A stretch of 64,000 nt of DNA from Halostagnicola larsenii XH-48. Lineage in GTDB: Archaea > Halobacteriota > Halobacteria > Halobacteriales > Natrialbaceae. The DNA is taken from assembly GCF_000517625.1 (NCBI RefSeq), contig NZ_CP007055.1, forward strand, positions 1-64,000. The letters run 5' to 3'. Under the pieces are notes generated by a model. It did no database searches. It saw only the letters and a list, made by a program, of their open reading frames with translations, and had not been told where the DNA came from. Made by a program: the position numbers and the translations under genes. Of this stretch, positions 1 to 64,000 are shown one piece after another (position 1 is the stretch's first letter; every line of letters starts with the position of its first letter).

Positions 1-108
1 GCAAACGGTTTTCTACGCTTGCCCGTCGGTGACTCTCGAGAGCAGCTACGATCGTCTGTTTCGTCCGATGTTGGCCTCTCGATCGACCCCTCGTTCACCG
101 TGCCCTGA
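1..108 (+). CDS. possible 3' end of a gene entering from the left
   Basis: Frame 1 is open from the window edge to a TGA at 106-108, and the GC-rich composition stops abruptly just after it. This may be the last 35 codons of a gene starting outside the window. The predicted tail, ending DPSFTVP, has no recognisable motif. Frame 2 is also open, to a TAA at 116-118, so frame and strand are not certain. Confidence 0.25.
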   Translation, partial: ANGFLRLPVGDSREQLRSSVSSDVGLSIDPSFTVP

Positions 109-481
109 TATATTATAATAATTTGGTAGCTTAGGAAAGATATATTTTATTTGCTATTAAGGCGTCGCAGTACTCACTCAAAAGCGACAAACTCAGATTA
201 TGGGTATTATGTATCTGTATGGTTTTTCTCTAGTGGTTATCTGGGAGATATTCTATGAACTTGACTCCCTTGGCATTGTTTTCACATCATCCTTGGCATA
301 TGGTAAATATACAGTTATATACTCATTATGTGGGGTATTTTCTAATTATTCGACTATATTCACACTATTCTGGGAATGCGAAAATTGACTAACGAACATC
401 TCTACTTGCTAAGAATGGAAAATAGACAAGCTAGGTAGATATATTGGAATTTGCCATATTGGCACAACTCTTGGTCGGCGC
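109..481. other. AT-rich intergenic stretch, no gene recognised
   Basis: This stretch is very AT-rich with many TATA-like runs, in sharp contrast to the flanking coding DNA. A 62-codon frame at 200-388 uses AT-rich codons and encodes a Phe/Tyr-rich peptide unlike acidic haloarchaeal proteins, so I do not accept it. The stretch lies downstream of livF and probably holds its transcription end. Confidence 0.5.
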
Positions 482-1204
482 CTAGCCGCCGATATAGGTC
501 TCGACGAATTTGTCCGACTCGAGGCTATCCGGCGTTCCAGAGCGCCGGACGGAACCGTTCTCGAGGAGGTAGAGCCGATCGGCGTGTTCGAGCGCGAACG
601 TGATGTTCTGTTCGCAGATGAGGATCTCGACGGACAGTTCCTGAATGGACTCGAGCGCCTCGCTGATGTCCTGCAGGATGACCGGCGCGAGTCCGATCGA
701 CGGCTCGTCGAGGATGAGAAACTCGGGATCGCTCATCAGCCCCCGTCCGAGCGAGAGCATCTGCTTCTCGCCGCCGCTCAGCGACTGGGTTTCCTGTGAT
801 CGTCGCTCCTCGAGTCGCGGGAAGAGATCGAAGACCTCCTCGAGTCGTTTTTCTTCGCCCTCACCGTTCAGGTACGAGCCGAGTCGAAGGTTCTGCTCGA
901 CGCTCATGAAGTCGAACAGGTCCCGACGCTCGGTACAGTAGAACAGTCCGTTTTCTATCAGTTCCGGCGTCGACGTATCGGCGACTTCCGTCCCGTTGAA
1001 CCGCACCGAGCCGTCGTACTCGTGAAATCCGCCGATCGTGTCGACCAGCGTCGATTTCCCCGCGCCGTTTGGCCCGATCACCGCGACGGTCTCACCGCTT
1101 CGGACGTCGATATCCACGTCCTCGAGCGCCTGTACCTTCCCGTACGAGACCGAGAGGTCCTCGACCGAGAGAACGGTATCGGCTTGCAGCTCCGGCGCGC
1201 TCAT
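482..1204 (-). CDS. livF: branched-chain amino acid ABC transporter ATP-binding protein LivF
   Basis: A cytoplasmic ATPase subunit of a high-affinity branched-chain amino acid type importer, 240 residues, the usual LivF length. Walker A (GPNGAGKST) is at about 44-52, the signature LSGGEKQ at 142-148 and Walker B (FLILDEPS) at 162-169. The Q-loop position reads TERRDLF, matching the glutamate-containing VPEGR type seen in LivF. Its start overlaps the end of livG by four bases (ATGA), so the two are probably translationally coupled. It is the last gene of the minus-strand block livM-livG-livF. The true substrate could be another amide or carboxylic acid, because this family also carries urea, amides and aromatic acids. 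Confidence 0.93.
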   Translation of the reverse strand: MSAPELQADTVLSVEDLSVSYGKVQALEDVDIDVRSGETVAVIGPNGAGKSTLVDTIGGFHEYDGSVRFNGTEVADTSTPELIENGLFYCTERRDLFDFMSVEQNLRLGSYLNGEGEEKRLEEVFDLFPRLEERRSQETQSLSGGEKQMLSLGRGLMSDPEFLILDEPSIGLAPVILQDISEALESIQELSVEILICEQNITFALEHADRLYLLENGSVRRSGTPDSLESDKFVETYIGG

Positions 1205-1977
1205 AGCTCGCCCCCGAGGTAGGCTTCCTGGACGGTCGGATCGTTTCGAATCTCGTCGGGGGTCCCTTCGGCGATCTTTTCGCCGAACGAGATCACGACG
1301 ACTCTGTCCACCAGATCCAGGAGTCCGTGCATGTTGTGGTCGATAACGATCAACGTCATTCCGTCCTCGCGAAGCGATCGAAACAGCGTCGCCGTCCGAT
1401 CGACCTCTTCGGGCGTGAGCCCGGCGAACGGTTCGTCGACCAACAGGAGATCGGGTTCCGTTCCGAGCGCCCGGCCGACCTCGAGTCGCAACAATCCGGC
1501 GTGCGGGAGTTCGTCCGGCATCTGATGCATGTATTCGGTCAGACCGACCTGTTGGCAGATCTCCCTGGCTCGATCTTCCACGTCGGTCCGGAACTCGCTG
1601 AACGAAAACAGCTTGTTCGGAACCATCGACAGCGAGACGTTCTCGAGAACGGTTCGATCCTCGAGCGGTCGGAAGGTCTGGTACGTTCGGGCCAGTCCCC
1701 TCTCGACGAGCGCGTACTGGGGAACTCCGGTAATATCTTCGCCCTGATAGTAGACCGTGCCGTCGGTGGGCGGAAACGCTCCCGACACGCAGTTGAAGGT
1801 CGTCGATTTGCCGGCCCCGTTCGGGCCGATAAACCCCAGGATCTCCCCGTCGTGGACCGAAAACGAAAGATCGTCGACGGCGACGACGCCGCCGAAGCGC
1901 TTGGTCACGTTCTCGAGGCGGAGAACGTCGTCCGTGCGTGCTGTGCCATCGACCGATTGCGTAGCGTGTGAACTCAT
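1201..1977 (-). CDS. livG: branched-chain amino acid ABC transporter ATP-binding protein LivG
   Basis: The second ATPase subunit of the Liv importer, 258 residues. Walker A (GPNGAGKST) is at 51-59, the Q-loop glutamine in TYQTFR near 100, and Walker B (LLLVDEP) at 177-183. The ABC signature is unusual: family members normally read LPYGQQRRLE or similar, and here residues 157-166 read LPHAGLLRLE, so the Gly-Gln pair is replaced. It would pair with LivF, whose signature is canonical. It overlaps livF by four bases and follows livM by 13 bases. The family assignment is secure. Whether the odd signature lowers ATP hydrolysis at one site is inference. Confidence 0.92.
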   Translation of the reverse strand: MSSHATQSVDGTARTDDVLRLENVTKRFGGVVAVDDLSFSVHDGEILGFIGPNGAGKSTTFNCVSGAFPPTDGTVYYQGEDITGVPQYALVERGLARTYQTFRPLEDRTVLENVSLSMVPNKLFSFSEFRTDVEDRAREICQQVGLTEYMHQMPDELPHAGLLRLEVGRALGTEPDLLLVDEPFAGLTPEEVDRTATLFRSLREDGMTLIVIDHNMHGLLDLVDRVVVISFGEKIAEGTPDEIRNDPTVQEAYLGGEL

Positions 1978-1990
1978 TGGTGGCTCCGTG

Positions 1991-3019
1991 TTAGGTGGTT
2001 GGGTTCGCGCGTCGATCCCGCAACTCGAGGATCTTGCGACTCAGGTCGGACAGTCCCGGAATTATCCCTTTCGGCAGGAAGAACAGGACGAGTAACGCGA
2101 GCGTGAAGAACAGCACCATCGAGACGTGACTGAACGTCGTTTGCAGGATATCTCGAACGAAGTAGTAGACGATACCGACCGCTGCGGGGCCGGTGATCGT
2201 TCCCATGCCGCCGAGGATGCTGATCAGCACGACTTCGATGCTGACGACGACCAGTAACAGGGAGCCGGGCGACGGACTTCCGACCGGGGTGTGGACGAAT
2301 GCCGCCCCGGCGAATCCACCGACCGCACCGCTCATCGTGAAGGCGAACACTTTGAATTTCGCCGGGTTGATTCCGGAGGCCAGAACCGCGTCTTCGTCCT
2401 CTCGAATCGCGGTGAAGATGTCGCCGACGTAGGATCGAGTGAACACGTAAAAAAGCGCGTAAATCCCCAGGAACAGCATGAGGCTGATATAGAAGTATAC
2501 AAACACTTCCTGATCGAACGGCCTTCTGAACCCGATCATCGTGAGGATCGATGCGGCCGTATCGCCGACGGAAATCAGGTTTTCAGGGCTTCGAAGGCCC
2601 GCTTCGCCTCCGAGAACGTCCGGAAAGATGTTGGTGATTTGCACGAGTATAAGCGGAATAATCAGCGTGATGAGCGCGAGATACGGCCCCCGAAGCCGAA
2701 GCGCCGGGAAACCGACGACGATTCCGAACAGCGCCGCCACCGCAGTCCCCATACCGATCGCGAGCGCGGGAGTGACGCCGTGTTGCAGATTTGCGATCGC
2801 CGCCGTGTATCCCCCTGCCGCGAAGAACATGCTGTGTCCGAAACTCAACTGCCCGGTGTACCCCGAGACGTAGTCCCAACTCATCGCGAACATGCCGAGA
2901 AACAACGCTCCCGTGAGCTGTCGTAGCGTGAGCACGTCGAGTAAAAACGGTGCAAACGCCAACCCTCCCAGACAGATGATACCCACTACGTGCCGTGGTT
3001 CGAAATCTAAACGTGTCAT
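1991..3019 (-). CDS. livM: branched-chain amino acid ABC transporter permease LivM
   Basis: An integral membrane permease of the Liv system, 342 residues, largely hydrophobic with about eight to ten predicted membrane segments. Family features include the N-terminal WDYVSGYTGQLSFGHSMFF segment and the cytoplasmic loop with FTAIREDEDAVLASGIN, the EAA-like contact with the ATPases. It is the first gene of the minus block livM-livG-livF. A good TATA element lies about 40 bases upstream. The chosen ATG gives the expected first membrane segment. It should form the pore together with LivH, which is encoded divergently. Confidence 0.92.
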   Translation of the reverse strand: MTRLDFEPRHVVGIICLGGLAFAPFLLDVLTLRQLTGALFLGMFAMSWDYVSGYTGQLSFGHSMFFAAGGYTAAIANLQHGVTPALAIGMGTAVAALFGIVVGFPALRLRGPYLALITLIIPLILVQITNIFPDVLGGEAGLRSPENLISVGDTAASILTMIGFRRPFDQEVFVYFYISLMLFLGIYALFYVFTRSYVGDIFTAIREDEDAVLASGINPAKFKVFAFTMSGAVGGFAGAAFVHTPVGSPSPGSLLLVVVSIEVVLISILGGMGTITGPAAVGIVYYFVRDILQTTFSHVSMVLFFTLALLVLFFLPKGIIPGLSDLSRKILELRDRRANPTT

Positions 3020-3058
3020 GTCATCACTTACCCTCTCGTTAGAGAACTTTCGACATAG

Positions 3059-3066
3059 TATTTATA
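3059..3066 (-). promoter_or_regulatory. TATA box for livMGF
   Basis: On the minus strand the sequence reads TATAAATA, centred about 43 bases before the livM ATG. Transcription would start near 3036 and leave a short leader with a GAGGG run that may act as a ribosome site. Confidence 0.55.
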
Positions 3067-3100
3067 CTTTATCATCCACCCAACTCCCCCACCTCTGCGG

Positions 3101-3117
3101 GTGTGTTACCAACACAC
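3101..3117. promoter_or_regulatory. 17-bp perfect inverted repeat between divergent liv operons
   Basis: Arms GTGTGTT (3101-3107) and AACACAC (3111-3117) flank a 3-base spacer. The repeat abuts the livK TATA box, where the BRE would lie, and is about 40 bases upstream of the livM TATA box. This is a plausible operator for a dimeric regulator controlling both blocks; the regulator is unknown. Confidence 0.5.
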
Positions 3118-3124
3118 TTATTTA
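3117..3124 (+). promoter_or_regulatory. TATA box for livKH
   Basis: CTTATTTA is centred about 27 bases before the livK ATG at 3148, the spacing of a leaderless haloarchaeal transcript. This supports the 3148 start over the upstream ATG at 3103. Confidence 0.5.
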
Positions 3125-3147
3125 GGATGATGCGTATCTCAGCTATT

Positions 3148-4425
3148 ATGCGTGATAACGCAACACAGGGTATCGACAGACGTCGGTTTGTCGGAATGGT
3201 CGGTGCAGGTGCAACGATGTCCGTCGCTGGCTGTCTTGGTGGGACAGATAGCAGCGGCGGAAGCGACGGTGTCCAGATCGGTCTCCTCGCGTTCGAACCC
3301 GGGAGCGCCCCGCAGGGAACCGCACAGAAACAGGCCGCCCAGATGGCAGTCGACGAACTCAACGACGACGGCGGGTTACTCGGCGAGGACATCCAACTTC
3401 ACGTCGCGAACTATCAGGGGGACACGACGACCGCAGAGAATCGCTACCTCGAGTTCGTCGTCGAGGACGGCGTCGACATGACCGCCGGCGTGTTCCGGAC
3501 GGAGGTGATGCTCGATCTCATGGACAACATCGCCGAACACCAGGTCGTTCACATCAGCGGTGGAAACACTTCGCCAGAGGTCTCGCAATTCCTCGCCGAC
3601 GATTACGACCAGTACAAGTACCACTTTCGCCCCTACGGAAACGCGGTCATCTGGGTGGAGTCGGTCGCGGAGTTTGCCGGTTACATGCACGAAGAGGAGG
3701 GATGGGACACGGTCGGCATCCTCAACGAGGAGTTCGAGTGGACGCAGCCGTTCTCGGACGATCTCCCCGGATTGCTCGAAGACCAGGGAATCGATGTCCC
3801 GTACAACGAGCGCTATCCCGGTGATACGGATAACTTCACGCCGCTTTTCGACAGCCTCGAGTCCGAAGGCGTCGACGCCGTGTTGATGAGTATGGCCCAC
3901 ACCGCCGGGCCCGCACAGATTCAGTGGCGCGACGAGGAACGCGACTTCGCCATCGCGGGGCTGATCTCGCAGATCAACGATCCGGGCGCACACGAAGCCT
4001 TCGACGGGGCGACCGAGTTCGCGATGAGTAACACGCCCGGCGTCCACAAGGCGGAACTCTCCGACCAGACGACGTCGTTCGCGGAGGACTACTACGACGA
4101 GTACGGCGTCTATCCGAACGATGCCTTCGCCTATGCCACCTACGACGGGATCAAGATGTGGGCGGAAGTCGTCGCACAGGAGGAGACGACCGATTCCGAG
4201 ACGATCGTCCCCGCGCTCGCCTCACATACCTACGAGGGAACGCGCGGAACGATCGAGTTCAACGGCGAGGACAGCGAGTTCCCCCACGACGCCGTGTTCG
4301 GAGAAGACCGCCTCCGCCGAGTCAACTTCCAGTGGCAGGTCGACGACGATGGCGAGGGCGTTCAGGAAGTAATTTACCCCGATGACCTGGCAACGTCCGA
4401 CTACCAGGAGCCAGAGTGGTTCTGA
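3148..4425 (+). CDS. livK: ABC transporter substrate-binding lipoprotein, LivK/Leu-Ile-Val family
   Basis: The extracellular binding protein of the Liv importer, 425 residues. The N-terminus carries a Tat signal (DRRRFVG at about 10-15) and a lipobox SVAGC, so it is exported folded and lipid-anchored outside the membrane. The rest is a type I periplasmic-binding fold, with the family phrase AVDELNDDGGLLG near the start and alternating Rossmann-like halves. The start at 3148 is chosen because it places the Tat motif near the N-terminus and fits the TATA spacing. It lies three bases upstream of livH and is divergent from livMGF. The ligand is not predictable; the adjacent acyl-CoA genes hint at an organic acid as an alternative to an amino acid. 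Confidence 0.9.
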   Translation: MRDNATQGIDRRRFVGMVGAGATMSVAGCLGGTDSSGGSDGVQIGLLAFEPGSAPQGTAQKQAAQMAVDELNDDGGLLGEDIQLHVANYQGDTTTAENRYLEFVVEDGVDMTAGVFRTEVMLDLMDNIAEHQVVHISGGNTSPEVSQFLADDYDQYKYHFRPYGNAVIWVESVAEFAGYMHEEEGWDTVGILNEEFEWTQPFSDDLPGLLEDQGIDVPYNERYPGDTDNFTPLFDSLESEGVDAVLMSMAHTAGPAQIQWRDEERDFAIAGLISQINDPGAHEAFDGATEFAMSNTPGVHKAELSDQTTSFAEDYYDEYGVYPNDAFAYATYDGIKMWAEVVAQEETTDSETIVPALASHTYEGTRGTIEFNGEDSEFPHDAVFGEDRLRRVNFQWQVDDDGEGVQEVIYPDDLATSDYQEPEWF

Positions 4426-4428
4426 CGC

Positions 4429-5286
4429 ATGGTAGACTTCGTCGGTATCGCAGCGAACACGCTCATCCTCGGTTCGCTGTACGCGCTCATCGCGATCGGG
4501 TTCACGCTGGTGTTCGGCGTCGCGGGACAGGCGAACCTCGCCCACGGCGGAACCATTACGATCGGTGCGTTCACCGCCTGGTACGTTTCCGGACTGGGAT
4601 ACAGCGTCTGGATCGGGTTGCTCGCAGCAACCGTCACCGGTGCGCTCTTTCACATCGTTCTGCATAGTTTGTTGGTCAAGCACACGGAGGACCCGGTCAA
4701 CGTCCTGATCATCACGCTGCTGTCCTGGCTGATCATCGAGTACTCTTTCCGGGCAATGGTCGGGACCAGTCCGCGATCGGTCCCGTCCATGCTCGAGGGG
4801 AGTACGTCCATCGGCGGCGTCTCGTTTCTCTATAACAACCTGTTGATCTTCGTCGTCTCGTGGCTGTTCATCATCGGGCTGTTCGTGTTCATCAATCACA
4901 CGAAGGTCGGCCAGGCGATCATCGCGACGGGAATGAACGAGAAGGGGGCGGCACTGGTCGGTATCGACACCGACAAGATCACGCTCATGGTCTGGGCGCT
5001 CGCGGGTATCCTCGCGGGATCGGCCGGCGTTCTCTACGGGACCTTTCGCGCCGCCTCCTACGACATGGGGATGACGCCGCTGGTGCTTGCGTTCGCCATC
5101 GTCATCCTCGGCGGCATCGGTTCCATCCGCGGCAGCATCCTCGCCGCGTACATCATCGGTTTTCTCGAGGTGTTCACCACGTCCGCCATTTCGCCGCGGC
5201 TGAGCGGCATGACGGCGCTGATTCTGATCATCCTCGTGTTGCTCTACAAGCCGACTGGCCTGTACGGTCGGGAACTTCCCACCTGA
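4429..5286 (+). CDS. livH: branched-chain amino acid ABC transporter permease LivH
   Basis: A membrane permease of 285 residues with about eight hydrophobic segments. Family landmarks are GSLYALIAIGFTLVFGV and GQANLAHGGT at the N-terminus, and the loop ATGMNEKGAALVGIDTDKI that contacts the ATPase. It starts three bases after livK stops, so the pair form an operon. Together with livM, livG and livF on the opposite strand it completes a five-part transporter, an arrangement split by the shared control region at 3020-3147. Confidence 0.92.
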   Translation: MVDFVGIAANTLILGSLYALIAIGFTLVFGVAGQANLAHGGTITIGAFTAWYVSGLGYSVWIGLLAATVTGALFHIVLHSLLVKHTEDPVNVLIITLLSWLIIEYSFRAMVGTSPRSVPSMLEGSTSIGGVSFLYNNLLIFVVSWLFIIGLFVFINHTKVGQAIIATGMNEKGAALVGIDTDKITLMVWALAGILAGSAGVLYGTFRAASYDMGMTPLVLAFAIVILGGIGSIRGSILAAYIIGFLEVFTTSAISPRLSGMTALILIILVLLYKPTGLYGRELPT

Positions 5287-5407
5287 ACCGTCGGTTTTCC
5301 CGATCTGTTCTCGAGCCGATCGACTGCCTCGTTCGTGACCATTTTAACGAGTACCCTCGAGCACGCTGGTATTGTGCGAGTCACCTTTTCCTCCACCCGG
5401 CCAGTAG

Positions 5408-5415
5408 CTATATTT
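5408..5415 (+). promoter_or_regulatory. TATA box for the transducer gene
   Basis: CTATATTT lies about 29 bases before the ATG at 5441, fitting a nearly leaderless transcript. Confidence 0.45.
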
Positions 5416-5440
5416 TCGCCCTCTGTGAACACGTTCGACA

Positions 5441-6772
5441 ATGACTGGCAGACGTCTGTTGCTCCCGGACCACCTCGACTCCCGCGACGAAGCGGGCGAT
5501 GAATCGATCGACGCCGTGCGAGCGGAACGTGATTTCTGGCAAACGCTCTTCGAGGGACTGGTCGAGGAGTTTCCGGAGCCGATCCTCGTCGTCAACGACG
5601 ACGGTGCCATTACCCACTGGAACGACGAGAGCGCAGAGCTAACCGGCGTTGCCCACGAGAACGCACTCGGCGAGCAGGCGCTTGACGTGATCGGAACGGA
5701 CGGCGTCGAGGAAACGTTGGCCGAGGAGATCGCCCGGACGGGCGAGGCGATTCAGGAGTCGGAGATCCGATCCGGCGGCCCGCCGGACGATCAGTGGCAC
5801 ATCCGCACGGCCGGGGTCCCGCTCCGGACGCCCGAGGGCGATTCGATCGGCGCGTTCGAGTACATCACGATCGTGACGGAGCTGGTCGAACAACGCGACG
5901 AACTCGAGGCCGTCCAGACGGCCATTAGCGACATCGTCGACGGCGCTGTCGACGAGCTACTCAGTGCCGCAGAGACGAACGCGGGGACGACCGACGACGT
6001 CGACGATCTGGCCGCAACGCAGGTCCGGAACCTCGCGGAGGTACGCAACGAGATGGAGTCGCTGTCGGCGACCGTCGAGGAGATCTCCGCCAGCGCCGAA
6101 GAGGTCAGCAGCCAGAGCCAGACCGCCGCCGAACTGGCCGACGAATCGAAGGACGCGACCGCCGATATCGTCTCGATCATCGACGACGTTCGCGACGCGA
6201 CAGATACGCTTTCTGCGACGACCCAGACCTTAGAACAGCGGATGAAAGAGATCGACAAAGTGGTCGACGTGATCGATCGGATCGCCGACGAAACGAATCT
6301 ACTGGCGGTCAACGCAAACATTCAGGCCGCACAGGTCGACTCCGGCGCTGCGGGATTCGCCGTCGTCGCAGACGAAGTCAAAGCGCTCGCCGACCAGTCC
6401 AAAGGCGAGGTCGAAACGATCGAGGACATCGTCGAGGAGGTCAGCCGGAATACGACCGAAACGATCGATAACGTCGGGACGACGATCGACCGCGTCGACG
6501 ACGCCATCGAGCGGGCCCGGACGGTCGACGACAAACAGTCGGAGATCAGAGCCGCGGTCGAGGAAGCGACCACAGGAATCGATCAGATCGCCGATGCGAC
6601 CGACGACCAGGCCGCGACCGCACAGGAGGTAACGACGATGCTCGGCAACTCGCTCGAGCAGATCGAAGCCGTCGCCGACGAAATCGAGACGCTCGCGGAA
6701 ACGAACGACCGGCAGGCCGCGAAGGTTCGCGAAGTCAGAGACGAGGTCCGCGACCTCGAGTCGGATCTGTAA
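5441..6772 (+). CDS. soluble methyl-accepting chemotaxis-type transducer with PAS domain
   Basis: A 443-residue cytoplasmic signal transducer. Residues about 32-150 form a PAS sensory domain (EPILVVNDDGAITHWND, then ENALGEQALDVIG). Residues about 155-440 are a long coiled coil with the conserved MCP hairpin tip, reading ADETNLLAVNANIQAAQ at 282-298 and GFAVVADEVKALA at 305-317, which binds CheA/CheW. There is no membrane segment, so it senses an internal signal such as redox, a cofactor or a metabolite. It is transcribed alone, between the importer and the acyl-CoA cassette. It resembles haloarchaeal Htr proteins; the stimulus is unknown. It might report on uptake or metabolism of the imported compound, but that is inference from position only. 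Confidence 0.88.
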   Translation: MTGRRLLLPDHLDSRDEAGDESIDAVRAERDFWQTLFEGLVEEFPEPILVVNDDGAITHWNDESAELTGVAHENALGEQALDVIGTDGVEETLAEEIARTGEAIQESEIRSGGPPDDQWHIRTAGVPLRTPEGDSIGAFEYITIVTELVEQRDELEAVQTAISDIVDGAVDELLSAAETNAGTTDDVDDLAATQVRNLAEVRNEMESLSATVEEISASAEEVSSQSQTAAELADESKDATADIVSIIDDVRDATDTLSATTQTLEQRMKEIDKVVDVIDRIADETNLLAVNANIQAAQVDSGAAGFAVVADEVKALADQSKGEVETIEDIVEEVSRNTTETIDNVGTTIDRVDDAIERARTVDDKQSEIRAAVEEATTGIDQIADATDDQAATAQEVTTMLGNSLEQIEAVADEIETLAETNDRQAAKVREVRDEVRDLESDL

Positions 6773-6834
6773 TCGGTCGCGGTTCGTCGAACGGGAGAAC
6801 TGAATTAGATGCGCCGACGGCGACAGGTCGTCGC

Positions 6835-8463
6835 TTACTCCTCGAGGGGCAGTCCGTCGTACTCCTCGTCGAAGTCGTCGCGGAGCGCTTTCTTGTTGAA
6901 TTTCCCGGTCGTCGTCTTCGGAATCTGCTCTACGAAGACGATCTTATCCGGCATCCACCACTTGGGATAGCGCTCGCGGAGGTGGGTCCGCAGTTCGTCG
7001 GCGGTCACGTCGTCCGTGGACGGAACGACGTAGGCGACCGGCCGTTCGTCCCACTTCTCGTGTTCGACGCTGATGACCGTCGCCTCCTCGACCGCGTCGT
7101 GGGCCATCAGTTCGTTCTCGAGTTCGATCGAGGAGATCCACTCCCCGCCGCTCTTGATGATGTCGTCGAGTCGGTCGACGACCTCGAGGTAGCCGTACTC
7201 GTCGATCGTGCCGACGTCGCCGCTTTTGAACCAGCCGTCGTCGGTGAACGATTCGGCCGTAGCTTCAGGGCGTTTGTAGTACTCGTCGATGAGCCAGGGT
7301 GCGCGGGCCTGGATCTCGCCGGAGGATTCCCCGTCGTGGGGGACCTCCTCGCCGCTTTGATCGCGCAGGCGGATCTGGACGCCGGGGGCGGGGATGCCGG
7401 GTTTCATCTGCTGTTGGTACCGGCCGCTCTCGTCGAGTTCCTCCTTGACCTCGGTGGTCGTCATGGTGTTCACGAGGTTCGGGGCGGCCTCGGTCATCCC
7501 GTAGCCCTGGTAGATCGGCGCGCCGATCTCCTTGTCGAATTTCTCCATGAGCCACTCGGGTGGCGAACTGCCGCCGGTCAGGACCCGGTCGAGGCTCTCG
7601 AGTTCGATGTCGTCGCGCTCGTCGTAGAAACTGGCCATCTCGCGCCAGACCGTCGGGACGGCGGCGGTGATGGTGACGCCCTCCCGATCGATCAGTTCGG
7701 CGATCTGCTCGGAGTCGGTCTTCGGTCCGGGCAACACGAGCTTCGAGCCACACAGCGTCGCGGTGTAGGGGAGCCCCCAGCCATTGACGTGGTACATCGG
7801 CACGACGGGCATGACGACATCGTTTTCGCTGATTTTGAACACGTCGATGTGACTGTGGGTCAGCGTGTGCAGGTAGATGTTCCGGTGGGTGTAAGCGACG
7901 CCCTTCGGGAGCCCGGTCGTCCCGGAGGTATAACAGATGCCCGCCTCCCGTTCCTCGTCGATATCCGGCCACTCGTAGTCGGTCTCGTGGCCGGAGAGGA
8001 GGTCTTCGTAGGACTGTATCGGCTCGAGGTCCGTCTCCGGCACCTCGTCGTCGAGGACGACGTAGTGCTCGACGGTCTCGAACTGATCAGCGACGTTCTC
8101 GACGGTCTCTACGAACGCCGGATCGACGAAGACGACCTCGTCTTCGGCCTCGTTGACGATCTCGACGATGTGCTCGTCGGGGAGCATGTGGTTCGTCATG
8201 TGGATGCTCCGACCGCTACAGGACAGGCCGAAGTAGAGTTCGTAGTGGCGGTGGTGGTTGATCGCCATCACCGACGCCCGACTGCCCATCTCGAGGCCGA
8301 GTTCGTCGAGCGCGTTCGCGAGCTGAGCCATTCGATCCGCCGCCTCGTCGTAGGTGTATCGATGAGTCGTTCCGTCCGCTTCCTCCGAGACGATCTCCTT
8401 GTGACCGAACTGGGAGACCGCCCGATCGAGCATGACCTGCAGCGTGAGTTCGTAGTCTTTCAT
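6835..8463 (-). CDS. long/medium-chain acyl-CoA synthetase (AMP-forming)
   Basis: A cytoplasmic ANL-superfamily ligase of 542 residues that activates a carboxylic acid to its CoA thioester using ATP. The P-loop motif YTSGTTGLPKG is at 178-188, the GYGMTEAAP motif at about 320, and GWFKSGDVG further on. The catalytic lysine in PKTTTGKFNKK is K521. It overlaps the upstream DUF35 gene by four bases, tying it to the thiolase and dehydrogenase/hydratase genes. Sequence resemblance is to fatty-acid ligases of the AlkK type. The chain length or aromatic nature of the substrate cannot be read from sequence. Confidence 0.9.
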   Translation of the reverse strand: MKDYELTLQVMLDRAVSQFGHKEIVSEEADGTTHRYTYDEAADRMAQLANALDELGLEMGSRASVMAINHHRHYELYFGLSCSGRSIHMTNHMLPDEHIVEIVNEAEDEVVFVDPAFVETVENVADQFETVEHYVVLDDEVPETDLEPIQSYEDLLSGHETDYEWPDIDEEREAGICYTSGTTGLPKGVAYTHRNIYLHTLTHSHIDVFKISENDVVMPVVPMYHVNGWGLPYTATLCGSKLVLPGPKTDSEQIAELIDREGVTITAAVPTVWREMASFYDERDDIELESLDRVLTGGSSPPEWLMEKFDKEIGAPIYQGYGMTEAAPNLVNTMTTTEVKEELDESGRYQQQMKPGIPAPGVQIRLRDQSGEEVPHDGESSGEIQARAPWLIDEYYKRPEATAESFTDDGWFKSGDVGTIDEYGYLEVVDRLDDIIKSGGEWISSIELENELMAHDAVEEATVISVEHEKWDERPVAYVVPSTDDVTADELRTHLRERYPKWWMPDKIVFVEQIPKTTTGKFNKKALRDDFDEEYDGLPLEE

Positions 8464-9002
8464 TGGGTTTCACCTCGCGGGACGAACCGATAAAAGACCC
8501 GCTCCCTGCCGGTCCCGTCGTCGATGTCGACGATCTTCAGCGAGACCGGATCGCCGATCTCGAGATCGTCGTACCGGGCGTCGTCGATCCGCGCCGAGAG
8601 CTTGACCGCGCCCAGATCGACAATGGCGACGACGAACGGCGACGTGTCGTGATAGCCGAGCGGCGTGCCGCCGCGGGACTCGCTGAACGCGAACAGCTCG
8701 CCCTCGTGAGGCAAGTCGACGTACTCGAGGTCGTCGCCGGTACACTCCGGACAGACGATCCGCGGGGGATAGTGCGTCTCCCCGCAGTCGCGACAGCGGG
8801 TCGTCGTGAGCCTGCCGTCGTCGAGGTTCTCGTAGAACTCGTGGATCTGCGTGTGCTCCGGCGTCTGGCGCTCGTAGAAATCGAGCAGGTCGGGAAGCTC
8901 GATTTCGGCGGGGATCGATACGGTGTCTCTGGGGACCGATCCGCTCGCGTCGCTCGAGCCGGACGGATCGGTCGAATCGGTGGTGTCTTGCTGGTCTGTC
9001 AT
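8460..9002 (-). CDS. Zn-ribbon/OB-fold protein (DUF35), thiolase partner
   Basis: A 180-residue protein with an N-terminal zinc ribbon (C70, C73, C84, C87 in CRDCG and CPEC) followed by an OB-fold with GELFAFSESRGGTPLGY and SPFVVAIVDLG. The first 30 residues are a disordered Ser/Asp-rich tail. In archaea such proteins form a complex with an SCP2-type thiolase and can channel CoA intermediates, as known for the HMG-CoA synthase/thiolase complex. The gene overlaps the thiolase stop and the ligase start by four bases each, which fits obligatory co-production with the thiolase. Confidence 0.88.
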   Translation of the reverse strand: MTDQQDTTDSTDPSGSSDASGSVPRDTVSIPAEIELPDLLDFYERQTPEHTQIHEFYENLDDGRLTTTRCRDCGETHYPPRIVCPECTGDDLEYVDLPHEGELFAFSESRGGTPLGYHDTSPFVVAIVDLGAVKLSARIDDARYDDLEIGDPVSLKIVDIDDGTGRERVFYRFVPRGETQ

Positions 9003-10198
9003 TGTGGATCACGCCCCAGCGTCATGACGCTGTGAACTGACGCGCTGCCGCTCAAGTTGTGGATGAGCCCGGTCGTGGCGTCCTCGACCTGCCGGTCGCT
9101 CGAGACGGTTCCCTGGAACTGCTGGGTGATCTCGAGGGCCTGCGAGACGCCGGTCGCCCCGAGCGGGTGGCCACAGCCGAGCAGGCCGCCGCGCGGGTTG
9201 ACCGCAATATCGCCGTCGATGTGGCTTCGTCCGTCCTCGATGAACTGGCCGCCTTCGCCGCGCTCGCAGAAGCCGAGTTCCTCGTATTCGATGATCTCGC
9301 TGATCGAGAAGCAGTCGTGGACCTCGGCGACGTCGATCTCCTCGAGCGGGTCCTCGATTCCCGCCTGCTCGTAGGCGTTCTGGGAGGCCTCGCGGGCCTG
9401 TGGCCAGCCGTCGAACGAGGGCAGGTTATTGATCGAGTTGCCTGCCATCGAGGACTGGCCGCTGCCGGTGATCCAGGCGGGGGTGTCGGTGACTTCGCGA
9501 GCCTTCTCCTCGCTCATCACGATCACGCCCGAGGCACCGTCCGTAATGCCGCTGCAGTCGTAGAGATGCAGTGGCGGTGCAATTTCGGGGGACTCCTCGA
9601 CGTCCTCGGGCTCGATCTCGCGCTGGAACTGCGCGAAGTCCGTCTTCGCGGCGTTCGACTTGTTCTTGGCCGCGACCTGCGAGAGCTGTTCTCGAGTCGT
9701 GCCGTGCTCGTGCATGTGTCGCTGGGCGTACCAGGCGAAAAACGGCGGCGCGGAGAGTCCGTTGACGCCGTCGAACTCCCGGTCGAGAACGTTCGACATC
9801 GAGGCCTGCATCTCGGGCATCTGCGCTTTCCCGAGGTTCATCTTCTCGACGCCGAGGACGAGTGCGGTGTCGAGTTGCCCGGCCGCAATTGCGAGCCACG
9901 CATAGCGAAGCGCGGCCTGCCCGCTCGCGCAGGCCAGCTCCGTGCGTGCGATCATCTCCGTCACGTCGATGCCGAGCAGTTCGGCGACCAGCGGCGCGAC
10001 GTGCGATTGGAACGCGAACCGTTCGGGCTGGACCGCGCCGACGAACAGCCCCTCGATGTCCTCGGGACCGATATCGGGGACGGCGTCGAAGGTCGCCTTC
10101 CCGCCCTCCTGGGCGAGATCCTTCCAGCTCGCGTCGCGGTCGCCCCACGACGTTTGCCCGCCGCCGACGATCGCGACGTTGCGGGTCATCTCACTCAC
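8999..10198 (-). CDS. thiolase family protein (acetyl-CoA C-acyltransferase, SCP2 type)
   Basis: A 399-residue thiolase-fold enzyme. The nucleophilic cysteine is C90 in TELACASGQAA. The C-terminal active-site histidine and cysteine region reads NPRGGLLGCGHPLGATG, and AEVHDCFSISEI is the SCP2-thiolase motif. It would cleave 3-ketoacyl-CoA with CoA, or run in reverse, and needs the adjacent DUF35 subunit in most archaea. It lies in the coupled cassette between DUF35 (four-base overlap) and the dehydrogenase/hydratase (eight-base overlap). Acetyl-CoA acetyltransferase is the usual annotation; whether it works in breakdown or synthesis depends on context. Confidence 0.9.
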   Translation of the reverse strand: MSEMTRNVAIVGGGQTSWGDRDASWKDLAQEGGKATFDAVPDIGPEDIEGLFVGAVQPERFAFQSHVAPLVAELLGIDVTEMIARTELACASGQAALRYAWLAIAAGQLDTALVLGVEKMNLGKAQMPEMQASMSNVLDREFDGVNGLSAPPFFAWYAQRHMHEHGTTREQLSQVAAKNKSNAAKTDFAQFQREIEPEDVEESPEIAPPLHLYDCSGITDGASGVIVMSEEKAREVTDTPAWITGSGQSSMAGNSINNLPSFDGWPQAREASQNAYEQAGIEDPLEEIDVAEVHDCFSISEIIEYEELGFCERGEGGQFIEDGRSHIDGDIAVNPRGGLLGCGHPLGATGVSQALEITQQFQGTVSSDRQVEDATTGLIHNLSGSASVHSVMTLGRDPQ

Positions 10199-12140
10199 CC
10201 GTAAACTCCGGCTCGCGGTTCTCCCTGAACGCCGTGACGCCCTCGAGCATGTCGTCGGTTGTCGTCAGCAGGGCGAACGACTGCTTTTCCATCTCGAGCG
10301 CGGCGTCGAGGCTGGCCTCCTGTCCGTCGTTGATGACCTGCTTCGCGGCCTTGAGCGCGACCGGCGGCCCGGAGACGAGATCCGAAACCACGTCGTCGAC
10401 GACGTCTTCGAACTCCTCCTCGGAGACGGCGTGGTTCAGAATGCCCCACTCCTCGGCTTCCTCGGCACCGATCTTGAGGCCGCGGAAGACCATCTCCTTG
10501 GCCCGGTTCTCGCCGACGAGCCTGACGAGCCGCTGGGTCGCGCCGCCGCCGGGGATCAGGCCGAGGTCCGTCTCGGGCGTGCCGATGGTCGAGCCCTCCT
10601 TGCCGATTCGGATGTCACAGGCCAGCGCGAGTTCGATGCCCGCGCCGAGACAGAAGCCGTCGATCTTCGCAACTGTCGGCCGATCGAACTCGTAGACGGT
10701 CGTGAACACGTCGTCGGGGTCCATGATGTCGACCGGCTCGCCGGCGGTGAAGCCGGTGATGTCCGCGCCCGAACTGAACGCCCGATCGCCAGCGCCGGAG
10801 AAGACGACGCAGCTCACCTCGTCGACGTCGACGTCGGTCAGCAGGCGGTCGATCTCGGCGAACATGTCCTCGGACATCGAGTTCAGCCGCTCCTCGCGGT
10901 CGAGGGTAATATCGAGCACGCCCTCGTCGGTGAGTTCCCAGTCGAGGTAGTGGTACGGCGGATCGGTTCGGTAGTCGTAGAACCCTTTCCCGGCGTCCTC
11001 GCCCGTGTGGCCTTCCTCGACGAGTTCGACGAGGTAGTCGGCCGGTTCGTACCGGTCGGCGTCGCTCGTTTCGCCCAACTCTTCTAACTTCTCGAGGACG
11101 GCATCGAGGCCGACGCGGTCGCCGCGCCGGCACATCCCCTCGGGGAAGCTGCCGCCGAGTCTGAGGCCGATGTCGATCGCTTCGGGCGTCGCCACGTCGT
11201 TGCCGATGAGCCACGCCGCGTTGTTGATCATCACCGCTTCGGTTCGGAGGGTGTCGAAGTCGCCGGCGTCCGTCGGGCCGTAGTCGACGCCGTCGCCGTC
11301 GTCATAGTCGTAGAAGCCCTTGCCGGTTTTCTTTCCGAGGTGCTCGTTTTCGACCTTCTCGGCGACGGCCGGCGGAACCGGCTGGTCGGAGGCGTCCCGG
11401 AAGTGATAGCCGATGTCGATGCCGCCGAAGTCGTTCAGTTCGAACGGCCCCATCGGGTAGCCCCGCTCGTAGACCATCGTCGCGTCGGCCGTCCGAATAT
11501 CGGTCTCGTCGTTCGAGAGCATCCAGGCCGCCTCCTCCATGAACGGGACGAGGACGGTGTTGACGACGAAGCCGTGGACGTCCTTGCGGACGTGGATCGG
11601 CGTCTTGTCGATCGATTCGGCCCACTCGTAGGCGCGCTCGGCGTACTCCTCGCTCGTCGCTTCGCCGCGGATGACCTCGACGAGGTCCATCTTCACCGGC
11701 GGGTTGAAAAAGTGCAGTCCGACGACCTGCTCGGGCCGGTCGGTCGCCATCGCGATCTCCGAAATCGAGAGGCTCGAGGTGTTCGACGCCAGAATCGCGT
11801 GATCGGGCGCGTGCTCATCGACCGTCGAGAAAGTGTCCCGCTTGATCTCCATCTGCTCGGGAACCGCCTCGATCACGAGGTCCGCATCCGAAACCGCGTC
11901 GGCCAGATCGGTGGTGGTGTCGATCCGCTCGAGAACGGCCTCACTGGACTCGTCGATTTGGCCCTTCTCCGCGAGCTTTTCGACGCTCCATTCGATGTTC
12001 TCGTAGCCGTCTTGTACGAGGTCGTCCTCGAGATCGCGCATCGTAACCTCGTAGCCACCGATCGCGGCGACCTCCGCGATACCGTGACCCATGCTTCCTG
12101 CGCCGAGAACCGCGACTCGTCTCACTGTGTCAATCGTCAT
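10191..12140 (-). CDS. bifunctional 3-hydroxyacyl-CoA dehydrogenase / enoyl-CoA hydratase
   Basis: A 649-residue fusion. Residues 1-385 are a 3-hydroxyacyl-CoA dehydrogenase with the NAD-binding GAGSMGHG at about 13-20, the catalytic region VVGLHFFNPPVKM, and two tandem C-terminal helical domains. Residues about 390-649 are a crotonase with FSSGADITGF (oxyanion hole) and TPETDLGLIPGGGATQRL. The dehydrogenase-first order is the archaeal type and is opposite to bacterial FadB. The start at 12140 is chosen because the NAD motif follows at once and a TATA box lies 27-30 bases upstream; a longer frame from 12215 is unlikely. It heads the cassette and performs the two middle steps of beta-oxidation. 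Confidence 0.92.
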   Translation of the reverse strand: MTIDTVRRVAVLGAGSMGHGIAEVAAIGGYEVTMRDLEDDLVQDGYENIEWSVEKLAEKGQIDESSEAVLERIDTTTDLADAVSDADLVIEAVPEQMEIKRDTFSTVDEHAPDHAILASNTSSLSISEIAMATDRPEQVVGLHFFNPPVKMDLVEVIRGEATSEEYAERAYEWAESIDKTPIHVRKDVHGFVVNTVLVPFMEEAAWMLSNDETDIRTADATMVYERGYPMGPFELNDFGGIDIGYHFRDASDQPVPPAVAEKVENEHLGKKTGKGFYDYDDGDGVDYGPTDAGDFDTLRTEAVMINNAAWLIGNDVATPEAIDIGLRLGGSFPEGMCRRGDRVGLDAVLEKLEELGETSDADRYEPADYLVELVEEGHTGEDAGKGFYDYRTDPPYHYLDWELTDEGVLDITLDREERLNSMSEDMFAEIDRLLTDVDVDEVSCVVFSGAGDRAFSSGADITGFTAGEPVDIMDPDDVFTTVYEFDRPTVAKIDGFCLGAGIELALACDIRIGKEGSTIGTPETDLGLIPGGGATQRLVRLVGENRAKEMVFRGLKIGAEEAEEWGILNHAVSEEEFEDVVDDVVSDLVSGPPVALKAAKQVINDGQEASLDAALEMEKQSFALLTTTDDMLEGVTAFRENREPEFTGE

Positions 12141-12165
12141 CACGTAAATCTGCGCGTTTCGCTCC

Positions 12166-12175
12166 CATATATCTT
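12166..12175 (-). promoter_or_regulatory. TATA box for the acyl-CoA cassette
   Basis: The minus strand reads AAGATATATG, centred about 30 bases before the ATG at 12140. It predicts a nearly leaderless transcript covering the dehydrogenase/hydratase, thiolase, DUF35 and ligase genes. Confidence 0.5.
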
Positions 12176-12385
12176 TGGAACCCACAGCAGCGTCGCTGAC
12201 ATTCCCGTCGTCCACGATCTACTTTCTACCGCGACACCCGATCCCGACCGACTCGAGGATGACAACTCGGATCGCCCACTGTAATTCGGCTGGCTCCCGT
12301 CTAATATATTCAGAAAGATAGGCAGGGCTTGCGACGGGGGTAATTCTACAGGATTGATAATGCAATAAACGCCGTGCCGGAACTT

Positions 12386-12409
12386 CATTACAGTCTTACG
12401 CCTGTAATG
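12386..12409. promoter_or_regulatory. inverted repeat in the divergent IclR/acyl-CoA control region
   Basis: Arms CATTACAG (12386-12393) and CTGTAATG (12402-12409) are perfect 8-base complements around an 8-base spacer. The site lies in the 435-base gap 12141-12575, between the cassette and the IclR gene. A dimeric IclR regulator commonly binds such palindromes next to its own gene, so this is a candidate operator. The rest of the gap is AT-rich and has no gene I accept. Confidence 0.45.
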
Positions 12410-12529
12410 GTGGGTTCTTATCGCCGGAAAACTCGTCCAACTTGGTTGAACGATATATAATTGATGTGCCGACATATCGGACTCGGCACCGTCTATTTCC
12501 CTCGTTTCGTCGATTGCGGTCTCTGCGTC

Positions 12530-12538
12530 TAATATAAT
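12530..12538 (+). promoter_or_regulatory. TATA box for the IclR gene
   Basis: TAATATAAT lies about 42 bases before the ATG at 12576. Transcription would start near 12561, giving a leader of about 15 bases. Confidence 0.45.
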
Positions 12539-12575
12539 CGAACCACTTAACAGCCCGAACGTGCTCCGTGATATC

Positions 12576-13337
12576 ATGACGAGTTCCACACCCTCGCTCA
12601 CGTCGGTCCAACGAGCGTTCGACGTTATTCAGTTACTCTGGGAGACGAACGGTGCGGGCCCGTCGGAGGTCGCCTCGCGGATGGAGATCCCGAAAAGCAC
12701 CGCACACGTCTATCTCCGGACCCTCGAGTCGACCGGCTACGTGGTCAATCAGGGCGGCGAGTACTCGCTCAGCTACCAGTTTCTCTCGACGGGGTCGCGA
12801 ATCAAGTACCGGAGCAGGATCTATCAGGTCTCGAAGTTAGAACTCAAGCGACTCACCGAAGCCACCGGCGAACTGGTGACGCTCGTGATCGAAGAGGCGG
12901 GCCAGTCCGTGATCCTCCACGAGGAGTTCGAGGATCAGTCCCTCGAGTTAGGTATCTACCCGGGAATGACGCTGCCCTCGCACTCGCACGCGCCCGGAAA
13001 GACGATCTTAGCCCACATGTCCGACGAGCGCCTCGAAGAAGTCCTCGAGACCCACGGACTCCCGCAGGTGACCGACCACACGATCACTGACAGGGAGACG
13101 TTGCTCGCCGAACTCGAGGAGATCCGAGAACAGGGGTACGCGGTCGACTGGGATCAGCAGGTCAACGGAATGGGGTTGCTCGCTGTTCCGATCGTCGTCG
13201 AGGGATCTCTGAAAGCCTGTCTCGGTATCGCCGTGCCGACCGGCCGACTGAAAAACGAGTCCTACCAGCGCACGCTCCTTCGAGAGGCCGAGGAATCGGC
13301 CGATACGATCCGGATCAAGTACCGATACGGCCAGTGA
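12576..13337 (+). CDS. IclR family transcriptional regulator
   Basis: A 253-residue DNA-binding regulator. Residues about 6-65 form a winged helix-turn-helix (SVQRAFDVIQLLWETNG, then PKSTAHVYLRTLESTGYV). Residues 75-250 are the IclR effector-binding domain, with SHSHAPGKTILAHMSDE and the C-terminal GMGLLAVPIVVEGSLKACLGI. The ATG at 12576 is preferred over a GTG at 12561 because the latter only adds MLRDI. It is divergent from the acyl-CoA cassette and likely controls it in response to a pathway acid or CoA ester. IclR proteins often govern aromatic or short-chain acid catabolism; the effector here is unknown. Confidence 0.9.
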   Translation: MTSSTPSLTSVQRAFDVIQLLWETNGAGPSEVASRMEIPKSTAHVYLRTLESTGYVVNQGGEYSLSYQFLSTGSRIKYRSRIYQVSKLELKRLTEATGELVTLVIEEAGQSVILHEEFEDQSLELGIYPGMTLPSHSHAPGKTILAHMSDERLEEVLETHGLPQVTDHTITDRETLLAELEEIREQGYAVDWDQQVNGMGLLAVPIVVEGSLKACLGIAVPTGRLKNESYQRTLLREAEESADTIRIKYRYGQ

Positions 13338-13940
13338 TTGGAGCGGCAGCGGGCCGTGGATGTTCTCCGAACGTCGGTGGATCGTGATCGTCTGGGAAAC
13401 TAACTGGCAGCGATCACCGGTCGTCTGCGAACTCACAGAACCGTTTCTCGAGCTGATTCAGTCGGAAATCATTTCATATCCTAATTCTATTATACTCTCT
13501 TTTCTACCAGAATAGATTCTAATATACTGTAGGGTTTCCTACCCTGTTCCCGGTATCTGCGTTATACTCGAAAATTGGTTGTTTATGCTCTATCTGGGCG
13601 TGACCTCGAGCTTTATTCTGCCTTCATATTTGATAGACCCTATCCGTCTCGACATATCATTTTCCACGTTACAATAGCTTTACTGCCTTATCTCGGCTGT
13701 TATCGGCTCACTATGCAGTTCCTTTTCATCCAGTCTCCGAATCGGGGAGATCGCCAGCTTACTACTGATATTATAGTATACTTTAGTATTATACCATATT
13801 GGGGTATTTCTCGATACGTCAGCCGAATCGATTTCTTCGCCGTCGGTTTCCTCGCATGCGTTTTCCCCGTCGAGACGGCCGAAACTATAACGCTCTCTCG
13901 CTCGAGAGGGAGTCGTGTGACACTTTCGGCTTCGTCGGCG
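13338..13940. other. 600-base intergenic stretch upstream of prepilin peptidase
   Basis: It starts GC-rich behind the IclR gene and becomes AT-rich from about 13470, with runs such as TATTATAGTATACT near 13770. A reading frame joined to the peptidase extends to 13575, but its AT-rich codons and lack of halophilic bias show it is not coding. An AACTATAA element at 13883-13890 is the best TATA candidate for the peptidase gene, with a leader of about 25-30 bases. I see no RNA gene. Confidence 0.5.
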
Positions 13941-15023
13941 ATGGCCCCCGATCTCCTCCGGTTGCTCGCCGTCCCGGTTTTCGCGTGGGTCGCGTATCGA
14001 GATTTCAAAACGCGGCGCGTCTCGAGTGACGTCTGGATTCCCTTATCGACGCTCGGTGCGGCGTTGCTCGTCTGGGACGGATGGATCGCCTGGACCGCGT
14101 CCGATTCGACCGTCTGGTTTCAGGATTTCCTCCTCCCGGTGGCGGTGAGCCTCGGCGTCGTCGTCCCGCTCGCGTACCTGTTCTGGTGGTTCGGCGGCTT
14201 CGGCGGCGCGGACGCCAAGGCCCTGATGACGATTGCACTGCTCTTTCCGACGTTCCCGCGGTACGTGTTCGGTTCCGTCGCGTTTCCGGGATCGACGACG
14301 GTCGTCGGAGCGTTTTCCTTTACGATCCTCACGAACGCCGTGTTGGTCGGCGTCGCGATTCCGCTCGCACTCGCCGTCCGGAACGCGCTGGCCGGTCGCA
14401 TCGCCCCGGTGATGTTCATCGGCTGGCCGATCTCGTGGGATCGGACGACCGAAACCCACGGTACCCTCCTCGAGTCGCCGAGCGTGTTCGGCCGCGGCGG
14501 CCTCGACCTGGACGCGCTTCGCATGTACCTCCGATGGCGGGGCTGTTCGCTCGAGGACGTTCGGAACGATCCCGAGCAGTACCGCCATCCCGAGTCGCTG
14601 CCCGACGACCCGAACCCGCCGACCGACGGGGCCGTCGACGCGGCGGTTCGAACCGACGGCGGTGAATCCCTCGAGCCGACGACCGACGAGGCGACGCAGT
14701 CTGACTCGAGCGAGCCAGCGCCGCAGGAATCTGTCGAGGCGGAACAGGCGACAGAAGATGAAAAATTGTCGTTCGTGGACGAACCGTCCGTGGATGAATC
14801 CGATCTGGCGCTCGACGATCCGTGGGGGGCCGACGCGTTCCTCGAGGATATCGATCACACCGCCTACGGAACTTCGGCCGACTCGCTCCGATCGGGGCTC
14901 GAGACCCTGACGGAAGAAGAAACGGTCTGGATCTCGCCGGGAACGCCGTTTTTGGTGCCGGTCTTCATCGGGCTGGTTATCGCGCTGGTCTACGGCGACC
15001 TGTTGTTTGGCCTGTTCGTTTAG
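13941..15023 (+). CDS. pibD: A24-family prepilin/preflagellin peptidase (PibD/FlaK type)
   Basis: A 360-residue membrane aspartic protease that removes the positively charged leader from archaellins and pilins. The two catalytic aspartates are D21 in YRDFKTRRVSSDVW and D91 in the GGADAK motif, the archaeal counterpart of GxGD. About six membrane helices occupy residues 1-150 and the last 25. Between them lies a long acidic, disordered cytoplasmic segment (about 225-330), typical of haloarchaeal PibD. The ATG at 13941 is chosen because upstream codons lose haloarchaeal bias. It appears to be monocistronic. Confidence 0.85.
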   Translation: MAPDLLRLLAVPVFAWVAYRDFKTRRVSSDVWIPLSTLGAALLVWDGWIAWTASDSTVWFQDFLLPVAVSLGVVVPLAYLFWWFGGFGGADAKALMTIALLFPTFPRYVFGSVAFPGSTTVVGAFSFTILTNAVLVGVAIPLALAVRNALAGRIAPVMFIGWPISWDRTTETHGTLLESPSVFGRGGLDLDALRMYLRWRGCSLEDVRNDPEQYRHPESLPDDPNPPTDGAVDAAVRTDGGESLEPTTDEATQSDSSEPAPQESVEAEQATEDEKLSFVDEPSVDESDLALDDPWGADAFLEDIDHTAYGTSADSLRSGLETLTEEETVWISPGTPFLVPVFIGLVIALVYGDLLFGLFV

Positions 15024-15222
15024 AACCGACTGTTCGGCCGGAAACCCGGCAGCTCGACGGCCACTACATCCGCTCGCAAAAACCCACGATTCGGTCCTTC
15101 GTCCCGAAAACCACCCGCTGCACTCCCGCTATCGTACATCTGTTGTCCCGTCGTTTCCTGCATGGCTCGGCTGTTCGCTGAGTCCAACCGGCCGAGCGTT
15201 CGATCTCGGGCCCTCAGACGGT

Positions 15223-15462
15223 TCACCGCGTGCGTTCGTAAAGCGGCACCAGCACCGTCCACAGCACGACGATGGCCGCGCCGCCGGCGATGATCCCGAG
15301 CCACAACTCTCCAGTGCCGGTCGGCGGCCCTCGCGTGATCGCGAGAGCGATTCCGCCGATCAACAGCAGACAACCCACAAGCGTCGCCACCTCGAGCGCC
15401 GCCGCAACGGGGTGATTCCGCGCCAACGCAGCCAACCTGGTAAATCCGCGTGCCGGACTCAT
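15223..15462 (-). CDS. small two-helix membrane protein, unknown function
   Basis: A 79-residue protein with two hydrophobic segments (about 22-43 and 52-72) separated by GPPTGTGEL. The N-terminus is basic (SPARGFTRLAALARNH), suggesting an inside-positive orientation. Codon use is typical of the genome. It sits alone, downstream of the ABC exporter genes on the same strand, about 80 bases from the permease stop. No family was recognised. Confidence 0.6.
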   Translation of the reverse strand: MSPARGFTRLAALARNHPVAAALEVATLVGCLLLIGGIALAITRGPPTGTGELWLGIIAGGAAIVVLWTVLVPLYERTR

Positions 15463-15543
15463 ACTCGAGGCTCACGCTCGAGGTGCAAAACGCTCACGGC
15501 AGTTTGGGTTCGCCGGATCGACACGTGGTCGCCCCCTCGAATC

Positions 15544-16335
15544 TCACGATCCGATGTCTCCTCGAGCGAACAGCGCTCTGGCGATGAGGACGAGCGCTGC
15601 CGTCGCGGCCAGCAGGATGACAGCACCCTGCAGATCGTAGGTGCCATCGACGAGAATCGCGGTCGGGTCGTAGTAGTGAGTCGGGCTGACGGAGCCGATC
15701 CACTCGTAGCCGTCCGTGCTGACGGTGATCGACTCGAGCAGGAAGAGGACGAAGACGGCGGCGATGGCGAGTCGACTCGCGACGCTCGCGCGCGTTATCA
15801 TCACCGACAACAGGAGCCCGATCGCCGTACACGTAAGCAGGTACGGAATCGAGAGGAGGTGCACCATCGCCAGATCCGCGACCGAAATCGACTCGCCGAT
15901 CGCGAGGACGCCGCCGTAGACGGCGATCGGAACGATCACGTTGAGCACGAGCACCGGAAGGGCGAGCGCGGCGAACGTCTCTCCGACGACGCGGCCTCGC
16001 GAGACCGGCAGCGAGAGGACGAGGTCCATTCGATCGCGCTCGACGTCGCCCGCGATCGAACTCGCCGCGGCGTAGGCGACGTAGAGGCCGAGCAGGAGCA
16101 ACCAGACGAACTGGTAGACTTCGATGGCGAGAAAGCCCTCGATGGTGCCGATGGCCTGTATCCCGAACGCCTCCTGAAACGCCGGCGGATAGGCCTCGAC
16201 GAGCCCCTCGAGATCCGCGTCTCCGAACGAGGGGAAAAACCCGAGAAACACGAGCGAAAGCACCCCGATCCCGACGGCGAGCGCGATCGTCCCGCGAAGC
16301 CGACGCTCGGCTTCGTATCGGGCGATTTCAAGCAT
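15544..16335 (-). CDS. ABC-2 type transporter permease
   Basis: A 263-residue membrane subunit with about six hydrophobic segments. The N-terminus MLEIARYEAERRLRGT and the central motif ERDRMDLVLSLPVSRGRVVG are typical of ABC-2 permeases. The ATG at 16335 overlaps the end of the upstream ATPase gene by eight bases, so they are coupled. A longer open frame to 16728 is only a shadow of the ATPase gene. The pair would form an exporter; the substrate is unknown (drug, lipid or peptide). Confidence 0.88.
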   Translation of the reverse strand: MLEIARYEAERRLRGTIALAVGIGVLSLVFLGFFPSFGDADLEGLVEAYPPAFQEAFGIQAIGTIEGFLAIEVYQFVWLLLLGLYVAYAAASSIAGDVERDRMDLVLSLPVSRGRVVGETFAALALPVLVLNVIVPIAVYGGVLAIGESISVADLAMVHLLSIPYLLTCTAIGLLLSVMITRASVASRLAIAAVFVLFLLESITVSTDGYEWIGSVSPTHYYDPTAILVDGTYDLQGAVILLAATAALVLIARALFARGDIGS

Positions 16336-17311
16336 CAGTCTCCTCCGACATGGGGCGATTTCCCGCGTCGTCGATCTCGTCGTTCGGTCCACCGCCCGCG
16401 ACGCCCCCCTCGGCGACCCCCGCTTCGCCGCCGTCGTCCGTCGCCCCGTAGTAGTGCATGAATATCGTCTCGAGCGATGGCTCGTCGATTTCGACGTCGA
16501 CCACGTCGTAGTCCGCCAGGTGCGAGAGCAACGCGTTGTACTCGCCCGTGTAGGTGAAGCTGATCGATCGGCCCGCCGTCTCGACCTCGGCCGCGCCGTC
16601 GATCGGCTCGAACCCGCTTTCGGAGTCGGCGAGTCGAAGCCGCACCCGTTTCCCGCCGCGCTCGAGCAAGCTTTCGACGTCCTCGAGGGCGACGAGTCGC
16701 CCCTCCCGGAGGATCCCGACGCGGTCACAGACCCGCCGGACTTCGCTCAGGACGTGCGAGGAGAAGAATATCGTCGTCCCGCGGTCGCGTTCGTCCCGGA
16801 GGAACTCGAGCAGTCGCTCCTGTTTCAGCGGGTCGAGCCCGGAGGTCGGCTCGTCCATGATGACGAGGTCCGGATCGTGCATGAACGTCTGGACGAGTCC
16901 GAGCATCTGCCTGTTGCCGCTCGAGTACTCCCGGATCTCCCGGTCGAGCGGCGGGGTGAACAACTCGAGGAGTTCCTCGCGGCGGCTGTCGCCCTGAATC
17001 GAGCCGAAGTACTCGAGGACCCGCTCGCCGGTCGCCTTCTCCTCGAATCCCAGATCGGCCGGGAGGTAGCCGATTCGGCGTTTTGCCTCGATGAGCGCCC
17101 GCTCGTTGCGAATATCCGCATCGAGCACGCGAGCGGTCCCCGCCGTCGGCTCGAGTAGCCCGAGCAAGAGCCGGATCGTCGTGGTCTTGCCGGCTCCGTT
17201 CGGGCCGAGAAAGCCGAAGATCTCGCCCGCTTCGACGGTAAACGTGAGGTCGTCGACCCCGAGGACTTCACCGTAGTCTTTCGTCAGCCCACCGACATCG
17301 ATCGTTCCCAT
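16328..17311 (-). CDS. ABC-2 type exporter ATP-binding protein
   Basis: A 327-residue ATPase. Walker A is GPNGAGKTT at about 36-44, the signature region reads YSSGNRQMLGL (an SSGN variant common in this group), and Walker B is VIMDEPTSGLDP. The C-terminal 100 residues are the usual DUF4162-like extension, ending in an acidic Gly-rich tail. A TTTATCA element lies upstream near 17333. It is coupled to the permease at 15544-16335. Confidence 0.9.
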   Translation of the reverse strand: MGTIDVGGLTKDYGEVLGVDDLTFTVEAGEIFGFLGPNGAGKTTTIRLLLGLLEPTAGTARVLDADIRNERALIEAKRRIGYLPADLGFEEKATGERVLEYFGSIQGDSRREELLELFTPPLDREIREYSSGNRQMLGLVQTFMHDPDLVIMDEPTSGLDPLKQERLLEFLRDERDRGTTIFFSSHVLSEVRRVCDRVGILREGRLVALEDVESLLERGGKRVRLRLADSESGFEPIDGAAEVETAGRSISFTYTGEYNALLSHLADYDVVDVEIDEPSLETIFMHYYGATDDGGEAGVAEGGVAGGGPNDEIDDAGNRPMSEETDA

Positions 17312-17478
17312 GGCTATTGTTTACATTCGACAGGTGATAAACTCCGCCGAAGAATGCATCGCTCGAGCGAGCAGTTCGCGCTCGAGACACTCTCAGTTCA
17401 AATATCGGCTTGCGTAGACTACGAGCTGTTCAGACTCGAGGCGTTGTCAGAGCTAAGTCGTTCAGACTTGAGGCCCGG

Positions 17479-17898
17479 TTAGACTCGAGATTCGATTTCC
17501 GCGGCGATATCGTCTAATTCTCTGTCCGCGAGGTCGGGCGCGTCGCCCGCGACGGCGTGGATCGGGCCGCCGCCGTCGCCCTCGAACCGGGGAACGATGT
17601 GACAGTGGACGTGCGGGACCTCCTGCCCGGCCGCCTCGCCGTTGTTGAACGCGACCGTGCTCGCGTCGGCGTCGACGCTGTCCTCGACGACCGGGACCAA
17701 CTCGTGGATCGTCGCGTAGAGATCCGACGCGATGTCGTCGGGAACGTCGTTGAGCCGTTCGTACTCCTCCTTGGGGATCACGAGGGTGTGTCCGGGCGAG
17801 AGCGGATTCGCGTCGAGGAAGGCCACTGTCGTCTCGTCCTCGTAGACGATCCGTGCCGGAATGTCGCCGTCAATAATCTGGCTGAAGATGGTTGCCAT
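17479..17898 (-). CDS. HIT family nucleotide hydrolase/transferase
   Basis: A 139-residue cytoplasmic protein of the histidine-triad family. The triad HVHCHIV is at about 97-103, with the N-terminal ATIFSQIIDGDIPARIVYEDE typical of Hint-type proteins that hydrolyse nucleoside phosphoramidates. Length and motif order match. It stands alone, with no operon partner. Confidence 0.9.
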   Translation of the reverse strand: MATIFSQIIDGDIPARIVYEDETTVAFLDANPLSPGHTLVIPKEEYERLNDVPDDIASDLYATIHELVPVVEDSVDADASTVAFNNGEAAGQEVPHVHCHIVPRFEGDGGGPIHAVAGDAPDLADRELDDIAAEIESRV

Positions 17899-18009
17899 AC
17901 GCCAGTGTGTGTCGGCTTGTCCTAAGAAGGTTACCCGGTCCAGTTCGTTGGTTTGGCTGGGTGCTTGAGGTTTCCCCGGTAAGTACAGGGTGAGCAGTTT
18001 CCCGTGGTA

Positions 18010-18306
18010 CTATCCAACCAGCGACCAAATCCCACCTATACCACCGACTGCGGCCATAGCTACTGTAAACCACACTAATCTTTCATCTGGTAGAGTATCG
18101 ATGGAGGGTGACGAGATGAATGCTTCGTAGACCACTCCCGCAATCATTCCAATTCCGCCAATTGAAAGAAGTACTGGGACAAGAGCGAGACCTTCAGATA
18201 CGATACTGGAGAGCCCCATCGCTCCAAGAATAGCACCACAGATGGCTAATGATGCATAATAGAGCCGTAATTCAATCATATCCATAACATCCGTTCCTAT
18301 TGGCAT
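18010..18306 (-). CDS. small membrane protein, unknown function
   Basis: About 98 residues with three hydrophobic segments (LRLYYASLAICGAILGAMG, a Val/Leu/Ile-rich run, and a C-terminal AVGGIGGIW segment). The start is uncertain: ATG at 18306 (MPIGTDVMDM) or 18282 (MDMIEL). A longer frame to 18411 adds a Cys-containing non-membrane stretch and is less likely. Base composition is clearly more AT-rich than the neighbours, suggesting acquired DNA. It may be transcribed with the next small membrane gene at 18386-18571. Confidence 0.55.
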   Translation of the reverse strand: MPIGTDVMDMIELRLYYASLAICGAILGAMGLSSIVSEGLALVPVLLSIGGIGMIAGVVYEAFISSPSIDTLPDERLVWFTVAMAAVGGIGGIWSLVG

Positions 18307-18385
18307 ATCTTTTTCTCCAGCACAAGACGCTGCCCGACAGACGCCGATACATTCGCAAACGTAGTTACCGGTTAGTACAGAAAGT

Positions 18386-18571
18386 TCAGTTACTGGACCA
18401 TTCAAAGACAATCTGGAGCAGAAGATAGAACGGCAGAATATAGATTATTAGCATAGATACGCCGCCGCCAATATCACGAAAGAGTTCGTTTGTAGCTCCA
18501 GACACGGTTTCGAAAGCAATTACAGCCAGCAAAAATGTGATGAGAGCGAGAAACCAATCCGTCCTATTCAT
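18386..18571 (-). CDS. 61-residue two-helix membrane protein, unknown function
   Basis: It starts MNRTDWFLALITFLLAV and has two strongly hydrophobic segments (about 6-24 and 38-57) around a short GATNELFRDIGGG loop. The codons are AT-rich. It lies 80 bases upstream of another AT-rich membrane gene on the same strand, so the two may be a unit. No family was recognised. Confidence 0.5.
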   Translation of the reverse strand: MNRTDWFLALITFLLAVIAFETVSGATNELFRDIGGGVSMLIIYILPFYLLLQIVFEWSSN

Positions 18572-18719
18572 ACATTGGTTTTTAAATTGACATTATACAA
18601 AAGCACCGCTTCGATAAGTTCGCATTTGTAGTATGCGTATCTCTCACATCAACCCAAGCAAAAAATAGGATATTAGTGGCAGACTCCGCTTCCGGTGGTC
18701 TGGTGCTCGAGCAACCCCC

Positions 18720-18875
18720 TCAGAGGTCAGGCGAGCCGACCAGACACCCACACGGCGAGCAGATGTGCTCTGTCGGCCCGCGGCTCGTGACTCGAGTAAC
18801 CGGCGTGTCACACCGCGGACAGCGTGGCAGCGACGACGCTTCGCGCTCGTCTTCAGTTGGTGACTGGTCGCTCAT
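18720..18875 (-). CDS. 51-residue zinc-finger microprotein
   Basis: A short frame starting MSDQSPTEDEREASS and ending LVGSPDL. It has an acidic N-terminal tail followed by C19-P-R-C22 and C39-S-P-C42-G-C44, spaced to bind one zinc ion. Haloarchaea carry many such CPxCG-type microproteins, some with regulatory effects on biofilm or motility. The halophilic codon bias and ordered cysteine pairs make it credible despite its size. It lies upstream of, and on the opposite strand to, the candidate ncRNA promoter. Confidence 0.65.
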   Translation of the reverse strand: MSDQSPTEDEREASSLPRCPRCDTPVTRVTSRGPTEHICSPCGCLVGSPDL

Positions 18876-18943
18876 CGGTCCCTCGAGTGCAGTTTTCGGG
18901 GAGCGCCGGCTAGTTGATAGCGGTACGGCTGTCGTGCGAGACG

Positions 18944-18950
18944 TTTATAT
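18944..18950 (+). promoter_or_regulatory. TATA box for candidate ncRNA
   Basis: TTTATAT is followed about 25 bases later (18971) by the start of a highly structured segment. No protein gene begins nearby on this strand, so the promoter would serve a non-coding or leader-type RNA. Confidence 0.5.
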
Positions 18951-18970
18951 CTCGGTAGAATCAACGCAAA

Positions 18971-19075
18971 CATGGTTTCAACCCTATCCGGGTTAGAAAC
19001 CGCGCCTCGGGTGCTGTGACACCCGGGGCATTTCAGCGCATGCCCCTGGCGGCTGATTGAAGCGCGGTTTCTATC
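18971..19075 (+). ncRNA. candidate structured ncRNA with alternative stems
   Basis: The segment folds in two competing ways. Stem A pairs GGTTTC and AACCC (18974-18984) with GGGTT and GAAACC (18990-19001). Stem B pairs AGAAACCGCGC (18995-19005) with GCGCGGTTTCT (19062-19072), an 11-bp perfect helix using the same bases as the 3' arm of A. Inside B lie two further hairpins: CGGGTG/CACCCG (19008-19025) and GGGGCAT/ATGCCCC (19025-19046). A TATA box is well placed upstream. A 15-codon frame begins at 18972, but no gene follows on this strand, so I favour a stand-alone RNA. It matches no RNA family I recognise. Confidence 0.5.
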
Positions 19076-19192
19076 TTGATTGTTGTCGGGTAGTCACTTA
19101 TACTATTGGAATTTCGACGGGCAGAAACAACTCAGATTTGCCTTCTGTATAACGTTCTTCCCTCGAAAACACAGGCTGTCTCTCTCGAGTCG

Positions 19193-19611
19193 CTATTCTG
19201 CATAAACCGTATTGCATGTGGGCTCAAAAAGTAATTCGCCTTCATGTGTCTGATATATACTAACACCGCCAGCCGATCTTGTGGCTTGCTCCTCGCAGTA
19301 CGTCGTCAGCCAGGTATACTCTGTTGAATTTCCATCGTCTATTGCCACGGAGAGTATTGTCGGACTTCCAGTAAATGGTTCAGTGGCTTCTTCAGACTGT
19401 TCACCTTCTAAGTTAAATTCCCGTTGATAGAGCACGTTTTCCCTGTCGTTTGTAACTGTTACAGAAAACGTATGCGCCAAATCTTCCCTATTATAAACTC
19501 GCACTTCATGTGCGAGTTTTTTGAAAATACGTCTGTACACCCAGCGAGCGCGATAGTCGAGGCTGTTCCGCTTGCTATGAGGTGTTCTCGACGAGTCGTA
19601 GAGGGTTGCAT
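19193..19611 (-). CDS. lipoprotein gene split by a -1 frameshift (possible programmed shift, or pseudogene)
   Basis: The first frame starts at 19611 with a Tat-like signal (TRREHLIASG) and lipobox IALAGC, then runs out of frame after S30-K31-N32. The second frame continues from 19516 to 19193 with HEVRVYNREDLAHTFSVTVTND and a beta-rich domain holding two cysteines. Joined by a -1 shift at A-AAA-AAC, they give about 139 residues that read like a normal haloarchaeal exported lipoprotein. A TATA box at 19635-19643 sits 27 bases before the ATG, supporting expression. A single missing A in a homopolymer (real or sequencing error) is the main alternative. The function is unknown. Confidence 0.6.
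19495..19522 (-). promoter_or_regulatory. slippery heptamer plus stem-loop (candidate -1 frameshift signal)
   Basis: On the minus strand, codons TCA AAA AAC contain the heptamer A-AAA-AAC (19522-19516) in the phase needed for -1 slippage. A perfect 10-bp hairpin follows: AAACTCGCAC (19519-19510) pairs with GTGCGAGTTT (19504-19495) around a 5-base loop. The stem overlaps the heptamer rather than leaving the usual 5-9 base spacer, a weakness of the interpretation. Confidence 0.4.
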
Positions 19612-19634
19612 GCTAACTGATGAATGACCATACT

Positions 19635-19643
19635 CATATAATA
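19635..19643 (-). promoter_or_regulatory. TATA box for the frameshifted lipoprotein gene
   Basis: The minus strand carries ATTATATGA about 27 bases before the ATG at 19611, predicting a leaderless transcript and supporting that start. Confidence 0.45.
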
Positions 19644-19708
19644 GTTTGACATTTTGCTGGCGGTTTTCGGCGACTATGAAACTCGCGTACCGCGCCGACG
19701 CAAACTCG

Positions 19709-20038
19709 TCACTCCGTCGCGCGTGCCCGGACAGCGGCCCCCACGACCGCATCCATCACGACGAGGAACGCCAGAAGCCCAGCGACGGCCGCGGAGAAAA
19801 GGCCGAAAAAGCCGCCCCAGTGGACGCCACCGGACGAGTTCAGACCCTCCACGGCGGCCCACATCGAGACGAAGAGGCAGGGCACCGCGAAGGTAGCGAG
19901 TACGATGTCAGTGGGTTCACGGGTGTATATCCCTCGAGCAAGTACCGCAAGTTCGACGAGCAATGGGAGAACGAAGAGGGGAAGCAACCCGACATTGAGG
20001 AGGGGAAGGGAAAGCAGGTGTGAAGGTGGCAATAGCAT
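19709..20038 (-). CDS. small membrane protein, unknown function
   Basis: A 109-residue protein starting MLLPPSHLLSL, with about four hydrophobic segments (PLLNVGLLPLFVLPLLVELAV, IVLATFAVPCLFVSMWAAV, FFGLFSAAVAGLLAFLVVM and a C-terminal AVVGAAV). The frame stays open upstream to 20425, and residues coded by about 20050-20290 have a plausible soluble composition, so a longer product from a non-ATG start cannot be excluded. No family was recognised. Confidence 0.5.
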   Translation of the reverse strand: MLLPPSHLLSLPLLNVGLLPLFVLPLLVELAVLARGIYTREPTDIVLATFAVPCLFVSMWAAVEGLNSSGGVHWGGFFGLFSAAVAGLLAFLVVMDAVVGAAVRARATE

Positions 20039-20291
20039 AGATACGATGACATTTGGGCACTGGCTATTATTTCTTTCGCCCTTGTGGCGTAGATTATTGG
20101 TGGATCGTAGCGCAGTTTCGAGGATTGTTTTTGGCGCTTCTTTCCCTGTTTTCGATATACACGCCGACTCCTCCTTGCGGTCGGCCAGCAGGAATCGAAT
20201 CGTCGATCCGTCGGCGGCTTTCGCTGGTGGCACATCGCGGTTGCTGGTGCCGCGGTCAGCCAGAATATACACGAGTGGTTTGTCCGCATCC

Positions 20292-20945
20292 TCACTCGAG
20301 CACGCCCGCGAGCGTCTCCCGAATCGCCTCGAGGTAGTCCGCAGGCTCGTAGCCGAGTCGACCGATCCAGACGTCCTGGTACGACGGATGCAGTATCGGC
20401 ACCAGCCAGACGCCGAGTCCGTCACAGCGAGTCGGCTCGAGAACGGTCTCGAGGAATCCCTCGAGCGTCTCCCCTTCTGCTTCCAGCACCGTCGCTGTCG
20501 CGTGTTTTCCGGTCGCGAGGACCACGTCGGGATCGATCGTCTCGAGTTCGGTCAGCAGGTGGGTGCGACAGGTCTCTCGTTCCTCGTCGGTCGGCTCCCG
20601 GTTGGTCGTCGGATCGTCCAGATCCGCGGGAAAGCACTTGACGGCGTTCGTGTAGTAGGCATCCTCGGCGTAACCGATCCGCTCGAGCATCGACCGAATC
20701 CGCCGTCCTGAGTGTCTCGAGGTGTAGGCCTTTCCCGTCCAGTTGCCGCCCCGCCAGCGATCTGCGTCGGGGGTTCCGAAGCCGGGTGCCTCGCCGACCA
20801 CGACGATGTCCGCCTCGAGGTCACCGGTTCCCCACGAGATACACTCGCGGGAGTCGACCAGCGCCGGACAGCGCAAGCACTCGGCCTCGAGCACGTTTCG
20901 CGTCTCCGGAAACTCGGGATCCGTTCTGGAACTCGAATCGGGCAC
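20292..20945 (-). CDS. uracil-DNA glycosylase family protein
   Basis: A 217-residue DNA repair enzyme that removes uracil from DNA. It has the family-4-like layout: cysteines C23, C26 and C35 in CLRCPALVDSREC, with further cysteines near 107 and 125 available for an iron-sulfur cluster. The active-site loop is GEAPGFGTPDADRW and the C-terminal motif HPSYQD. The insert WRGGNWTGKAYTSRHSGRR replaces the shorter loop of bacterial family members. It is a stand-alone gene. Confidence 0.85.
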   Translation of the reverse strand: MPDSSSRTDPEFPETRNVLEAECLRCPALVDSRECISWGTGDLEADIVVVGEAPGFGTPDADRWRGGNWTGKAYTSRHSGRRIRSMLERIGYAEDAYYTNAVKCFPADLDDPTTNREPTDEERETCRTHLLTELETIDPDVVLATGKHATATVLEAEGETLEGFLETVLEPTRCDGLGVWLVPILHPSYQDVWIGRLGYEPADYLEAIRETLAGVLE

Positions 20946-21056
20946 GCTCGAGACGAGGCGGCGCTCGGATTTGACGCCTTCGCTCGATTCTCGAGGCCTC
21001 CGCTCCAGAATCGACGATAGACAAGTTTACAGTCGAGGAGTGGGTTAGACAACCCT

Positions 21057-21293
21057 ATGAACGCAGAACTGGCGGTCGAACTCATCTCACTGGCGCTCTA
21101 TACGATCGGTGCCGGCGTTCTCACCGTGGGCGGCGTCGCCGTCGAGTACGCGAGCTTTCAACACATGGGTGCGGGCGATGCAACGGTTGCGCTGTGGCTC
21201 GCCGCACTTGGCTGTGTCATGCTCTATGCGGGCGTCTACGGGCTCGGTTACCAGAAATCGCTCGTGACCCTCGCGAATTTGGTTCGGAACTGA
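21057..21293 (+). CDS. small membrane protein, unknown function
   Basis: A 78-residue protein with two clear membrane helices (about 8-27 and 44-62) and the loop EYASFQHMGAGDATVALW. Codon use is typical. An ACAAGTTTACAG element about 30 bases upstream may serve as its promoter. Similar small proteins are widespread in haloarchaea as conserved hypotheticals. It is 109 bases ahead of ileS on the same strand, and co-transcription is possible. Confidence 0.7.
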   Translation: MNAELAVELISLALYTIGAGVLTVGGVAVEYASFQHMGAGDATVALWLAALGCVMLYAGVYGLGYQKSLVTLANLVRN

Positions 21294-21401
21294 TTTCGTC
21301 GATTCCACACCGATTCTCGCGTCGTTCGATCGGTCGATCCGATCGTCTGACCCACCTGCGATATCGATTCCTCTTTACTTCCCCAGCGAATTAGCACAGC
21401 C

Positions 21402-24400
21402 ATGAGCAGGTTCGGCGAGGTCGACGACCAGTACGACCCCGAGGCGGTCGAGCAACGGGTCTTCGAGTACTGGGACGAAGTCGACGCCTACGAGCAAACG
21501 GTCGAGCATCGCGCGGACGGCGAGTCGTTTTTCTTCGTCGACGGGCCGCCGTACACCTCCGGGTCCGCCCACATGGGAACGACCTGGAACAAGTCCCTGA
21601 AAGACGTTTACATCCGCTATCTTCGCATGTGCGGCTACGATGTCACGGACCGGCCGGGCTACGACATGCACGGCCTCCCGATCGAAACCCAGGTCGAGGA
21701 AAACCTCGGGTTCGAGAACAAAAAGGACATCGAGGAGTTCGGCGAGGAGAACTTCATCGACGCCTGCAAGGAGTACGCAGAAGAGCAACTCGAGGGACTC
21801 CAGAAGGACTTCAAGTCCTTCGGCGTCTGGATGGACTGGGACGATCCCTACAAGACCCTCTCTCCGGAGTACATGGAAGCCGCGTGGTGGGGCTTTTCGA
21901 AAGCCGCGGATCGCGGACTCGTCGAGAAGGGCCACCGCTCGATCTCGCAGTGTCCGCGCTGTGAAACCGCCATCGCGAACAACGAAGTCGAGTACGAGGA
22001 CGTCGAGGACCCCTCGATCTACGTCAAGTTCGACCTCGAGAACCGAGACGGGTCGATCGTCATCTGGACGACAACCCCGTGGACCATCCCCGCGAACACC
22101 TTCGTCGCCGTCGACGAGGAGGGCGACTACGTCGGGGTTCGAGCGGAGAAAGACGGCAAGGAGGAACTCCTCTATCTCGCCGAGGCCAAACACGAGGAAG
22201 TACTCAAAGAGGGACGCTACGAGGACTACGAGGTCGTCGAGGAACTGACCGGCGAGGACCTGCTCGGCTGGTCCTACGAGCACCCGCTCGCCGAGGAGGT
22301 CCCCGACCACGTCGACGTCGAGGGCGCACTCGAGGTCTACGCCGGCGACTACGTCGACACCCACGGCGACGGCACCGGACTCGTCCACTCCGCGCCGGGC
22401 CACGGTGAGGAGGACTTCGAACGCGGGACGGAACTCGGTCTGCCGATCTTCTGTCCCGTCGGCGGCGATGGCGTCTATACCGACGAAGCCGGAACGTACG
22501 AGGGTCGGTTCGTCAAGGACGCAGACGAGGAGATCATCGCCGACCTCGAGGACGAGGGCGCGATGCTGGCCGCCGGTCACACCCACCACAGCTACGGCCA
22601 CTGCTGGCGGTGTGACACGGGTATCCTCCAGATCGTCACCGACCAGTGGTTCATCACGATCACCGACGTCAAGGACGAACTCCTCGAGAACATCGAGGAC
22701 AGCGAGTGGCACCCCGACTGGGCGCGGGACAACCGGTTCCGCGACTTCGTCGAGGAGGCCCCGGACTGGAACGTCTCCCGCCAGCGTTACTGGGGAATTC
22801 CGCTTCCGGTCTGGACGCCCGAGGGGAGAGACGACGACGAGGAAATGATCGTCGTCTCAACGCGCGAGGAACTTGCAGAACGCGTCGATCAGGATCTCGA
22901 CGCCGAGACGGTCGACCTTCACAAGGACACCGTCGACGACCTGACGATCACCGAGGACGGAACCACCTACACTCGCGTTCCGGACGTCTTCGATGTCTGG
23001 CTCGACTCCTCGGTCGCCTCGTGGGGCACCCTGAACTACCCCGGCGAGGAGGAGCGATTCAACGAGCTCTGGCCCGCCGACTTCATCCTCGAGGCCCACG
23101 ACCAGACGCGGGGCTGGTTCTGGTCCCAGCTGGGGATGGGCACGGCAGCGATGGGCGAGGTTCCCTACGACGAGGTCCTCATGCACGGGCACGCGCTCGA
23201 CGAGGACGGCCGGAAGATGTCCAAGTCGGTCGGTAACGTCGTCGAACCCGACGAGGCCATCGACCGCCACGGTTCGGACGCAATGCGGCTATTCTTGCTC
23301 TCGGCGAACCCGCAGGGCGAGGACATGCGCTTTTCGTGGGACGAGATGGCGACCCTGGAGAACCAGCTTCGAACCCTCTGGAACGTGTTCCGGTTCCCGC
23401 TGCCGTACATGCGCTTAGACGAGTTCGACCCCGCCGAGAGCGACCTCGAGTCGCTCGCGGACGACCTCGAACTGGTCGACGAGTGGGTCCTCGCGCGTCT
23501 GCAGTCGACCAAAGCCGAGATGACCGCGGCCTTCGAGGAGTTCCGACAGGACCGCGCGCTCGATGCGCTCCTCGAGTTCGTCGTCGAGGACGTCTCCCGG
23601 TTTTACATCCAGGCGGTCCGCGAGCGGATGTGGGAGGAAGACGACAGCGCGTCGAAGGAGGCCGCCTACGCGACGATCTATCGGGTCCTTCGAGAGACGG
23701 TCGCCCTGCTCGCGCCCTACGCCCCGTTCATCTCCGAGGAGATCTACGGCACGCTCACCGGCGACGATGAGCACGATACGGTTCACATGTGCGACTGGCC
23801 CGCAGTCGAGGAATCCTGGGAGGACCCGGAACTCGAGACCGATGTCGCACTCCTGCGCGGTATCGAAGAGGCGGGTGCGAACGCGCGCCAGCAGGCCGGC
23901 CGCAAACTCCGCTGGCCGATCGCGCGAGTCGTGGTCGCCGCGGACGACGACCGCGTTGTCGAGGCCGTCTCCCGCCACACCGACCTGCTCGCGGATCGGC
24001 TCAACACCCGCGAGGTGCAGGTCGTCGAACCGGGCCAGCAGTGGGGCGAACTCGCCTACAGCGCCGAGGCCGATATGAGCGAACTCGGCCCCGCCTTCGG
24101 CGGACGCGCCGGCGAGGTCATGAACGCGCTCAACGAAGCCCGCGTCGAGGAGCCGACGCTCGAGGCCCTCGAGGCGGCGGTCGACGACGTACTCGAGGAT
24201 GGTGAGGAACTCGCCGAATCGATGGTCTCGTTCGTCACCGAAACCCCCGACGATATCGCGGGGACGGCCTTCGGCACCGACGGCGATGACCGCGGCGTCG
24301 TCTACGTCGACGCCTCGCTCACCGAAGACATCGAGAGCGAAGGTTACGCTCGAGAGGTCGTTCGTCGGGTTCAGGAGATGCGCAAGGAACTCGACCTCGA

Positions 24401-24608
24401 CGTCGAGGAACGCATCGCGCTCGACCTCGAGATCGAAGACGACCGCGTCGCCGAACTCGTGGCCGACCGCGAGGAACTGGTCCGGGAGGAAGTTCGCGCC
24501 GACGAACTCGGCGCACTCGAGGACGGCTACCGAAAGGAGTGGGACGTCGAAGGTGTCACGATGGAAATCGCGATCGATCCGCTGTCGGTCGCCGAAGCCT
24601 CAGGCTGA
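21402..24608 (+). CDS. ileS: isoleucyl-tRNA synthetase
   Basis: A 1068-residue class I aminoacyl-tRNA synthetase that charges tRNA-Ile. The HIGH-type motif reads PPYTSGSAHMGT at 49-60 and KMSKS lies at about 604-608. The editing (CP1) domain sits between, with the TTTPWTIPANTFVAVDE motif. The cysteine-containing SISQCPRCETAI stretch and the long C-terminal anticodon-binding region match the archaeal/eukaryotic-type enzyme. The ATG at 21402 is well supported. It is apparently expressed alone. Confidence 0.97.
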   Translation: MSRFGEVDDQYDPEAVEQRVFEYWDEVDAYEQTVEHRADGESFFFVDGPPYTSGSAHMGTTWNKSLKDVYIRYLRMCGYDVTDRPGYDMHGLPIETQVEENLGFENKKDIEEFGEENFIDACKEYAEEQLEGLQKDFKSFGVWMDWDDPYKTLSPEYMEAAWWGFSKAADRGLVEKGHRSISQCPRCETAIANNEVEYEDVEDPSIYVKFDLENRDGSIVIWTTTPWTIPANTFVAVDEEGDYVGVRAEKDGKEELLYLAEAKHEEVLKEGRYEDYEVVEELTGEDLLGWSYEHPLAEEVPDHVDVEGALEVYAGDYVDTHGDGTGLVHSAPGHGEEDFERGTELGLPIFCPVGGDGVYTDEAGTYEGRFVKDADEEIIADLEDEGAMLAAGHTHHSYGHCWRCDTGILQIVTDQWFITITDVKDELLENIEDSEWHPDWARDNRFRDFVEEAPDWNVSRQRYWGIPLPVWTPEGRDDDEEMIVVSTREELAERVDQDLDAETVDLHKDTVDDLTITEDGTTYTRVPDVFDVWLDSSVASWGTLNYPGEEERFNELWPADFILEAHDQTRGWFWSQLGMGTAAMGEVPYDEVLMHGHALDEDGRKMSKSVGNVVEPDEAIDRHGSDAMRLFLLSANPQGEDMRFSWDEMATLENQLRTLWNVFRFPLPYMRLDEFDPAESDLESLADDLELVDEWVLARLQSTKAEMTAAFEEFRQDRALDALLEFVVEDVSRFYIQAVRERMWEEDDSASKEAAYATIYRVLRETVALLAPYAPFISEEIYGTLTGDDEHDTVHMCDWPAVEESWEDPELETDVALLRGIEEAGANARQQAGRKLRWPIARVVVAADDDRVVEAVSRHTDLLADRLNTREVQVVEPGQQWGELAYSAEADMSELGPAFGGRAGEVMNALNEARVEEPTLEALEAAVDDVLEDGEELAESMVSFVTETPDDIAGTAFGTDGDDRGVVYVDASLTEDIESEGYAREVVRRVQEMRKELDLDVEERIALDLEIEDDRVAELVADREELVREEVRADELGALEDGYRKEWDVEGVTMEIAIDPLSVAEASG

Positions 24609-24773
24609 TCGCCGGCGGGTTTTCTTCGCGGCCGAATCGAGGTCGAGACTCCGTCTCGAGTCTGTCTTCTCGCCTGAAGAGCCGTCGCTCGACCGTTCGA
24701 AGGGATGAGAGGAATTTGGTTGATAGTCGATTCGACAGCCGATTTCTCGGCGGATCGGTTCAGGCCGGTTCCG

Positions 24774-25853
24774 TTAGCGCTCGTCGACGGACTTGCTTCC
24801 GAGGAACTGCTCGTGGGCCGCCCACAGCTCCTCGGTCTCGACCGTCGCGTCGAGGACGAACGTCCAGCCGTCGCGGTAGACGCCGTCGTTCTCGAGCGAC
24901 CCCGATCCGGACGTCGCCTCGGCGACGATGTCCATGACGGTGTCGACAGAGAGTCGGTTCGGGTCGGCGACGATGCCGTACCGAAGCCGGCTTTGCGTCG
25001 AGCCAGCCTGAAGTGCGATGCCGGTTGCTCTGGCGGCCTCAATGGCCGATCTGAACGAGTCCGGCGCGTCAGTCAACCGATCACAGAGGGCTTCTCGAGT
25101 CGCCGAATCCAGCGACGCACAGGCCACGGCGTGTCCGGACAGCAACGATGGGAGCGAGCCGTAGTCTGCACTCGCGGCCGCGTTCGTCTCGCTCGAGCGC
25201 GACTGGCCGCTGCCGGTCGTCTCGAGCGCCGCATCGACGTGTGTCCGCGCGTCGGTCTCTCCGCGACCGTACCCGACGTAGAGCGTGGAGTCGTCGACGC
25301 CGATAGCGTAGGGCACGTCGTCGGCGACGAGCCGGTCGACCGTCGCCGCGGGAGCGTCGGTCGTGGGCGTCGTGGTAGTGCTCGAGCCCGTGCCCGTTAC
25401 TCGTCGCTGGTTGGCATCCGTCTCCATCCGGTGTTCGCTCCCGCTCGAGTCGACCTCGCGCAGGCCGTACTCTCTGGCTTCCGTTCTGATCGCGCGTCTG
25501 TCGAACGAACCGGTCGCGACGGCACAGCCGCCGGTGATCGTCTCGCCGTCGAGTGTCGCACTCGCGCTTACCCGCCCGATGTCCTCGAGCGAGACGGACG
25601 AGTACTGCTGGCGCAGGTCGTTAAACGGGGCTCTGACACCCTCCGGAACGCCGGTGATGTCTAAGATCGACCGATCCACGCTGGCGGTTACCGTCGTTCC
25701 GGCGTCGGCGACTGCCGTGGCGTCGTATCCGTACTCGCCGCCTATCTCGGCCGTCGACCGTGCGTTCGGTGCGGCACCGGCTGTCCCGCTGGCGATGGCT
25801 CCGACGCCAGCGACCGTGAGAGCGTGACGGAGCAGCGACCGTTTCGATAGCAT
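24774..25853 (-). CDS. exported protein of unknown function
   Basis: A 359-residue protein with an N-terminal signal (KRSLLRHALTVAGVGAIASG, a KR variant of the Tat motif) and a likely cleavage site after SGTAGA. The mature part is rich in Ala, Thr, Asp and Ser, with a Thr-rich linker (TGTGSSTTTTPTTDAP) between two similar alpha/beta halves. No catalytic motif was recognised. The ATG at 25853 is preferred to 25865 because it sits directly before the signal. It is probably an exported haloarchaeal conserved hypothetical. Confidence 0.7.
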   Translation of the reverse strand: MLSKRSLLRHALTVAGVGAIASGTAGAAPNARSTAEIGGEYGYDATAVADAGTTVTASVDRSILDITGVPEGVRAPFNDLRQQYSSVSLEDIGRVSASATLDGETITGGCAVATGSFDRRAIRTEAREYGLREVDSSGSEHRMETDANQRRVTGTGSSTTTTPTTDAPAATVDRLVADDVPYAIGVDDSTLYVGYGRGETDARTHVDAALETTGSGQSRSSETNAAASADYGSLPSLLSGHAVACASLDSATREALCDRLTDAPDSFRSAIEAARATGIALQAGSTQSRLRYGIVADPNRLSVDTVMDIVAEATSGSGSLENDGVYRDGWTFVLDATVETEELWAAHEQFLGSKSVDER

Positions 25854-25937
25854 TACTCGACACAAGACGCGACTATCATATAAGTATACGATCGGATTTT
25901 CTCGGAGAGAAACTGCTCGTCTCGAGGGTAGAAGGGG

Positions 25938-26786
25938 TTACAGTTCGTCGGCGATAGCCGGCGCGACCGAGACCGAACTCACCGGTCGCTCGACCGTGTC
26001 GGTTCCGTAGATCGCTTCGACGCCCGCACGCGAGAGCTTCGTGTAGGCGTTACGGACCAGCAGCGGGTGAACGCAGGTGATAAAGACGCGGTCGACGCCG
26101 CGCTCGGAGAGGACCGCGACGGCCTCGCTCATCGTCGACCCCGTCGCGATGATATCGTCCGTGACGACGACGTCACGGCCGGCAACGTCGACGTCGCTCG
26201 GCGAAATTTCGACCTCGGTTCCGGATCGGCGCGTTTTCTCGAAGTAGTCTGTTTCCCCTGCTCCGTAGGCGTCTCGAACCGTCTCGGCGAGGTGTGTCGC
26301 CCCGGCGTCCGGTGAGAGGAAGACGGGATCCTCGAGCGCGTCGGGCAACGGTTCCGCGAGGCGTCCGGCGGCGTCGACCGCGGTCGCCGTCGGCTCGAAA
26401 AACTCGCAGACGTCGCGCTCGTGGGGATTGACGGTCAGCACGCGATCCGCCCCCGTCGAGATGGCGCGGGCGACCGCTCGAGCGGAGATCGGATGACCGG
26501 CCTCGAAGGCGTCGTCCTGGCGGCCGTACCCCATGTAGGGAATCACCGTAACGACTTCCTCGGCCCCCGCTTCGCGAACGGCGTCTTGCAGTTGCAGGAG
26601 TTCGATGTGCGCGTCGTTCGAAACGGTCGATGCGACGACGGTCGCCCGCCCGCCCTCGAACTCCGGCACCGCGGCGAGGGTTTCGCCGTCCGGAAACCGA
26701 TCGTAGGTGGGGGTTGTGAGCGGTTCGTCGAGAACGCGGGCGAGCGAGGCGGCGAGCGACTGCGAGGCGGATCCGCTGACGATCAT
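25938..26786 (-). CDS. prs: ribose-phosphate pyrophosphokinase
   Basis: A 282-residue enzyme making PRPP from ribose 5-phosphate and ATP, which feeds purine, pyrimidine, histidine and tryptophan synthesis. Family motifs are DRFPDGE (29-35), the ATP loop PYMGYGRQDDAF (83-94), NPHERDVCEFF (120-130) and the PRPP-binding VVVTDDIIATGST (207-219). It is shorter than bacterial Prs, like other archaeal class III enzymes. It has no operon partner. Confidence 0.95.
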   Translation of the reverse strand: MIVSGSASQSLAASLARVLDEPLTTPTYDRFPDGETLAAVPEFEGGRATVVASTVSNDAHIELLQLQDAVREAGAEEVVTVIPYMGYGRQDDAFEAGHPISARAVARAISTGADRVLTVNPHERDVCEFFEPTATAVDAAGRLAEPLPDALEDPVFLSPDAGATHLAETVRDAYGAGETDYFEKTRRSGTEVEISPSDVDVAGRDVVVTDDIIATGSTMSEAVAVLSERGVDRVFITCVHPLLVRNAYTKLSRAGVEAIYGTDTVERPVSSVSVAPAIADEL

Positions 26787-26918
26787 ACTCGCAGAGTCTG
26801 CCCGCGGGCTAAACCCGTTTTCGTTCTCCGTTCCGAATCACGCAACTCGGACACACTCTGCTCTGGAATACTCCGCTCGAGGACACCCAGTTCTGGAACA
26901 CCCAATCCGGGATCGGGA

Positions 26919-27494
26919 TTAGTCCGCCGCCGTTGTGTCGTCGGCGTCGGCCTCACCGGATCCGCAGGGGCCGCCAGACGTTCCGCTGGCGATCGTCACG
27001 CTGTCGTCGCCTCTGACGCTGATAAAGAGGTTGAAACAGTCCGGATCGTTCCAGTCCGCAGGCGTCGCTTCGCGCAGTTCCTCGCCGTCGACGCGGGCGA
27101 TGACTCTGAACGAACCGGGATCGCTGGGCCAGTTTCGCTCGAGCGTGGTGCTGTCGCCGTTCGTTTCGAGGACCTCGGTGCTCCAGGCCTCGATCTCGCC
27201 GTCGAACTCCACGAGGACATCGATCGTGTGGCTCGCGTCGTCAAGGTTCTCGACGGTGATGTCTCCGAGTACGGTGCCCGTTCGGTCGGCCGATTCGGCG
27301 TCGTCCGCTCCGTCATCGGTTCCGGTACTGTCGCCTCCGTCGCTTTCGCCGTCACCCCCTCCGTCGCTTTCGTTCCCACCGTCTTCCGCGTCTCCGTCGG
27401 GGCCGTCGTCACCCGATCCCATGCACCCGGCGACCGAACCCATCGTCGTTGCACCCGCGACGGCGAGCACGCGCCGTCGTGTTAGTTCTCCCAT
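26919..27494 (-). CDS. Tat-exported lipoprotein, unknown function
   Basis: A 191-residue protein starting MGELTRRRVLAVAGATTMG and ending its signal with the lipobox SVAGC, so it is lipid-anchored outside the cell. An acidic Gly/Asp/Ser linker (about 25-75) leads to a beta-sandwich-like domain with ITVENLDDASHTIDVLVEFDG and a C-terminal SGGPCGSGEA. This architecture is common among haloarchaeal surface lipoproteins. No enzymatic motif is visible. Confidence 0.75.
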   Translation of the reverse strand: MGELTRRRVLAVAGATTMGSVAGCMGSGDDGPDGDAEDGGNESDGGGDGESDGGDSTGTDDGADDAESADRTGTVLGDITVENLDDASHTIDVLVEFDGEIEAWSTEVLETNGDSTTLERNWPSDPGSFRVIARVDGEELREATPADWNDPDCFNLFISVRGDDSVTIASGTSGGPCGSGEADADDTTAAD

Positions 27495-27542
27495 TGCCCG
27501 TCCCTGCGAATTCCGTCACAGTAAGCCTTCGTCAGACGACCG

Positions 27543-28457
27543 TCATGCGCCGTCGGGAGAGCCAGTCGCCGGAACTGCGATCCCCGTCACGCCCGTGACG
27601 CCGAGCACGTGAGGTCGCCAGCCGTCGCCATCGGCCGCGAAAACCGTCCCGTCGCTCGAGACCGCGTAGACGGTTTCGCCGTAACCGAATCCGACGATCG
27701 GATCGCTCGAGGCCGCGGGCCCGCCGCTGTCGTCCGATCCGCCGGCGATCGCCAACTCCTCGTCCCGAACCCATTCTCCCGCTTCGTCCCCGCCGGCCGC
27801 ATACTCGTAGACAGCGCCGCTGGAAACCGCGTGCGCCCGCTCGAGGTGGCCTGGCTCGCTGGCCGGGTCGGTCGCGACGGTTTCTGTGGGATCGGATCGA
27901 ATTTCCATCCAGCCGTTGCCGAGTTTGTACAGCCCCGATTCGGTCGCCGCGAGCGGGACGCCGGCGGCTGACACGTCGTGAACGTCGCTCAGGCCCGCGT
28001 GATCGAGCGCGCCGTCGTGGACGCGGTAGACGCCGCGTTCGGTTCCGAGCAGGTCGCCGTCCATCGCTCGCACGTCGGCCTCGAGGGAGTCGGCGAGCGT
28101 CTCCCAGTCGTCAGCGTCCCGCCCGTCGTCTCCGTCCCGGCGTGCGACGCGGCCGTCGGGGCCCGCGGCGAGGAGCGTTTCTCCGTCGTAGCTCACGGCC
28201 GTCGCGGGGCCGAATTCCGTCTCTGCGAACGAGTCAGGATCGGTCGGATCGGCCACCAGCACGTCCTCGTCGGTCGCGATGGAGATCGAACCCGGTCCGG
28301 CGGCGAGATCCCGCGTCTCACGTCGGTGACAGAGCGAAAACTCGCCGACTGCACTGTCAGAAACTCTCACGTGGACGAGTCCCATCGAACTGCCGACGTA
28401 GGCGTCGAGTGCGCCCCCGCTCTCGCCGTAGACGCGTTTTTCGTCGATCGTGCTCAT
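27543..28457 (-). CDS. beta-propeller-like protein (HVO_0234-type family)
   Basis: A 304-residue protein with repeating short beta-strand units, each ending in phrases such as LVADPTD, LLAAGPDGRVARRDG, GTERGVYRVHDG and ATESGLYKLGNG, as expected for a propeller. There is no signal peptide, so it is cytoplasmic. ATG at 28457 is chosen; 28490 would add 11 residues. It is divergent from the phosphohexomutase gene, 168 bases apart. I recall this family as a haloarchaeal conserved hypothetical; the function is unknown. Confidence 0.7.
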   Translation of the reverse strand: MSTIDEKRVYGESGGALDAYVGSSMGLVHVRVSDSAVGEFSLCHRRETRDLAAGPGSISIATDEDVLVADPTDPDSFAETEFGPATAVSYDGETLLAAGPDGRVARRDGDDGRDADDWETLADSLEADVRAMDGDLLGTERGVYRVHDGALDHAGLSDVHDVSAAGVPLAATESGLYKLGNGWMEIRSDPTETVATDPASEPGHLERAHAVSSGAVYEYAAGGDEAGEWVRDEELAIAGGSDDSGGPAASSDPIVGFGYGETVYAVSSDGTVFAADGDGWRPHVLGVTGVTGIAVPATGSPDGA

Positions 28458-28625
28458 ACTCGTGCTCTCGGACGGGAGCGTCGAAAGCATTCTGCTTGGC
28501 GACGACGCCGTGTGTGCAATCGGTCGTTTCGACGGTCTCAGTGGGGGTGACTGTCCCCCGAAGGAGGCTGTTGTGCGGACGATCGTCCGGAACCCCTTTG
28601 AGGTGTCCGTACAGAGTGTTTGTCG

Positions 28626-29990
28626 ATGAAAGTGTTCGGATCGAGTGGGACTCGGGGCGTCGCCAACGAGGAACTGACGCCGGAGTTCGTCCTGCGCGTG
28701 GCCAAAGCCGCGGGAACAGCCTGGGACGTCGACCGGATCGCGATCGCTCGAGACACGCGCCACACCGGCCGGATGCTCGCCGATGCGGCGGCCAGCGGAA
28801 TCGTTAGCACGGGAACCGACGTCGATCGACTCGGGGTTTTGCCGACGCCGGGCGCGCAGTTTTACGCCGAGCGCGAGGGCGTTCCGACGATCGTCATCAC
28901 GGCTTCGCACAACCCGCCGCAGTACAACGGCGTCAAACTCGTCGGCAGCGACGGCGTCGAACTGGCGATCGACGATCTCGAGCGGATCGAAGAGGCGCTG
29001 CTCGCCGAGTCGTTCGAGGTCGCTCCGTGGGACGAAACCGGAAGAAACCGCGACGTCGACGGCGTGCGACGGGACTACATCGATGAACTGTGCTCGGCCG
29101 TCGACCGCGAGCGAATCGCCGAGGGCGACCTGACCGTCGCCCTCGATCCGGGCCACGGCGCAGGCTCGCTCGTCAGCCCCGAATTCTTCCGCGAACTCGG
29201 CTGTCGCGTCATCACCGTCAACGGGCAGGCCGACGGCCACTTTCCCGGCCGAGACCCCGAACCCGTCCCCGACAACCTCGAGGACCTCGGTCGACTCGTC
29301 CGCGCGACCGACGCCGACGTCGGAATCGCTCACGACGGCGACGCCGACCGGGCCATCTTCTTCGACGAAACCGGCGAGTACGTCGAGGGCGACGCGACGC
29401 TCGCGGCGCTCGCCGCGGCCGAACTCGAGCCCGGCGATACGACCGTCTCCGCGGTCAACGTCTCCCAGCGGTTAGTCGACGTGGTCAACGATATCGGCGC
29501 GTCCATCGAACTCACGCCGATCGGCTCGACGAACATCATCACGCGAATCGAGGAACTCGAAGTCAACGGCCGACGCGTTCCGGTCGCCGGCGAAGGGAAC
29601 GGCGGCATCTTCTTCCCCGGATTCCGCCTCTCGCGGGACGGGGCCTTTACCGCCGCTCGGTTCCTCGAACTCGTCGCCGATCAGTCGGTGAGCAACCTCG
29701 TCGAACCCTACGGCGGCTACGCCAACGTTCGGCGCAATATCGAGTACGACTCGACGGCCGAACGCGACGCGATGATCGACGCCGCAGCGAACCAGGCAAA
29801 AACCTCCGACGCAGAACTCAACACGCGCGACGGCTACAGACTCGATCACGGCGACGCCTGGGTGCTCGCCCGGCCCTCGGGCACCGAGCCGCTCGTCCGG
29901 ATCTACGCGGAGGCGCGCGACTCGAGTCGCGCCGAGGAACTCGCAGGCGATATGTACCGGGCGCTGGCCGAGGCGAAAAACGACGCCTGA
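28626..29990 (+). CDS. glmM: phosphoglucosamine/phosphohexomutase
   Basis: A 454-residue alpha-D-phosphohexomutase that moves phosphate between carbons 1 and 6 of glucosamine or a related hexose, feeding UDP-sugar and surface glycan synthesis. The phosphoserine is S94 in TASHNPPQY, the metal loop DGDADRA lies near 238-244, the sugar-binding GEGNGG near 320, and the phosphate-binding RPSGTEPLVRIYAE near the C-terminus. The ATG at 28626 begins MKVFGSSGTRG, the expected N-terminus; a TTG two codons earlier is unlikely. Specificity for glucosamine over mannose or glucose is inferred. Confidence 0.9.
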   Translation: MKVFGSSGTRGVANEELTPEFVLRVAKAAGTAWDVDRIAIARDTRHTGRMLADAAASGIVSTGTDVDRLGVLPTPGAQFYAEREGVPTIVITASHNPPQYNGVKLVGSDGVELAIDDLERIEEALLAESFEVAPWDETGRNRDVDGVRRDYIDELCSAVDRERIAEGDLTVALDPGHGAGSLVSPEFFRELGCRVITVNGQADGHFPGRDPEPVPDNLEDLGRLVRATDADVGIAHDGDADRAIFFDETGEYVEGDATLAALAAAELEPGDTTVSAVNVSQRLVDVVNDIGASIELTPIGSTNIITRIEELEVNGRRVPVAGEGNGGIFFPGFRLSRDGAFTAARFLELVADQSVSNLVEPYGGYANVRRNIEYDSTAERDAMIDAAANQAKTSDAELNTRDGYRLDHGDAWVLARPSGTEPLVRIYAEARDSSRAEELAGDMYRALAEAKNDA

Positions 29991-30016
29991 ACCGCCCCTA
30001 CCCCTTTTTGCATCGT

Positions 30017-30511
30017 TCACACGCGTCGCGCTCCCCACCGTTCCGTCGCGAGCAACAGCCGATGGGAACCGACGAGGATGATTACGGCGAGCACGATCAA
30101 CGCTCCCTCGAGCACCGTCGTCAACAACCCGAGCGAGACGATTAGCGTGGTCGCACAGGCCGGCGGATGGCGGGTGTCAGTCGCCAGCATTCCGCCCGCG
30201 GTGAGCGTCGTCGCCAGCACGCCGCTTGCCGCGAGCCGAAGGCCCTCGACCGATCCTGCCTCCATCGCGGCAGTCATCGCGATCCCGCTCGCGAGCAGGT
30301 GATAGGCCACCAGTCCGGCCAGAACGCCGATAATATGTCCGCCGACCACCCGCCGGGGCGAGGTCGCGTCGCCCCGTTCGAAAAGCGCCAGCACGAACGC
30401 CGTGGGGCCGAGACTCGGGAACAGCATCGAGAGCCCCGAGAGCCACGCCAACACGGCTGTCGTCGTGATCAAGAGCCCCGTGTGGAGCGCGCTGCCGACC
30501 TTGTCGTCCAT
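30017..30511 (-). CDS. HPP family membrane protein
   Basis: A 164-residue integral membrane protein with about four to five helices. Family features are LSMLFPSLGPTAFVLALFE near the N-terminus and the HPP motif itself in DTRHPPACATTLI. HPP proteins have been linked to nitrite transport in plant and cyanobacterial members, but most are unassigned. ATG at 30511 (MDDKVG) is chosen, since upstream codons add a basic stretch. Confidence 0.85.
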   Translation of the reverse strand: MDDKVGSALHTGLLITTTAVLAWLSGLSMLFPSLGPTAFVLALFERGDATSPRRVVGGHIIGVLAGLVAYHLLASGIAMTAAMEAGSVEGLRLAASGVLATTLTAGGMLATDTRHPPACATTLIVSLGLLTTVLEGALIVLAVIILVGSHRLLLATERWGARRV

Positions 30512-30628
30512 CCTACTCGCGCGTTCGAACTCGAGATACAAACGTCGAAGGGTTTGGATCGCTCGAGCGTCCGATTCCAGGTCATACTCGTGAACTGACG
30601 ACCACCGATCGTGGTATCGGATGACCGC

Positions 30629-31030
30629 TCAGGGGACGACCGTCACCGGCACGTCCGCCTGCCGGGTTACCTGCTCGGCGATGCTCCCAAGTAACACCCT
30701 CGAGACGCCCGAGCGTCCCTTGCTCCCCATGACGATGCCGTCGATCCCGTTCTCCTGTGCGTACTCGAGGATGGCCTCGGCGGCCGTCCCGTCGACGACT
30801 TGGGCCTCGATCGTGGTGTCGTGCTCTCCGGCGAGTCGCTTGGCGTCCGCGAAAACGTCCGGTTCCGCGTCGGTCTGCGCTGCGGACGGCTGGTCGGCGT
30901 ACCCCGCCTCGAGGTCGTCGATTGCGTGGAGAACCGTAATCTCGGCGTCCGGAAAGTGCTCGAGCGCGTACTCGAGAGCCGCCCGTGCGGGGTCGGAGTC
31001 GTCCATCGGAACGAGGAGGTTGTGGCTCAT
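30629..31030 (-). CDS. universal stress protein (UspA family)
   Basis: A 133-residue cytoplasmic nucleotide-binding protein starting MSHNLLVPMDDSDPA. The ATP-binding motif G-x2-G-x9-G-S reads GSKGRSGVSRVLLGSIAEQV near the C-terminus, so it is an ATP-binding type. ATG at 31030 is preferred over 31111 because it begins at the first beta-strand. It is divergent from a small glycine-rich membrane protein gene. Confidence 0.92.
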   Translation of the reverse strand: MSHNLLVPMDDSDPARAALEYALEHFPDAEITVLHAIDDLEAGYADQPSAAQTDAEPDVFADAKRLAGEHDTTIEAQVVDGTAAEAILEYAQENGIDGIVMGSKGRSGVSRVLLGSIAEQVTRQADVPVTVVP

Positions 31031-31109
31031 GGGCGGTTGTTCGTCCGCATCCGTGGAAAGTACTCTGCCGTATGTTGGTTCGTATCGCTCAACTGATTTT
31101 ATTCGTTCC

Positions 31110-31316
31110 ATGGGCTTATCTCACCGGAAGTCGAAGGAGAGCACCGTGTCTACCGAAGGAAACGACCAGATAGATTCGACCAAGATGACCATGGGGATTG
31201 CGATCGGACCGCCAATAGGATTTGTTCTTGGGGTCGCAATGGACAATATCGGGATGGGTCTTACGATCGGTATGGTTCTCGGTCTGGCTCTCGGTATAGC
31301 TTGGAGCCAAACGTAG
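31110..31316 (+). CDS. 68-residue glycine-rich membrane protein
   Basis: It starts MGLSHRKSKESTVSTEGND, with a hydrophilic N-terminus and two short hydrophobic segments (MTMGIAIGPPIGFVLGVAM and IGMGLTIGMVLGLALGIAW) rich in Gly-x3-Gly spacing, like a glycine-zipper hairpin. The start could be a GTG twelve codons later. Codons are somewhat AT-richer than the neighbours. It is divergent from the universal stress protein; no function is known. Confidence 0.6.
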   Translation: MGLSHRKSKESTVSTEGNDQIDSTKMTMGIAIGPPIGFVLGVAMDNIGMGLTIGMVLGLALGIAWSQT

Positions 31317-31373
31317 TGAGCCACCACGCGCGAACTTGGACATTGCTCGGCAGTTGGCCGAAGAGGAGAGTCA

Positions 31374-32525
31374 CTAGACCGGATCGTCGACCTCGAGCGC
31401 CGCCGCTAACTGTTCTCGTTCGTTTCGAAGCGCCTCGAGTTCGTCGGCCACCCGCCCGTCGGCTAGCCGTTTGCGTTCCTCGGATGTGAGCTGATCGGCC
31501 GCCTGGGCCGCCGTCTGTAGCCGGTCGTAGTCCGGATCGCGGGCGAACAGCCGAACCTCCCGCAGCAGGGCCACCGTCTCGTCGTCGGCGATCCGATCGA
31601 CGAACGGCCGATACTCTCGCGTTCGCCGCCGAAGGACGCCCGCGGGTTCGGGCGGCCAGCCGACGGTCAACGGCTCGGCGTCGATTCCGTCGAGGTAGGT
31701 CTGCTGGGTGGCCACCTGGCGCTTGAGTTCGTCCGCGTCGTCGACGTAGTGTGAGAGCTTCGAGCGGGAGTACTCGGCGTACTCGAGCAGTTCGTCGATC
31801 GTGTACTCGCCGGCGGGATTCGTCTCGACGTATGACTCGAGGTCGGCGGGCGGCAGTTCGTAGTCGACGAACGGATACCAGCGCGTCCGATCGAGGAACG
31901 CGAACACCTCCCGCGCCGAGGCGTTGCTACGATATTCCTCGAACGCCTCGCGAACCCCCTCGTCGTAGGCTTCGATCGGTTCTCGAAGCCTCTCGACCGG
32001 TGCGTCGAAATCGGCGTGGGAGAGCTCGAGCAATCGTTCTGCCTCCGCGAGTTCGTCGTCGATCTCCCCGAGGCGCTGGCCGGCGTTCGTCCGGGCCGCC
32101 CCCAGCGCCTCCCGCGCGGCTTCGCGTTCGTCGAGTAAGTCCGCGTACTGCTTTGCCGGCTCGAGTTCGGCTTCCGCGCGCTCGAAATCGGACTCGCTGA
32201 GCCGACGCTTGTCGATCGCGTCCAGCGCCGCCTCGAAGGCCTCTCGCCCCTGCAGGTCGTCGTTGAGGCCCTCCACGAGCGCGTCGAACTTCCCCTCGAG
32301 TTCGATGTAGGCCTGGAAGTTCTCCCGACCCGTGCCGGTCGCCCGATCGACGTACGATTCGAGGAGTTCGGTCGCGTTCCGGTAGGCCGTCGCGGCTTCT
32401 TCGACCGCCGCCTCGTCGCCACCGCCCTGCCGTTCGATTCGTTGCTGTGCCGTCTCGAGTCGCTCACGGGCGTCTCGGAGCTCTGCGAGCGCCTCGGAGT
32501 CCGCGCGATGAACGGATTCGCTCAT
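31374..32525 (-). CDS. coiled-coil protein of unknown function (DUF7118-like)
   Basis: A 383-residue, very acidic and helical protein. Most of residues 1-230 are heptad-like (ELRDARERLETAQQRIERQ, EAERLLELSHADFDAPVERL), followed by a more compact part with FLDRTRWYPFVDYELPP and YTIDELLEYAEYSRSKLSHY. There is no signal or membrane segment. ATG at 32525 is chosen; the frame extending to 32816 is a shadow of hisI. I recall it as a haloarchaeal conserved hypothetical; it may be a scaffold. Confidence 0.75.
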   Translation of the reverse strand: MSESVHRADSEALAELRDARERLETAQQRIERQGGGDEAAVEEAATAYRNATELLESYVDRATGTGRENFQAYIELEGKFDALVEGLNDDLQGREAFEAALDAIDKRRLSESDFERAEAELEPAKQYADLLDEREAAREALGAARTNAGQRLGEIDDELAEAERLLELSHADFDAPVERLREPIEAYDEGVREAFEEYRSNASAREVFAFLDRTRWYPFVDYELPPADLESYVETNPAGEYTIDELLEYAEYSRSKLSHYVDDADELKRQVATQQTYLDGIDAEPLTVGWPPEPAGVLRRRTREYRPFVDRIADDETVALLREVRLFARDPDYDRLQTAAQAADQLTSEERKRLADGRVADELEALRNEREQLAAALEVDDPV

Positions 32526-32610
32526 TGTGTTTGGAGTGTCGGTGTGGGGTTTTGCTGTCTCGAGTGTCGATGTGGGAGTTCCCCGTTGGGCGGTTCGATG
32601 TAATTCGCTA

Positions 32611-32979
32611 TTACTCGTAGACGGCGTCGGGGTCGAACACCTTCTCGCCGACGTTCTCGCCGTCGATAGTTCGGTAGAAACACGACCGGCGGCCCGTGTG
32701 GCAGGCACCGCCTTCCTGCTCGACGAGATAGAGCAGCGTGTCGGCGTCGCAGTCGACCCGAACCTCCGCCACCTGCTGGGTGTGGCCGCTGGTCTTTCCT
32801 TTCTCCCACAACTCATCGCGACTCCGCGAGTAGTAGTGGGCTCTGCCGGTCTCTCGGGTCCGCTCGAGCGCTTCCGGAGAGACGTACGCGAGCATCAACA
32901 CGTCGCCCGATTCGGCGTCCTGTGCCACGGCGGGAACCAGCCCGTCGTCGCCGAAATCGACTTCGATACCGTCGTCCAT
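32611..32979 (-). CDS. hisI: phosphoribosyl-AMP cyclohydrolase
   Basis: A 122-residue enzyme for the third step of histidine synthesis, opening the adenine ring of phosphoribosyl-AMP. The metal-binding motifs [13 protein letters not shown] and [14 protein letters not shown] carry the conserved aspartates, cysteines and histidine, and TSGHTQQV and [11 protein letters not shown] are family signatures. The protein is single-domain (no HisE fusion), as in other archaea. It stands apart from other his genes in this window. Confidence 0.95.
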
Positions 32980-33194
32980 ACTCGGAGGAAAGTCCGTCGG
33001 GGGCGATAGGTCTTTTGCTGCACTCGAGATTCTGGGAACGGTGGGACTCGTCTCGAGGCGACATCCGCGTATTTCAGCCGATTTGCCGGATGAGACGTAG
33101 TATCTAACTTTCCCTATTGCCCGCCCCTGCTCTAGAACCCGCTCGTCGCTGTCCGTGCGAGCAGGCTGCTTGAGCGTTTCGGGGTTCGTGCGTT

Positions 33195-33575
33195 TCAGTA
33201 TGAGACCGTTTCGAGTCCGTCGATCGCTTCGAAATGCTCGTCTCGAGTCACGAGCGCTGCGCCGTGATGGCGACAGGTGCCGGCTATCAGCACATCCCCG
33301 TGGTTGATCGGCTGACCAGCCTCGAGCAATTCGGCGTTGATCTGGGCTGCTTCCCGACTGACGCCGTGATCGAACTCGAGCGGCTCGATCCAGTCCAGAC
33401 TCGTCTGCGCTTTTTCGATCGAATCACCGTCGTACAGCGCTGCACCTTCGTACACCTCGTAGAGGACGAGTGCGGGCGCGTAATAGATCGGTGCGCTCTG
33501 TCGCTCGAGAAATTTCGCGGTCGCAGTAACGCCATCGAGGTAGTCGATGAGAAAGGTCGTATCCAGTGCGATCAT
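33195..33575 (-). CDS. vapC: PIN-domain toxin VapC
   Basis: A 126-residue ribonuclease toxin of a type II toxin-antitoxin pair. PIN acidic residues are visible in [15 protein letters not shown] (first Asp), VLYEVYEGA (Glu) and [24 protein letters not shown] (two Asp). It overlaps the antitoxin gene by four bases, the usual coupled order with the antitoxin first. It likely cleaves tRNA or rRNA when free of antitoxin; the target is unknown. Confidence 0.88.
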
Positions 33576-33829
33576 CGTTCACTGTCCCGGTCTCGACGGT
33601 CGCGGTGTCGTTCCCGTCGCTCCGCTATGTCTTCGTTTAGGCCCGCTCGAGCCGTTTCGGCCGCGTTGCGGAACCCTTCGTCGTTTTCGAATGCGCCGAA
33701 TCCTTTCATGACATCGCGGTCCGCATCAGTAAGTCGGAGAATCGTGTCGGTGAAGCTCTCGTCCTCTCGTTTGTAGGCTTTCAGATGTTCGTACGCTTCT
33801 TCAGTAACGGTCAAACTCTTCGTGGCCAT
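33572..33829 (-). CDS. vapB: VapB-type antitoxin (UPF0330/DUF217-like)
   Basis: An 85-residue protein starting MATKSLTVTEEAYEHLKAYKREDESFTDTI... in the ribbon-helix-helix style of archaeal VapB antitoxins. The C-terminal part is highly charged (ERRERHRDRRDRD) and probably wraps the toxin. ATG at 33829 is chosen over 33883, since the extra 18 residues lack halophilic bias. It is expected to repress its own operon. Confidence 0.85.
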   Translation of the reverse strand: MATKSLTVTEEAYEHLKAYKREDESFTDTILRLTDADRDVMKGFGAFENDEGFRNAAETARAGLNEDIAERRERHRDRRDRDSER

Positions 33830-34173
33830 CGGTCTATGTGTACGTTTAGACGTACATACGCATAACGCTATTCCTGCTCTCATTCGCTCACCCTAATTCA
33901 ATGGGGATCGGTTCAACGTCTCTCTCGGACGACTCGAGCGGCTCTCCCCTGAAATCGAAGCCAAATTCGTTTATCGGAACCTGAACCTCGAGCCCAGTTC
34001 ACGGACCGAAATCTCGACTCGAGCAAACGTTCACTCACCGTTGGGATAGGACGGTTCACACTCTATCGTCTCAAAAACTAGGGAGACGTATGAGTGCCTT
34101 CGGCGTGGTCTTTCTCGAGAACGCAGCCAACTCGGCGGTCTCGAAACCATCCACAAACTCCGTTCTAAACCGA
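33830..34173. other. intergenic stretch, no clear gene
   Basis: This holds the upstream region of vapBC and the downstream region of the CPBP protease gene. On the minus strand about 30 codons ending at a TGA (34071-34073) read FVDGFETAELAAFSRK and look protein-like, but lack a start and any known domain. They may be a decayed gene fragment. No RNA or repeat is seen. Confidence 0.4.
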
Positions 34174-34980
34174 TTAAAGAGTCGCTTGTAGCAAGAACAG
34201 CGTCGCGTTGTAGCCGCCGTGGATCCACATCACCAGATAGAGGTTGTTGTACCGCTCGTAGAGCCAGCCGAAGGCCACCGAGAGGACGAAAATGACGCCG
34301 AGCGAGACGATGGCGGCCGAAAGCGTCGTCGTGAAGTACGCTGGGAGGTGGATGCTCGAGAACAGGATCGAGGTTCCGACGATCGCCCCGGTGGAGCCGA
34401 ACGCCGGGCGCATGTAGTTCTGGATCAGGCCCCGGAACAGCAACTCCTCGGCGGGGCCGATCACGAGAATCGAGATCACGGCGAGTGCGACGTAGTAGTA
34501 CGGCGAGACGTCGCCGCCGATCAGCGAGTGCTCCGAGGCGGGGATCCCGAGCGCGGAACTGGCCAGCGAGAGCGCGGCCTGAAGCACGACGAGTCCGACG
34601 ATGGCGAGGAGGCTCACGCCGATCTGGCGACGCGTCGGCCTTGAGAGCCCGAACTCGGCTTTCGGAATCCAGCCGCGGACGACCGACAGCGCGGCGAGTC
34701 CGAGCGCGCCGAGTCCCAGTAGCCCTGACTCCATCCCGGCGAGGAGTACAAAGCCCTCGCCCTCGATGAACGCGTCGAACTGCTCGATGTCGCCGGTGGT
34801 CACAGCGAGGTAGATCATGGCCCCGAGCATCAGAACGAAGAAGACGGCGAACGTAAAGATGAACGCGCCGAGAATGTACCCGATCGAACCCAAAATCGCG
34901 ATCAGGGCCGACCGCGACGGGGGATCGGTTGGAGGGGACTGCTCGGAAGCGCTCGGCGGAGCCGATTGTGGGTCGTCCAT
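34174..34980 (-). CDS. CPBP family intramembrane metalloprotease
   Basis: A 268-residue membrane protein with about eight hydrophobic segments. The CPBP (Abi/CAAX protease) motifs are present: AEELLFRGL (EExxxR type) and FSSIHLPAY (FxxxH type), with a C-terminal WIHGGYNAT motif. The first 25 residues are a Pro/Ser-rich cytoplasmic tail. In other organisms such proteins process prenylated proteins or give bacteriocin immunity; the role here is unknown. Confidence 0.9.
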   Translation of the reverse strand: MDDPQSAPPSASEQSPPTDPPSRSALIAILGSIGYILGAFIFTFAVFFVLMLGAMIYLAVTTGDIEQFDAFIEGEGFVLLAGMESGLLGLGALGLAALSVVRGWIPKAEFGLSRPTRRQIGVSLLAIVGLVVLQAALSLASSALGIPASEHSLIGGDVSPYYYVALAVISILVIGPAEELLFRGLIQNYMRPAFGSTGAIVGTSILFSSIHLPAYFTTTLSAAIVSLGVIFVLSVAFGWLYERYNNLYLVMWIHGGYNATLFLLQATL

Positions 34981-35060
34981 ACTGACTATCGGGGGATCAG
35001 AACGAAGAACGTGTCGATGGCGGAACTCTCTCGACTAACGCCCTCGAGCGAGCGGCCCGC

Positions 35061-36647
35061 TCAGTCCTGGCCGTTCAGGATGATGTCTGCGACATCGATG
35101 ATCCGCTCGTCGGCCTCGAGTTCCTCTCGAGCCGCGTCCGGAACGCTACTGTCGACGTTGTAGACGGTGAGCGCTTCGCCGCCGATGGTCTCACGGGCGT
35201 TGAACATCCCGGCGATGTTGACACCGTGTTTGCCCATAATCGAGCCGATGAGGCCGATGACGCCCGGTTCGTCGGTGTTTCGCGTGATGACCATCCGGCC
35301 GTGGGGAATCGCATCCACGCGGTAGCCGTCGATGCGGACGATGCGCGGGTCGTTCCCGGCGAAGAGCGTTCCGTCGACCGAAAGCTCCGAGTCGCCGTTA
35401 GTGACGGTGACCGAGACCAGGCTCTGGAAGTCGGCGGCCTGGTGGGTCTTCGATTCGGTGACGTCGACGCCGCGATCCTCCGCGATCTGTGGCGCGTTGA
35501 CGGCGTTGACCTGCCACTCGAGCGGTTCGAAGACGCCTTTGAGCGCGCTCGCGGTGACGAACTCGATGTCCTCGTCTGCGATGTCGCCCTCGTAGGCGAC
35601 CTCGACGCTCTCGATGCGGCCGTCGAGCAACTGGGCGGCGACCTTGCCCGCGGTCTCGGCGAGGTCGATGTACGGCTCGACGCGCGGGAACGCGCTCTCG
35701 TCGATCGAGGGTGCGTTGAGCGCGTTCGCGACCGGTTCGGCTTCGATGGCGGCGACGACCTGCTCTGCGGTCTGGGTCGCGACGTTCTCCTGGGCGGCCT
35801 CCGTCGACGCGCCGAGGTGTGGCGTCACGATCACGTCGTCGACGAAAAGCAGCGGCGAGTCCTCGGGAAGCGGCTCCTCGGCGAAGACGTCGAGTGCGGC
35901 CCCCTCGAGGGTGCCGTCTTCGACTTTCGCCGCGAGCGCGTCCTCGTCGACGACGCCGCCGCGGGCGCAGTTGATCAGGTAGCCGCCCTCGAGCAGTTCG
36001 AGTTCCTCGTCGCTGATGAGCCCCTCCGTTTCGGGGGTCAGCGGCGTGTGGACGGTCACGAAGTCCGCTTTCTCGAGACAGTCTTCGAACTCGACGAGCT
36101 CAGCGCCGATGCGATCCGCGCGGTCCTCGGAGATGTACGGGTCGTAGGCGACGATGTCCATCCCCATCGAGTCGAGCTTCTTGGCGACCTCCTGGCCGAC
36201 GCGGCCGAGGCCGACGACGCCGAGGGTCTTGTCGTCGAGTTCGGTCCCGAGGTAGTCGCTTTTGGCCCACTCGCCGTCTTTCAGCCGGACGTGTGCCTGC
36301 GGGATCGAGCGCGCGGCCGCGAACGTCATCGCGACGGTGTGTTCGGCGGCCGCCCGAACGTTGCCTTCCGGCGCGTTCGCGACGATGACGCCCTCGTCGG
36401 TCGCGGCGTCGATGTCGATGTTGTCGACGCCGATGCCCGCTCGGCCGACGATCGCCAGTTCTTCGGCGGCTTCGAGGACCGTCTCGGTGACCTCCGTTCC
36501 CGAGCGGACGATGAGTCCGTTGGCGTCCGAGACGGCCTCGAGGAGCGCCTCGCCCTCGAGTTCGTATGCCGTTTCGACCTCGTAGCCAGCGTCCCTGAGT
36601 ACCGCGAGCCCTGCGTCAGCGATAGGATCCGTAACCAGAACCTTCAT
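35061..36647 (-). CDS. serA: D-3-phosphoglycerate dehydrogenase
   Basis: A 528-residue enzyme for the first step of serine synthesis. It has an N-terminal substrate domain, a Rossmann NAD domain with GLGRVGQEVA at 146-155, catalytic NCARGGVVDEDAL and TPHLGAST regions, an intervening domain from about 320, and a C-terminal ACT domain (MVITRNTDEPGVIGLIGSIM) that may bind serine for feedback control. ATG at 36647 gives MKVLVTDPIADAG, the expected start, with a GGGTTTACC element about 28 bases upstream. The reading frame beyond it is not coding. Confidence 0.96.
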   Translation of the reverse strand: MKVLVTDPIADAGLAVLRDAGYEVETAYELEGEALLEAVSDANGLIVRSGTEVTETVLEAAEELAIVGRAGIGVDNIDIDAATDEGVIVANAPEGNVRAAAEHTVAMTFAAARSIPQAHVRLKDGEWAKSDYLGTELDDKTLGVVGLGRVGQEVAKKLDSMGMDIVAYDPYISEDRADRIGAELVEFEDCLEKADFVTVHTPLTPETEGLISDEELELLEGGYLINCARGGVVDEDALAAKVEDGTLEGAALDVFAEEPLPEDSPLLFVDDVIVTPHLGASTEAAQENVATQTAEQVVAAIEAEPVANALNAPSIDESAFPRVEPYIDLAETAGKVAAQLLDGRIESVEVAYEGDIADEDIEFVTASALKGVFEPLEWQVNAVNAPQIAEDRGVDVTESKTHQAADFQSLVSVTVTNGDSELSVDGTLFAGNDPRIVRIDGYRVDAIPHGRMVITRNTDEPGVIGLIGSIMGKHGVNIAGMFNARETIGGEALTVYNVDSSVPDAAREELEADERIIDVADIILNGQD

Positions 36648-36897
36648 GCGCGAGTCAATTGCGTCGACAGGGTAAACCCTTCCGTTGTGTCCGAAACTGG
36701 CAAAAACTACCTCCTGCATGGATCTCTCGGGCTCGACTCGAGTAGCCGATGTAAGTTATCCGGTCATCTCGACGCTTGATCCGGTCGTTTCGAACATCGA
36801 TTCAACTGCCTCGAGTCACGCAGCCGACCGGTTCGTTGCCGTGAACGTACGCAGCATGGTTTTTCTTCGCTGGCCGCGTACAGGGCGCGATGATCCG

Positions 36898-37161
36898 ATG
36901 ACGCCTCGAGAAACCCAACTCCCCGACAGGAAACGCGCCCGCCAGCGCGAACGCGCACTCGGTGCCGAACTCGAACAGGTAACGGCGCGCCTCGATACGA
37001 CCGAACGACAGCTCAGGTTGCTCCAGAACACGATCCGAGCCGTCGCTCGCGAGGCCGACGTTTCGGTGGACGGTCCGTGCGGGCACTGCGGTCGGAGCCA
37101 CCTTCTCATCACGGACGGCATGTTACACTGCCCGTCGTGTGGCTACCGTCGAACGCTGTAG
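36898..37161 (+). CDS. coiled-coil/zinc-ribbon protein, unknown function
   Basis: An 87-residue protein. Residues about 8-50 form a charged helix (KRARQRERALGAELEQV, TERQLRLLQNTIRAV), and residues 58-85 a zinc ribbon with CGHCG and CPSCG. There is no membrane segment. ATG at 36898 is chosen; frames to 36685 lack halophilic codon bias. It is divergent from serA. Likely a small nucleic-acid or protein-binding factor, but this is only inferred from the fold. Confidence 0.7.
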   Translation: MTPRETQLPDRKRARQRERALGAELEQVTARLDTTERQLRLLQNTIRAVAREADVSVDGPCGHCGRSHLLITDGMLHCPSCGYRRTL

Positions 37162-37343
37162 CCGCCGATCGGTACAGGACTCGAATGCCGTCGCCGCCGG
37201 TCGGCTCGCCTCCGAGCAGTATCACCGTCACCCCAATTCGGCGTCGGCTGGTGCGTTCGCCGCTCGAGGCGAAGACAGCCAAATTCGGCCAGTTCGGCCG
37301 ATTCGGACGTCCTCGAACGGCCAGCCAGCAGCGGATCGCACCC

Positions 37344-38717
37344 TCACCGATGGAGGTGACAGGCTGCAAAATGCGTTTCGTCGCCGTGTTCTGCCTCGAA
37401 TTCGTAGCGCGGGCGCTCGCGGGCGCAGATGCTCCGCTCGGCGAAGTTCTCGAGCAGGAGGTCGGTCGCCTCGTCCCATCCGGTTCGCGTCCCGTCCGGA
37501 TCGCCCTCGTCGGGGCCGTCTCGATCCGTCGCGACGAGTCGGATCGCCTCGTCGACGATTTTGCCCGCTTCACCCTGCGGTGTAGCCTCCTCGAAAAACC
37601 GGGCCCGAATCGCGGACTCGCTCGAGGGCTCGAACGTCCGGCGCTTGACCGCGCGCATGAACGCTCGCGTCGCCTCCCACTCCTGAACCGAAAACGCGTC
37701 CGTCTCGGGGGCGATCAGCTTCGGACACCGCGTCCGGAATCGACAACCGGATGGGGGATCGACCGGGCTCGGAACCTCGCCCTCGAGCACCCCTCGAGCG
37801 CCGGTCTCCCGCGGATCGGGGACAGGGATCGACTCGAGCAGCGCCTTCGTGTAGGGGTGTTGGGGATTCTCGAACAGCTCCGTCTTCTCGGCGAGTTCGA
37901 CGATGTGGCCGAGGTACATCACCGCCACGCGGTCGGAGATGTGCCGGATCACAGAGAGGTCGTGGGCGATAAAGAGGTAGGTCAGGCCGAACTCCTCTTG
38001 GAGTTCCGCCATCGTGTTCAGCACCTGGGCCTGGATCGAAACGTCGAGCGACGAGACGGGTTCGTCACAGACGATGAAGTCGGGATCGACCGACAGCGCT
38101 CGAGCCAGATTAATTCGCTGGCGCTGGCCGCCGGAAAAGGCGTGGGGGTGTCTGTTGTAGTGGCGCGGATCGAGCCCCACCTTCTCGAGGAGCGCTTTCG
38201 CTCGAGTCCGCCGGCCCTCCTCGTCGAACATGTCGTGGGCTCGCATCGGCTCCTCGATGATCTGTCCGACTTTCATCCGCGGGTCGAGCGAGGACTGGGG
38301 ATCCTGGAAGATCATCTGGATCTCCGAGCGCTTCTGTCGGAGTTGCTCGCCGCTCAGCGCCGCCAGATCGTCGCCCCGGAACCTGATCGTCCCCGCCGTC
38401 GGGTCGATCAGTCGAAGGATCGTTCGGCCGAGCGTACTCTTTCCGCACCCGCTCTCGCCGACGAGCCCGAGCGTCTCGCCCGCTCTGATCTCGAAGGAGA
38501 CATCGTCGACGGCTTTCACGTCGTCGGTTCCCAGACTCACCGGCGGAAACCGATCCGGCTCGAAACTGAGCCCCGCGAGCAGCCCCGAATCCGCGCTGAA
38601 GTACGTCCGGAGCCCGTCGACCTCGATCAGGGGCTCTCCGTGGGTGTTCTCGGTCCCCTCGAGACCCGTACTCGACGATCCGTCACCGCCCACGGCGGGA
38701 TCCTCGGCGTCACTCAT
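37344..38717 (-). CDS. dppF: dipeptide/oligopeptide ABC transporter ATP-binding protein DppF/OppF
   Basis: A 457-residue ATPase. Walker A is GESGCGKST, the signature FSGGQRQR and Walker B DFIVCDEP. The C-terminal oligopeptide-transporter domain starts [11 protein letters not shown], but the closing ACH motif (HFAACH) comes only after an insertion of roughly 90 residues, longer than usual for the family. It overlaps dppD by eight bases; ATG at 38717 is chosen over a GTG at 38726. It is the last gene of the dppBCDF block. The transported solute is probably a peptide; sugars or nickel are also possible in this family. Confidence 0.9.
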
Positions 38718-39852
38718 GAGCCCCACCCCCGTCGGTCGAGGGCTGGTTCGGGCTCGATTCCGCCGACTCGACGGTCGCTTTCTCGCCCGACTCGAGCGGC
38801 ACGCTCTCGTCGTAGCCGACGTCGAACACGTCGTGTTTCACGCACGCGGCTCGATGCGGACCGTCTTCGGTTTCGGCGACGGTCTTCGTCTCCGGGTGAA
38901 CGCGCGTACAGACTTCTCGAGCGTCGGGACAGCGGGGATGAAACCGACAGCCTGAGGGCGGGTCGATCGCCTCGGGCATCACGCCCTCGATTGGCTCGAG
39001 TTCGGTCGCGCGGTCGGGTCGGGGCATCGACTCGAGTAAGGCGGCGGTGTAGGGGTGGCTTGTGTCGTAGAACAGGTCGTCGACGGGAGCCTGTTCGACT
39101 ATTTCCCCCAGGTACATCACGTTGACGCGGTCGCAGATTTCGGCGACGACGCCCATGTCGTGGGTGACCCACAGGAAGCTGGTGCCGTACCGATCCTGCA
39201 GGTCGTCGACGAGGTCGATGATCTGGCCCTCGACGGTAACGTCGAGCGCGGTCGTCGGTTCGTCGGCGATGATCAGACTCGGCTCGCACGCAAGCGCCAT
39301 GGCGATCAACACGCGCTGGCGCATCCCGCCGGAAAACTGGTGTGGATACTCACCGTAGCGCTGTTCGGGGTCGGGGATGCCGACCTCCCGAAGCATCCGG
39401 ATCGCTTCGGTCTCGGCCTCGCTTCCGGACAGATCGCGATTCAGCTCGATGAACTCCCGAAGCTGGCCGCCGACGGTAAAGACGGGGTTCAGCGACTTCA
39501 TCGGATCCTGAAAGATCATCGCGATCTCGTTGCCGCGAATCCGCCGGCGTATTTCGTCGTTCGCGAGCATCGCCTCGCGCTCGCGGCGGCCGCCATCGGT
39601 GTCGTCCTCGAGGCTGAAAATCGTCTCGCCCTTGTAGGTGATTTCGCCGCCGACGATTTCGCCGGGACTCTCGATGAGTCGGAGCAAGCTCATCGAAGCG
39701 ACGGATTTTCCGGCACCGCTCTCGCCGACGAGGCCGACGATTTCGCCCTCGTGGACCGTAAAGGAGATGCCGTCGACGGCGCGGACGATACCGCTTTTCG
39801 TGTGAAACTGTGTTTGCAGGTTTTCGACGCAAAGGAGTGGTTCGGTACTCAT
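38710..39852 (-). CDS. dppD: dipeptide/oligopeptide ABC transporter ATP-binding protein DppD/OppD
   Basis: A 380-residue ATPase partner of DppF. Walker A is GESGAGKS, the signature FSGGMRQR and Walker [13 protein letters not shown]. The C-terminal peptide-transporter domain has [14 protein letters not shown] and a later ACVKH. A Ser/Glu-rich tail follows. It starts 18 bases after dppC ends and overlaps dppF, so all four genes are one transcription unit. Confidence 0.92.
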
Positions 39853-39870
39853 TGGTATGTTGTGGTCGTC

Positions 39871-40869
39871 TCAGTCCTCGAGTCGCGGATCCAGCGCGTC
39901 CTGCAGGCCGTCGCCGAACAGGTTGAACCCCATGATCGTGACGAGGATAGCCAGCCCCGGCCAGATCGAGAGCCAGATGTTCGAGTGCATGTATCGCCCG
40001 TGGGCGATTCGAAGCATCTCGCCCCAGTCCGGCGTCGGCGGCTGTGCGCCGTAGCCCAGAAAGGAGAGCCCGGCCACGATCAGGATCGTGACGCCGATCT
40101 GGAGCGTCGCGTACACCATCACGGGCGCGAAGCTGTTCGGGATGACGTGTCTGCGGATGATGTGGCGGTCTTTGACGCCGGCCGCACGCGCCGCCTCGAT
40201 GTAGTCCATCTCCCGGACCGATAACACCTCGCTGCGGATGATCCGGGCGAACACCGGGACGAACGTCAGGCCGACGCCGACGACGGCGTAGCGGATGTCC
40301 GGGCTTCCCCCGCTGAGGAACACGATGAAGACGATGATGAGCACGAGCGGCGGAATCGCGTACAGCGTCTCGACGCTTCGCATCAGCACGTCGTCGATCT
40401 TCCCGCCGTAGAACCCCGACACCGCGCCGATTATCGTGCCGCCACCGAGCCCGATGGCGGTCGAGGCCAACCCGACGCTGACGGAGACCTGCGAGCCGTA
40501 AAACACCCGCGTGAAGTAGTCACGGCCCTGCGGATCCGTTCCGAGAGGGTTCGCCAGCGATCCCTCGGCGAGAAACGCGGGCGGTTGGTTCGGGTTAGCC
40601 TCGCCGGGCGGCGGTATCCGCGTCGGGTGGTCGAAGATCGGTAGCGCCTCGGCGAACGTGTAGTTCGACGCGGTGCCGAAGGTGAGACTCGAGAGGTTGC
40701 TATCGACCGCCGCGAACGCCGCAGCGAACAGGACGATCGCGACGACGTAGAGTCCGAACCGGGCCGTCGCGTCGGCGTGGATTCGTTTGAGGGTGTGTCG
40801 CCACCCCACTCGCGCCTCGACGGTGCTGCCGGCGGAGCCGTCCTCGAGTTGTGATTCAGTCGTTGCCAT
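39871..40869 (-). CDS. dppC: dipeptide/oligopeptide ABC transporter permease DppC/OppC
   Basis: A 332-residue membrane permease. The N-terminal region has the conserved HTLKRIHADATARFGLY with the first helix, followed by an external loop (PNQPPAFLAEGSLANPLGTDPQGRD) typical of DppC, and the BPD-transport motif EAARAAGVKDRHIIRRHVIPN. About six helices. It starts 69 bases downstream of dppB. It forms the channel with DppB. Confidence 0.92.
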   Translation of the reverse strand: MATTESQLEDGSAGSTVEARVGWRHTLKRIHADATARFGLYVVAIVLFAAAFAAVDSNLSSLTFGTASNYTFAEALPIFDHPTRIPPPGEANPNQPPAFLAEGSLANPLGTDPQGRDYFTRVFYGSQVSVSVGLASTAIGLGGGTIIGAVSGFYGGKIDDVLMRSVETLYAIPPLVLIIVFIVFLSGGSPDIRYAVVGVGLTFVPVFARIIRSEVLSVREMDYIEAARAAGVKDRHIIRRHVIPNSFAPVMVYATLQIGVTILIVAGLSFLGYGAQPPTPDWGEMLRIAHGRYMHSNIWLSIWPGLAILVTIMGFNLFGDGLQDALDPRLED

Positions 40870-40938
40870 CGTGGAGTGGTCGTCCGTGTGAGCGGTGGGT
40901 TGGTCGTTGTTCGCGTGGGTGGTCGTCCGCGCACATCG

Positions 40939-41937
40939 TCAGTCACGCTCCCCGTAGGTCACTCGCGGGTCGATGTAGGCGTAGGAGATGTCGGTGATGA
41001 TCACGCCGATCACGAACATGAACCCGAGCACGAGCGTGATCCCCATCACGAGCTGGTAATCGAGTTGCTGGATCGACTCGATGAACAGTCGGCCGATGCC
41101 GTTGATCGCGAAGACGGTCTCGATGAGGACCGCACCCCCCAGCGCCGTCGAGAGGTTGAGTCCGATGATCGTGATGATCGGCAACTGGGCTGATCGGAAC
41201 GCGTGTTTGCGGAGGATCGTCCGCTCGGGGACGCCGTAGGCCCGCGCCAGCCTGACGTACTCCTCCTGGAGCGATTCGATCATCTGCGTGCGCTCGACGC
41301 GCATCAGCGTCGCCATCTGCAGGGTTCCCAGCGCGATCATCGGCAACAGCAGGTGTCTGATCGTCTGGTAGTAGTGCTCGATGTGACCGCTGTGGCCGGC
41401 GGCCGACGGCGGCCGCCACGGGTAGACCAACCCCGCGGAGGGTAACACGCCGAGGTTGACCGCGAACACGATGATGAGCATGATGCCGATCCAGAACGAG
41501 GGCGTCGAGACGCCGACGAGCGCGACGATCCGCGAGACGTGATCCGCCGGTTTGTTCCGACGCTTTGCGGCCAGGACGCCGAGCGGAATCGCGGTCCCGA
41601 TCGCGAACAAGTATCCCGAGAGGACCAAAAGTAAGGTCGGGCCGACGCGCTCTCCCAGAAGCGCCGAGACCGGTCGATCGCGGTGAATGCTGTAGCCGAG
41701 ATCGCCCTGTACCAGCCCGGTCATGTAGTTCCAGTAGCGGACGTGCATCGGCTGATCGAGGCCGTAGCGTTGTTCGATCGACCGAATGAGTTGCTCGTCC
41801 GCCTGCTGGCCCTGTAACATGAGACTAACCGGATCGCCGGGCGCGAGGTTCACCAGCACGAAAGTGATAATGGAAATCCCGAGCAGGACGGGAATCGCCT
41901 GCAACAATCGATAAATCGTGTATCGGAGCAGTCCCAT
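40939..41937 (-). CDS. dppB: dipeptide/oligopeptide ABC transporter permease DppB/OppB
   Basis: A 332-residue permease starting MGLLRYTIYRLLQAIPVLLG, the classic DppB N-terminus, with NLAPGDPVSLML soon after and the coupling motif YVRLARAYGVPERTILRKHAFR. About six helices. It lies 114 bases after the binding-protein gene; the gap is GC-rich with no visible gene and may hold a weak terminator or processing site. Confidence 0.92.
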   Translation of the reverse strand: MGLLRYTIYRLLQAIPVLLGISIITFVLVNLAPGDPVSLMLQGQQADEQLIRSIEQRYGLDQPMHVRYWNYMTGLVQGDLGYSIHRDRPVSALLGERVGPTLLLVLSGYLFAIGTAIPLGVLAAKRRNKPADHVSRIVALVGVSTPSFWIGIMLIIVFAVNLGVLPSAGLVYPWRPPSAAGHSGHIEHYYQTIRHLLLPMIALGTLQMATLMRVERTQMIESLQEEYVRLARAYGVPERTILRKHAFRSAQLPIITIIGLNLSTALGGAVLIETVFAINGIGRLFIESIQQLDYQLVMGITLVLGFMFVIGVIITDISYAYIDPRVTYGERD

Positions 41938-42051
41938 GGATCTCGAGAGGTGTGTTAGTGCTGTTCGGGTTCGTCGCTCACGGTCGTCGCTCGCTCTACG
42001 CTCGTCACCGCCACTCGGCGTCGCGACAGACTCGAGCGTCGGGCCGCCGTC

Positions 42052-43653
42052 TCACTCCTCGATTGAGACATTAGTTTCCCCGGAGACGAGCTGTGGGTTG
42101 TACGCGACGTTCGGGTGCGGTTCCAGTCCGTTGACGTAGCTCTGGGCCGCCATCGTGTTGTGCTCGGAGTAGGCGGGCATAACTGGCACTTCCGAGACGA
42201 TTTCGTCGATGACGCCGACGTAGAGCTCGCGGCGCTCGTCCTGCCCGGCCGTCTCTCGCGCCTCGAGGATGTCGTCGTGAAAGCTGTCGCTACCCTCGTA
42301 GAAGTGCCCCTGCGTGACGCCGGCGTTCTCCTCGTGAAAGAGGTTGTACAGGTAGACGTCGGGATCCGGGCCGCCGGTCCAGCCGAGGATGTACAGTTCG
42401 TAGTCGCTGGCCTCGCCGGAGATGTAGGTGTCCGTCAGCGTCGCGAAATCGAGGCTCTGGACCTCGGCGTTGTAGCCGAGTTCGTCCAGCCGTGAGGCGA
42501 TCAGTTCGCCCAGGGCGATCCGTACGTCGTCAGGCGGGACGATGATCGTCGGGTTCCAGTCGTCGGGTTCCTCGAGCCCCTCCTCGAGGAGCCGTTCGGC
42601 CTCCTCCCGGTCGTATCCCGGCGCCTCCGATTCCCACTCGTCGACCGGGAAGTCCCACCCGAGTTCGTTGACGATCGGCGGGATCGGCGAGTTCATGGGA
42701 ATCGCGCTCTGGCCGAGGTTCGAATCGACGAACTCGCTCATCGAGAACGCGTGGGCGATCCCCCGGCGGACGTCGGCGTTCGTCGTCTCGCCTTCGTTGC
42801 AGTTGAAGGCGACGTACTGGTAGGAGGGGCTCTCGGTTCGATAGACGTCGATCCCGTCCTCGGCTTCGATCTGATCCCAGTCGGTCGGCGGGACGGTCCC
42901 GATGGCGTCGGTATCGCCCGCGAGGATCTGAGAGACCCGCCCCGCGTCGTCTTCGGCCGACTCGAACCTGACCGTCTCGAGTTCCGGTTGGGGCTCTCCC
43001 CAGTAGTCGTCCCAGCCCGCGAGTTCGACGAACTCGTCGGAGCTCCAGTCCTCGAAGGTAAACGGTCCGGATCCGACGGGATCGGTGTTGTAGCTTTCGG
43101 GATCGTTGGTCCGGACAGACTCGTTGACGACGTACGTCGCCACGGTGAGCGTCGTAAACGCCCCGTAGGGGTGGTCGAGGTCGAACTGGACCGTTTGTTC
43201 GTCGACCGCTTCGGTTCCTTCGACGTCGATGAAGTCGTACTCCGGCCGATTCTCGGTCTCCTCTTCGATCGGTGCGGTGAACGAGTGTACGACGTCGGTG
43301 GCGGTGACGGCATCGCCGTTCTGGAACTCGGCGTCGTCGACGAGTTCGACGATGTAGCGCTCGCCGTCGCGTTCCTCCTCGGGCTCGCCGGCGGCGAGTT
43401 TCGGCTGGAGCTCGAACTCGAAGTCGTACTCGTACAATCCGTCGTAGACGAGATTGATGATCTGGACGCTGTAGGCGTCGTTCGAGACGATGGGGTCGAA
43501 ATCCCCCTCGGGAGTCACCTCCTGCGTGTACAGGAGCTGTCCCTCCTCGGCACCCCCGTTCCCCCCGATGCAGCCAGCCACCATCGCCGTACTGGCCCCT
43601 GCACCTGCCGCGAGAATTCGCCGCCGCGTGGCGGTTGGCTGAATTCGTGTCAT
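42052..43653 (-). CDS. dppA: ABC transporter substrate-binding lipoprotein, DppA/OppA family 5
   Basis: A 533-residue extracellular binding protein. The signal has the Tat motif TRRRILAAGAGAS and lipobox MVAGC, so it is folded before export and lipid-anchored. The SBP_bac_5 domain follows, with the family pattern VVHSFTAP and RRGIAHAFSM and a C-terminal LYVGVIDEIVSEVPVMP. It heads the dpp operon and sets its specificity; a peptide ligand is most likely. It is divergent from the PPC-domain gene. Confidence 0.92.
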   Translation of the reverse strand: MTRIQPTATRRRILAAGAGASTAMVAGCIGGNGGAEEGQLLYTQEVTPEGDFDPIVSNDAYSVQIINLVYDGLYEYDFEFELQPKLAAGEPEEERDGERYIVELVDDAEFQNGDAVTATDVVHSFTAPIEEETENRPEYDFIDVEGTEAVDEQTVQFDLDHPYGAFTTLTVATYVVNESVRTNDPESYNTDPVGSGPFTFEDWSSDEFVELAGWDDYWGEPQPELETVRFESAEDDAGRVSQILAGDTDAIGTVPPTDWDQIEAEDGIDVYRTESPSYQYVAFNCNEGETTNADVRRGIAHAFSMSEFVDSNLGQSAIPMNSPIPPIVNELGWDFPVDEWESEAPGYDREEAERLLEEGLEEPDDWNPTIIVPPDDVRIALGELIASRLDELGYNAEVQSLDFATLTDTYISGEASDYELYILGWTGGPDPDVYLYNLFHEENAGVTQGHFYEGSDSFHDDILEARETAGQDERRELYVGVIDEIVSEVPVMPAYSEHNTMAAQSYVNGLEPHPNVAYNPQLVSGETNVSIEE

Positions 43654-43751
43654 CTCACCTCATAATCCGACTACCCCTATTTTGGTATCAGCAGGATACA
43701 GACACCAAACCCGACTTTACCGTCCGATAATTCGTGCAGTACTAGCCAGAA

Positions 43752-43770
43752 TGAACACATTTCCTGTTCA
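43752..43770. promoter_or_regulatory. inverted repeat in the dppA upstream region
   Basis: TGAACA (43752-43757) and TGTTCA (43765-43770) flank a 7-base AT-rich spacer, in the 179-base divergent gap between dppA and the PPC-domain gene. The arms extend imperfectly on both sides. A candidate operator for either gene. Confidence 0.3.
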
Positions 43771-43832
43771 CTGGTACCACAGTTTGTCCATGACCGTTGG
43801 TCTTTTTCTATCGCGGGACACAGTTGGTTGGT

Positions 43833-44252
43833 ATGAACTACAGGGAAGTCGAAACCGAATCCGAGTACGTCGCCCGCCTCGAGACGGGCGCGGATTGGCG
43901 CGCGGAGATCGAGTCGCTGGCGGCCGACGTCGACGCCGGCGCGGCGTGGTTTACCGCGCTGGGTGCCGTCCAGGACGCCGAACTGGCCTTCTACGATCAG
44001 GACGACCTCGAGTACTACACGATCGACGCCGACGAACCGCTCGAGGTCGCAAGCTGCGTCGGCAACGTCGCCTGGCTGAACGACGAGCGGTTCGCACACA
44101 CCCACGTCGTGCTCTCGGACGCCGACGGCGAGACGATCTCCGGGCACCTGAACTCGGCGACGGTCTGGGCCGGGGAAGTGTACATGCGCGTCTTCGAGGA
44201 CGACTTAGAGCGCGAATACGACGAGACGACCGCTCTCGATCTCTGGCTCTGA
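43833..44252 (+). CDS. PPC (DUF296) domain DNA-binding protein
   Basis: A 139-residue protein with the PCC/DUF296 fold: DVDAGAAWFTALGAVQDAEL, then HTHVVLSDADGETISGHL and VWAGEVYMRVFED. In plants this domain follows AT-hooks; archaeal and bacterial members are single-domain, often trimeric and possibly metal-binding through the His-x-His. ATG at 43833 is chosen. It stops one base before the polC ATG, so the two are probably co-transcribed and coupled. Confidence 0.88.
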   Translation: MNYREVETESEYVARLETGADWRAEIESLAADVDAGAAWFTALGAVQDAELAFYDQDDLEYYTIDADEPLEVASCVGNVAWLNDERFAHTHVVLSDADGETISGHLNSATVWAGEVYMRVFEDDLEREYDETTALDLWL

Positions 44253-44253
44253 G

Positions 44254-47200
44254 ATGCGCGAGGTAGACCAGCGGTATTTCTCTCGGCTGGAATCCCAGCT
44301 CGACGAGGCGTTCGACGTCGCTGAAACCGCCAAAGAACGCGGCGCTGATCCCGAACCCGAAGTCGAGATCCCAGTCGCGAAAGACATGGCTGACCGCGTC
44401 GAAAACATCCTCGGCATCGATGGCGTCGCCGAACGCGTCCGCGAACTCGAGGGCCAGATGAGCCGCGAGGAGGCGGCCCTGGCGCTCGCGGAGGACTTCG
44501 CCGAGGGAAACGTCGGCGACTACGAGACGAAAGCGGGCAAGATCGAAGGCGCGGTCCGAACGGCGGTCGCACTGTTGACCGAAGGCGTCGTCGCCGCCCC
44601 CATCGAGGGCATCGACAAGGTCGAACTCCTCTCGAACGACGACGGCACGGAGTTCGTAAACGTCTATTACGCCGGTCCGATCCGCTCTGCGGGCGGCACC
44701 GCACAGGCGCTGTCGGTGCTGGTCGGCGACTATACGCGCGCGCTCGTCGGCATCGACCAGTACAACGCGCGTTCGGAGGAAATCGAACGCTACGCCGAGG
44801 AGATCTCGCTCTACGACAAGGAGACCGGTCTCCAGTACTCCCCGAAGGATCCGGAGACGAAGTTCATCGCGAAACACCTCCCGATCATGTTAGACGGCGA
44901 GGCGACCGGTGACGAGGAAGTGTCCGGCTTTCGGGACCTAGAGCGAGTCGACACCAACTCCGCGCGCGGTGGGATGTGTCTGGTGCTCGCGGAAGGGATC
45001 GCGCTGAAAGCGCCGAAGATCCAACGGTACACCTCCCAACTCGAGGAAATCGATTGGCCCTGGCTGCAGGACCTCATCGACGGGAACTACTACGAGAATG
45101 ACGACGAAGCGGCCGCGGACGAGTCGAAAGCGGCCGACGACGGCGACGACGACGACGAGGCGGATGCCGAAGCCGCCGCCGAGGAAGACGACGCACCGCC
45201 CGAAGAAACGGGGCCTGTTCGACCTGCCCCTTCGAAGAAGTTCCTTCGGGATCTGATCGCCGGTCGCCCCGTCTTCTCCCATCCCAGCGCGAAAGGCGGT
45301 TTTCGACTGCGATACGGCCGCTCGCGTAACCACGGCTTCGCGACCGGTGGCGTCCACCCGGCGACGATGCACCTGGTCGACGACTTCCTCGCGACCGGGA
45401 CGCAGATCAAGACCGAACGGCCGGGGAAAGCCCACGGCGTCGTCCCCGTCGACTCCATCGAGGGACCAACCGTCAAACTCGCCAACGGCGACGTTCGACG
45501 GATCGACGACCCCGAGGAGGCCCTCGAGATCAGAAACGGCGTCGAGGAAATCCTCGATACGGGCGAGTACCTGATCAACTACGGCGAGTTCGTCGAAAAC
45601 AACCATCCGCTGGCTCCCGCCTCCTACGTCTTCGAGTGGTGGATCCAGGACATGGACGAGGCCGGCGCGGACGCCCAGGCGCTGCTCGACGACCCGCGGA
45701 TCGACGCGGAGCACCCGCCCGCCGAGGACGCCCTCGAGTGGGCCCGCGAGTACGATGCGCCGTTGCACCCCGACTACACCTACCTCTGGCACGATTTGGC
45801 CGTCGACGATTTCTGTGCGCTGGCCGACGCGGTCGCGAACGCCCATATCGAGAACGGCGGCGAGACGCTCGTCCTCGAGCGCTCGGAGACGGTTCGAGAC
45901 GCTCTCGAGACGATCATCGTCGAACACCGCCAGCGGGAGGGCCGACTCGAGGTCGACGACTGGGTTCCGCTCGCCCGGACGCTCGGGGTCGTCCGCGACG
46001 AAGACGGGGAGTTGACCCGGACATGGACCGACGACGACCTCTCTGAGCGAGCGCGCACGTGGGGCGACTCCGATGGGGCGGACTCCGGCGACGATAAGCG
46101 AAACTCGAGCGGCGGCGCAAACGCCATCAAGGCGGTCAACGAGGTCGCGCCGTTTACCGTCCGCGAGCGCGCTCCAACTCGAATCGGCAACCGCATGGGT
46201 CGACCCGAGAAGTCCGAAAGCCGCGACCTCAGCCCCGCGGTTCACACGCTCTTTCCCATCGGCGAGGCCGGCGGCGCACAGCGCGACATCGCCAAGGCCG
46301 GCAAACACGCCGACACGATGTCCGATACGCCCGGCGTCGTCGAGATTCAGATCGGCCGTCACCGCTGTGGGGAGTGCGATACCGAGACGTTCAAGAACCG
46401 CTGTCCGGACTGTGGCGCTCGAACCGAACCCGATTATCGCTGTCCGTCGTGTGACTCGGCGATCGAACCGGACGAAGCCGGCCGCGTCGAGTGCGACCGG
46501 TGTGACACCGAGGCGACCTGCGTCGAATCCCGCGAGATCGATCTCAACAAGGAGTACCGAGACGCTCTCGAGACGGTCGGCGAACGCGAGAACGCCTTCG
46601 ACATTCTGAAGGGGGTCAAGGGGCTGACCTCCGCTGACAAAATCCCGGAACCGATGGAGAAGGGGATTCTCCGGGCGAAACACGACGTTTCCTCGTTCAA
46701 GGACGGCACCGTCCGCTACGACATGACCGACCTTCCGGTCACGTCGGTTCGGGCGAGCGAACTCGACATCGATGTCGGCCAACTGCAGGCGCTCGGCTAC
46801 GAGGAGGACATCCACGGCGAACCGCTCGTCCACGAGGACCAACTGGTCGAACTCAAGGTCCAGGACATCGTCCTTTCCGACGGCGCAGCCGAGCACATGC
46901 TCAAGACGGCCGACTTCATCGACGACTTACTCGAGCAGTACTACGGTCTCGAACCCTTCTACGAACTCGGGGAACGCGAGGAGCTGGTCGGCGAACTCGT
47001 CTTCGGGATGGCTCCGCACACGAGCGCGGCAACTGTCGGGCGAGTGATTGGTTTTACGAGCGCTGCAGTCGGATACGCTCATCCGTACTTCCACGCCGCG
47101 AAACGCCGGAATTGCGACGGTGACGAAGATTGTGTAATGCTCCTCATGGACGGTCTGTTGAACTTTAGTATGAGTTTTCTGCCAGATCAACGCGGGGGGA

Positions 47201-47859
47201 AGATGGACGCGCCGCTCGTCATGTCCTCGAGAATCGATCCCTCCGAGATCGACGACGAGGCACACAACATCGACATCGTCTCGCGGTACCCCCGCGAGTT
47301 CTACGAGGCGACCCTCGAGATGGCAGACCCCGGTGAGGTCGACGTGCAGATTGCCGAGGAAACGCTCGGGACGGACGAGGAGTACACCGGCTTCGAGCAC
47401 ACCCACGATACAAGCGACATCGCGATGGGGCCCGACCTCTCGGCGTACAAGACGCTGGGGTCGATGATGGACAAGATGGACGCCCAGCTCGAGCTCTCGC
47501 GGAAGCTCAAGGCGGTCGACGAGACGGACGTCGCCGAACGGGTCATCGAGTATCACTTCCTGCCGGACCTGATCGGCAACCTCCGGGCGTTCTCTCGACA
47601 GGAGACCCGGTGTCTCGACTGCGGCGAGAAGTTCCGCCGGATGCCCCTGACCGAAACCTGCCGGGAGTGTGGCGGCCGCGTCAACCTCACCGTCCACCAG
47701 GGATCGGTGAACAAGTACATGCAAACCGCGATCGAAGTCGCCGAGGAGTACGACTGCCGGCCATACACGAAACAGCGCCTGGAGGTGCTCGAGAAATCGC
47801 TCGAGAGCGTCTTCGAGAACGATAAGAACAAGCAGTCCGGCATTGAGGACTTCATGTAA
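44254..47859 (+). CDS. polC: DNA polymerase D large (catalytic) subunit DP2
   Basis: A 1201-residue replicative polymerase subunit unique to archaea, pairing with DP1. The catalytic aspartates lie in N953-C-D-G-D-E-D959 followed by a hydrophobic MLLMDGLLNFS. Zinc-binding cysteine clusters are CGECDTETFKNRCPDCG and CPSCD (about 710-750), and CLDCGEKF/CRECGG near the C-terminus. An acidic, disordered insertion of haloarchaeal type spans about 284-325. No intein is present, although NCDGDED is a known intein site. Codon use shifts sharply to AT-ending codons from about 47041 to 47202, around this site. The C-terminus SGIEDFM resembles a PCNA-interacting tail. Confidence 0.96.
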   Translation: MREVDQRYFSRLESQLDEAFDVAETAKERGADPEPEVEIPVAKDMADRVENILGIDGVAERVRELEGQMSREEAALALAEDFAEGNVGDYETKAGKIEGAVRTAVALLTEGVVAAPIEGIDKVELLSNDDGTEFVNVYYAGPIRSAGGTAQALSVLVGDYTRALVGIDQYNARSEEIERYAEEISLYDKETGLQYSPKDPETKFIAKHLPIMLDGEATGDEEVSGFRDLERVDTNSARGGMCLVLAEGIALKAPKIQRYTSQLEEIDWPWLQDLIDGNYYENDDEAAADESKAADDGDDDDEADAEAAAEEDDAPPEETGPVRPAPSKKFLRDLIAGRPVFSHPSAKGGFRLRYGRSRNHGFATGGVHPATMHLVDDFLATGTQIKTERPGKAHGVVPVDSIEGPTVKLANGDVRRIDDPEEALEIRNGVEEILDTGEYLINYGEFVENNHPLAPASYVFEWWIQDMDEAGADAQALLDDPRIDAEHPPAEDALEWAREYDAPLHPDYTYLWHDLAVDDFCALADAVANAHIENGGETLVLERSETVRDALETIIVEHRQREGRLEVDDWVPLARTLGVVRDEDGELTRTWTDDDLSERARTWGDSDGADSGDDKRNSSGGANAIKAVNEVAPFTVRERAPTRIGNRMGRPEKSESRDLSPAVHTLFPIGEAGGAQRDIAKAGKHADTMSDTPGVVEIQIGRHRCGECDTETFKNRCPDCGARTEPDYRCPSCDSAIEPDEAGRVECDRCDTEATCVESREIDLNKEYRDALETVGERENAFDILKGVKGLTSADKIPEPMEKGILRAKHDVSSFKDGTVRYDMTDLPVTSVRASELDIDVGQLQALGYEEDIHGEPLVHEDQLVELKVQDIVLSDGAAEHMLKTADFIDDLLEQYYGLEPFYELGEREELVGELVFGMAPHTSAATVGRVIGFTSAAVGYAHPYFHAAKRRNCDGDEDCVMLLMDGLLNFSMSFLPDQRGGKMDAPLVMSSRIDPSEIDDEAHNIDIVSRYPREFYEATLEMADPGEVDVQIAEETLGTDEEYTGFEHTHDTSDIAMGPDLSAYKTLGSMMDKMDAQLELSRKLKAVDETDVAERVIEYHFLPDLIGNLRAFSRQETRCLDCGEKFRRMPLTETCRECGGRVNLTVHQGSVNKYMQTAIEVAEEYDCRPYTKQRLEVLEKSLESVFENDKNKQSGIEDFM

Positions 47860-48025
47860 CCCGTCGGTTTTGCGCCAAATGGTTCCGAGCGAAGCGAGCG
47901 GACAGTTCTTGTCGTCAGTTCTTGCTGCGGTCGCCCGAGGGTGGTCGCAGCCTCGACACCCGAAATTCGATATAGCGTATACCAATTCAAGTAATAAGTG
48001 GTCGACGGTCGCACACTGCTGTCCC

Positions 48026-48030
48026 TTTAT
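48026..48030 (+). promoter_or_regulatory. TATA-like element for the rubredoxin-like gene
   Basis: CCCTTTATGC is centred 28 bases before the ATG at 48056, consistent with a leaderless transcript. The 196-base gap upstream otherwise holds only a short GAGCGAAGCGAGC hairpin after polC. Confidence 0.35.
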
Positions 48031-48055
48031 GCAGGCTCGTGTGGTCACCTAGTCC

Positions 48056-48349
48056 ATGGCCGACGACACGACACGCCTCGGATTCGGAACGAACGTGTAC
48101 GCCGAGGACGGGACCAAGGTCGGACGGATCCGCGGATTCGATGAGAACGGGTTCTACGTCACGCTCCGGGAAGGTATCGAGGGAATGAGCGTCGAACACG
48201 TCCGTTCGGGCAAGGAGTTCGGAGAAGCGGAACTCATGTGGCGCTGTCAGGTGTGCGGCGAGATGGGCAAACTCGACCAGGACATCCCCGATACCTGTCC
48301 ATCGTGTGGCACCAGCAAGGAGGATATCTACTACTGGACCGAAGACTGA
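48056..48349 (+). CDS. rubredoxin-like zinc-ribbon protein (DUF7130-like)
   Basis: A 97-residue protein. Residues 1-60 form a small beta domain (GTNVYAEDGTKVGRIRGFDE, a PRC-barrel-like pattern), and residues 63-97 a rubredoxin-type knuckle with CQVCG and CPSCG. Such proteins bind zinc or iron and may act in electron transfer or as adaptors. It is followed by the PanE-like gene on the same strand, about 100 bases away. Confidence 0.75.
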   Translation: MADDTTRLGFGTNVYAEDGTKVGRIRGFDENGFYVTLREGIEGMSVEHVRSGKEFGEAELMWRCQVCGEMGKLDQDIPDTCPSCGTSKEDIYYWTED

Positions 48350-48452
48350 CCGGCGCCGCGCTCTGCAGTACTCGCCAGTCGCTGCCATCCACTTTTGGTC
48401 TCCCTCGAGCGGAGACGAAAACGGTTTCACCGCGCTCGTTCCACCTCGAGCC

Positions 48453-49355
48453 ATGCAAATCGTCGTCTTCGGGGCCGGAAGCCTCGGCAGCCTTCTGGGT
48501 GGCGTGCTCGCGCGCGAACACGAGGTCACGCTCGTCGCGCGCGAGGCTCACGCCGACGCTGTCCGCGAGAACGGCCTTCGACTCGAGGGGGAACTCGAGG
48601 GCATCGTCAACCCCGAGGCGGCGACCGACGGTGCGGGTCTCGAAGCCGACCTCGCCGTGGTGGCTGTCAAAGCCTTCGACACCGAACCGGCGGCGAAAAC
48701 GCTGGCGACGGGGCGCTTCGAGGCGGTGCTGTCGGTCCAGAACGGAATGGGAAACGAAGCGATACTCGCCGAGCACCTCGAGACGCCGGTTCTCGCGGGA
48801 ACTGTGACCTACGGAGCCATCCTCCGGGATCCGGGCATCGTCGAGTGTACGGGACTCGGTGAGATCACCCTCGGTCCGCACGGCGGCGGCCGCTCTCCGC
48901 TCGCAACAGCGGTCGGCGAGGCGTTCGAACGAGCAGGCCTCGAGACGACCGTCGCCGACGACATGCCGGTTCAGCGCTGGAAGAAACTCGCGGTCAACGC
49001 CGGCATCAACCCGATAACCGCGCTGACGGCGACCGAAAACGGCGCGGTGCTCGAGCCGCCGGCGAACGCCGTCGCCCGGGCCGCAACGCGCGAAGCTGCC
49101 CGGACCGCGCGCGCAACTGGCGTATCGCTCTCGAACAGGGAGGCCCTCGAGGCGATGGAAACGGTGGCCACAGCTACGCGAAAGAACACTTCCTCGATGG
49201 CACAGGACCTGCTCGCCGAGCGACGGACGGAAATCGATTCGATCTCCGGGTACGTGGTCGACCGGGCGACAGAACGAGGGCTCGACGTACCGACGAATCG
49301 GCTTCTCACGTCCCTCGTTCGCACGCAGGAGCGAGGGCAGGGCAACGGTCGGTAA
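48453..49355 (+). CDS. panE: ketopantoate reductase (PanE/ApbA family)
   Basis: A 300-residue NADPH-dependent reductase that would convert 2-dehydropantoate to pantoate for coenzyme A synthesis. The NADP motif VVFGAGSLGSLLGG is at the N-terminus, VQNGMGNE marks the substrate site, and the catalytic lysine is in RWKKLAVNAGINPITAL. ATG at 48453 places the Rossmann motif directly at the start. Archaeal homologues have been shown to make pantoate for CoA, but other 2-ketoacid substrates are possible. Confidence 0.88.
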   Translation: MQIVVFGAGSLGSLLGGVLAREHEVTLVAREAHADAVRENGLRLEGELEGIVNPEAATDGAGLEADLAVVAVKAFDTEPAAKTLATGRFEAVLSVQNGMGNEAILAEHLETPVLAGTVTYGAILRDPGIVECTGLGEITLGPHGGGRSPLATAVGEAFERAGLETTVADDMPVQRWKKLAVNAGINPITALTATENGAVLEPPANAVARAATREAARTARATGVSLSNREALEAMETVATATRKNTSSMAQDLLAERRTEIDSISGYVVDRATERGLDVPTNRLLTSLVRTQERGQGNGR

Positions 49356-49522
49356 CGGTACCCGTCCACGTGAAAACTGCACTCGTAATCGTCACGCTCG
49401 CACGATCAGTTGGAGTGGACGTTCGGCGCACGCTACGCCCGCGTGCCGTCGTATACTGACCGAAAAACGATGTGCCTGGACCGAACCAACGTGCCGAACC
49501 GAATAGTGTGCTTCTCGCGTGC

Positions 49523-49882
49523 TTAGAACGGAGCGGCGGGGCCTTCGTCGGACTCGCCGACGTCGTCGTCGACAGTTTCGCCGGGGAACGACGGCGTCGC
49601 GCCGCCCATTTCGTCGCCGCCAGCGCCGGTGTGGGCGTTGACCTTCTCGATTTCGGGGATCTCTTTGACCATTCGGCTCTTGATCGCCTGAATCGTCATC
49701 GGGGAGATGCCACAGCCGCTGCAGGCACCGCCGAGTGCGATGGTGACTTCGCCGGTTTCGCGGTCGATATCTCTGATTGCCGCGTTACCGCCGTGCATCT
49801 GAATCTGCGGGAAGTTCCGGCGCAGGAAGTTCGTCACGCTGTCTTCGAGGTCGTCTCCGTCGTTCTGGGTTTCCGTGCTCAT
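49523..49882 (-). CDS. nifU: NifU C-terminal domain iron-sulfur scaffold protein
   Basis: A 119-residue protein with the Nfu domain, carrying the cluster-binding CxxC in GGACSGCGISPMTIQ. It begins with an acidic tail and ends with a disordered Asp/Glu-rich tail. It would hold and deliver a 4Fe-4S cluster to target enzymes. The N-terminal IscU-like domain of full NifU is absent, as in other archaeal Nfu proteins. It stands alone. Confidence 0.88.
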   Translation of the reverse strand: MSTETQNDGDDLEDSVTNFLRRNFPQIQMHGGNAAIRDIDRETGEVTIALGGACSGCGISPMTIQAIKSRMVKEIPEIEKVNAHTGAGGDEMGGATPSFPGETVDDDVGESDEGPAAPF

Positions 49883-49984
49883 GTATTACGTGTTGGGAGC
49901 GAACGTCCTTAGACCTTCCGCAGTTTCAATCCTTTTTCGGTCCAGACTGCCAGGTTCCGCCGATGTGGCCGGTCGGAACGGCGG

Positions 49985-50299
49985 TTAGACGCCGAAGATC
50001 CGCTCGAGCTGGGATTCGATTTCGGCGACGTGCTCCTCGAGTACCCGCTCGAAGCGCTCCCGTTCGACGACGACGCCCGCCAGCCGGTCGTAGGGATCGT
50101 CCGGCAGTTCTACGCGAAACTCTCCGTCGCCCGTGTAGAACGGCTCGCTCTCGTTTAACACCTGCTGGTCGATGGCGTGAACGAGTTCGGAATCGTACTG
50201 GTCGTTCATCCGGTTGAACGCGTTCTTGTACGCCTGCTGGAGTTCGGGAAAGTAGTTCGCGTACTTGTCCTCGAACTTCTCGGGATCGAAATCAGCCAT
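49985..50299 (-). CDS. DUF5783-like conserved haloarchaeal protein
   Basis: A 104-residue helical, acidic protein starting MADFDPEKFEDKYANYFPEL, with the conserved-looking YDSELVHAIDQQVLNESEPFY and FRVELPDDPYDRL. There is no signal, membrane segment or metal motif. ATG at 50299 is chosen over 50326. I recognise it as a haloarchaeal conserved family (DUF5783 as I recall); the function is unknown. Confidence 0.8.
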   Translation of the reverse strand: MADFDPEKFEDKYANYFPELQQAYKNAFNRMNDQYDSELVHAIDQQVLNESEPFYTGDGEFRVELPDDPYDRLAGVVVERERFERVLEEHVAEIESQLERIFGV

Positions 50300-50499
50300 A
50301 TCGGTGAGAAGGCACAGCGTGACCAAAAGTGGGGCGATCGGTCGGCTCGGAGACCGCCCGCCCGGGGTTGCAGGTGCCGGCTGTTTTTCCCAAGGCCTGA
50401 AGAAACCGTCTCGTTCACTGATAGGGTATCGGGTGCCTACATAGGTGGGATGAACTCGCAGGCCGAACGCGCACCCCGCGCAATCACATTCGATGTGCT

Positions 50500-50889
50500 A
50501 TGTCACTCATGCAGCGGTCCCTTCCACGGGAGGAACTTCCGCCCAACTGGGGGCCACTCGAGCACAGCGACGATCGGATCGCGTATCGGCACAGCAGCCC
50601 CCCGCTGACGCTGATTGCGGTGTGTGTCTCTGCCGATCGATCCCACCCGTCGCTCGGCTTGAGCCGCTATTGGGAGATTCGATACCGGTACTCGATCGGC
50701 GAGTGCACGACGACGGAGGTGCTCGGTCGGGTCACGACCTATGACGCCGCGCTCGAGGGACTTCTCGAGTGCATGATTCGCGTTCACGACACGGTCGAAT
50801 CGCCCGATAGCCCGCTCGATCTCTGCACCGTACTGGGATCCGTGTCGCTGCCAGCGTCGGTTCCTGATGAACCTTCGACGGTTTCGTAG
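50500..50889 (+). CDS. hypothetical protein
   Basis: A 129-residue protein starting MSLMQRSLPREELPPNWG, with alternating hydrophobic strands (LTLIAVCVSAD, YWEIRYRYSIG) and a helix (YDAALEGLLECMIRVHDTVE), like a small alpha/beta domain. No signal or motif was recognised. Codon bias is normal for the genome. It is isolated from its neighbours, with the AT-rich element TTTTATATATCG downstream near 50920. Confidence 0.6.
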   Translation: MSLMQRSLPREELPPNWGPLEHSDDRIAYRHSSPPLTLIAVCVSADRSHPSLGLSRYWEIRYRYSIGECTTTEVLGRVTTYDAALEGLLECMIRVHDTVESPDSPLDLCTVLGSVSLPASVPDEPSTVS

Positions 50890-51046
50890 TCCGGATCCGT
50901 TCCAGAATTTTATATATCGTAGTGTGATTTATCTTGGCCTTCCGTTCGTCCGATCGAGCACTCCCCCTTTCTCCTTCTAAAAGCGCTTCTCGGGCTCGAA
51001 CGGCCTGTTATGAGCAATATCAGTAGTCGAGTGGGTTACGATCTCC

Positions 51047-52744
51047 CTAATCGTGGACGAGCACGTCCAGTACGTCGGGTCCGTCGCGCTCTATAGCCCG
51101 CTCTATGGCCGGTTCGATCTCGTCGGGCGTCTCTACGAGTTGTCCACGTGCGCCGTGGCTCGCTGCGTTTCCGACGAGGTCGACAGCAGGTTCGAAGTCC
51201 ATGCCGACGTACTCGAAGTCCTCGTCAGTGCCGCCGTAGAGTTTCTGCATGTTGTCCTTGAGAATTCGGTAGTTGCGGTTGTCAGCGACGACGACGGTTA
51301 GATCGAGGTCGTATCGGGACGCCGTGTAGATGCTGTTCGGGTAGTACAGGTACGAGCCGTCCCCGATGTACCCGATTACGTCTCGCGGTTCCTCGCGCAT
51401 CGACTCGGCCAAGGCCGCGCCGACGGACGCGGGGAGTCCGTAGCCCAGTCCGCCACCCTTGTTCGAAATTAGCTGCTGCGGAGAGAGCGAGAATCGGGTC
51501 AAAAGCGGGTACTTCGACGTGATTCCTTCGTCGACGATGAACGCGTCCGGCGCGACCGCCTCGAGCGCGTCGACGAGTTCGTGTTTTCCCGCCCTGGTTT
51601 CGCCGTCAGGCTTCTCGTCGACACCCATCGCTTGAATGAGTCCGTCCATCGATTCGCGTACCGCGCGGACGTGCTCGAGGCGCGTTTCGCGTTCGTCATC
51701 GGAAAGCCGATCGGCAACGCGCTCCGCCAGTTCGGCCATGACGGCCCCGGGATCGCCGAGTATGGCCGCGTCGGCGCGCTGGTTCTTCCCGACTTCCCAA
51801 GGGGCGTCGCTCAGGTGGATACAGGTCGTGTCGGCGTCGATCAGCGGTTCGTCGTGAGCCAGCAGCGTCGTGTTCGTCGATACCCCGGCGAGGACGATCG
51901 TATCCGTCTCCAGTAGCATCGACGCGGCCCCTTCGTCGGGCGGAACGAACGAGATCCACTGGTCGTGATCGGTCGGGAAGTTGACCTCGCTGGCCTGGAT
52001 CTCGCCGTGGACTCGCGCGCCCGCCGCCTCCGCGAGGTCGACGGCCGCCTCGACGGCGTGCTCGCCCGCTCGAGCGACGTGGTCGCCGACGATCAACACG
52101 GGGTCGTCCGCATCCGCGAACAGAGCCGCTGCGTGCTCGATCTGGTCGGGATCGCCGCCGCCTGCGGTCGGTATCGGCCCGAGTGGTTCGATCGCCTCCG
52201 GGCTGGTTTCTGCATGCATGACGTCCAGTGGAAGCCCGAGAAAGACGGGACCGGTCGGGGGCGTCAGCGCGACGCGAAACGCCCGGCGAATCATGGTCGG
52301 GAGCGCGTTTACGTCGAGAACTTCCTCGGACCACTTGCAGAACTGCTGGGTCAACTCGAGTAGGTCTCCAGAGAGGATCGGCTCCTCGTGGCGAAAATCC
52401 CGTTCGTGGTTTCCCGCCGTGACCACGAGCGGCGTTCCCGCCATCTTCGCGGCGTAGAGGTTCCCCAGTCCGTGTGCGAGTCCGGGGGCGATGTGGAGGT
52501 TTACGACGCCCGCGGGGTTGATCGACGGATCGCCGTCTGCGTGGTAGCGTCGCGTGCTCGCGTAGCCTGAAGCCATCCCCACTGCGATGTCTTCGTGGAG
52601 ACCGAGTACGTACTCGAGATCGCTTTCGGCGAGTGCGTTCAACACCGGCAGTTCGGTCGTTCCGGGGTTCCCGAAGACGTGCGAGACGCCGTAGGACTCG
52701 AGGGCGTCGGCGAACAGATCTGCGCCCGTGTATTCTTCTGTCAT
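51047..52744 (-). CDS. ThDP-dependent decarboxylase, benzoylformate decarboxylase-like
   Basis: A 565-residue thiamine diphosphate enzyme with the three-domain layout of this superfamily. The N-terminal NPGTTELPVLNAL matches benzoylformate decarboxylases; the catalytic Glu is E51 in LGLHEDIAVGMASGYA. The cofactor motif GDGSYLYYPNSIYTASRYD lies near residue 455. It would decarboxylate a 2-keto acid (benzoylformate, phenylpyruvate or similar); acetolactate-synthase-like or oxalyl-CoA-like roles are possible. ATG at 52744 is chosen; a frame to 52960 has no bias. It is divergent from a PHP-domain gene. Confidence 0.85.
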   Translation of the reverse strand: MTEEYTGADLFADALESYGVSHVFGNPGTTELPVLNALAESDLEYVLGLHEDIAVGMASGYASTRRYHADGDPSINPAGVVNLHIAPGLAHGLGNLYAAKMAGTPLVVTAGNHERDFRHEEPILSGDLLELTQQFCKWSEEVLDVNALPTMIRRAFRVALTPPTGPVFLGLPLDVMHAETSPEAIEPLGPIPTAGGGDPDQIEHAAALFADADDPVLIVGDHVARAGEHAVEAAVDLAEAAGARVHGEIQASEVNFPTDHDQWISFVPPDEGAASMLLETDTIVLAGVSTNTTLLAHDEPLIDADTTCIHLSDAPWEVGKNQRADAAILGDPGAVMAELAERVADRLSDDERETRLEHVRAVRESMDGLIQAMGVDEKPDGETRAGKHELVDALEAVAPDAFIVDEGITSKYPLLTRFSLSPQQLISNKGGGLGYGLPASVGAALAESMREEPRDVIGYIGDGSYLYYPNSIYTASRYDLDLTVVVADNRNYRILKDNMQKLYGGTDEDFEYVGMDFEPAVDLVGNAASHGARGQLVETPDEIEPAIERAIERDGPDVLDVLVHD

Positions 52745-52834
52745 GGCTCGTGTGTGACTCGTGGCGGACGGACAAAAATCGAACCCCGTTCTCGATCCAG
52801 TCCGAAAACCGCCTCTCACCACTACAGTAAATTG

Positions 52835-52846
52835 TATAGCGCTATA
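52835..52846. promoter_or_regulatory. 12-bp perfect palindrome in divergent promoter region
   Basis: TATAGCGCTATA is a perfect palindrome within the 283-base gap between the ThDP enzyme and the PHP gene. A related ATATAGCG occurs at 53010, just before the PHP start, where it may form part of the TATA element. Possible regulator site. Confidence 0.3.
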
Positions 52847-53027
52847 TCGAATTCGTTCAGCGGTTCCGTTCTGCCGATCGACCACACGAACACGCAGACT
52901 GTCTCCAAGTGGGGTGTCAACGGCGGCCTTGCGTGTCGCATCGTGTAATGGTCGCGACACGAGAATCCGTGTAGACGGAGCGCTTATGGGTCTGACAGTC
53001 TTATCGCATATAGCGACAGTCGGCCCT

Positions 53028-53780
53028 ATGAACTCATACCTCCCATTTGCGGTTGATTTCCACGTCCACTCCGACGATTCCTACGACGGACACGAGCCGG
53101 TCGAACTCATCTTAGAACACGCCGCGGACATCGGCCTCGACGGCGTCGTGATCACGGACCACGACGAAATCGAGGAATCGCTGCGTGCAGCCTCTCTCGC
53201 TCCGGAGTACGGATTGATCGGGATCCCAGGCGTGGAAGTGTCGACCTGCCACGGTCATCTGCTGGCGATTGGCGTCCACGAACGCCCGGACCCCGGCTTA
53301 CCGTTTATGGAAACCGTTCGGCGCGTTCGTGAGCTCGGTGGCATTGCGATCGTTCCCCACCCGTTCCAGCGCTCGCGCCACGGCGTCCGCAAACGCTATC
53401 TCAGGGACGCCGACGCGATCGAGGTGTACAACTCGATGGTCTTCACCGGGTACCGAAACCGGCGTGCGCGCACGTTTGCGACGCGGCGGGAGTACCCCCT
53501 GATCGGGGCGAGCGACGCACACTACCTCCCGAACGTCGGGAAAGCGTACACCGAAATCCTCGTCGAACCGGAGGCCGCTGCGGAGACGAAAGCCGATATC
53601 GACGGCGACGAACTCGTCGACGCGATCCTCGCAGGCCACACGCAGATCCGGGGAAAACGAACGCCGATCCGAAAGAGTTCGGTTCAGTACGCGAAAGGCG
53701 CCGTACGGAAGTCGACGTACATGCTCACCAAGCGAGCGCCGCTAATTCCGACTTTTCCGGCGTCGATGGACCGAACGTAA
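53028..53780 (+). CDS. PHP-domain metal-dependent phosphoesterase
   Basis: A 250-residue protein with all four PHP motifs: DFHVHSDDSYDG near the N-terminus, VVITDHDEIEE, PGVEVSTCHGH and the later VPHPFQ and GASDAHYLPNVG. It should bind three metal ions and hydrolyse a phosphate ester, possibly of a nucleotide (RNase AM/trpH-like) or histidinol phosphate. ATG at 53028 is chosen because the first motif follows within 12 residues. It stops four bases before the stop of the convergent DHH nuclease gene. Confidence 0.88.
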   Translation: MNSYLPFAVDFHVHSDDSYDGHEPVELILEHAADIGLDGVVITDHDEIEESLRAASLAPEYGLIGIPGVEVSTCHGHLLAIGVHERPDPGLPFMETVRRVRELGGIAIVPHPFQRSRHGVRKRYLRDADAIEVYNSMVFTGYRNRRARTFATRREYPLIGASDAHYLPNVGKAYTEILVEPEAAAETKADIDGDELVDAILAGHTQIRGKRTPIRKSSVQYAKGAVRKSTYMLTKRAPLIPTFPASMDRT

Positions 53781-53783
53781 GTC

Positions 53784-55337
53784 TCACTCGAGTTGCTCGC
53801 CCACGATCTCGTCGGCGCGCTCGATGAACGTCGACGGTTTTCCGGCGGGAACCGTCGCCCCCGCGGCGACATCGTGACCTCCGCCGTCGCCGCCCACGGC
53901 TCCTGCCGCTTCGCTCATCACGACCGAGAGGTCGAGTCCCCTTCTGACGAGGCTGTGGGTCCCTCGAGCGGAAACCTTGATTTCGCCGTCGTCGCCTTCG
54001 CTCCCCGTTTTTTCGGCGAACGCGAAGATCGGCTTGTCGGTGGCGATGCCGTCGTTGCCCATCGCCATTCCCGCGACGATGCCCACGATGGTTTCTCGAA
54101 TCCGGTCGCCCGCGTCGAACCATTGGATGTGTTCTTCAGTCGTCACGCCCTCCTGTGTGACCAAGTCGATCCCCTTCGAGAGGTTTTTCCGGTGATTTCT
54201 CAGTAGCGTCCGGGCGCGCTCGAGCGCTCCCTCGCGGTTTCCGAGACAGACCCCCAGGCCGACGTCGGCTCTTTCGTATCGCGCTGTAGCGTTTAAGAGC
54301 GTGGAGAACTCGCTGGCATCTCGCAGTTCCGTCCCGACCGGTTCGCCGCTCAGCACGTAGGAAGTGCCCACGAGCCCGTCGATTTTCGACGCCGGAACGC
54401 CCCTCGAGACAGCCCGCTGGACGAGCGCGCTCGCGACCGTCTGTTTTTCCTCGCCGGTCAGACCCGACCACCGCCGCCACTCGCCGTCGCGTTTCAACTC
54501 GAGGTCGAGACCGTCGAGAAATCGCAGCGCGCCGTTCGAATCGTTCGAAATACCGGGAATGTAGACGTCGGTAGCGTACTCGAGTAACTTCGGCAGCGGC
54601 CGGGTCTGCTTGCCGTAGATCGCGAGATCGGTCGCGGTCTCGAGGACGCCGGCGTCGACGCCCTCTTCGACTATCCCCTCGTTCGCGCCGTGGAGTTCGC
54701 CGCCAGACGCTTGCATGTCGCCGACGGCCCCGACGACGGCGAGCGCGGCGAGGTCGCGGTTGTCCGACCTGAACGTCGTCCCGCCGGCCGGCGGCCCGTT
54801 CGCCGCGGTGTGGCCGCTTTCGGTGGCCCCGCTGGATTCGGCCTCGGCTCCGCCGTCGGTCGCCACCGCTCCGTCCGACGATCCGCTGTGCTCGGCCGTT
54901 TCCGCGAGCGCCCGCGCGAGAACGTAACTCGCTCCCGCACCCGAGAGCTCCGACGCGCCGTTGATCCCGAACAGGAGCGGGTTGAGGTGGTACTCGGTCT
55001 CTCTGTCTGCGGGCTGGTGGTGGTCGGCGATGACGGGCGTGAACGCGCCCGCGTCCTCGTGCTCGCCGATCACGTCGAGTTGACCGCTTCCGAAGTCCGT
55101 GAACAGGACCGTCTCGTACTCCCTCGCGGCAATGGCGGCGATCGCTCGCTCGTCGAGTTGTTTCTCGAATACCGTCTCGAAGGGAACGTTCGCGCGCTCG
55201 AGCGCGCTCGCGGCTATCGCCGCGCTGGTGAGGCCGTCGGCGTCGATGTGGGACGCCAGCAGCACTTCGTCGGCCTCGCACAGACGGCTAGCACACTCGC
55301 GGGCACGGTCTTCGAGTTCGGGAACGGGGCCTGACAT
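53784..55337 (-). CDS. DHH-family single-strand exonuclease (GAN/RecJ-like)
   Basis: A 517-residue DHH phosphoesterase. Motif I reads ASHIDADGLTSAA (H30, D32, D34), motif II LFTDFGSG, motif III the DHH in VIADHHQPAD, and a C-terminal DHHA1 domain ends GGDGGGHDVAAGATVP. A Ser/Gly/Ala-rich linker of about 45 residues (about 150-195) is inserted mid-domain, a halophile habit. Archaeal members bind GINS in the replisome (GAN) and trim Okazaki or recombination ends. It follows hemD by 118 bases on the same strand. ATG at 55337 is chosen; the frame to 55442 adds a basic stretch. Confidence 0.88.
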   Translation of the reverse strand: MSGPVPELEDRARECASRLCEADEVLLASHIDADGLTSAAIAASALERANVPFETVFEKQLDERAIAAIAAREYETVLFTDFGSGQLDVIGEHEDAGAFTPVIADHHQPADRETEYHLNPLLFGINGASELSGAGASYVLARALAETAEHSGSSDGAVATDGGAEAESSGATESGHTAANGPPAGGTTFRSDNRDLAALAVVGAVGDMQASGGELHGANEGIVEEGVDAGVLETATDLAIYGKQTRPLPKLLEYATDVYIPGISNDSNGALRFLDGLDLELKRDGEWRRWSGLTGEEKQTVASALVQRAVSRGVPASKIDGLVGTSYVLSGEPVGTELRDASEFSTLLNATARYERADVGLGVCLGNREGALERARTLLRNHRKNLSKGIDLVTQEGVTTEEHIQWFDAGDRIRETIVGIVAGMAMGNDGIATDKPIFAFAEKTGSEGDDGEIKVSARGTHSLVRRGLDLSVVMSEAAGAVGGDGGGHDVAAGATVPAGKPSTFIERADEIVGEQLE

Positions 55338-55454
55338 TCGTCTCGGTCGGTTGTGGGTCGGCTTCCGGGATAAAGCTGCGGTCCGGCGAGCGCGTCGTTT
55401 GCCGCGTCGCGGCTCTTCGACGCCGCGTTCTCGGAGCTGCAAAACGATCGTCGG

Positions 55455-56189
55455 TTACTCGAGTTCGGCGACGGTTTCTCTCGCTAACGTCTCGAAGGTC
55501 GCTTCGCTCGAGACGACATCGACGTCGACGCCGAGGTCGGCTGCAGTTTCTGCGGTCGGCTCGCCGATGACGCCGACGACGGCCCCGTTTAAGCCCTCGA
55601 GCGCCGCGGTACCGTCTCCTCGCGCCCGCGCGGCCTCGAGGAAGTGTTCGACGGTCAGCGACGAGGTGAAACAGGCCGCGTCGAGGTCGCCTTCGGCTGC
55701 CAGATCGGCGGTGGTACCGCCCCCGTCGGGGCGAACGAGCCGGTAGAGGATCGTTTCGTGGCAGTACGCGCCGGCTGCCTCGAGACCAGAGAGCAACACG
55801 TCGCTTCCGTGGTCGCTGCGGGCGACTTCGACGCGCGCGCCGTCGACCTCGTCTGCGAGCCGCGAGACGAGCCCGCTCGAGGTGTACTCGTCGGGAACGA
55901 TATCCACATCGTACCCGACGTTTCGGAGCGCGTCGGCGGTTGCCGGACCGATCGCACAGACGCTCGCGTCGCCCGGTTTCCAGCCGGCCTCGGCGACGAG
56001 TTCAGCGCCGGTCTTGCTCGTCAACACGACGTACTCGGCGTCGGTCCGCGGAACGGCGGCGGTCGGCTCGACGGCGAGCATCGGATCCGGCGCGGGGTCG
56101 ACGCCGAGTTCCTCGAGCAACGAAACGGCGGCGTCGATCCGGTCGTCGTCGGGGCGGAAGACGGCCACCGTCGGATTCTCTGTCGACAT
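55455..56189 (-). CDS. hemD: uroporphyrinogen-III synthase
   Basis: A 244-residue enzyme that closes hydroxymethylbilane to uroporphyrinogen III with inversion of ring D. HemD sequences are poorly conserved; the fold is supported by VVLTSKTGAELVAEAGWKPG, ICAIGPATADALRNVGY-like phrases and the C-terminal VGVIGEPTAETAADLGV. Its place, three bases after the methyltransferase and two genes after hemC, strongly supports the assignment. Confidence 0.9.
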   Translation of the reverse strand: MSTENPTVAVFRPDDDRIDAAVSLLEELGVDPAPDPMLAVEPTAAVPRTDAEYVVLTSKTGAELVAEAGWKPGDASVCAIGPATADALRNVGYDVDIVPDEYTSSGLVSRLADEVDGARVEVARSDHGSDVLLSGLEAAGAYCHETILYRLVRPDGGGTTADLAAEGDLDAACFTSSLTVEHFLEAARARGDGTAALEGLNGAVVGVIGEPTAETAADLGVDVDVVSSEATFETLARETVAELE

Positions 56190-56192
56190 GGA

Positions 56193-57044
56193 TCACTCCT
56201 CCGTGGCGTTCTCGGCCGGCGTCTCGTAGTCGTTTTGGACGAACTCGACGACGGCCTCGCGCGTCGAGGCCACGTCGCCGATCACCGTTACCGCGGGTGG
56301 GGAGATCCCTTCCCCGTCGCGAGTGTCGACGATGGTCTCGAGGGTTCCGGTCGCGACCTGCTGGCCCGGCCAGGTGCCGCGCTCGATCAGCGCGACGGGC
56401 GTCTCGGGAGCCATGCCTGCCTCGAGCAGCGCCGTCGTGTAGTCCGGGAGTCGACCGACGCCCATCAGGACGACGATGGTACCGCCCGTCGCGGCCAGCG
56501 CGGCCCAGTCGACCGCCGAATCGTCTTTCGTGGGGTCTTCGTGACCCGTCACGAAGCTCACGGAGGAGGCGTGATCGCGGTGGGTGACGGGGACCCCCGC
56601 CACAGCAGGCGCGGCGATCGCCGAGGTGACGCCGGGGACGACCTCGAACGGAACCTCGTGGGCGGCGAGGTACTCGGCTTCTTCGCCGCCACGGCCGAAC
56701 ACGAACGAGTCGCCGCCCTTGAGTCGAACCACGTCCTTTCCCTCGCGGGCGAGTTCGACGAGCCGTTCGTTGATCTCCGACTGTGGCGTTCGCTCGCCGC
56801 CCGCGCGCTTGCCGACGTCCTCGCGACGATCCTCGGGAAGCGTCTCGATAATCTTCGGTCCCGGAAGCTTGTCGTGGAGGACGATGTCGGCGTCCTCGAG
56901 GAGCCGTTTGGCTTTGACCGTCAGCAGTTCGGGATCGCCGGGGCCGCTGCCGACCAGCGAGACGGTTCCGGTGGCCGTTCCTTCCGAACTCGGTGCGTCG
57001 TCCAAGTCCGGTTCTCCGTCCGGCGCGTTCGCGTTGGACGTCAC
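56193..57044 (-). CDS. cobA: uroporphyrinogen-III C-methyltransferase
   Basis: A 283-residue SAM-dependent methyltransferase that converts uroporphyrinogen III to precorrin-2, used for siroheme, cobalamin and the archaeal siroheme-dependent heme route. Motifs: VSLVGSGPGDPELLTVKAKR, VRLKGGDSFVFGRGGEEAEY and PVTHRDHASSVSFVTGH. The start is a GTG at 57044, one base after the hemC stop, with a GGAGG-like ribosome site about 8-12 bases upstream; the ATG at 57122 would overlap hemC by 77 bases. No dehydrogenase/chelatase domain is fused. Confidence 0.92.
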   Translation of the reverse strand: MTSNANAPDGEPDLDDAPSSEGTATGTVSLVGSGPGDPELLTVKAKRLLEDADIVLHDKLPGPKIIETLPEDRREDVGKRAGGERTPQSEINERLVELAREGKDVVRLKGGDSFVFGRGGEEAEYLAAHEVPFEVVPGVTSAIAAPAVAGVPVTHRDHASSVSFVTGHEDPTKDDSAVDWAALAATGGTIVVLMGVGRLPDYTTALLEAGMAPETPVALIERGTWPGQQVATGTLETIVDTRDGEGISPPAVTVIGDVASTREAVVEFVQNDYETPAENATEE

Positions 57045-57045
57045 C

Positions 57046-58242
57046 TCACTTCCCCTCCGGTTGGTCCTCTCGATCCGGACGGATATCGTCGACTTTGGCG
57101 TCGCTCTCGTCCGCATCGGCATCGTCGTCTTCCGCCTCCGCGATCAATCTCGCCGCGCCGCGGTCTTCGAGGTCCCGTGCGAACTCGGCGGCGGCAGTAG
57201 CGTGTGTCTCGACGGGAAGATCTCGGTTCGCGAGCACGGATTCCTCGCCGTCGCGGTCGAAGACGGAGACTCTGGCCTGTACGTACTCGCCCTGTACAAC
57301 CGCGTACACGCCGATCGGCGCGATACAGCCGCCACCCAGTTCTGCGAGGAGCGTCCGTTCGACGGTCGTCTCGACGCGACTCCGCGGGTGATCGATCGCC
57401 GTCTGGATCTTCCTGGCCGTCTCGCCGTCGGTCGCAGTTACCGCGAGCGCACCCTGTCCTGGCGCGGGGACGAACGTCTTCCTCGAGAGTCGTTCGTACT
57501 CGACGTGATGGGCCAGCCCGCTGCGCTCGAGGCCGGCTTCCGCGAGTACGATGGCGTCGTACTCGGTCTCAATTTCTCGGCCGAGCGCCTGCTTTTCGAT
57601 CTCCGAGAGGTCGTCGAACCACTCGTCGACGGTTCGGCCATCGGCTGCGTCGTCGTCTTCGTCGGTATCCTTCTCCTCGTAATCCGGCTTGTAGCCGCCG
57701 GTGTCGCCCTTCCGCTCCTTGTCGGCCTCGCTCCGCTCTGCGTGTTCTTCCTGTAGCGCGGGCGCGAGGAGTTTCTCGAGTCGGGTGTCGACGTTTCCGC
57801 GAAGCGGCTCGATTTCGAGATCCGGTCGTTCCGAGAGGAGTTGCGCGCGCCGGCGGAGACTCGAGGTGCCGACGGTGGCCCCGTCGGGAAGCCCCTCGAG
57901 CGACGTTCCGTCCGGCGTCACGAGGGCATCACCCGGCGCTCCTCGCTCCGGAATCGCTGCCGTAACCAGTTCCGAGGGTTGCTCGGTGGGCATGTCTTTC
58001 ATCGAGTGGATCGCGCCGTCGAGGTCGCCCTCGAGCACTCGCTCGTCGAGTTCGCGGACGAACGCCCCGGTCTTTCCCAACCGATGGATCAACTCGTCTC
58101 GAATCTGATCGCCCGTCGTCTCGACGGTGACGAGCTCGACCTCGTAGCCGCGGTCCTCGAGTTGCTCCGCGACGAGGGCCGCCTGCCGCCGAGCGAGCGC
58201 GGACCCCCGTGTCGCCAGCCGTAATCTCCCGCGTGTTCTCAT
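57046..58242 (-). CDS. hemC: hydroxymethylbilane synthase (porphobilinogen deaminase)
   Basis: A 398-residue enzyme joining four porphobilinogens. It starts MRTRGRLRLATRGSALARRQ, with the substrate arginines and ATSSLRRRAQL-type motif (GTSSLRRRAQLLSERPDL). The dipyrromethane cofactor cysteine is in GGGCIAPIGVYA. An acidic, low-complexity insertion of about 55 residues (EEHAERSEADKERKGDTGG onward, with DTDEDDDAADG) splits the middle domain, making the protein longer than the usual 310. ATG at 58242 or 58248; a CTTTTCATACT element upstream fits a leaderless start. First gene of hemC-cobA-hemD. Confidence 0.95.
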   Translation of the reverse strand: MRTRGRLRLATRGSALARRQAALVAEQLEDRGYEVELVTVETTGDQIRDELIHRLGKTGAFVRELDERVLEGDLDGAIHSMKDMPTEQPSELVTAAIPERGAPGDALVTPDGTSLEGLPDGATVGTSSLRRRAQLLSERPDLEIEPLRGNVDTRLEKLLAPALQEEHAERSEADKERKGDTGGYKPDYEEKDTDEDDDAADGRTVDEWFDDLSEIEKQALGREIETEYDAIVLAEAGLERSGLAHHVEYERLSRKTFVPAPGQGALAVTATDGETARKIQTAIDHPRSRVETTVERTLLAELGGGCIAPIGVYAVVQGEYVQARVSVFDRDGEESVLANRDLPVETHATAAAEFARDLEDRGAARLIAEAEDDDADADESDAKVDDIRPDREDQPEGK

Positions 58243-58376
58243 AGCCATTGATCCGGGCCTCGAGTATGAAAAGCGCACGCTCTGTCCCCGCTCGTTCTCG
58301 AGAATGTTGCCAGTCGTTCACACGACGAAGATGTTCGACAGGACGTTTTTGTCCACGGAACTGAAACGATGAGCCG

Positions 58377-58745
58377 ATGCCCGAACGAACCCTCTACGAA
58401 CGACTCGGTGGCGAAGACGCGATTACGGCCGTCGTTGACGAGTTCTACGACCGCGTCATGGAAGACGAACTGGTTGCGGGCTACTTCGACGGCGTCGACA
58501 TGCAGAAACAGCGCGCACACCAGGCTCAGTTTATCAGTTCGGTCACCGGCGGCCCGGTCGACTATTCCGGCGGTGAGATGGCGGCGGTCCACGCGGACAT
58601 GGGAATCTCCCCCTCGGAGTTTCAGGCGATTGCGACCCATCTCGACGATGCGCTTCGGACGTTCGATGTCGACGAGGACGAACGCGAGGCGGTCCTCGAG
58701 GAAATCGCGAGCTATCAGGGTGCGATCGTCACGGCCGCGGACTGA
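58377..58745 (+). CDS. truncated hemoglobin
   Basis: A 122-residue heme protein of the 2/2 globin family, group I-like. Landmarks are LYERLGGEDAITAVVDEFYDRV, YFDGVDMQKQRAHQAQFISSVTGG and the proximal histidine in MAAVHADMGIS. It probably binds oxygen or nitric oxide. It is divergent from hemC (134 bases apart), a location that could coordinate globin and heme production, although no shared control site was identified. Confidence 0.93.
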   Translation: MPERTLYERLGGEDAITAVVDEFYDRVMEDELVAGYFDGVDMQKQRAHQAQFISSVTGGPVDYSGGEMAAVHADMGISPSEFQAIATHLDDALRTFDVDEDEREAVLEEIASYQGAIVTAAD

Positions 58746-59107
58746 GTCGATAGCTCCGCTCTCGCTTCGCAGCACCATGTGACCCGTTTCCCATCGGTTT
58801 CTTGGGTGCACAACGCAGTCCGGTTTTTGACATCCTCCTCGTCAATTACGGCGTTCCGACCGCTCGCCGTCGGCGGTGCTCGGTGATAGGCACTACTGAT
58901 ATTCCGTCCGTGACAAAACCGGCGTGCGCTAACCGACGCTCGAGGTGGTAGTCGTCTTGTACCGCAAAAAAACGCCGGATTCCCTGTATTCCTTCGGGGG
59001 AGCTCCCCTTCCACTCTTTCGTGTGGGAGCCGACGACTTGTAGATATGGGTTCGCTGCAGGTTCTGAGAAAGTCAACTAATCTCGAGTCGACTTTTCGAG
59101 ATTGCGC
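58746..59107. other. intergenic stretch with possible insertion-sequence remnant
   Basis: It contains GACATCCTCC at 58829-58838 followed by CGTC and TTACGGCG, resembling the terminal hairpin of haloarchaeal IS200/IS605 (IS1341) elements. Minus-strand frames from about 59076 to 58715 are open but switch frame, have basic composition and no recognisable domain, so no intact gene is called. A run of seven T/A lies near 58970. Confidence 0.35.
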
Positions 59108-60454
59108 CTAGAGCGCTTGTTTGTACGCCTCGAGCGTTTCCTCGACGTCTGCGTCGGTGTGGCCGTAACTGACGAACTGGCATTCGAACTGGTTCTGGCT
59201 GAGGAAGACGCCCTGTTCTTTCATTTGTCCCCAGAAGATCCGCCGCCAGCGGTCGGTTTCGGCGTTTTTCACGTCCGCGGCGTTTTTCGGTGAGTAGTCA
59301 TACCGCGGACAGGTCGGGTCCTGCCGACAGCCGGCGGGACACTGCTCCTCGAGCGAACTCGGGGCCGGCCCGTCCCGCGTGAAGATCACCTTGAACATGC
59401 TGTCGGTGCCGGTGACGGTGTAATTCGGTGCCTGGTCGGCGACGATGTCGGTCAGCCCTCTCCGGAGTCGGTCTCCGAGGTCGTTGACGTGGTCGTAGAC
59501 GTCGTTTTCCGCGGCGAACTTCAGGGTCTCGAGGCCGGCGGCCATCGTCACCGGATGCCCAGAGAAGGTACCGGCCTGGAAGACGTCGCCGGCGGGCGTA
59601 AACCCTTCCATGATCTCCGCTTTGCCGCCGATCGCGCCGACCGGGAAGCCGCCGCCGATGATCTTCCCGAACGTCGTCAGGTCGGGCGTAATGTCGAACT
59701 CGCTCTGGGCACAGCCCAGCCCGCCGACGCGGAAGCCGGTGATCACTTCGTCGAAGATCAAAAGCGAACCGTGCTCGTCGGTGATCTCTCGCAGGAACTC
59801 GTGATACCCCTCCTCGGGGTAGACGATGCCGTAGTTACAGAGGATCGGTTCGGTGAGGACGGCCGCGATGTCGTCGCCGTGTTTCGCGAACGCCTCGCGC
59901 ATGGCGTCCTCGTCGTTGAACGGCACCGGGATCGTGTGTTCGGAAAACGACTGTGGAATCCCGGCGGAACTCGGCCGTGGATTATCCGCGTCGCCTTCGA
60001 CCAGCGTCGTCTCCTGGGCCCCGTGATAGCCGCCCTGCATGACGACGATCTTGTTTCGGCCGGTGTGCCCTCGAGCCAGTCGAACCGCCGAGGTCGTCGC
60101 CTCCGTGCCGGAGTTGACGAACCTGATCTTCTCGACGCTGGGGACGTGTCGGACGACGAACTCGGCGTGGTCGACCTCGATTTCGGTCGGCGCGCCGTAC
60201 ATCGGGCCCTCGCTCGCGGTCCGCTGGACTTCGGCGCGGACCTGTTCGGGGAGGTCGTGGCCGAGCAGGAGCGGGCCGAGTCCCAGCACCCAGTCGACGT
60301 AGCGGTTGCCGTCCGCGTCGATGACGTGACCGCCGTCGCCTTTCTGGACGAAGAACGGATACGGTTCGATCGCCGCACGAACTGTCGAATTCACGCCGCC
60401 GGGCATCACCGACAGCGCTCTGTCGTAGAGCGCACGCGAGTGCTCGTCGTTCAT
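59108..60454 (-). CDS. hemL: glutamate-1-semialdehyde 2,1-aminomutase
   Basis: A 448-residue PLP enzyme making 5-aminolevulinate from glutamate-1-semialdehyde, the C5 route. The PLP lysine is in [18 protein letters not shown], with [14 protein letters not shown] ahead of it. N-terminal [15 protein letters not shown] is typical. An insertion of about 45 residues near 365-405 carries three cysteines (C-P-A-G-C and T-C-P-R-Y), absent from bacterial HemL but, as I recall, shared by other haloarchaea. It lies in the tetrapyrrole region with hemB and hemC; hemA is not in the window. Confidence 0.95.
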
Positions 60455-60655
60455 GTACGGCCGTTACGTGTCGGTCGTCAAAGTAGTACCGAGGTCGATC
60501 GACGACGGCCGGCTGGGAGTGAAAAAAGCACCACAGAAGTGACCGGTGTCGCTTGACCACAGCACCCCCTGAAACGGAGGATGCACAGCGGAGAACTCGA
60601 GATCGGCGCGATGAACCAGTACGCCGAACTCGAGGTCGATTTCAGCGCGTCGCAA

Positions 60656-62413
60656 TCAGACCGCGTCCGTTCCGGTCTCGCCGGTCCGGACCTGCGTCGC
60701 GCTTTCGACGGGGAGAACGAAGATCTTGCCGTCGCCGGGTTCGCCGGTGTTGGCCCCCTCGCGAATCGCGTCGACGACGTCTTCTGCGGGGACGTCTGCG
60801 ACGACGCACTCGATTTTGACCTTCTGGTGGAGGTCGACCGTGTACTCCTCGCCGCGCCACTGTCCCTTCTTGGCGGGCTGGGAGCCGCGTCCGGAGACGT
60901 TCGTGACGGTGAGAGAGGGGGCGCCGGCTTCCGCCAGCGCTTTCTTCACCGCGCCGAGGCGGTCGGGTCGAACGATCGCGGTGACCATCTTGATTTCGCC
61001 GTCGTTCGGAGCCCCGCCGTCGGAACGGAGTTCCGACGAGGATCGCGATTCATCGAATCGCTCACCGCCGTCGGTGCGGATCTGGCGGCGTCCGCCGTCG
61101 GTCGCGACGTCGACGTCCGGCTTGCCGAACTCGGGGTAGGTGTCGACGCCGTGTTCGGAGACGTCGAGGCCGTCGCGCTCGTGTTCGGGCGTGACGCGTG
61201 CCTGACCGACCGCCTTGATCGCCCCCCAGATGATCGCGGTGGTCAGAACCGTCCAGACGGCGATGACGACGACGCCAGCGAGCTGGCCGAAGAACATTTC
61301 GACCCGACCGTACTCGAGACCCGCTACGTACTCCGGCGCAGCGACGACCGGAAGCATGAGCGTTCCGAGGACACCCGCCGAGCCGTGGACCGGGAAGACC
61401 GCACAGACGTCGTCGATCTTCAGGTAGTTTTCGACGAAACTGAAGACGATAGGGAGCTGGGCGCCGGCGAGGCCACCGACGAGGAACGCGCCCCACCAGG
61501 TGGCTGCGTGGGGAATCGCAGTGATACCGACGAGCCCGGCGAGCAGGCCGTTCGCGACGTACAGCGTGTCGACTTTTCCGGTTTTGGCCCAGGCGACGAG
61601 CGCAGCGCCGATCGCACCGCTGCCCATCGCGATCGTCGTCGCCATGGCGACGCGACCGACGTAGGCGAAGTCACCGAGCTCGAGGATTCCCTCCTCGTTT
61701 ACGACGAGCACGTCGGCGGCGGTTCCGACGTTGAAGCCGTACCAGCCGAACGCGAGGACGAGCGTCCCCAGCACCGCGAAGGTCATCGAGTGACCGGGGA
61801 TGACGTTCGCCGAGCCGTCGTCGTTGAACCGACCGATGCGGGGTCCGAGGATCCACGCCGCGGTCAGTCCGGCGATGCCGCCCATCGCGTGGACGACCGT
61901 GCCGCCCGCGAAGTCATCGAAGGGCGCGCCGACGGCCGAACCGACGGCTCCCTCGATGAGCAACCCCCCGTCGAACCAGGAGATGCCCGAAACGACCGGG
62001 TAGATGACCGCGGCCAGCAGGAAAGTGTACGCGACGTACGCGCGGAGTTTCGCGCGACCCGCGACGGCTCCCGACACGATGGTCGCGGCAGTCATCGCGA
62101 ACACGGCACCGAACAGCCAGTCAACCCACGCGTTGGGATCGGCGGTATCGAACGCGAAGGCGAATCCCTCGCCGCCGGCCATCGACTCGACGCCCGCACC
62201 GATGAGGAAAAACACCGTCACGCCGACGCTCCAGGTCAGCAGGTTCTTCGTCAGCTGGTTCGCGACGTTCTTCGAGCGTACCTGTCCCGCCTCGAGCATG
62301 GCGAAACCGGCGTGCATGAAGAAGATCAGGAAGGTAGCCATCAACACCCACACGAGGTTGATCCCCTCGGCGACGACTTCCGGATCAGCTTGCAGTGGTG
62401 CGGCTTCGATCAT
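60656..62413 (-). CDS. amt: ammonium transporter Amt with fused PII (GlnK/GlnB) domain
   Basis: A 585-residue fusion. Residues 1-415 are an Amt channel with about eleven helices, the twin pore histidines in VVHAMGG and FPVHGSAG, and [12 protein letters not shown] loops. Residues 415-472 are an acidic linker. Residues 473-585 are a complete PII domain: [18 protein letters not shown], a T-loop [18 protein letters not shown] with tyrosine at about 524, the [11 protein letters not shown] nucleotide loop and the closing [12 protein letters not shown] GlnK subunit normally docks separately to block Amt; here it is tethered. It starts after GGGGGAG with a 5-base gap, overlapping the stop of a 25-codon upstream frame. 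Confidence 0.95.
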
Positions 62414-62487
62414 GCTAGCTCCCCCGTGTTGGTCACTATCTCGCTACTCCCCATACGTTCGTCCACATCGAATCGATTTTCACTCAT
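62410..62487 (-). CDS. 25-residue small open reading frame coupled to amt
   Basis: It starts at ATG 62487 after a strong ribosome site (GGAGG, 6 bases upstream), begins [11 protein letters not shown] and ends VTNTGELA. Its TGA overlaps the amt ATG as ATGA, the hallmark of translational coupling. The TATA box at 62525-62535 places transcription start near 62503, so this is the first frame on the amt mRNA. The product is hydrophilic and acidic, with no membrane segment. It may be a leader controlling amt translation, or a microprotein acting on Amt or PII. Confidence 0.55.
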
Positions 62488-62524
62488 GATTATCCTCCAA
62501 ATCACGTTTGAGGTGCAGGCTCCT

Positions 62525-62535
62525 GTATAATATAA
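62525..62535 (-). promoter_or_regulatory. TATA box for the small ORF-amt unit
   Basis: The minus strand reads TTATATTATAC here, about 40 bases before the small-ORF ATG at 62487, giving a leader of about 16 bases that holds a GGAGG ribosome site. Confidence 0.55.
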
Positions 62536-62968
62536 GGGTTAGCGTTTACGAGCGTCCATTAATGAAGTGTAATAGTTCCATCCGTCCGAATCTAGAGGTG
62601 ATTTAATCTGTATAAGGGTATTGAAGCGGCCAGATTTTTCGGCTAGTGGTTATACAGTGACCATTCGTCAACCGGATTTCGAGCCGGCCGACAGCGATGA
62701 CGACGCCGATGCGGGCTAGAAACCCGGTTTTGCCGCCCGCGCGCGGCAGGTATTGCCACGACGTGTGCGATCGAATCTATCCGTGACTATCCGTCAAAAT
62801 TGGTCGGTTCGAAACCGTCGTTCCGACTTCCTCGTGGCTACGTTAGACCCTGAATTCGATTAAACCGACGGAAGAAATTACCGTACGTATTGATATCGGT
62901 GGTATTCCCCAAAAGTTGTGATTCCGAATGCAAAACGTCGGTCGCTCGAGAGCGACCGACTTAACCCG
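62536..62968. other. intergenic stretch between hemB and the amt unit
   Basis: It contains the upstream control region of amt and the 3' flank of hemB. A TGCCGC/GCGGCA hairpin lies at 62731-62748. A GTG-started 20-codon frame at 62657-62719 reads QPDFEPADSDDDADAG, acidic like halophilic proteins, but is too short to accept. A GGTCGCTCGAGAGCGACC hairpin just downstream of the hemB stop (about 62940-62957) may act as a terminator or processing site. Confidence 0.45.
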
Positions 62969-63991
62969 TCACCCCTGAAGGCGGGTGGCGACGTCCTCGG
63001 CGAAGTAGGTCAGAATCAGATCGGCACCCGCGCGTTTGATCGATAGCAGCGACTCGAGGGCGACTTCCTCGAGGTCCAGCCATCCCTTTTCGGCGGCGGC
63101 GTGGAGCATAGCGTACTCGCCCGAGACGTTGTACGCGGCGACGGGGTGATCGAACTCCCGGCGCAGATCGGCGACGATGTCGAGGTACGGGAGCGCTGGT
63201 TTGACCATCAGCACGTCCGCGCCCTGCTCGACGTCGAGTTCGACCTCCCGGATCGCCTCGCGCGCGTTCGCGGGATCCATCTGATAGTGACGGCGGTTCC
63301 CGAAGGAGGGCGCGCCGTCCGCCGCGTCGCGGAACGGCCCGTAAAAGGCGCTCTCGTACTTCGCGGCGTAGCTCATGATCGGGACGTGGTCGAACCCCGA
63401 ACTGTCGAGCGCACCGCGGATCGCCCCGACCATACCGTCCATCATCCCGCTCGGCGCGATCATGTCCGCTCCGGCCTCGGCGTGAGAGGTCGCGATATTC
63501 TCGAGGCTCTCGAGGGTCGCGTCGTTGTCGACCGTCGTGGTGGCGTCGTGCCCGTGGATCGGTTCGTCTACGCCGCCCTCCTCGTCACGAAGTTCCTCCT
63601 CGAGCGGGCCACAGTGGCCGTGGCTGGTGTATTCGCAGAGACAGACGTCGGTGATGACGTACGCGTCGGTCTCGCTCGTAATCCGTCGGGTCGCCTCCTG
63701 AACGACGCCGTCCTCGGCCCAGGCGCGGGTTCCGTCGGGGTCTTTCGACCGCGGAATGCCGAACAGCATGACGGCCTCGACGCCGGTCTCGAGGACCTCC
63801 TCGACGCGAGCGACCGCCTCGTCGATCGGGACGCGCTCGTGGCCCGGCATCGATTCGATCGGAACGCGCTCCTCGGTCGTCGCATCGACGAAGACGGGGG
63901 CGATGAAATCCGACGGCTCGAGACTCGTCTCGCTCACCAGCGGTCGAATTCGATCCTGGCGAAGCCGCCGCGGACGATGAGTAAGCTCCAT
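62969..63991 (-). CDS. hemB: delta-aminolevulinic acid dehydratase (porphobilinogen synthase)
   Basis: A 340-residue enzyme condensing two 5-aminolevulinates to porphobilinogen. The zinc-binding cysteines are in [14 protein letters not shown], the two active-site lysines in [16 protein letters not shown] and [11 protein letters not shown], and [16 protein letters not shown] is the family signature. Length matches the family and the ATG at 63991 gives the standard N-terminus ending [19 protein letters not shown]. It is the rightmost gene; only nine bases follow. Confidence 0.96.
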
Positions 63992-64000
63992 ATCTCACCA

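Follow-up and report, generated by a model that had tools for sequence, protein, structure and literature searches.

A dispersed haloarchaeal locus predicted to encode a cis sense/antisense RNA module with a hypervariable loop beside small zinc-protein genes

Bacterial plasmids and toxin-antitoxin loci offer classic examples of antisense control combined with a coupled leader open reading frame (ORF), and in the CopA/CopT system specificity is set by loop sequence. CopA of plasmid R1 is a cis antisense RNA that acts together with translational coupling (PMC5415839), and in hok/mok/sok, a type I toxin-antitoxin system of plasmid R1, translation of hok requires the upstream ORF (uORF) mok (PMC11228461). 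The U-turn motif YUNR occurs in antisense recognition loops and speeds sense/antisense pairing (PMC6562991). In Halobacterium salinarum, the pairs brz-brb and bp4-OE2447F each combine a small basic ORF with a zinc-finger gene, with bp4 located upstream of its partner and overlapping it by 7 bp (PMC3184054); the OE2447F transcript starts 134 nt upstream, a distance too short to accommodate a leader of the kind described below. Cis-antisense RNAs are common in Halobacterium and have been linked to type II toxin-antitoxin genes (PMC6523106). A limited search of the open literature turned up no archaeal system in which antisense control and a coupled leader ORF occur together.

Here, we describe a locus in a window of 64,000 nt of the Halostagnicola larsenii XH-48 genome (NZ_CP007055.1, positions 1 to 64,000) that, judged from its sequence, probably represents a cis-encoded sense/antisense RNA module, in which a small plus-strand RNA would repress a leader-uORF-zinc gene unit on the minus strand (Table 1). 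Like hok/mok/sok, the module would join a short uORF coupled to a main gene (PMC11228461) with a small antisense RNA opposite the leader and recognition through a U-turn loop (PMC6562991), and it exists as several paralogous copies per genome; unlike hok/mok/sok, it is archaeal, its protein is a small acidic zinc ribbon and not a hydrophobic toxin, and its predicted antisense RNA begins at the start codon of the uORF. With CopA/CopT-tap-repA of plasmid R1 it would share a cis antisense RNA and translational coupling (PMC5415839), but it contains no replication gene and is dispersed, multicopy and mostly chromosomal. Despite the resemblance to both systems, we withhold the label of type I toxin-antitoxin system because the protein is no hydrophobic peptide. 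The overlap of a small haloarchaeal ORF with a small zinc-protein gene is shared with brz-brb and bp4-OE2447F; these, however, are single pairs as opposed to 15 to 32 copies, and have no described structured leader or antisense RNA. Unlike the known haloarchaeal cis-antisense RNAs, which are mostly low-level and unconserved, the predicted RNA pair of the module is conserved, structured and multicopy.

Table 1. Coordinates of observed and predicted features of the module in the window
Feature	Position	Strand	Remarks
Whole module	18719..19129		Zinc-gene stop codon to just past minus TATA; conserved between dispersed Halostagnicola copies
51-aa zinc-ribbon protein (CPRC...SPCGC), presumed controlled gene	18720..18875	-	
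33-codon upstream ORF, ATG at 18973	18872..18973	-	Stop overlaps zinc-gene start (ATGA)
Putative promoter of antisense RNA	18937..18954	+	BRE-like CGAGAC and TTTATA (18944-18949) within palindrome
Predicted antisense small RNA, about 64 nt	18971..19034	+	5' hairpin, 10-bp hairpin and AUUUC; ends inferred
Helix A, 5' hairpin of plus RNA	18974..19001	+	GGTTTC 18974-18979 / GAAACC 18996-19001, inner AACCC/GGGTT
Hairpin 2, 10-bp stem	19004..19029	+	Hypervariable loop CTGTGA 19014-19019
Predicted structured leader of uORF/zinc mRNA	18974..19075	-	Start about 19075
Helix B of leader	18994..19073	-	18994-19005 with 19062-19073, closes hairpins 2 and 3
Hairpin 3 of leader	19025..19046	-	GGGGCAT/ATGCCCC
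TATA box of predicted leader mRNA	19097..19102	-	TATAAG on minus strand

An earlier note on this segment had proposed a structured plus-strand RNA with its own TATA box, in which GAAACC could pair within either of two helices, and the individual elements that it named are borne out. The TATA box lies 27 nt upstream of CATGG (18971), GAAACC can pair either with the upstream GGTTTC of helix A or with the downstream arm of the long-range helix B, which is a perfect 12-bp inverted repeat (TAGAAACCGCGC and GCGCGGTTTCTA), and both inner hairpins (CGGGTG-CTGTGA-CACCCG and GGGGCAT...ATGCCCC) are present. On the plus strand, the order is TTTATA, CATG at 18971, hairpin A, the ten pairs of hairpin 2, and a CATTTC that ends at 19034; on the minus strand, it is TATAAG, the predicted RNA start, arm a, hairpins 3 and 2, arm b and hairpin 1, followed by the uORF start codon, the 33-codon ORF, ATGA and the zinc-ribbon gene. 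As the note had stated, no gene follows closely on the plus strand (no ORF of at least 80 aa); the minus strand, in contrast, does have a following gene, which belongs to the system. The plus-strand fold of 18971-19075 gave a z score of -3.98, with none of 200 shuffles as good, and z scores were -6.07 for the 66-nt plus RNA and -6.88 for the minus-strand leader; the folds that beat shuffles and the near-fixed TATA-CATG spacing support the proposed structured RNA with its own TATA box and a start near 18971. A number of other identities were considered for the segment and rejected. Covariance models gave no support for a riboswitch or any other Rfam family, as no match in the window reached the gathering threshold (the best of the weak matches was isrL, E 0.35); no tRNA or intron was found, and plus-strand coding from the ATG at 18972 is at odds with a core that occupies all three frames across copies. 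A possible CRISPR-repeat-like handle, ATTGAAGC (19056-19063), such as marks the CRISPR-regulated toxin-antitoxin RNAs CreA/CreT, lies in a variable arm and is not kept in other copies.

The strand on which a helix acts as RNA can be read from its non-Watson-Crick pairs, as a G.U pair on one strand corresponds to C.A on the other. Over 246 copies, with kinship handled by a per-genome tally alone, helix B carried 178 minus-strand vs 25 plus-strand wobbles (113 vs 11 in the first 152 copies), and 41 genomes leaned toward minus vs 2 toward plus, while wobbles of helix A were mostly on the plus strand (22 vs 3). Hairpin 3 wobbles were again mostly on the minus strand (67 vs 24). At the base of hairpin 2, T-G occurred 153 times, T-A 48 times, C-G 31 times and C-A never (p 6e-4); because C-A is the sole combination forbidden on the plus strand, its absence points to plus-strand constraint. 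The covariation check in relatives revealed compensatory changes in both helices; four pairs of helix B had changed on both sides, with a covariation score that none of 500 shuffles reached, helix A covaried between copies, and 100% of the cells of hairpin 2 were paired in 32 sequences. Both helices evolve under pairing constraint. The suggestion that one RNA switches between them is not supported by the strand counts, as strand-opposed wobbles give helices A and B the look of 5' folds from two separate RNAs; the simplest account is two RNAs, in each of which the first arm pairs with a central arm common to both. The plus-strand constraint on helix A could stem in part from promoter sequence.

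A separate TATA box stands at a near-fixed distance from each of the two predicted RNAs. The plus TATA-CATG distance was 27 nt in 141 copies without indel, and the distance from the minus TATA to the 5' arm (arm a) was 26 nt in 106 of 147 copies and 24-28 nt in 132 of these. After CATTTC, conservation on the plus strand declines from 84-100% to about 40%, as would be expected if the plus RNA ended there; of the segment extent given previously, the start near 18971 is retained, while the plus RNA probably ends near 19034 instead of 19075. Interpretation of the palindrome at the putative plus promoter as a mere bidirectional operator was rejected; the palindrome is also part of the uORF, in which codon positions reveal no constraint on the amino acids. 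Outside Natrialbaceae, the minus promoter is kept and the plus TATA is weak, a pattern that would also agree with a leader that acts alone in cis, with the minus RNA sensing a ligand, a metal or its own zinc protein in order to control the uORF, and with the plus TATA being coincidental or a weak divergent promoter. While such a leader would account for the minus-strand constraint on helix B and hairpin 3 as well as for the common orientation of leader, uORF and zinc gene in most copies, we consider it unlikely; it leaves unexplained the near-fixed TATA-CATG spacing and the conserved block from the plus promoter to CATTTC, the plus-strand signals in helix A and at the base of hairpin 2, and a loop that is hypervariable between copies with nearly the same protein.

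In 158 of 169 copies, the first stop of the uORF lay no more than 12 nt from the main start (10 and 4 for the other frames), and in 166 of the 169 the uORF frame ran uninterrupted as far as the main gene, spanning 44 to 328 nt (46 and 22 for the other frames); stop and start overlapped as ATGA in 107 copies, an overlap from which we infer that translation is probably coupled. A zinc or HalOD1-like gene was located on the same strand beside 194 of 227 copies. Among 13 zinc-protein paralogues, variation at the third codon position (659) exceeded that at the other two (139 and 106), which shows purifying selection on the zinc protein; the uORF peptide gave no such signal. The main genes belong to several unrelated small zinc-protein types, including CPxCG...PCGC, HalOD1-like with a zinc ribbon, and CxRC...CPDC, with SWIM-like proteins in other families, and their Pfam matches fall below curated cut-offs; these acidic zinc ribbons, HalOD1-like or SWIM-like proteins do not resemble hydrophobic membrane toxins. 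For the type c zinc protein, a predicted structure (pLDDT 78) gave only weak ribosomal eS26-like matches (best E 0.12). A Halostagnicola subclass (L034, L046, L181-L190) has a HalOD1-like domain, with a match below the Pfam cut-off, ahead of the zinc ribbon, and carries the plus promoter GGGATGTTTAAGCCCG. Copy L174, located on the Halomontanus rarus plasmid NZ_CP135523, has a TFIIB-family gene as a neighbor, which begins on the plus strand about 245 nt beyond the element.

The stem of hairpin 2 is almost invariant, and its loop of 6-7 nt took 148 distinct forms among the 246 copies. In 157 close pairs, which are non-independent and without tree correction, differences affected 50% of loop positions vs 8% of the remainder; loop divergence was also seen in orthologues whose two flanks match (e.g., L057/L080 at 95.5%). 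Two pairs within single genomes differed at one position elsewhere and had unrelated loops, namely L198/L200 (CGCCAA and TTTGTGG) and L269/L275 (TTCTGG and ATCCAG). A tandem pair (L014; G014:C1:2400248 and 2401391) is 96% alike over about 445 nt and differs in loops and 3' arm; it is a recent duplication that has already diverged at the loop. All loops were distinct in this genome (15 of 15), in G014 (27 of 27) and in G058 (20 of 20). At matched divergence, identical loops were found in 1 of 118 within-genome vs 19 of 197 between-genome pairs (p 8e-4), a comparison that mixes in orthologues, which inherit loops; by plain permutation, within-genome loops resembled random draws (3 identical pairs vs 6.1 expected, with about 32 of 300 shuffles as low). 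The YUNR motif was present in 81 of the 148 loops vs 47 +- 6 in shuffles without control of positional base preference. Loops were no more complementary to the remainder of the module than shuffled ones, and loop hypervariability could be partly mutational. Fifteen different loops in one genome, with a zinc protein always close by, might also suggest that the plus RNA belongs to a family of trans-acting, guide-like small RNAs, in which each loop addresses a different mRNA and the zinc protein serves as the common RNA-binding partner. This seems improbable to us, as it leaves the geometry of an opposite-strand leader and uORF unexplained and would require wholly different targets for copies that are 1 nt apart; loops of six nucleotides are also too short for target testing.

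The segment belongs to a dispersed multicopy family. By DNA search, it was detected in 34 of 100 relatives, all of one family, and a covariance model identified 15 full copies and one remnant in this Halostagnicola genome as well as 12-32 copies per genome in eight relatives; the matches listed for the core pattern in public genomes were Natrialbaceae. Other haloarchaeal families show the same three-arm plan in different letters (model R1), with 12 copies and 12 loops in G225 and single copies in G236, G257, G089 and G147; in two copies from other families (L195, L196), the neighboring minus-strand ORF can begin at CATG itself. Haloarchaeal genomes appear to contain as many as about 30 such modules each, of which almost every one has its own recognition loop. 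A viral origin was rejected, as the core pattern had no matches in IMG/VR or in a phage collection. Broken copies (L192, G000:C3:8807-8861; L047; L048) consisted of the RNA core alone, the zinc gene and promoter with an in-frame stop, or the 3' part alone. Dispersed copies with unrelated flanks, breaks of synteny that often lie directly 3' of the element (+106 to +183 in 9 of 10 pairs), and a few loops that appear inverted would fit a non-autonomous mobile repeat with a mutational hot spot in its hairpin loop (through cruciforms or template switching) and with an RNA that has no regulatory role. We give this very little credence; the homologous block, which in 10 full-length copies ends at 18719-18723 and 19112-19129 (blastn), is bounded by stop codon and promoter with no terminal repeats seen, the strand-specific pairing, ORF overlap and codon-level selection require function, and loop inversion was not significant (4 pairs vs 1.6, 41 of 500 shuffles). 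Several pairs (L163/L107, L078/L131, L165/L078, L011/L019 and L154/L163) combine long zinc-side homology with a loss of similarity that often sets in 106-183 nt after the core start, only a short way past the leader promoter, which may mark a rearrangement or insertion hot spot. A tyrosine recombinase-like ORF (MSDLEPITPQEAVDLYVAHRELEVSRKTLQNHRYRL...) lies about 300 nt downstream of copy L015 and possibly belongs to an integrated element that uses this site.

In the sense/antisense module that we favor, the minus-strand mRNA would start near 19075, fold its leader and continue through the uORF into the zinc-ribbon gene. A strong plus promoter inside the uORF would produce the antisense RNA, the 5' end of which would cover the uORF start codon. 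Loop-loop contact at hairpin 2 would let this RNA recognize the leader of its own module, and subsequent annealing would block the uORF and, through it, production of the zinc protein. As stems and flanks are near-identical in all copies, it is the loop of 6-7 nt that could tell 15-32 copies apart. More tentatively, and with considerable doubt, up to about 30 near-identical modules may be kept apart by a rapidly rewritten loop barcode of this length, each with its own zinc protein, as a type I toxin-antitoxin-like or self/non-self system in which the loop is replaced as a block.

Wobble pairs can assign an RNA helix to a strand where the structure looks palindromic. If the proposed module is real, it would provide a regulatory setting for part of the haloarchaeal zinc-motif micro-proteins and, with many parallel copies, would make the evolution of RNA-RNA specificity readable from hundreds of natural variants.
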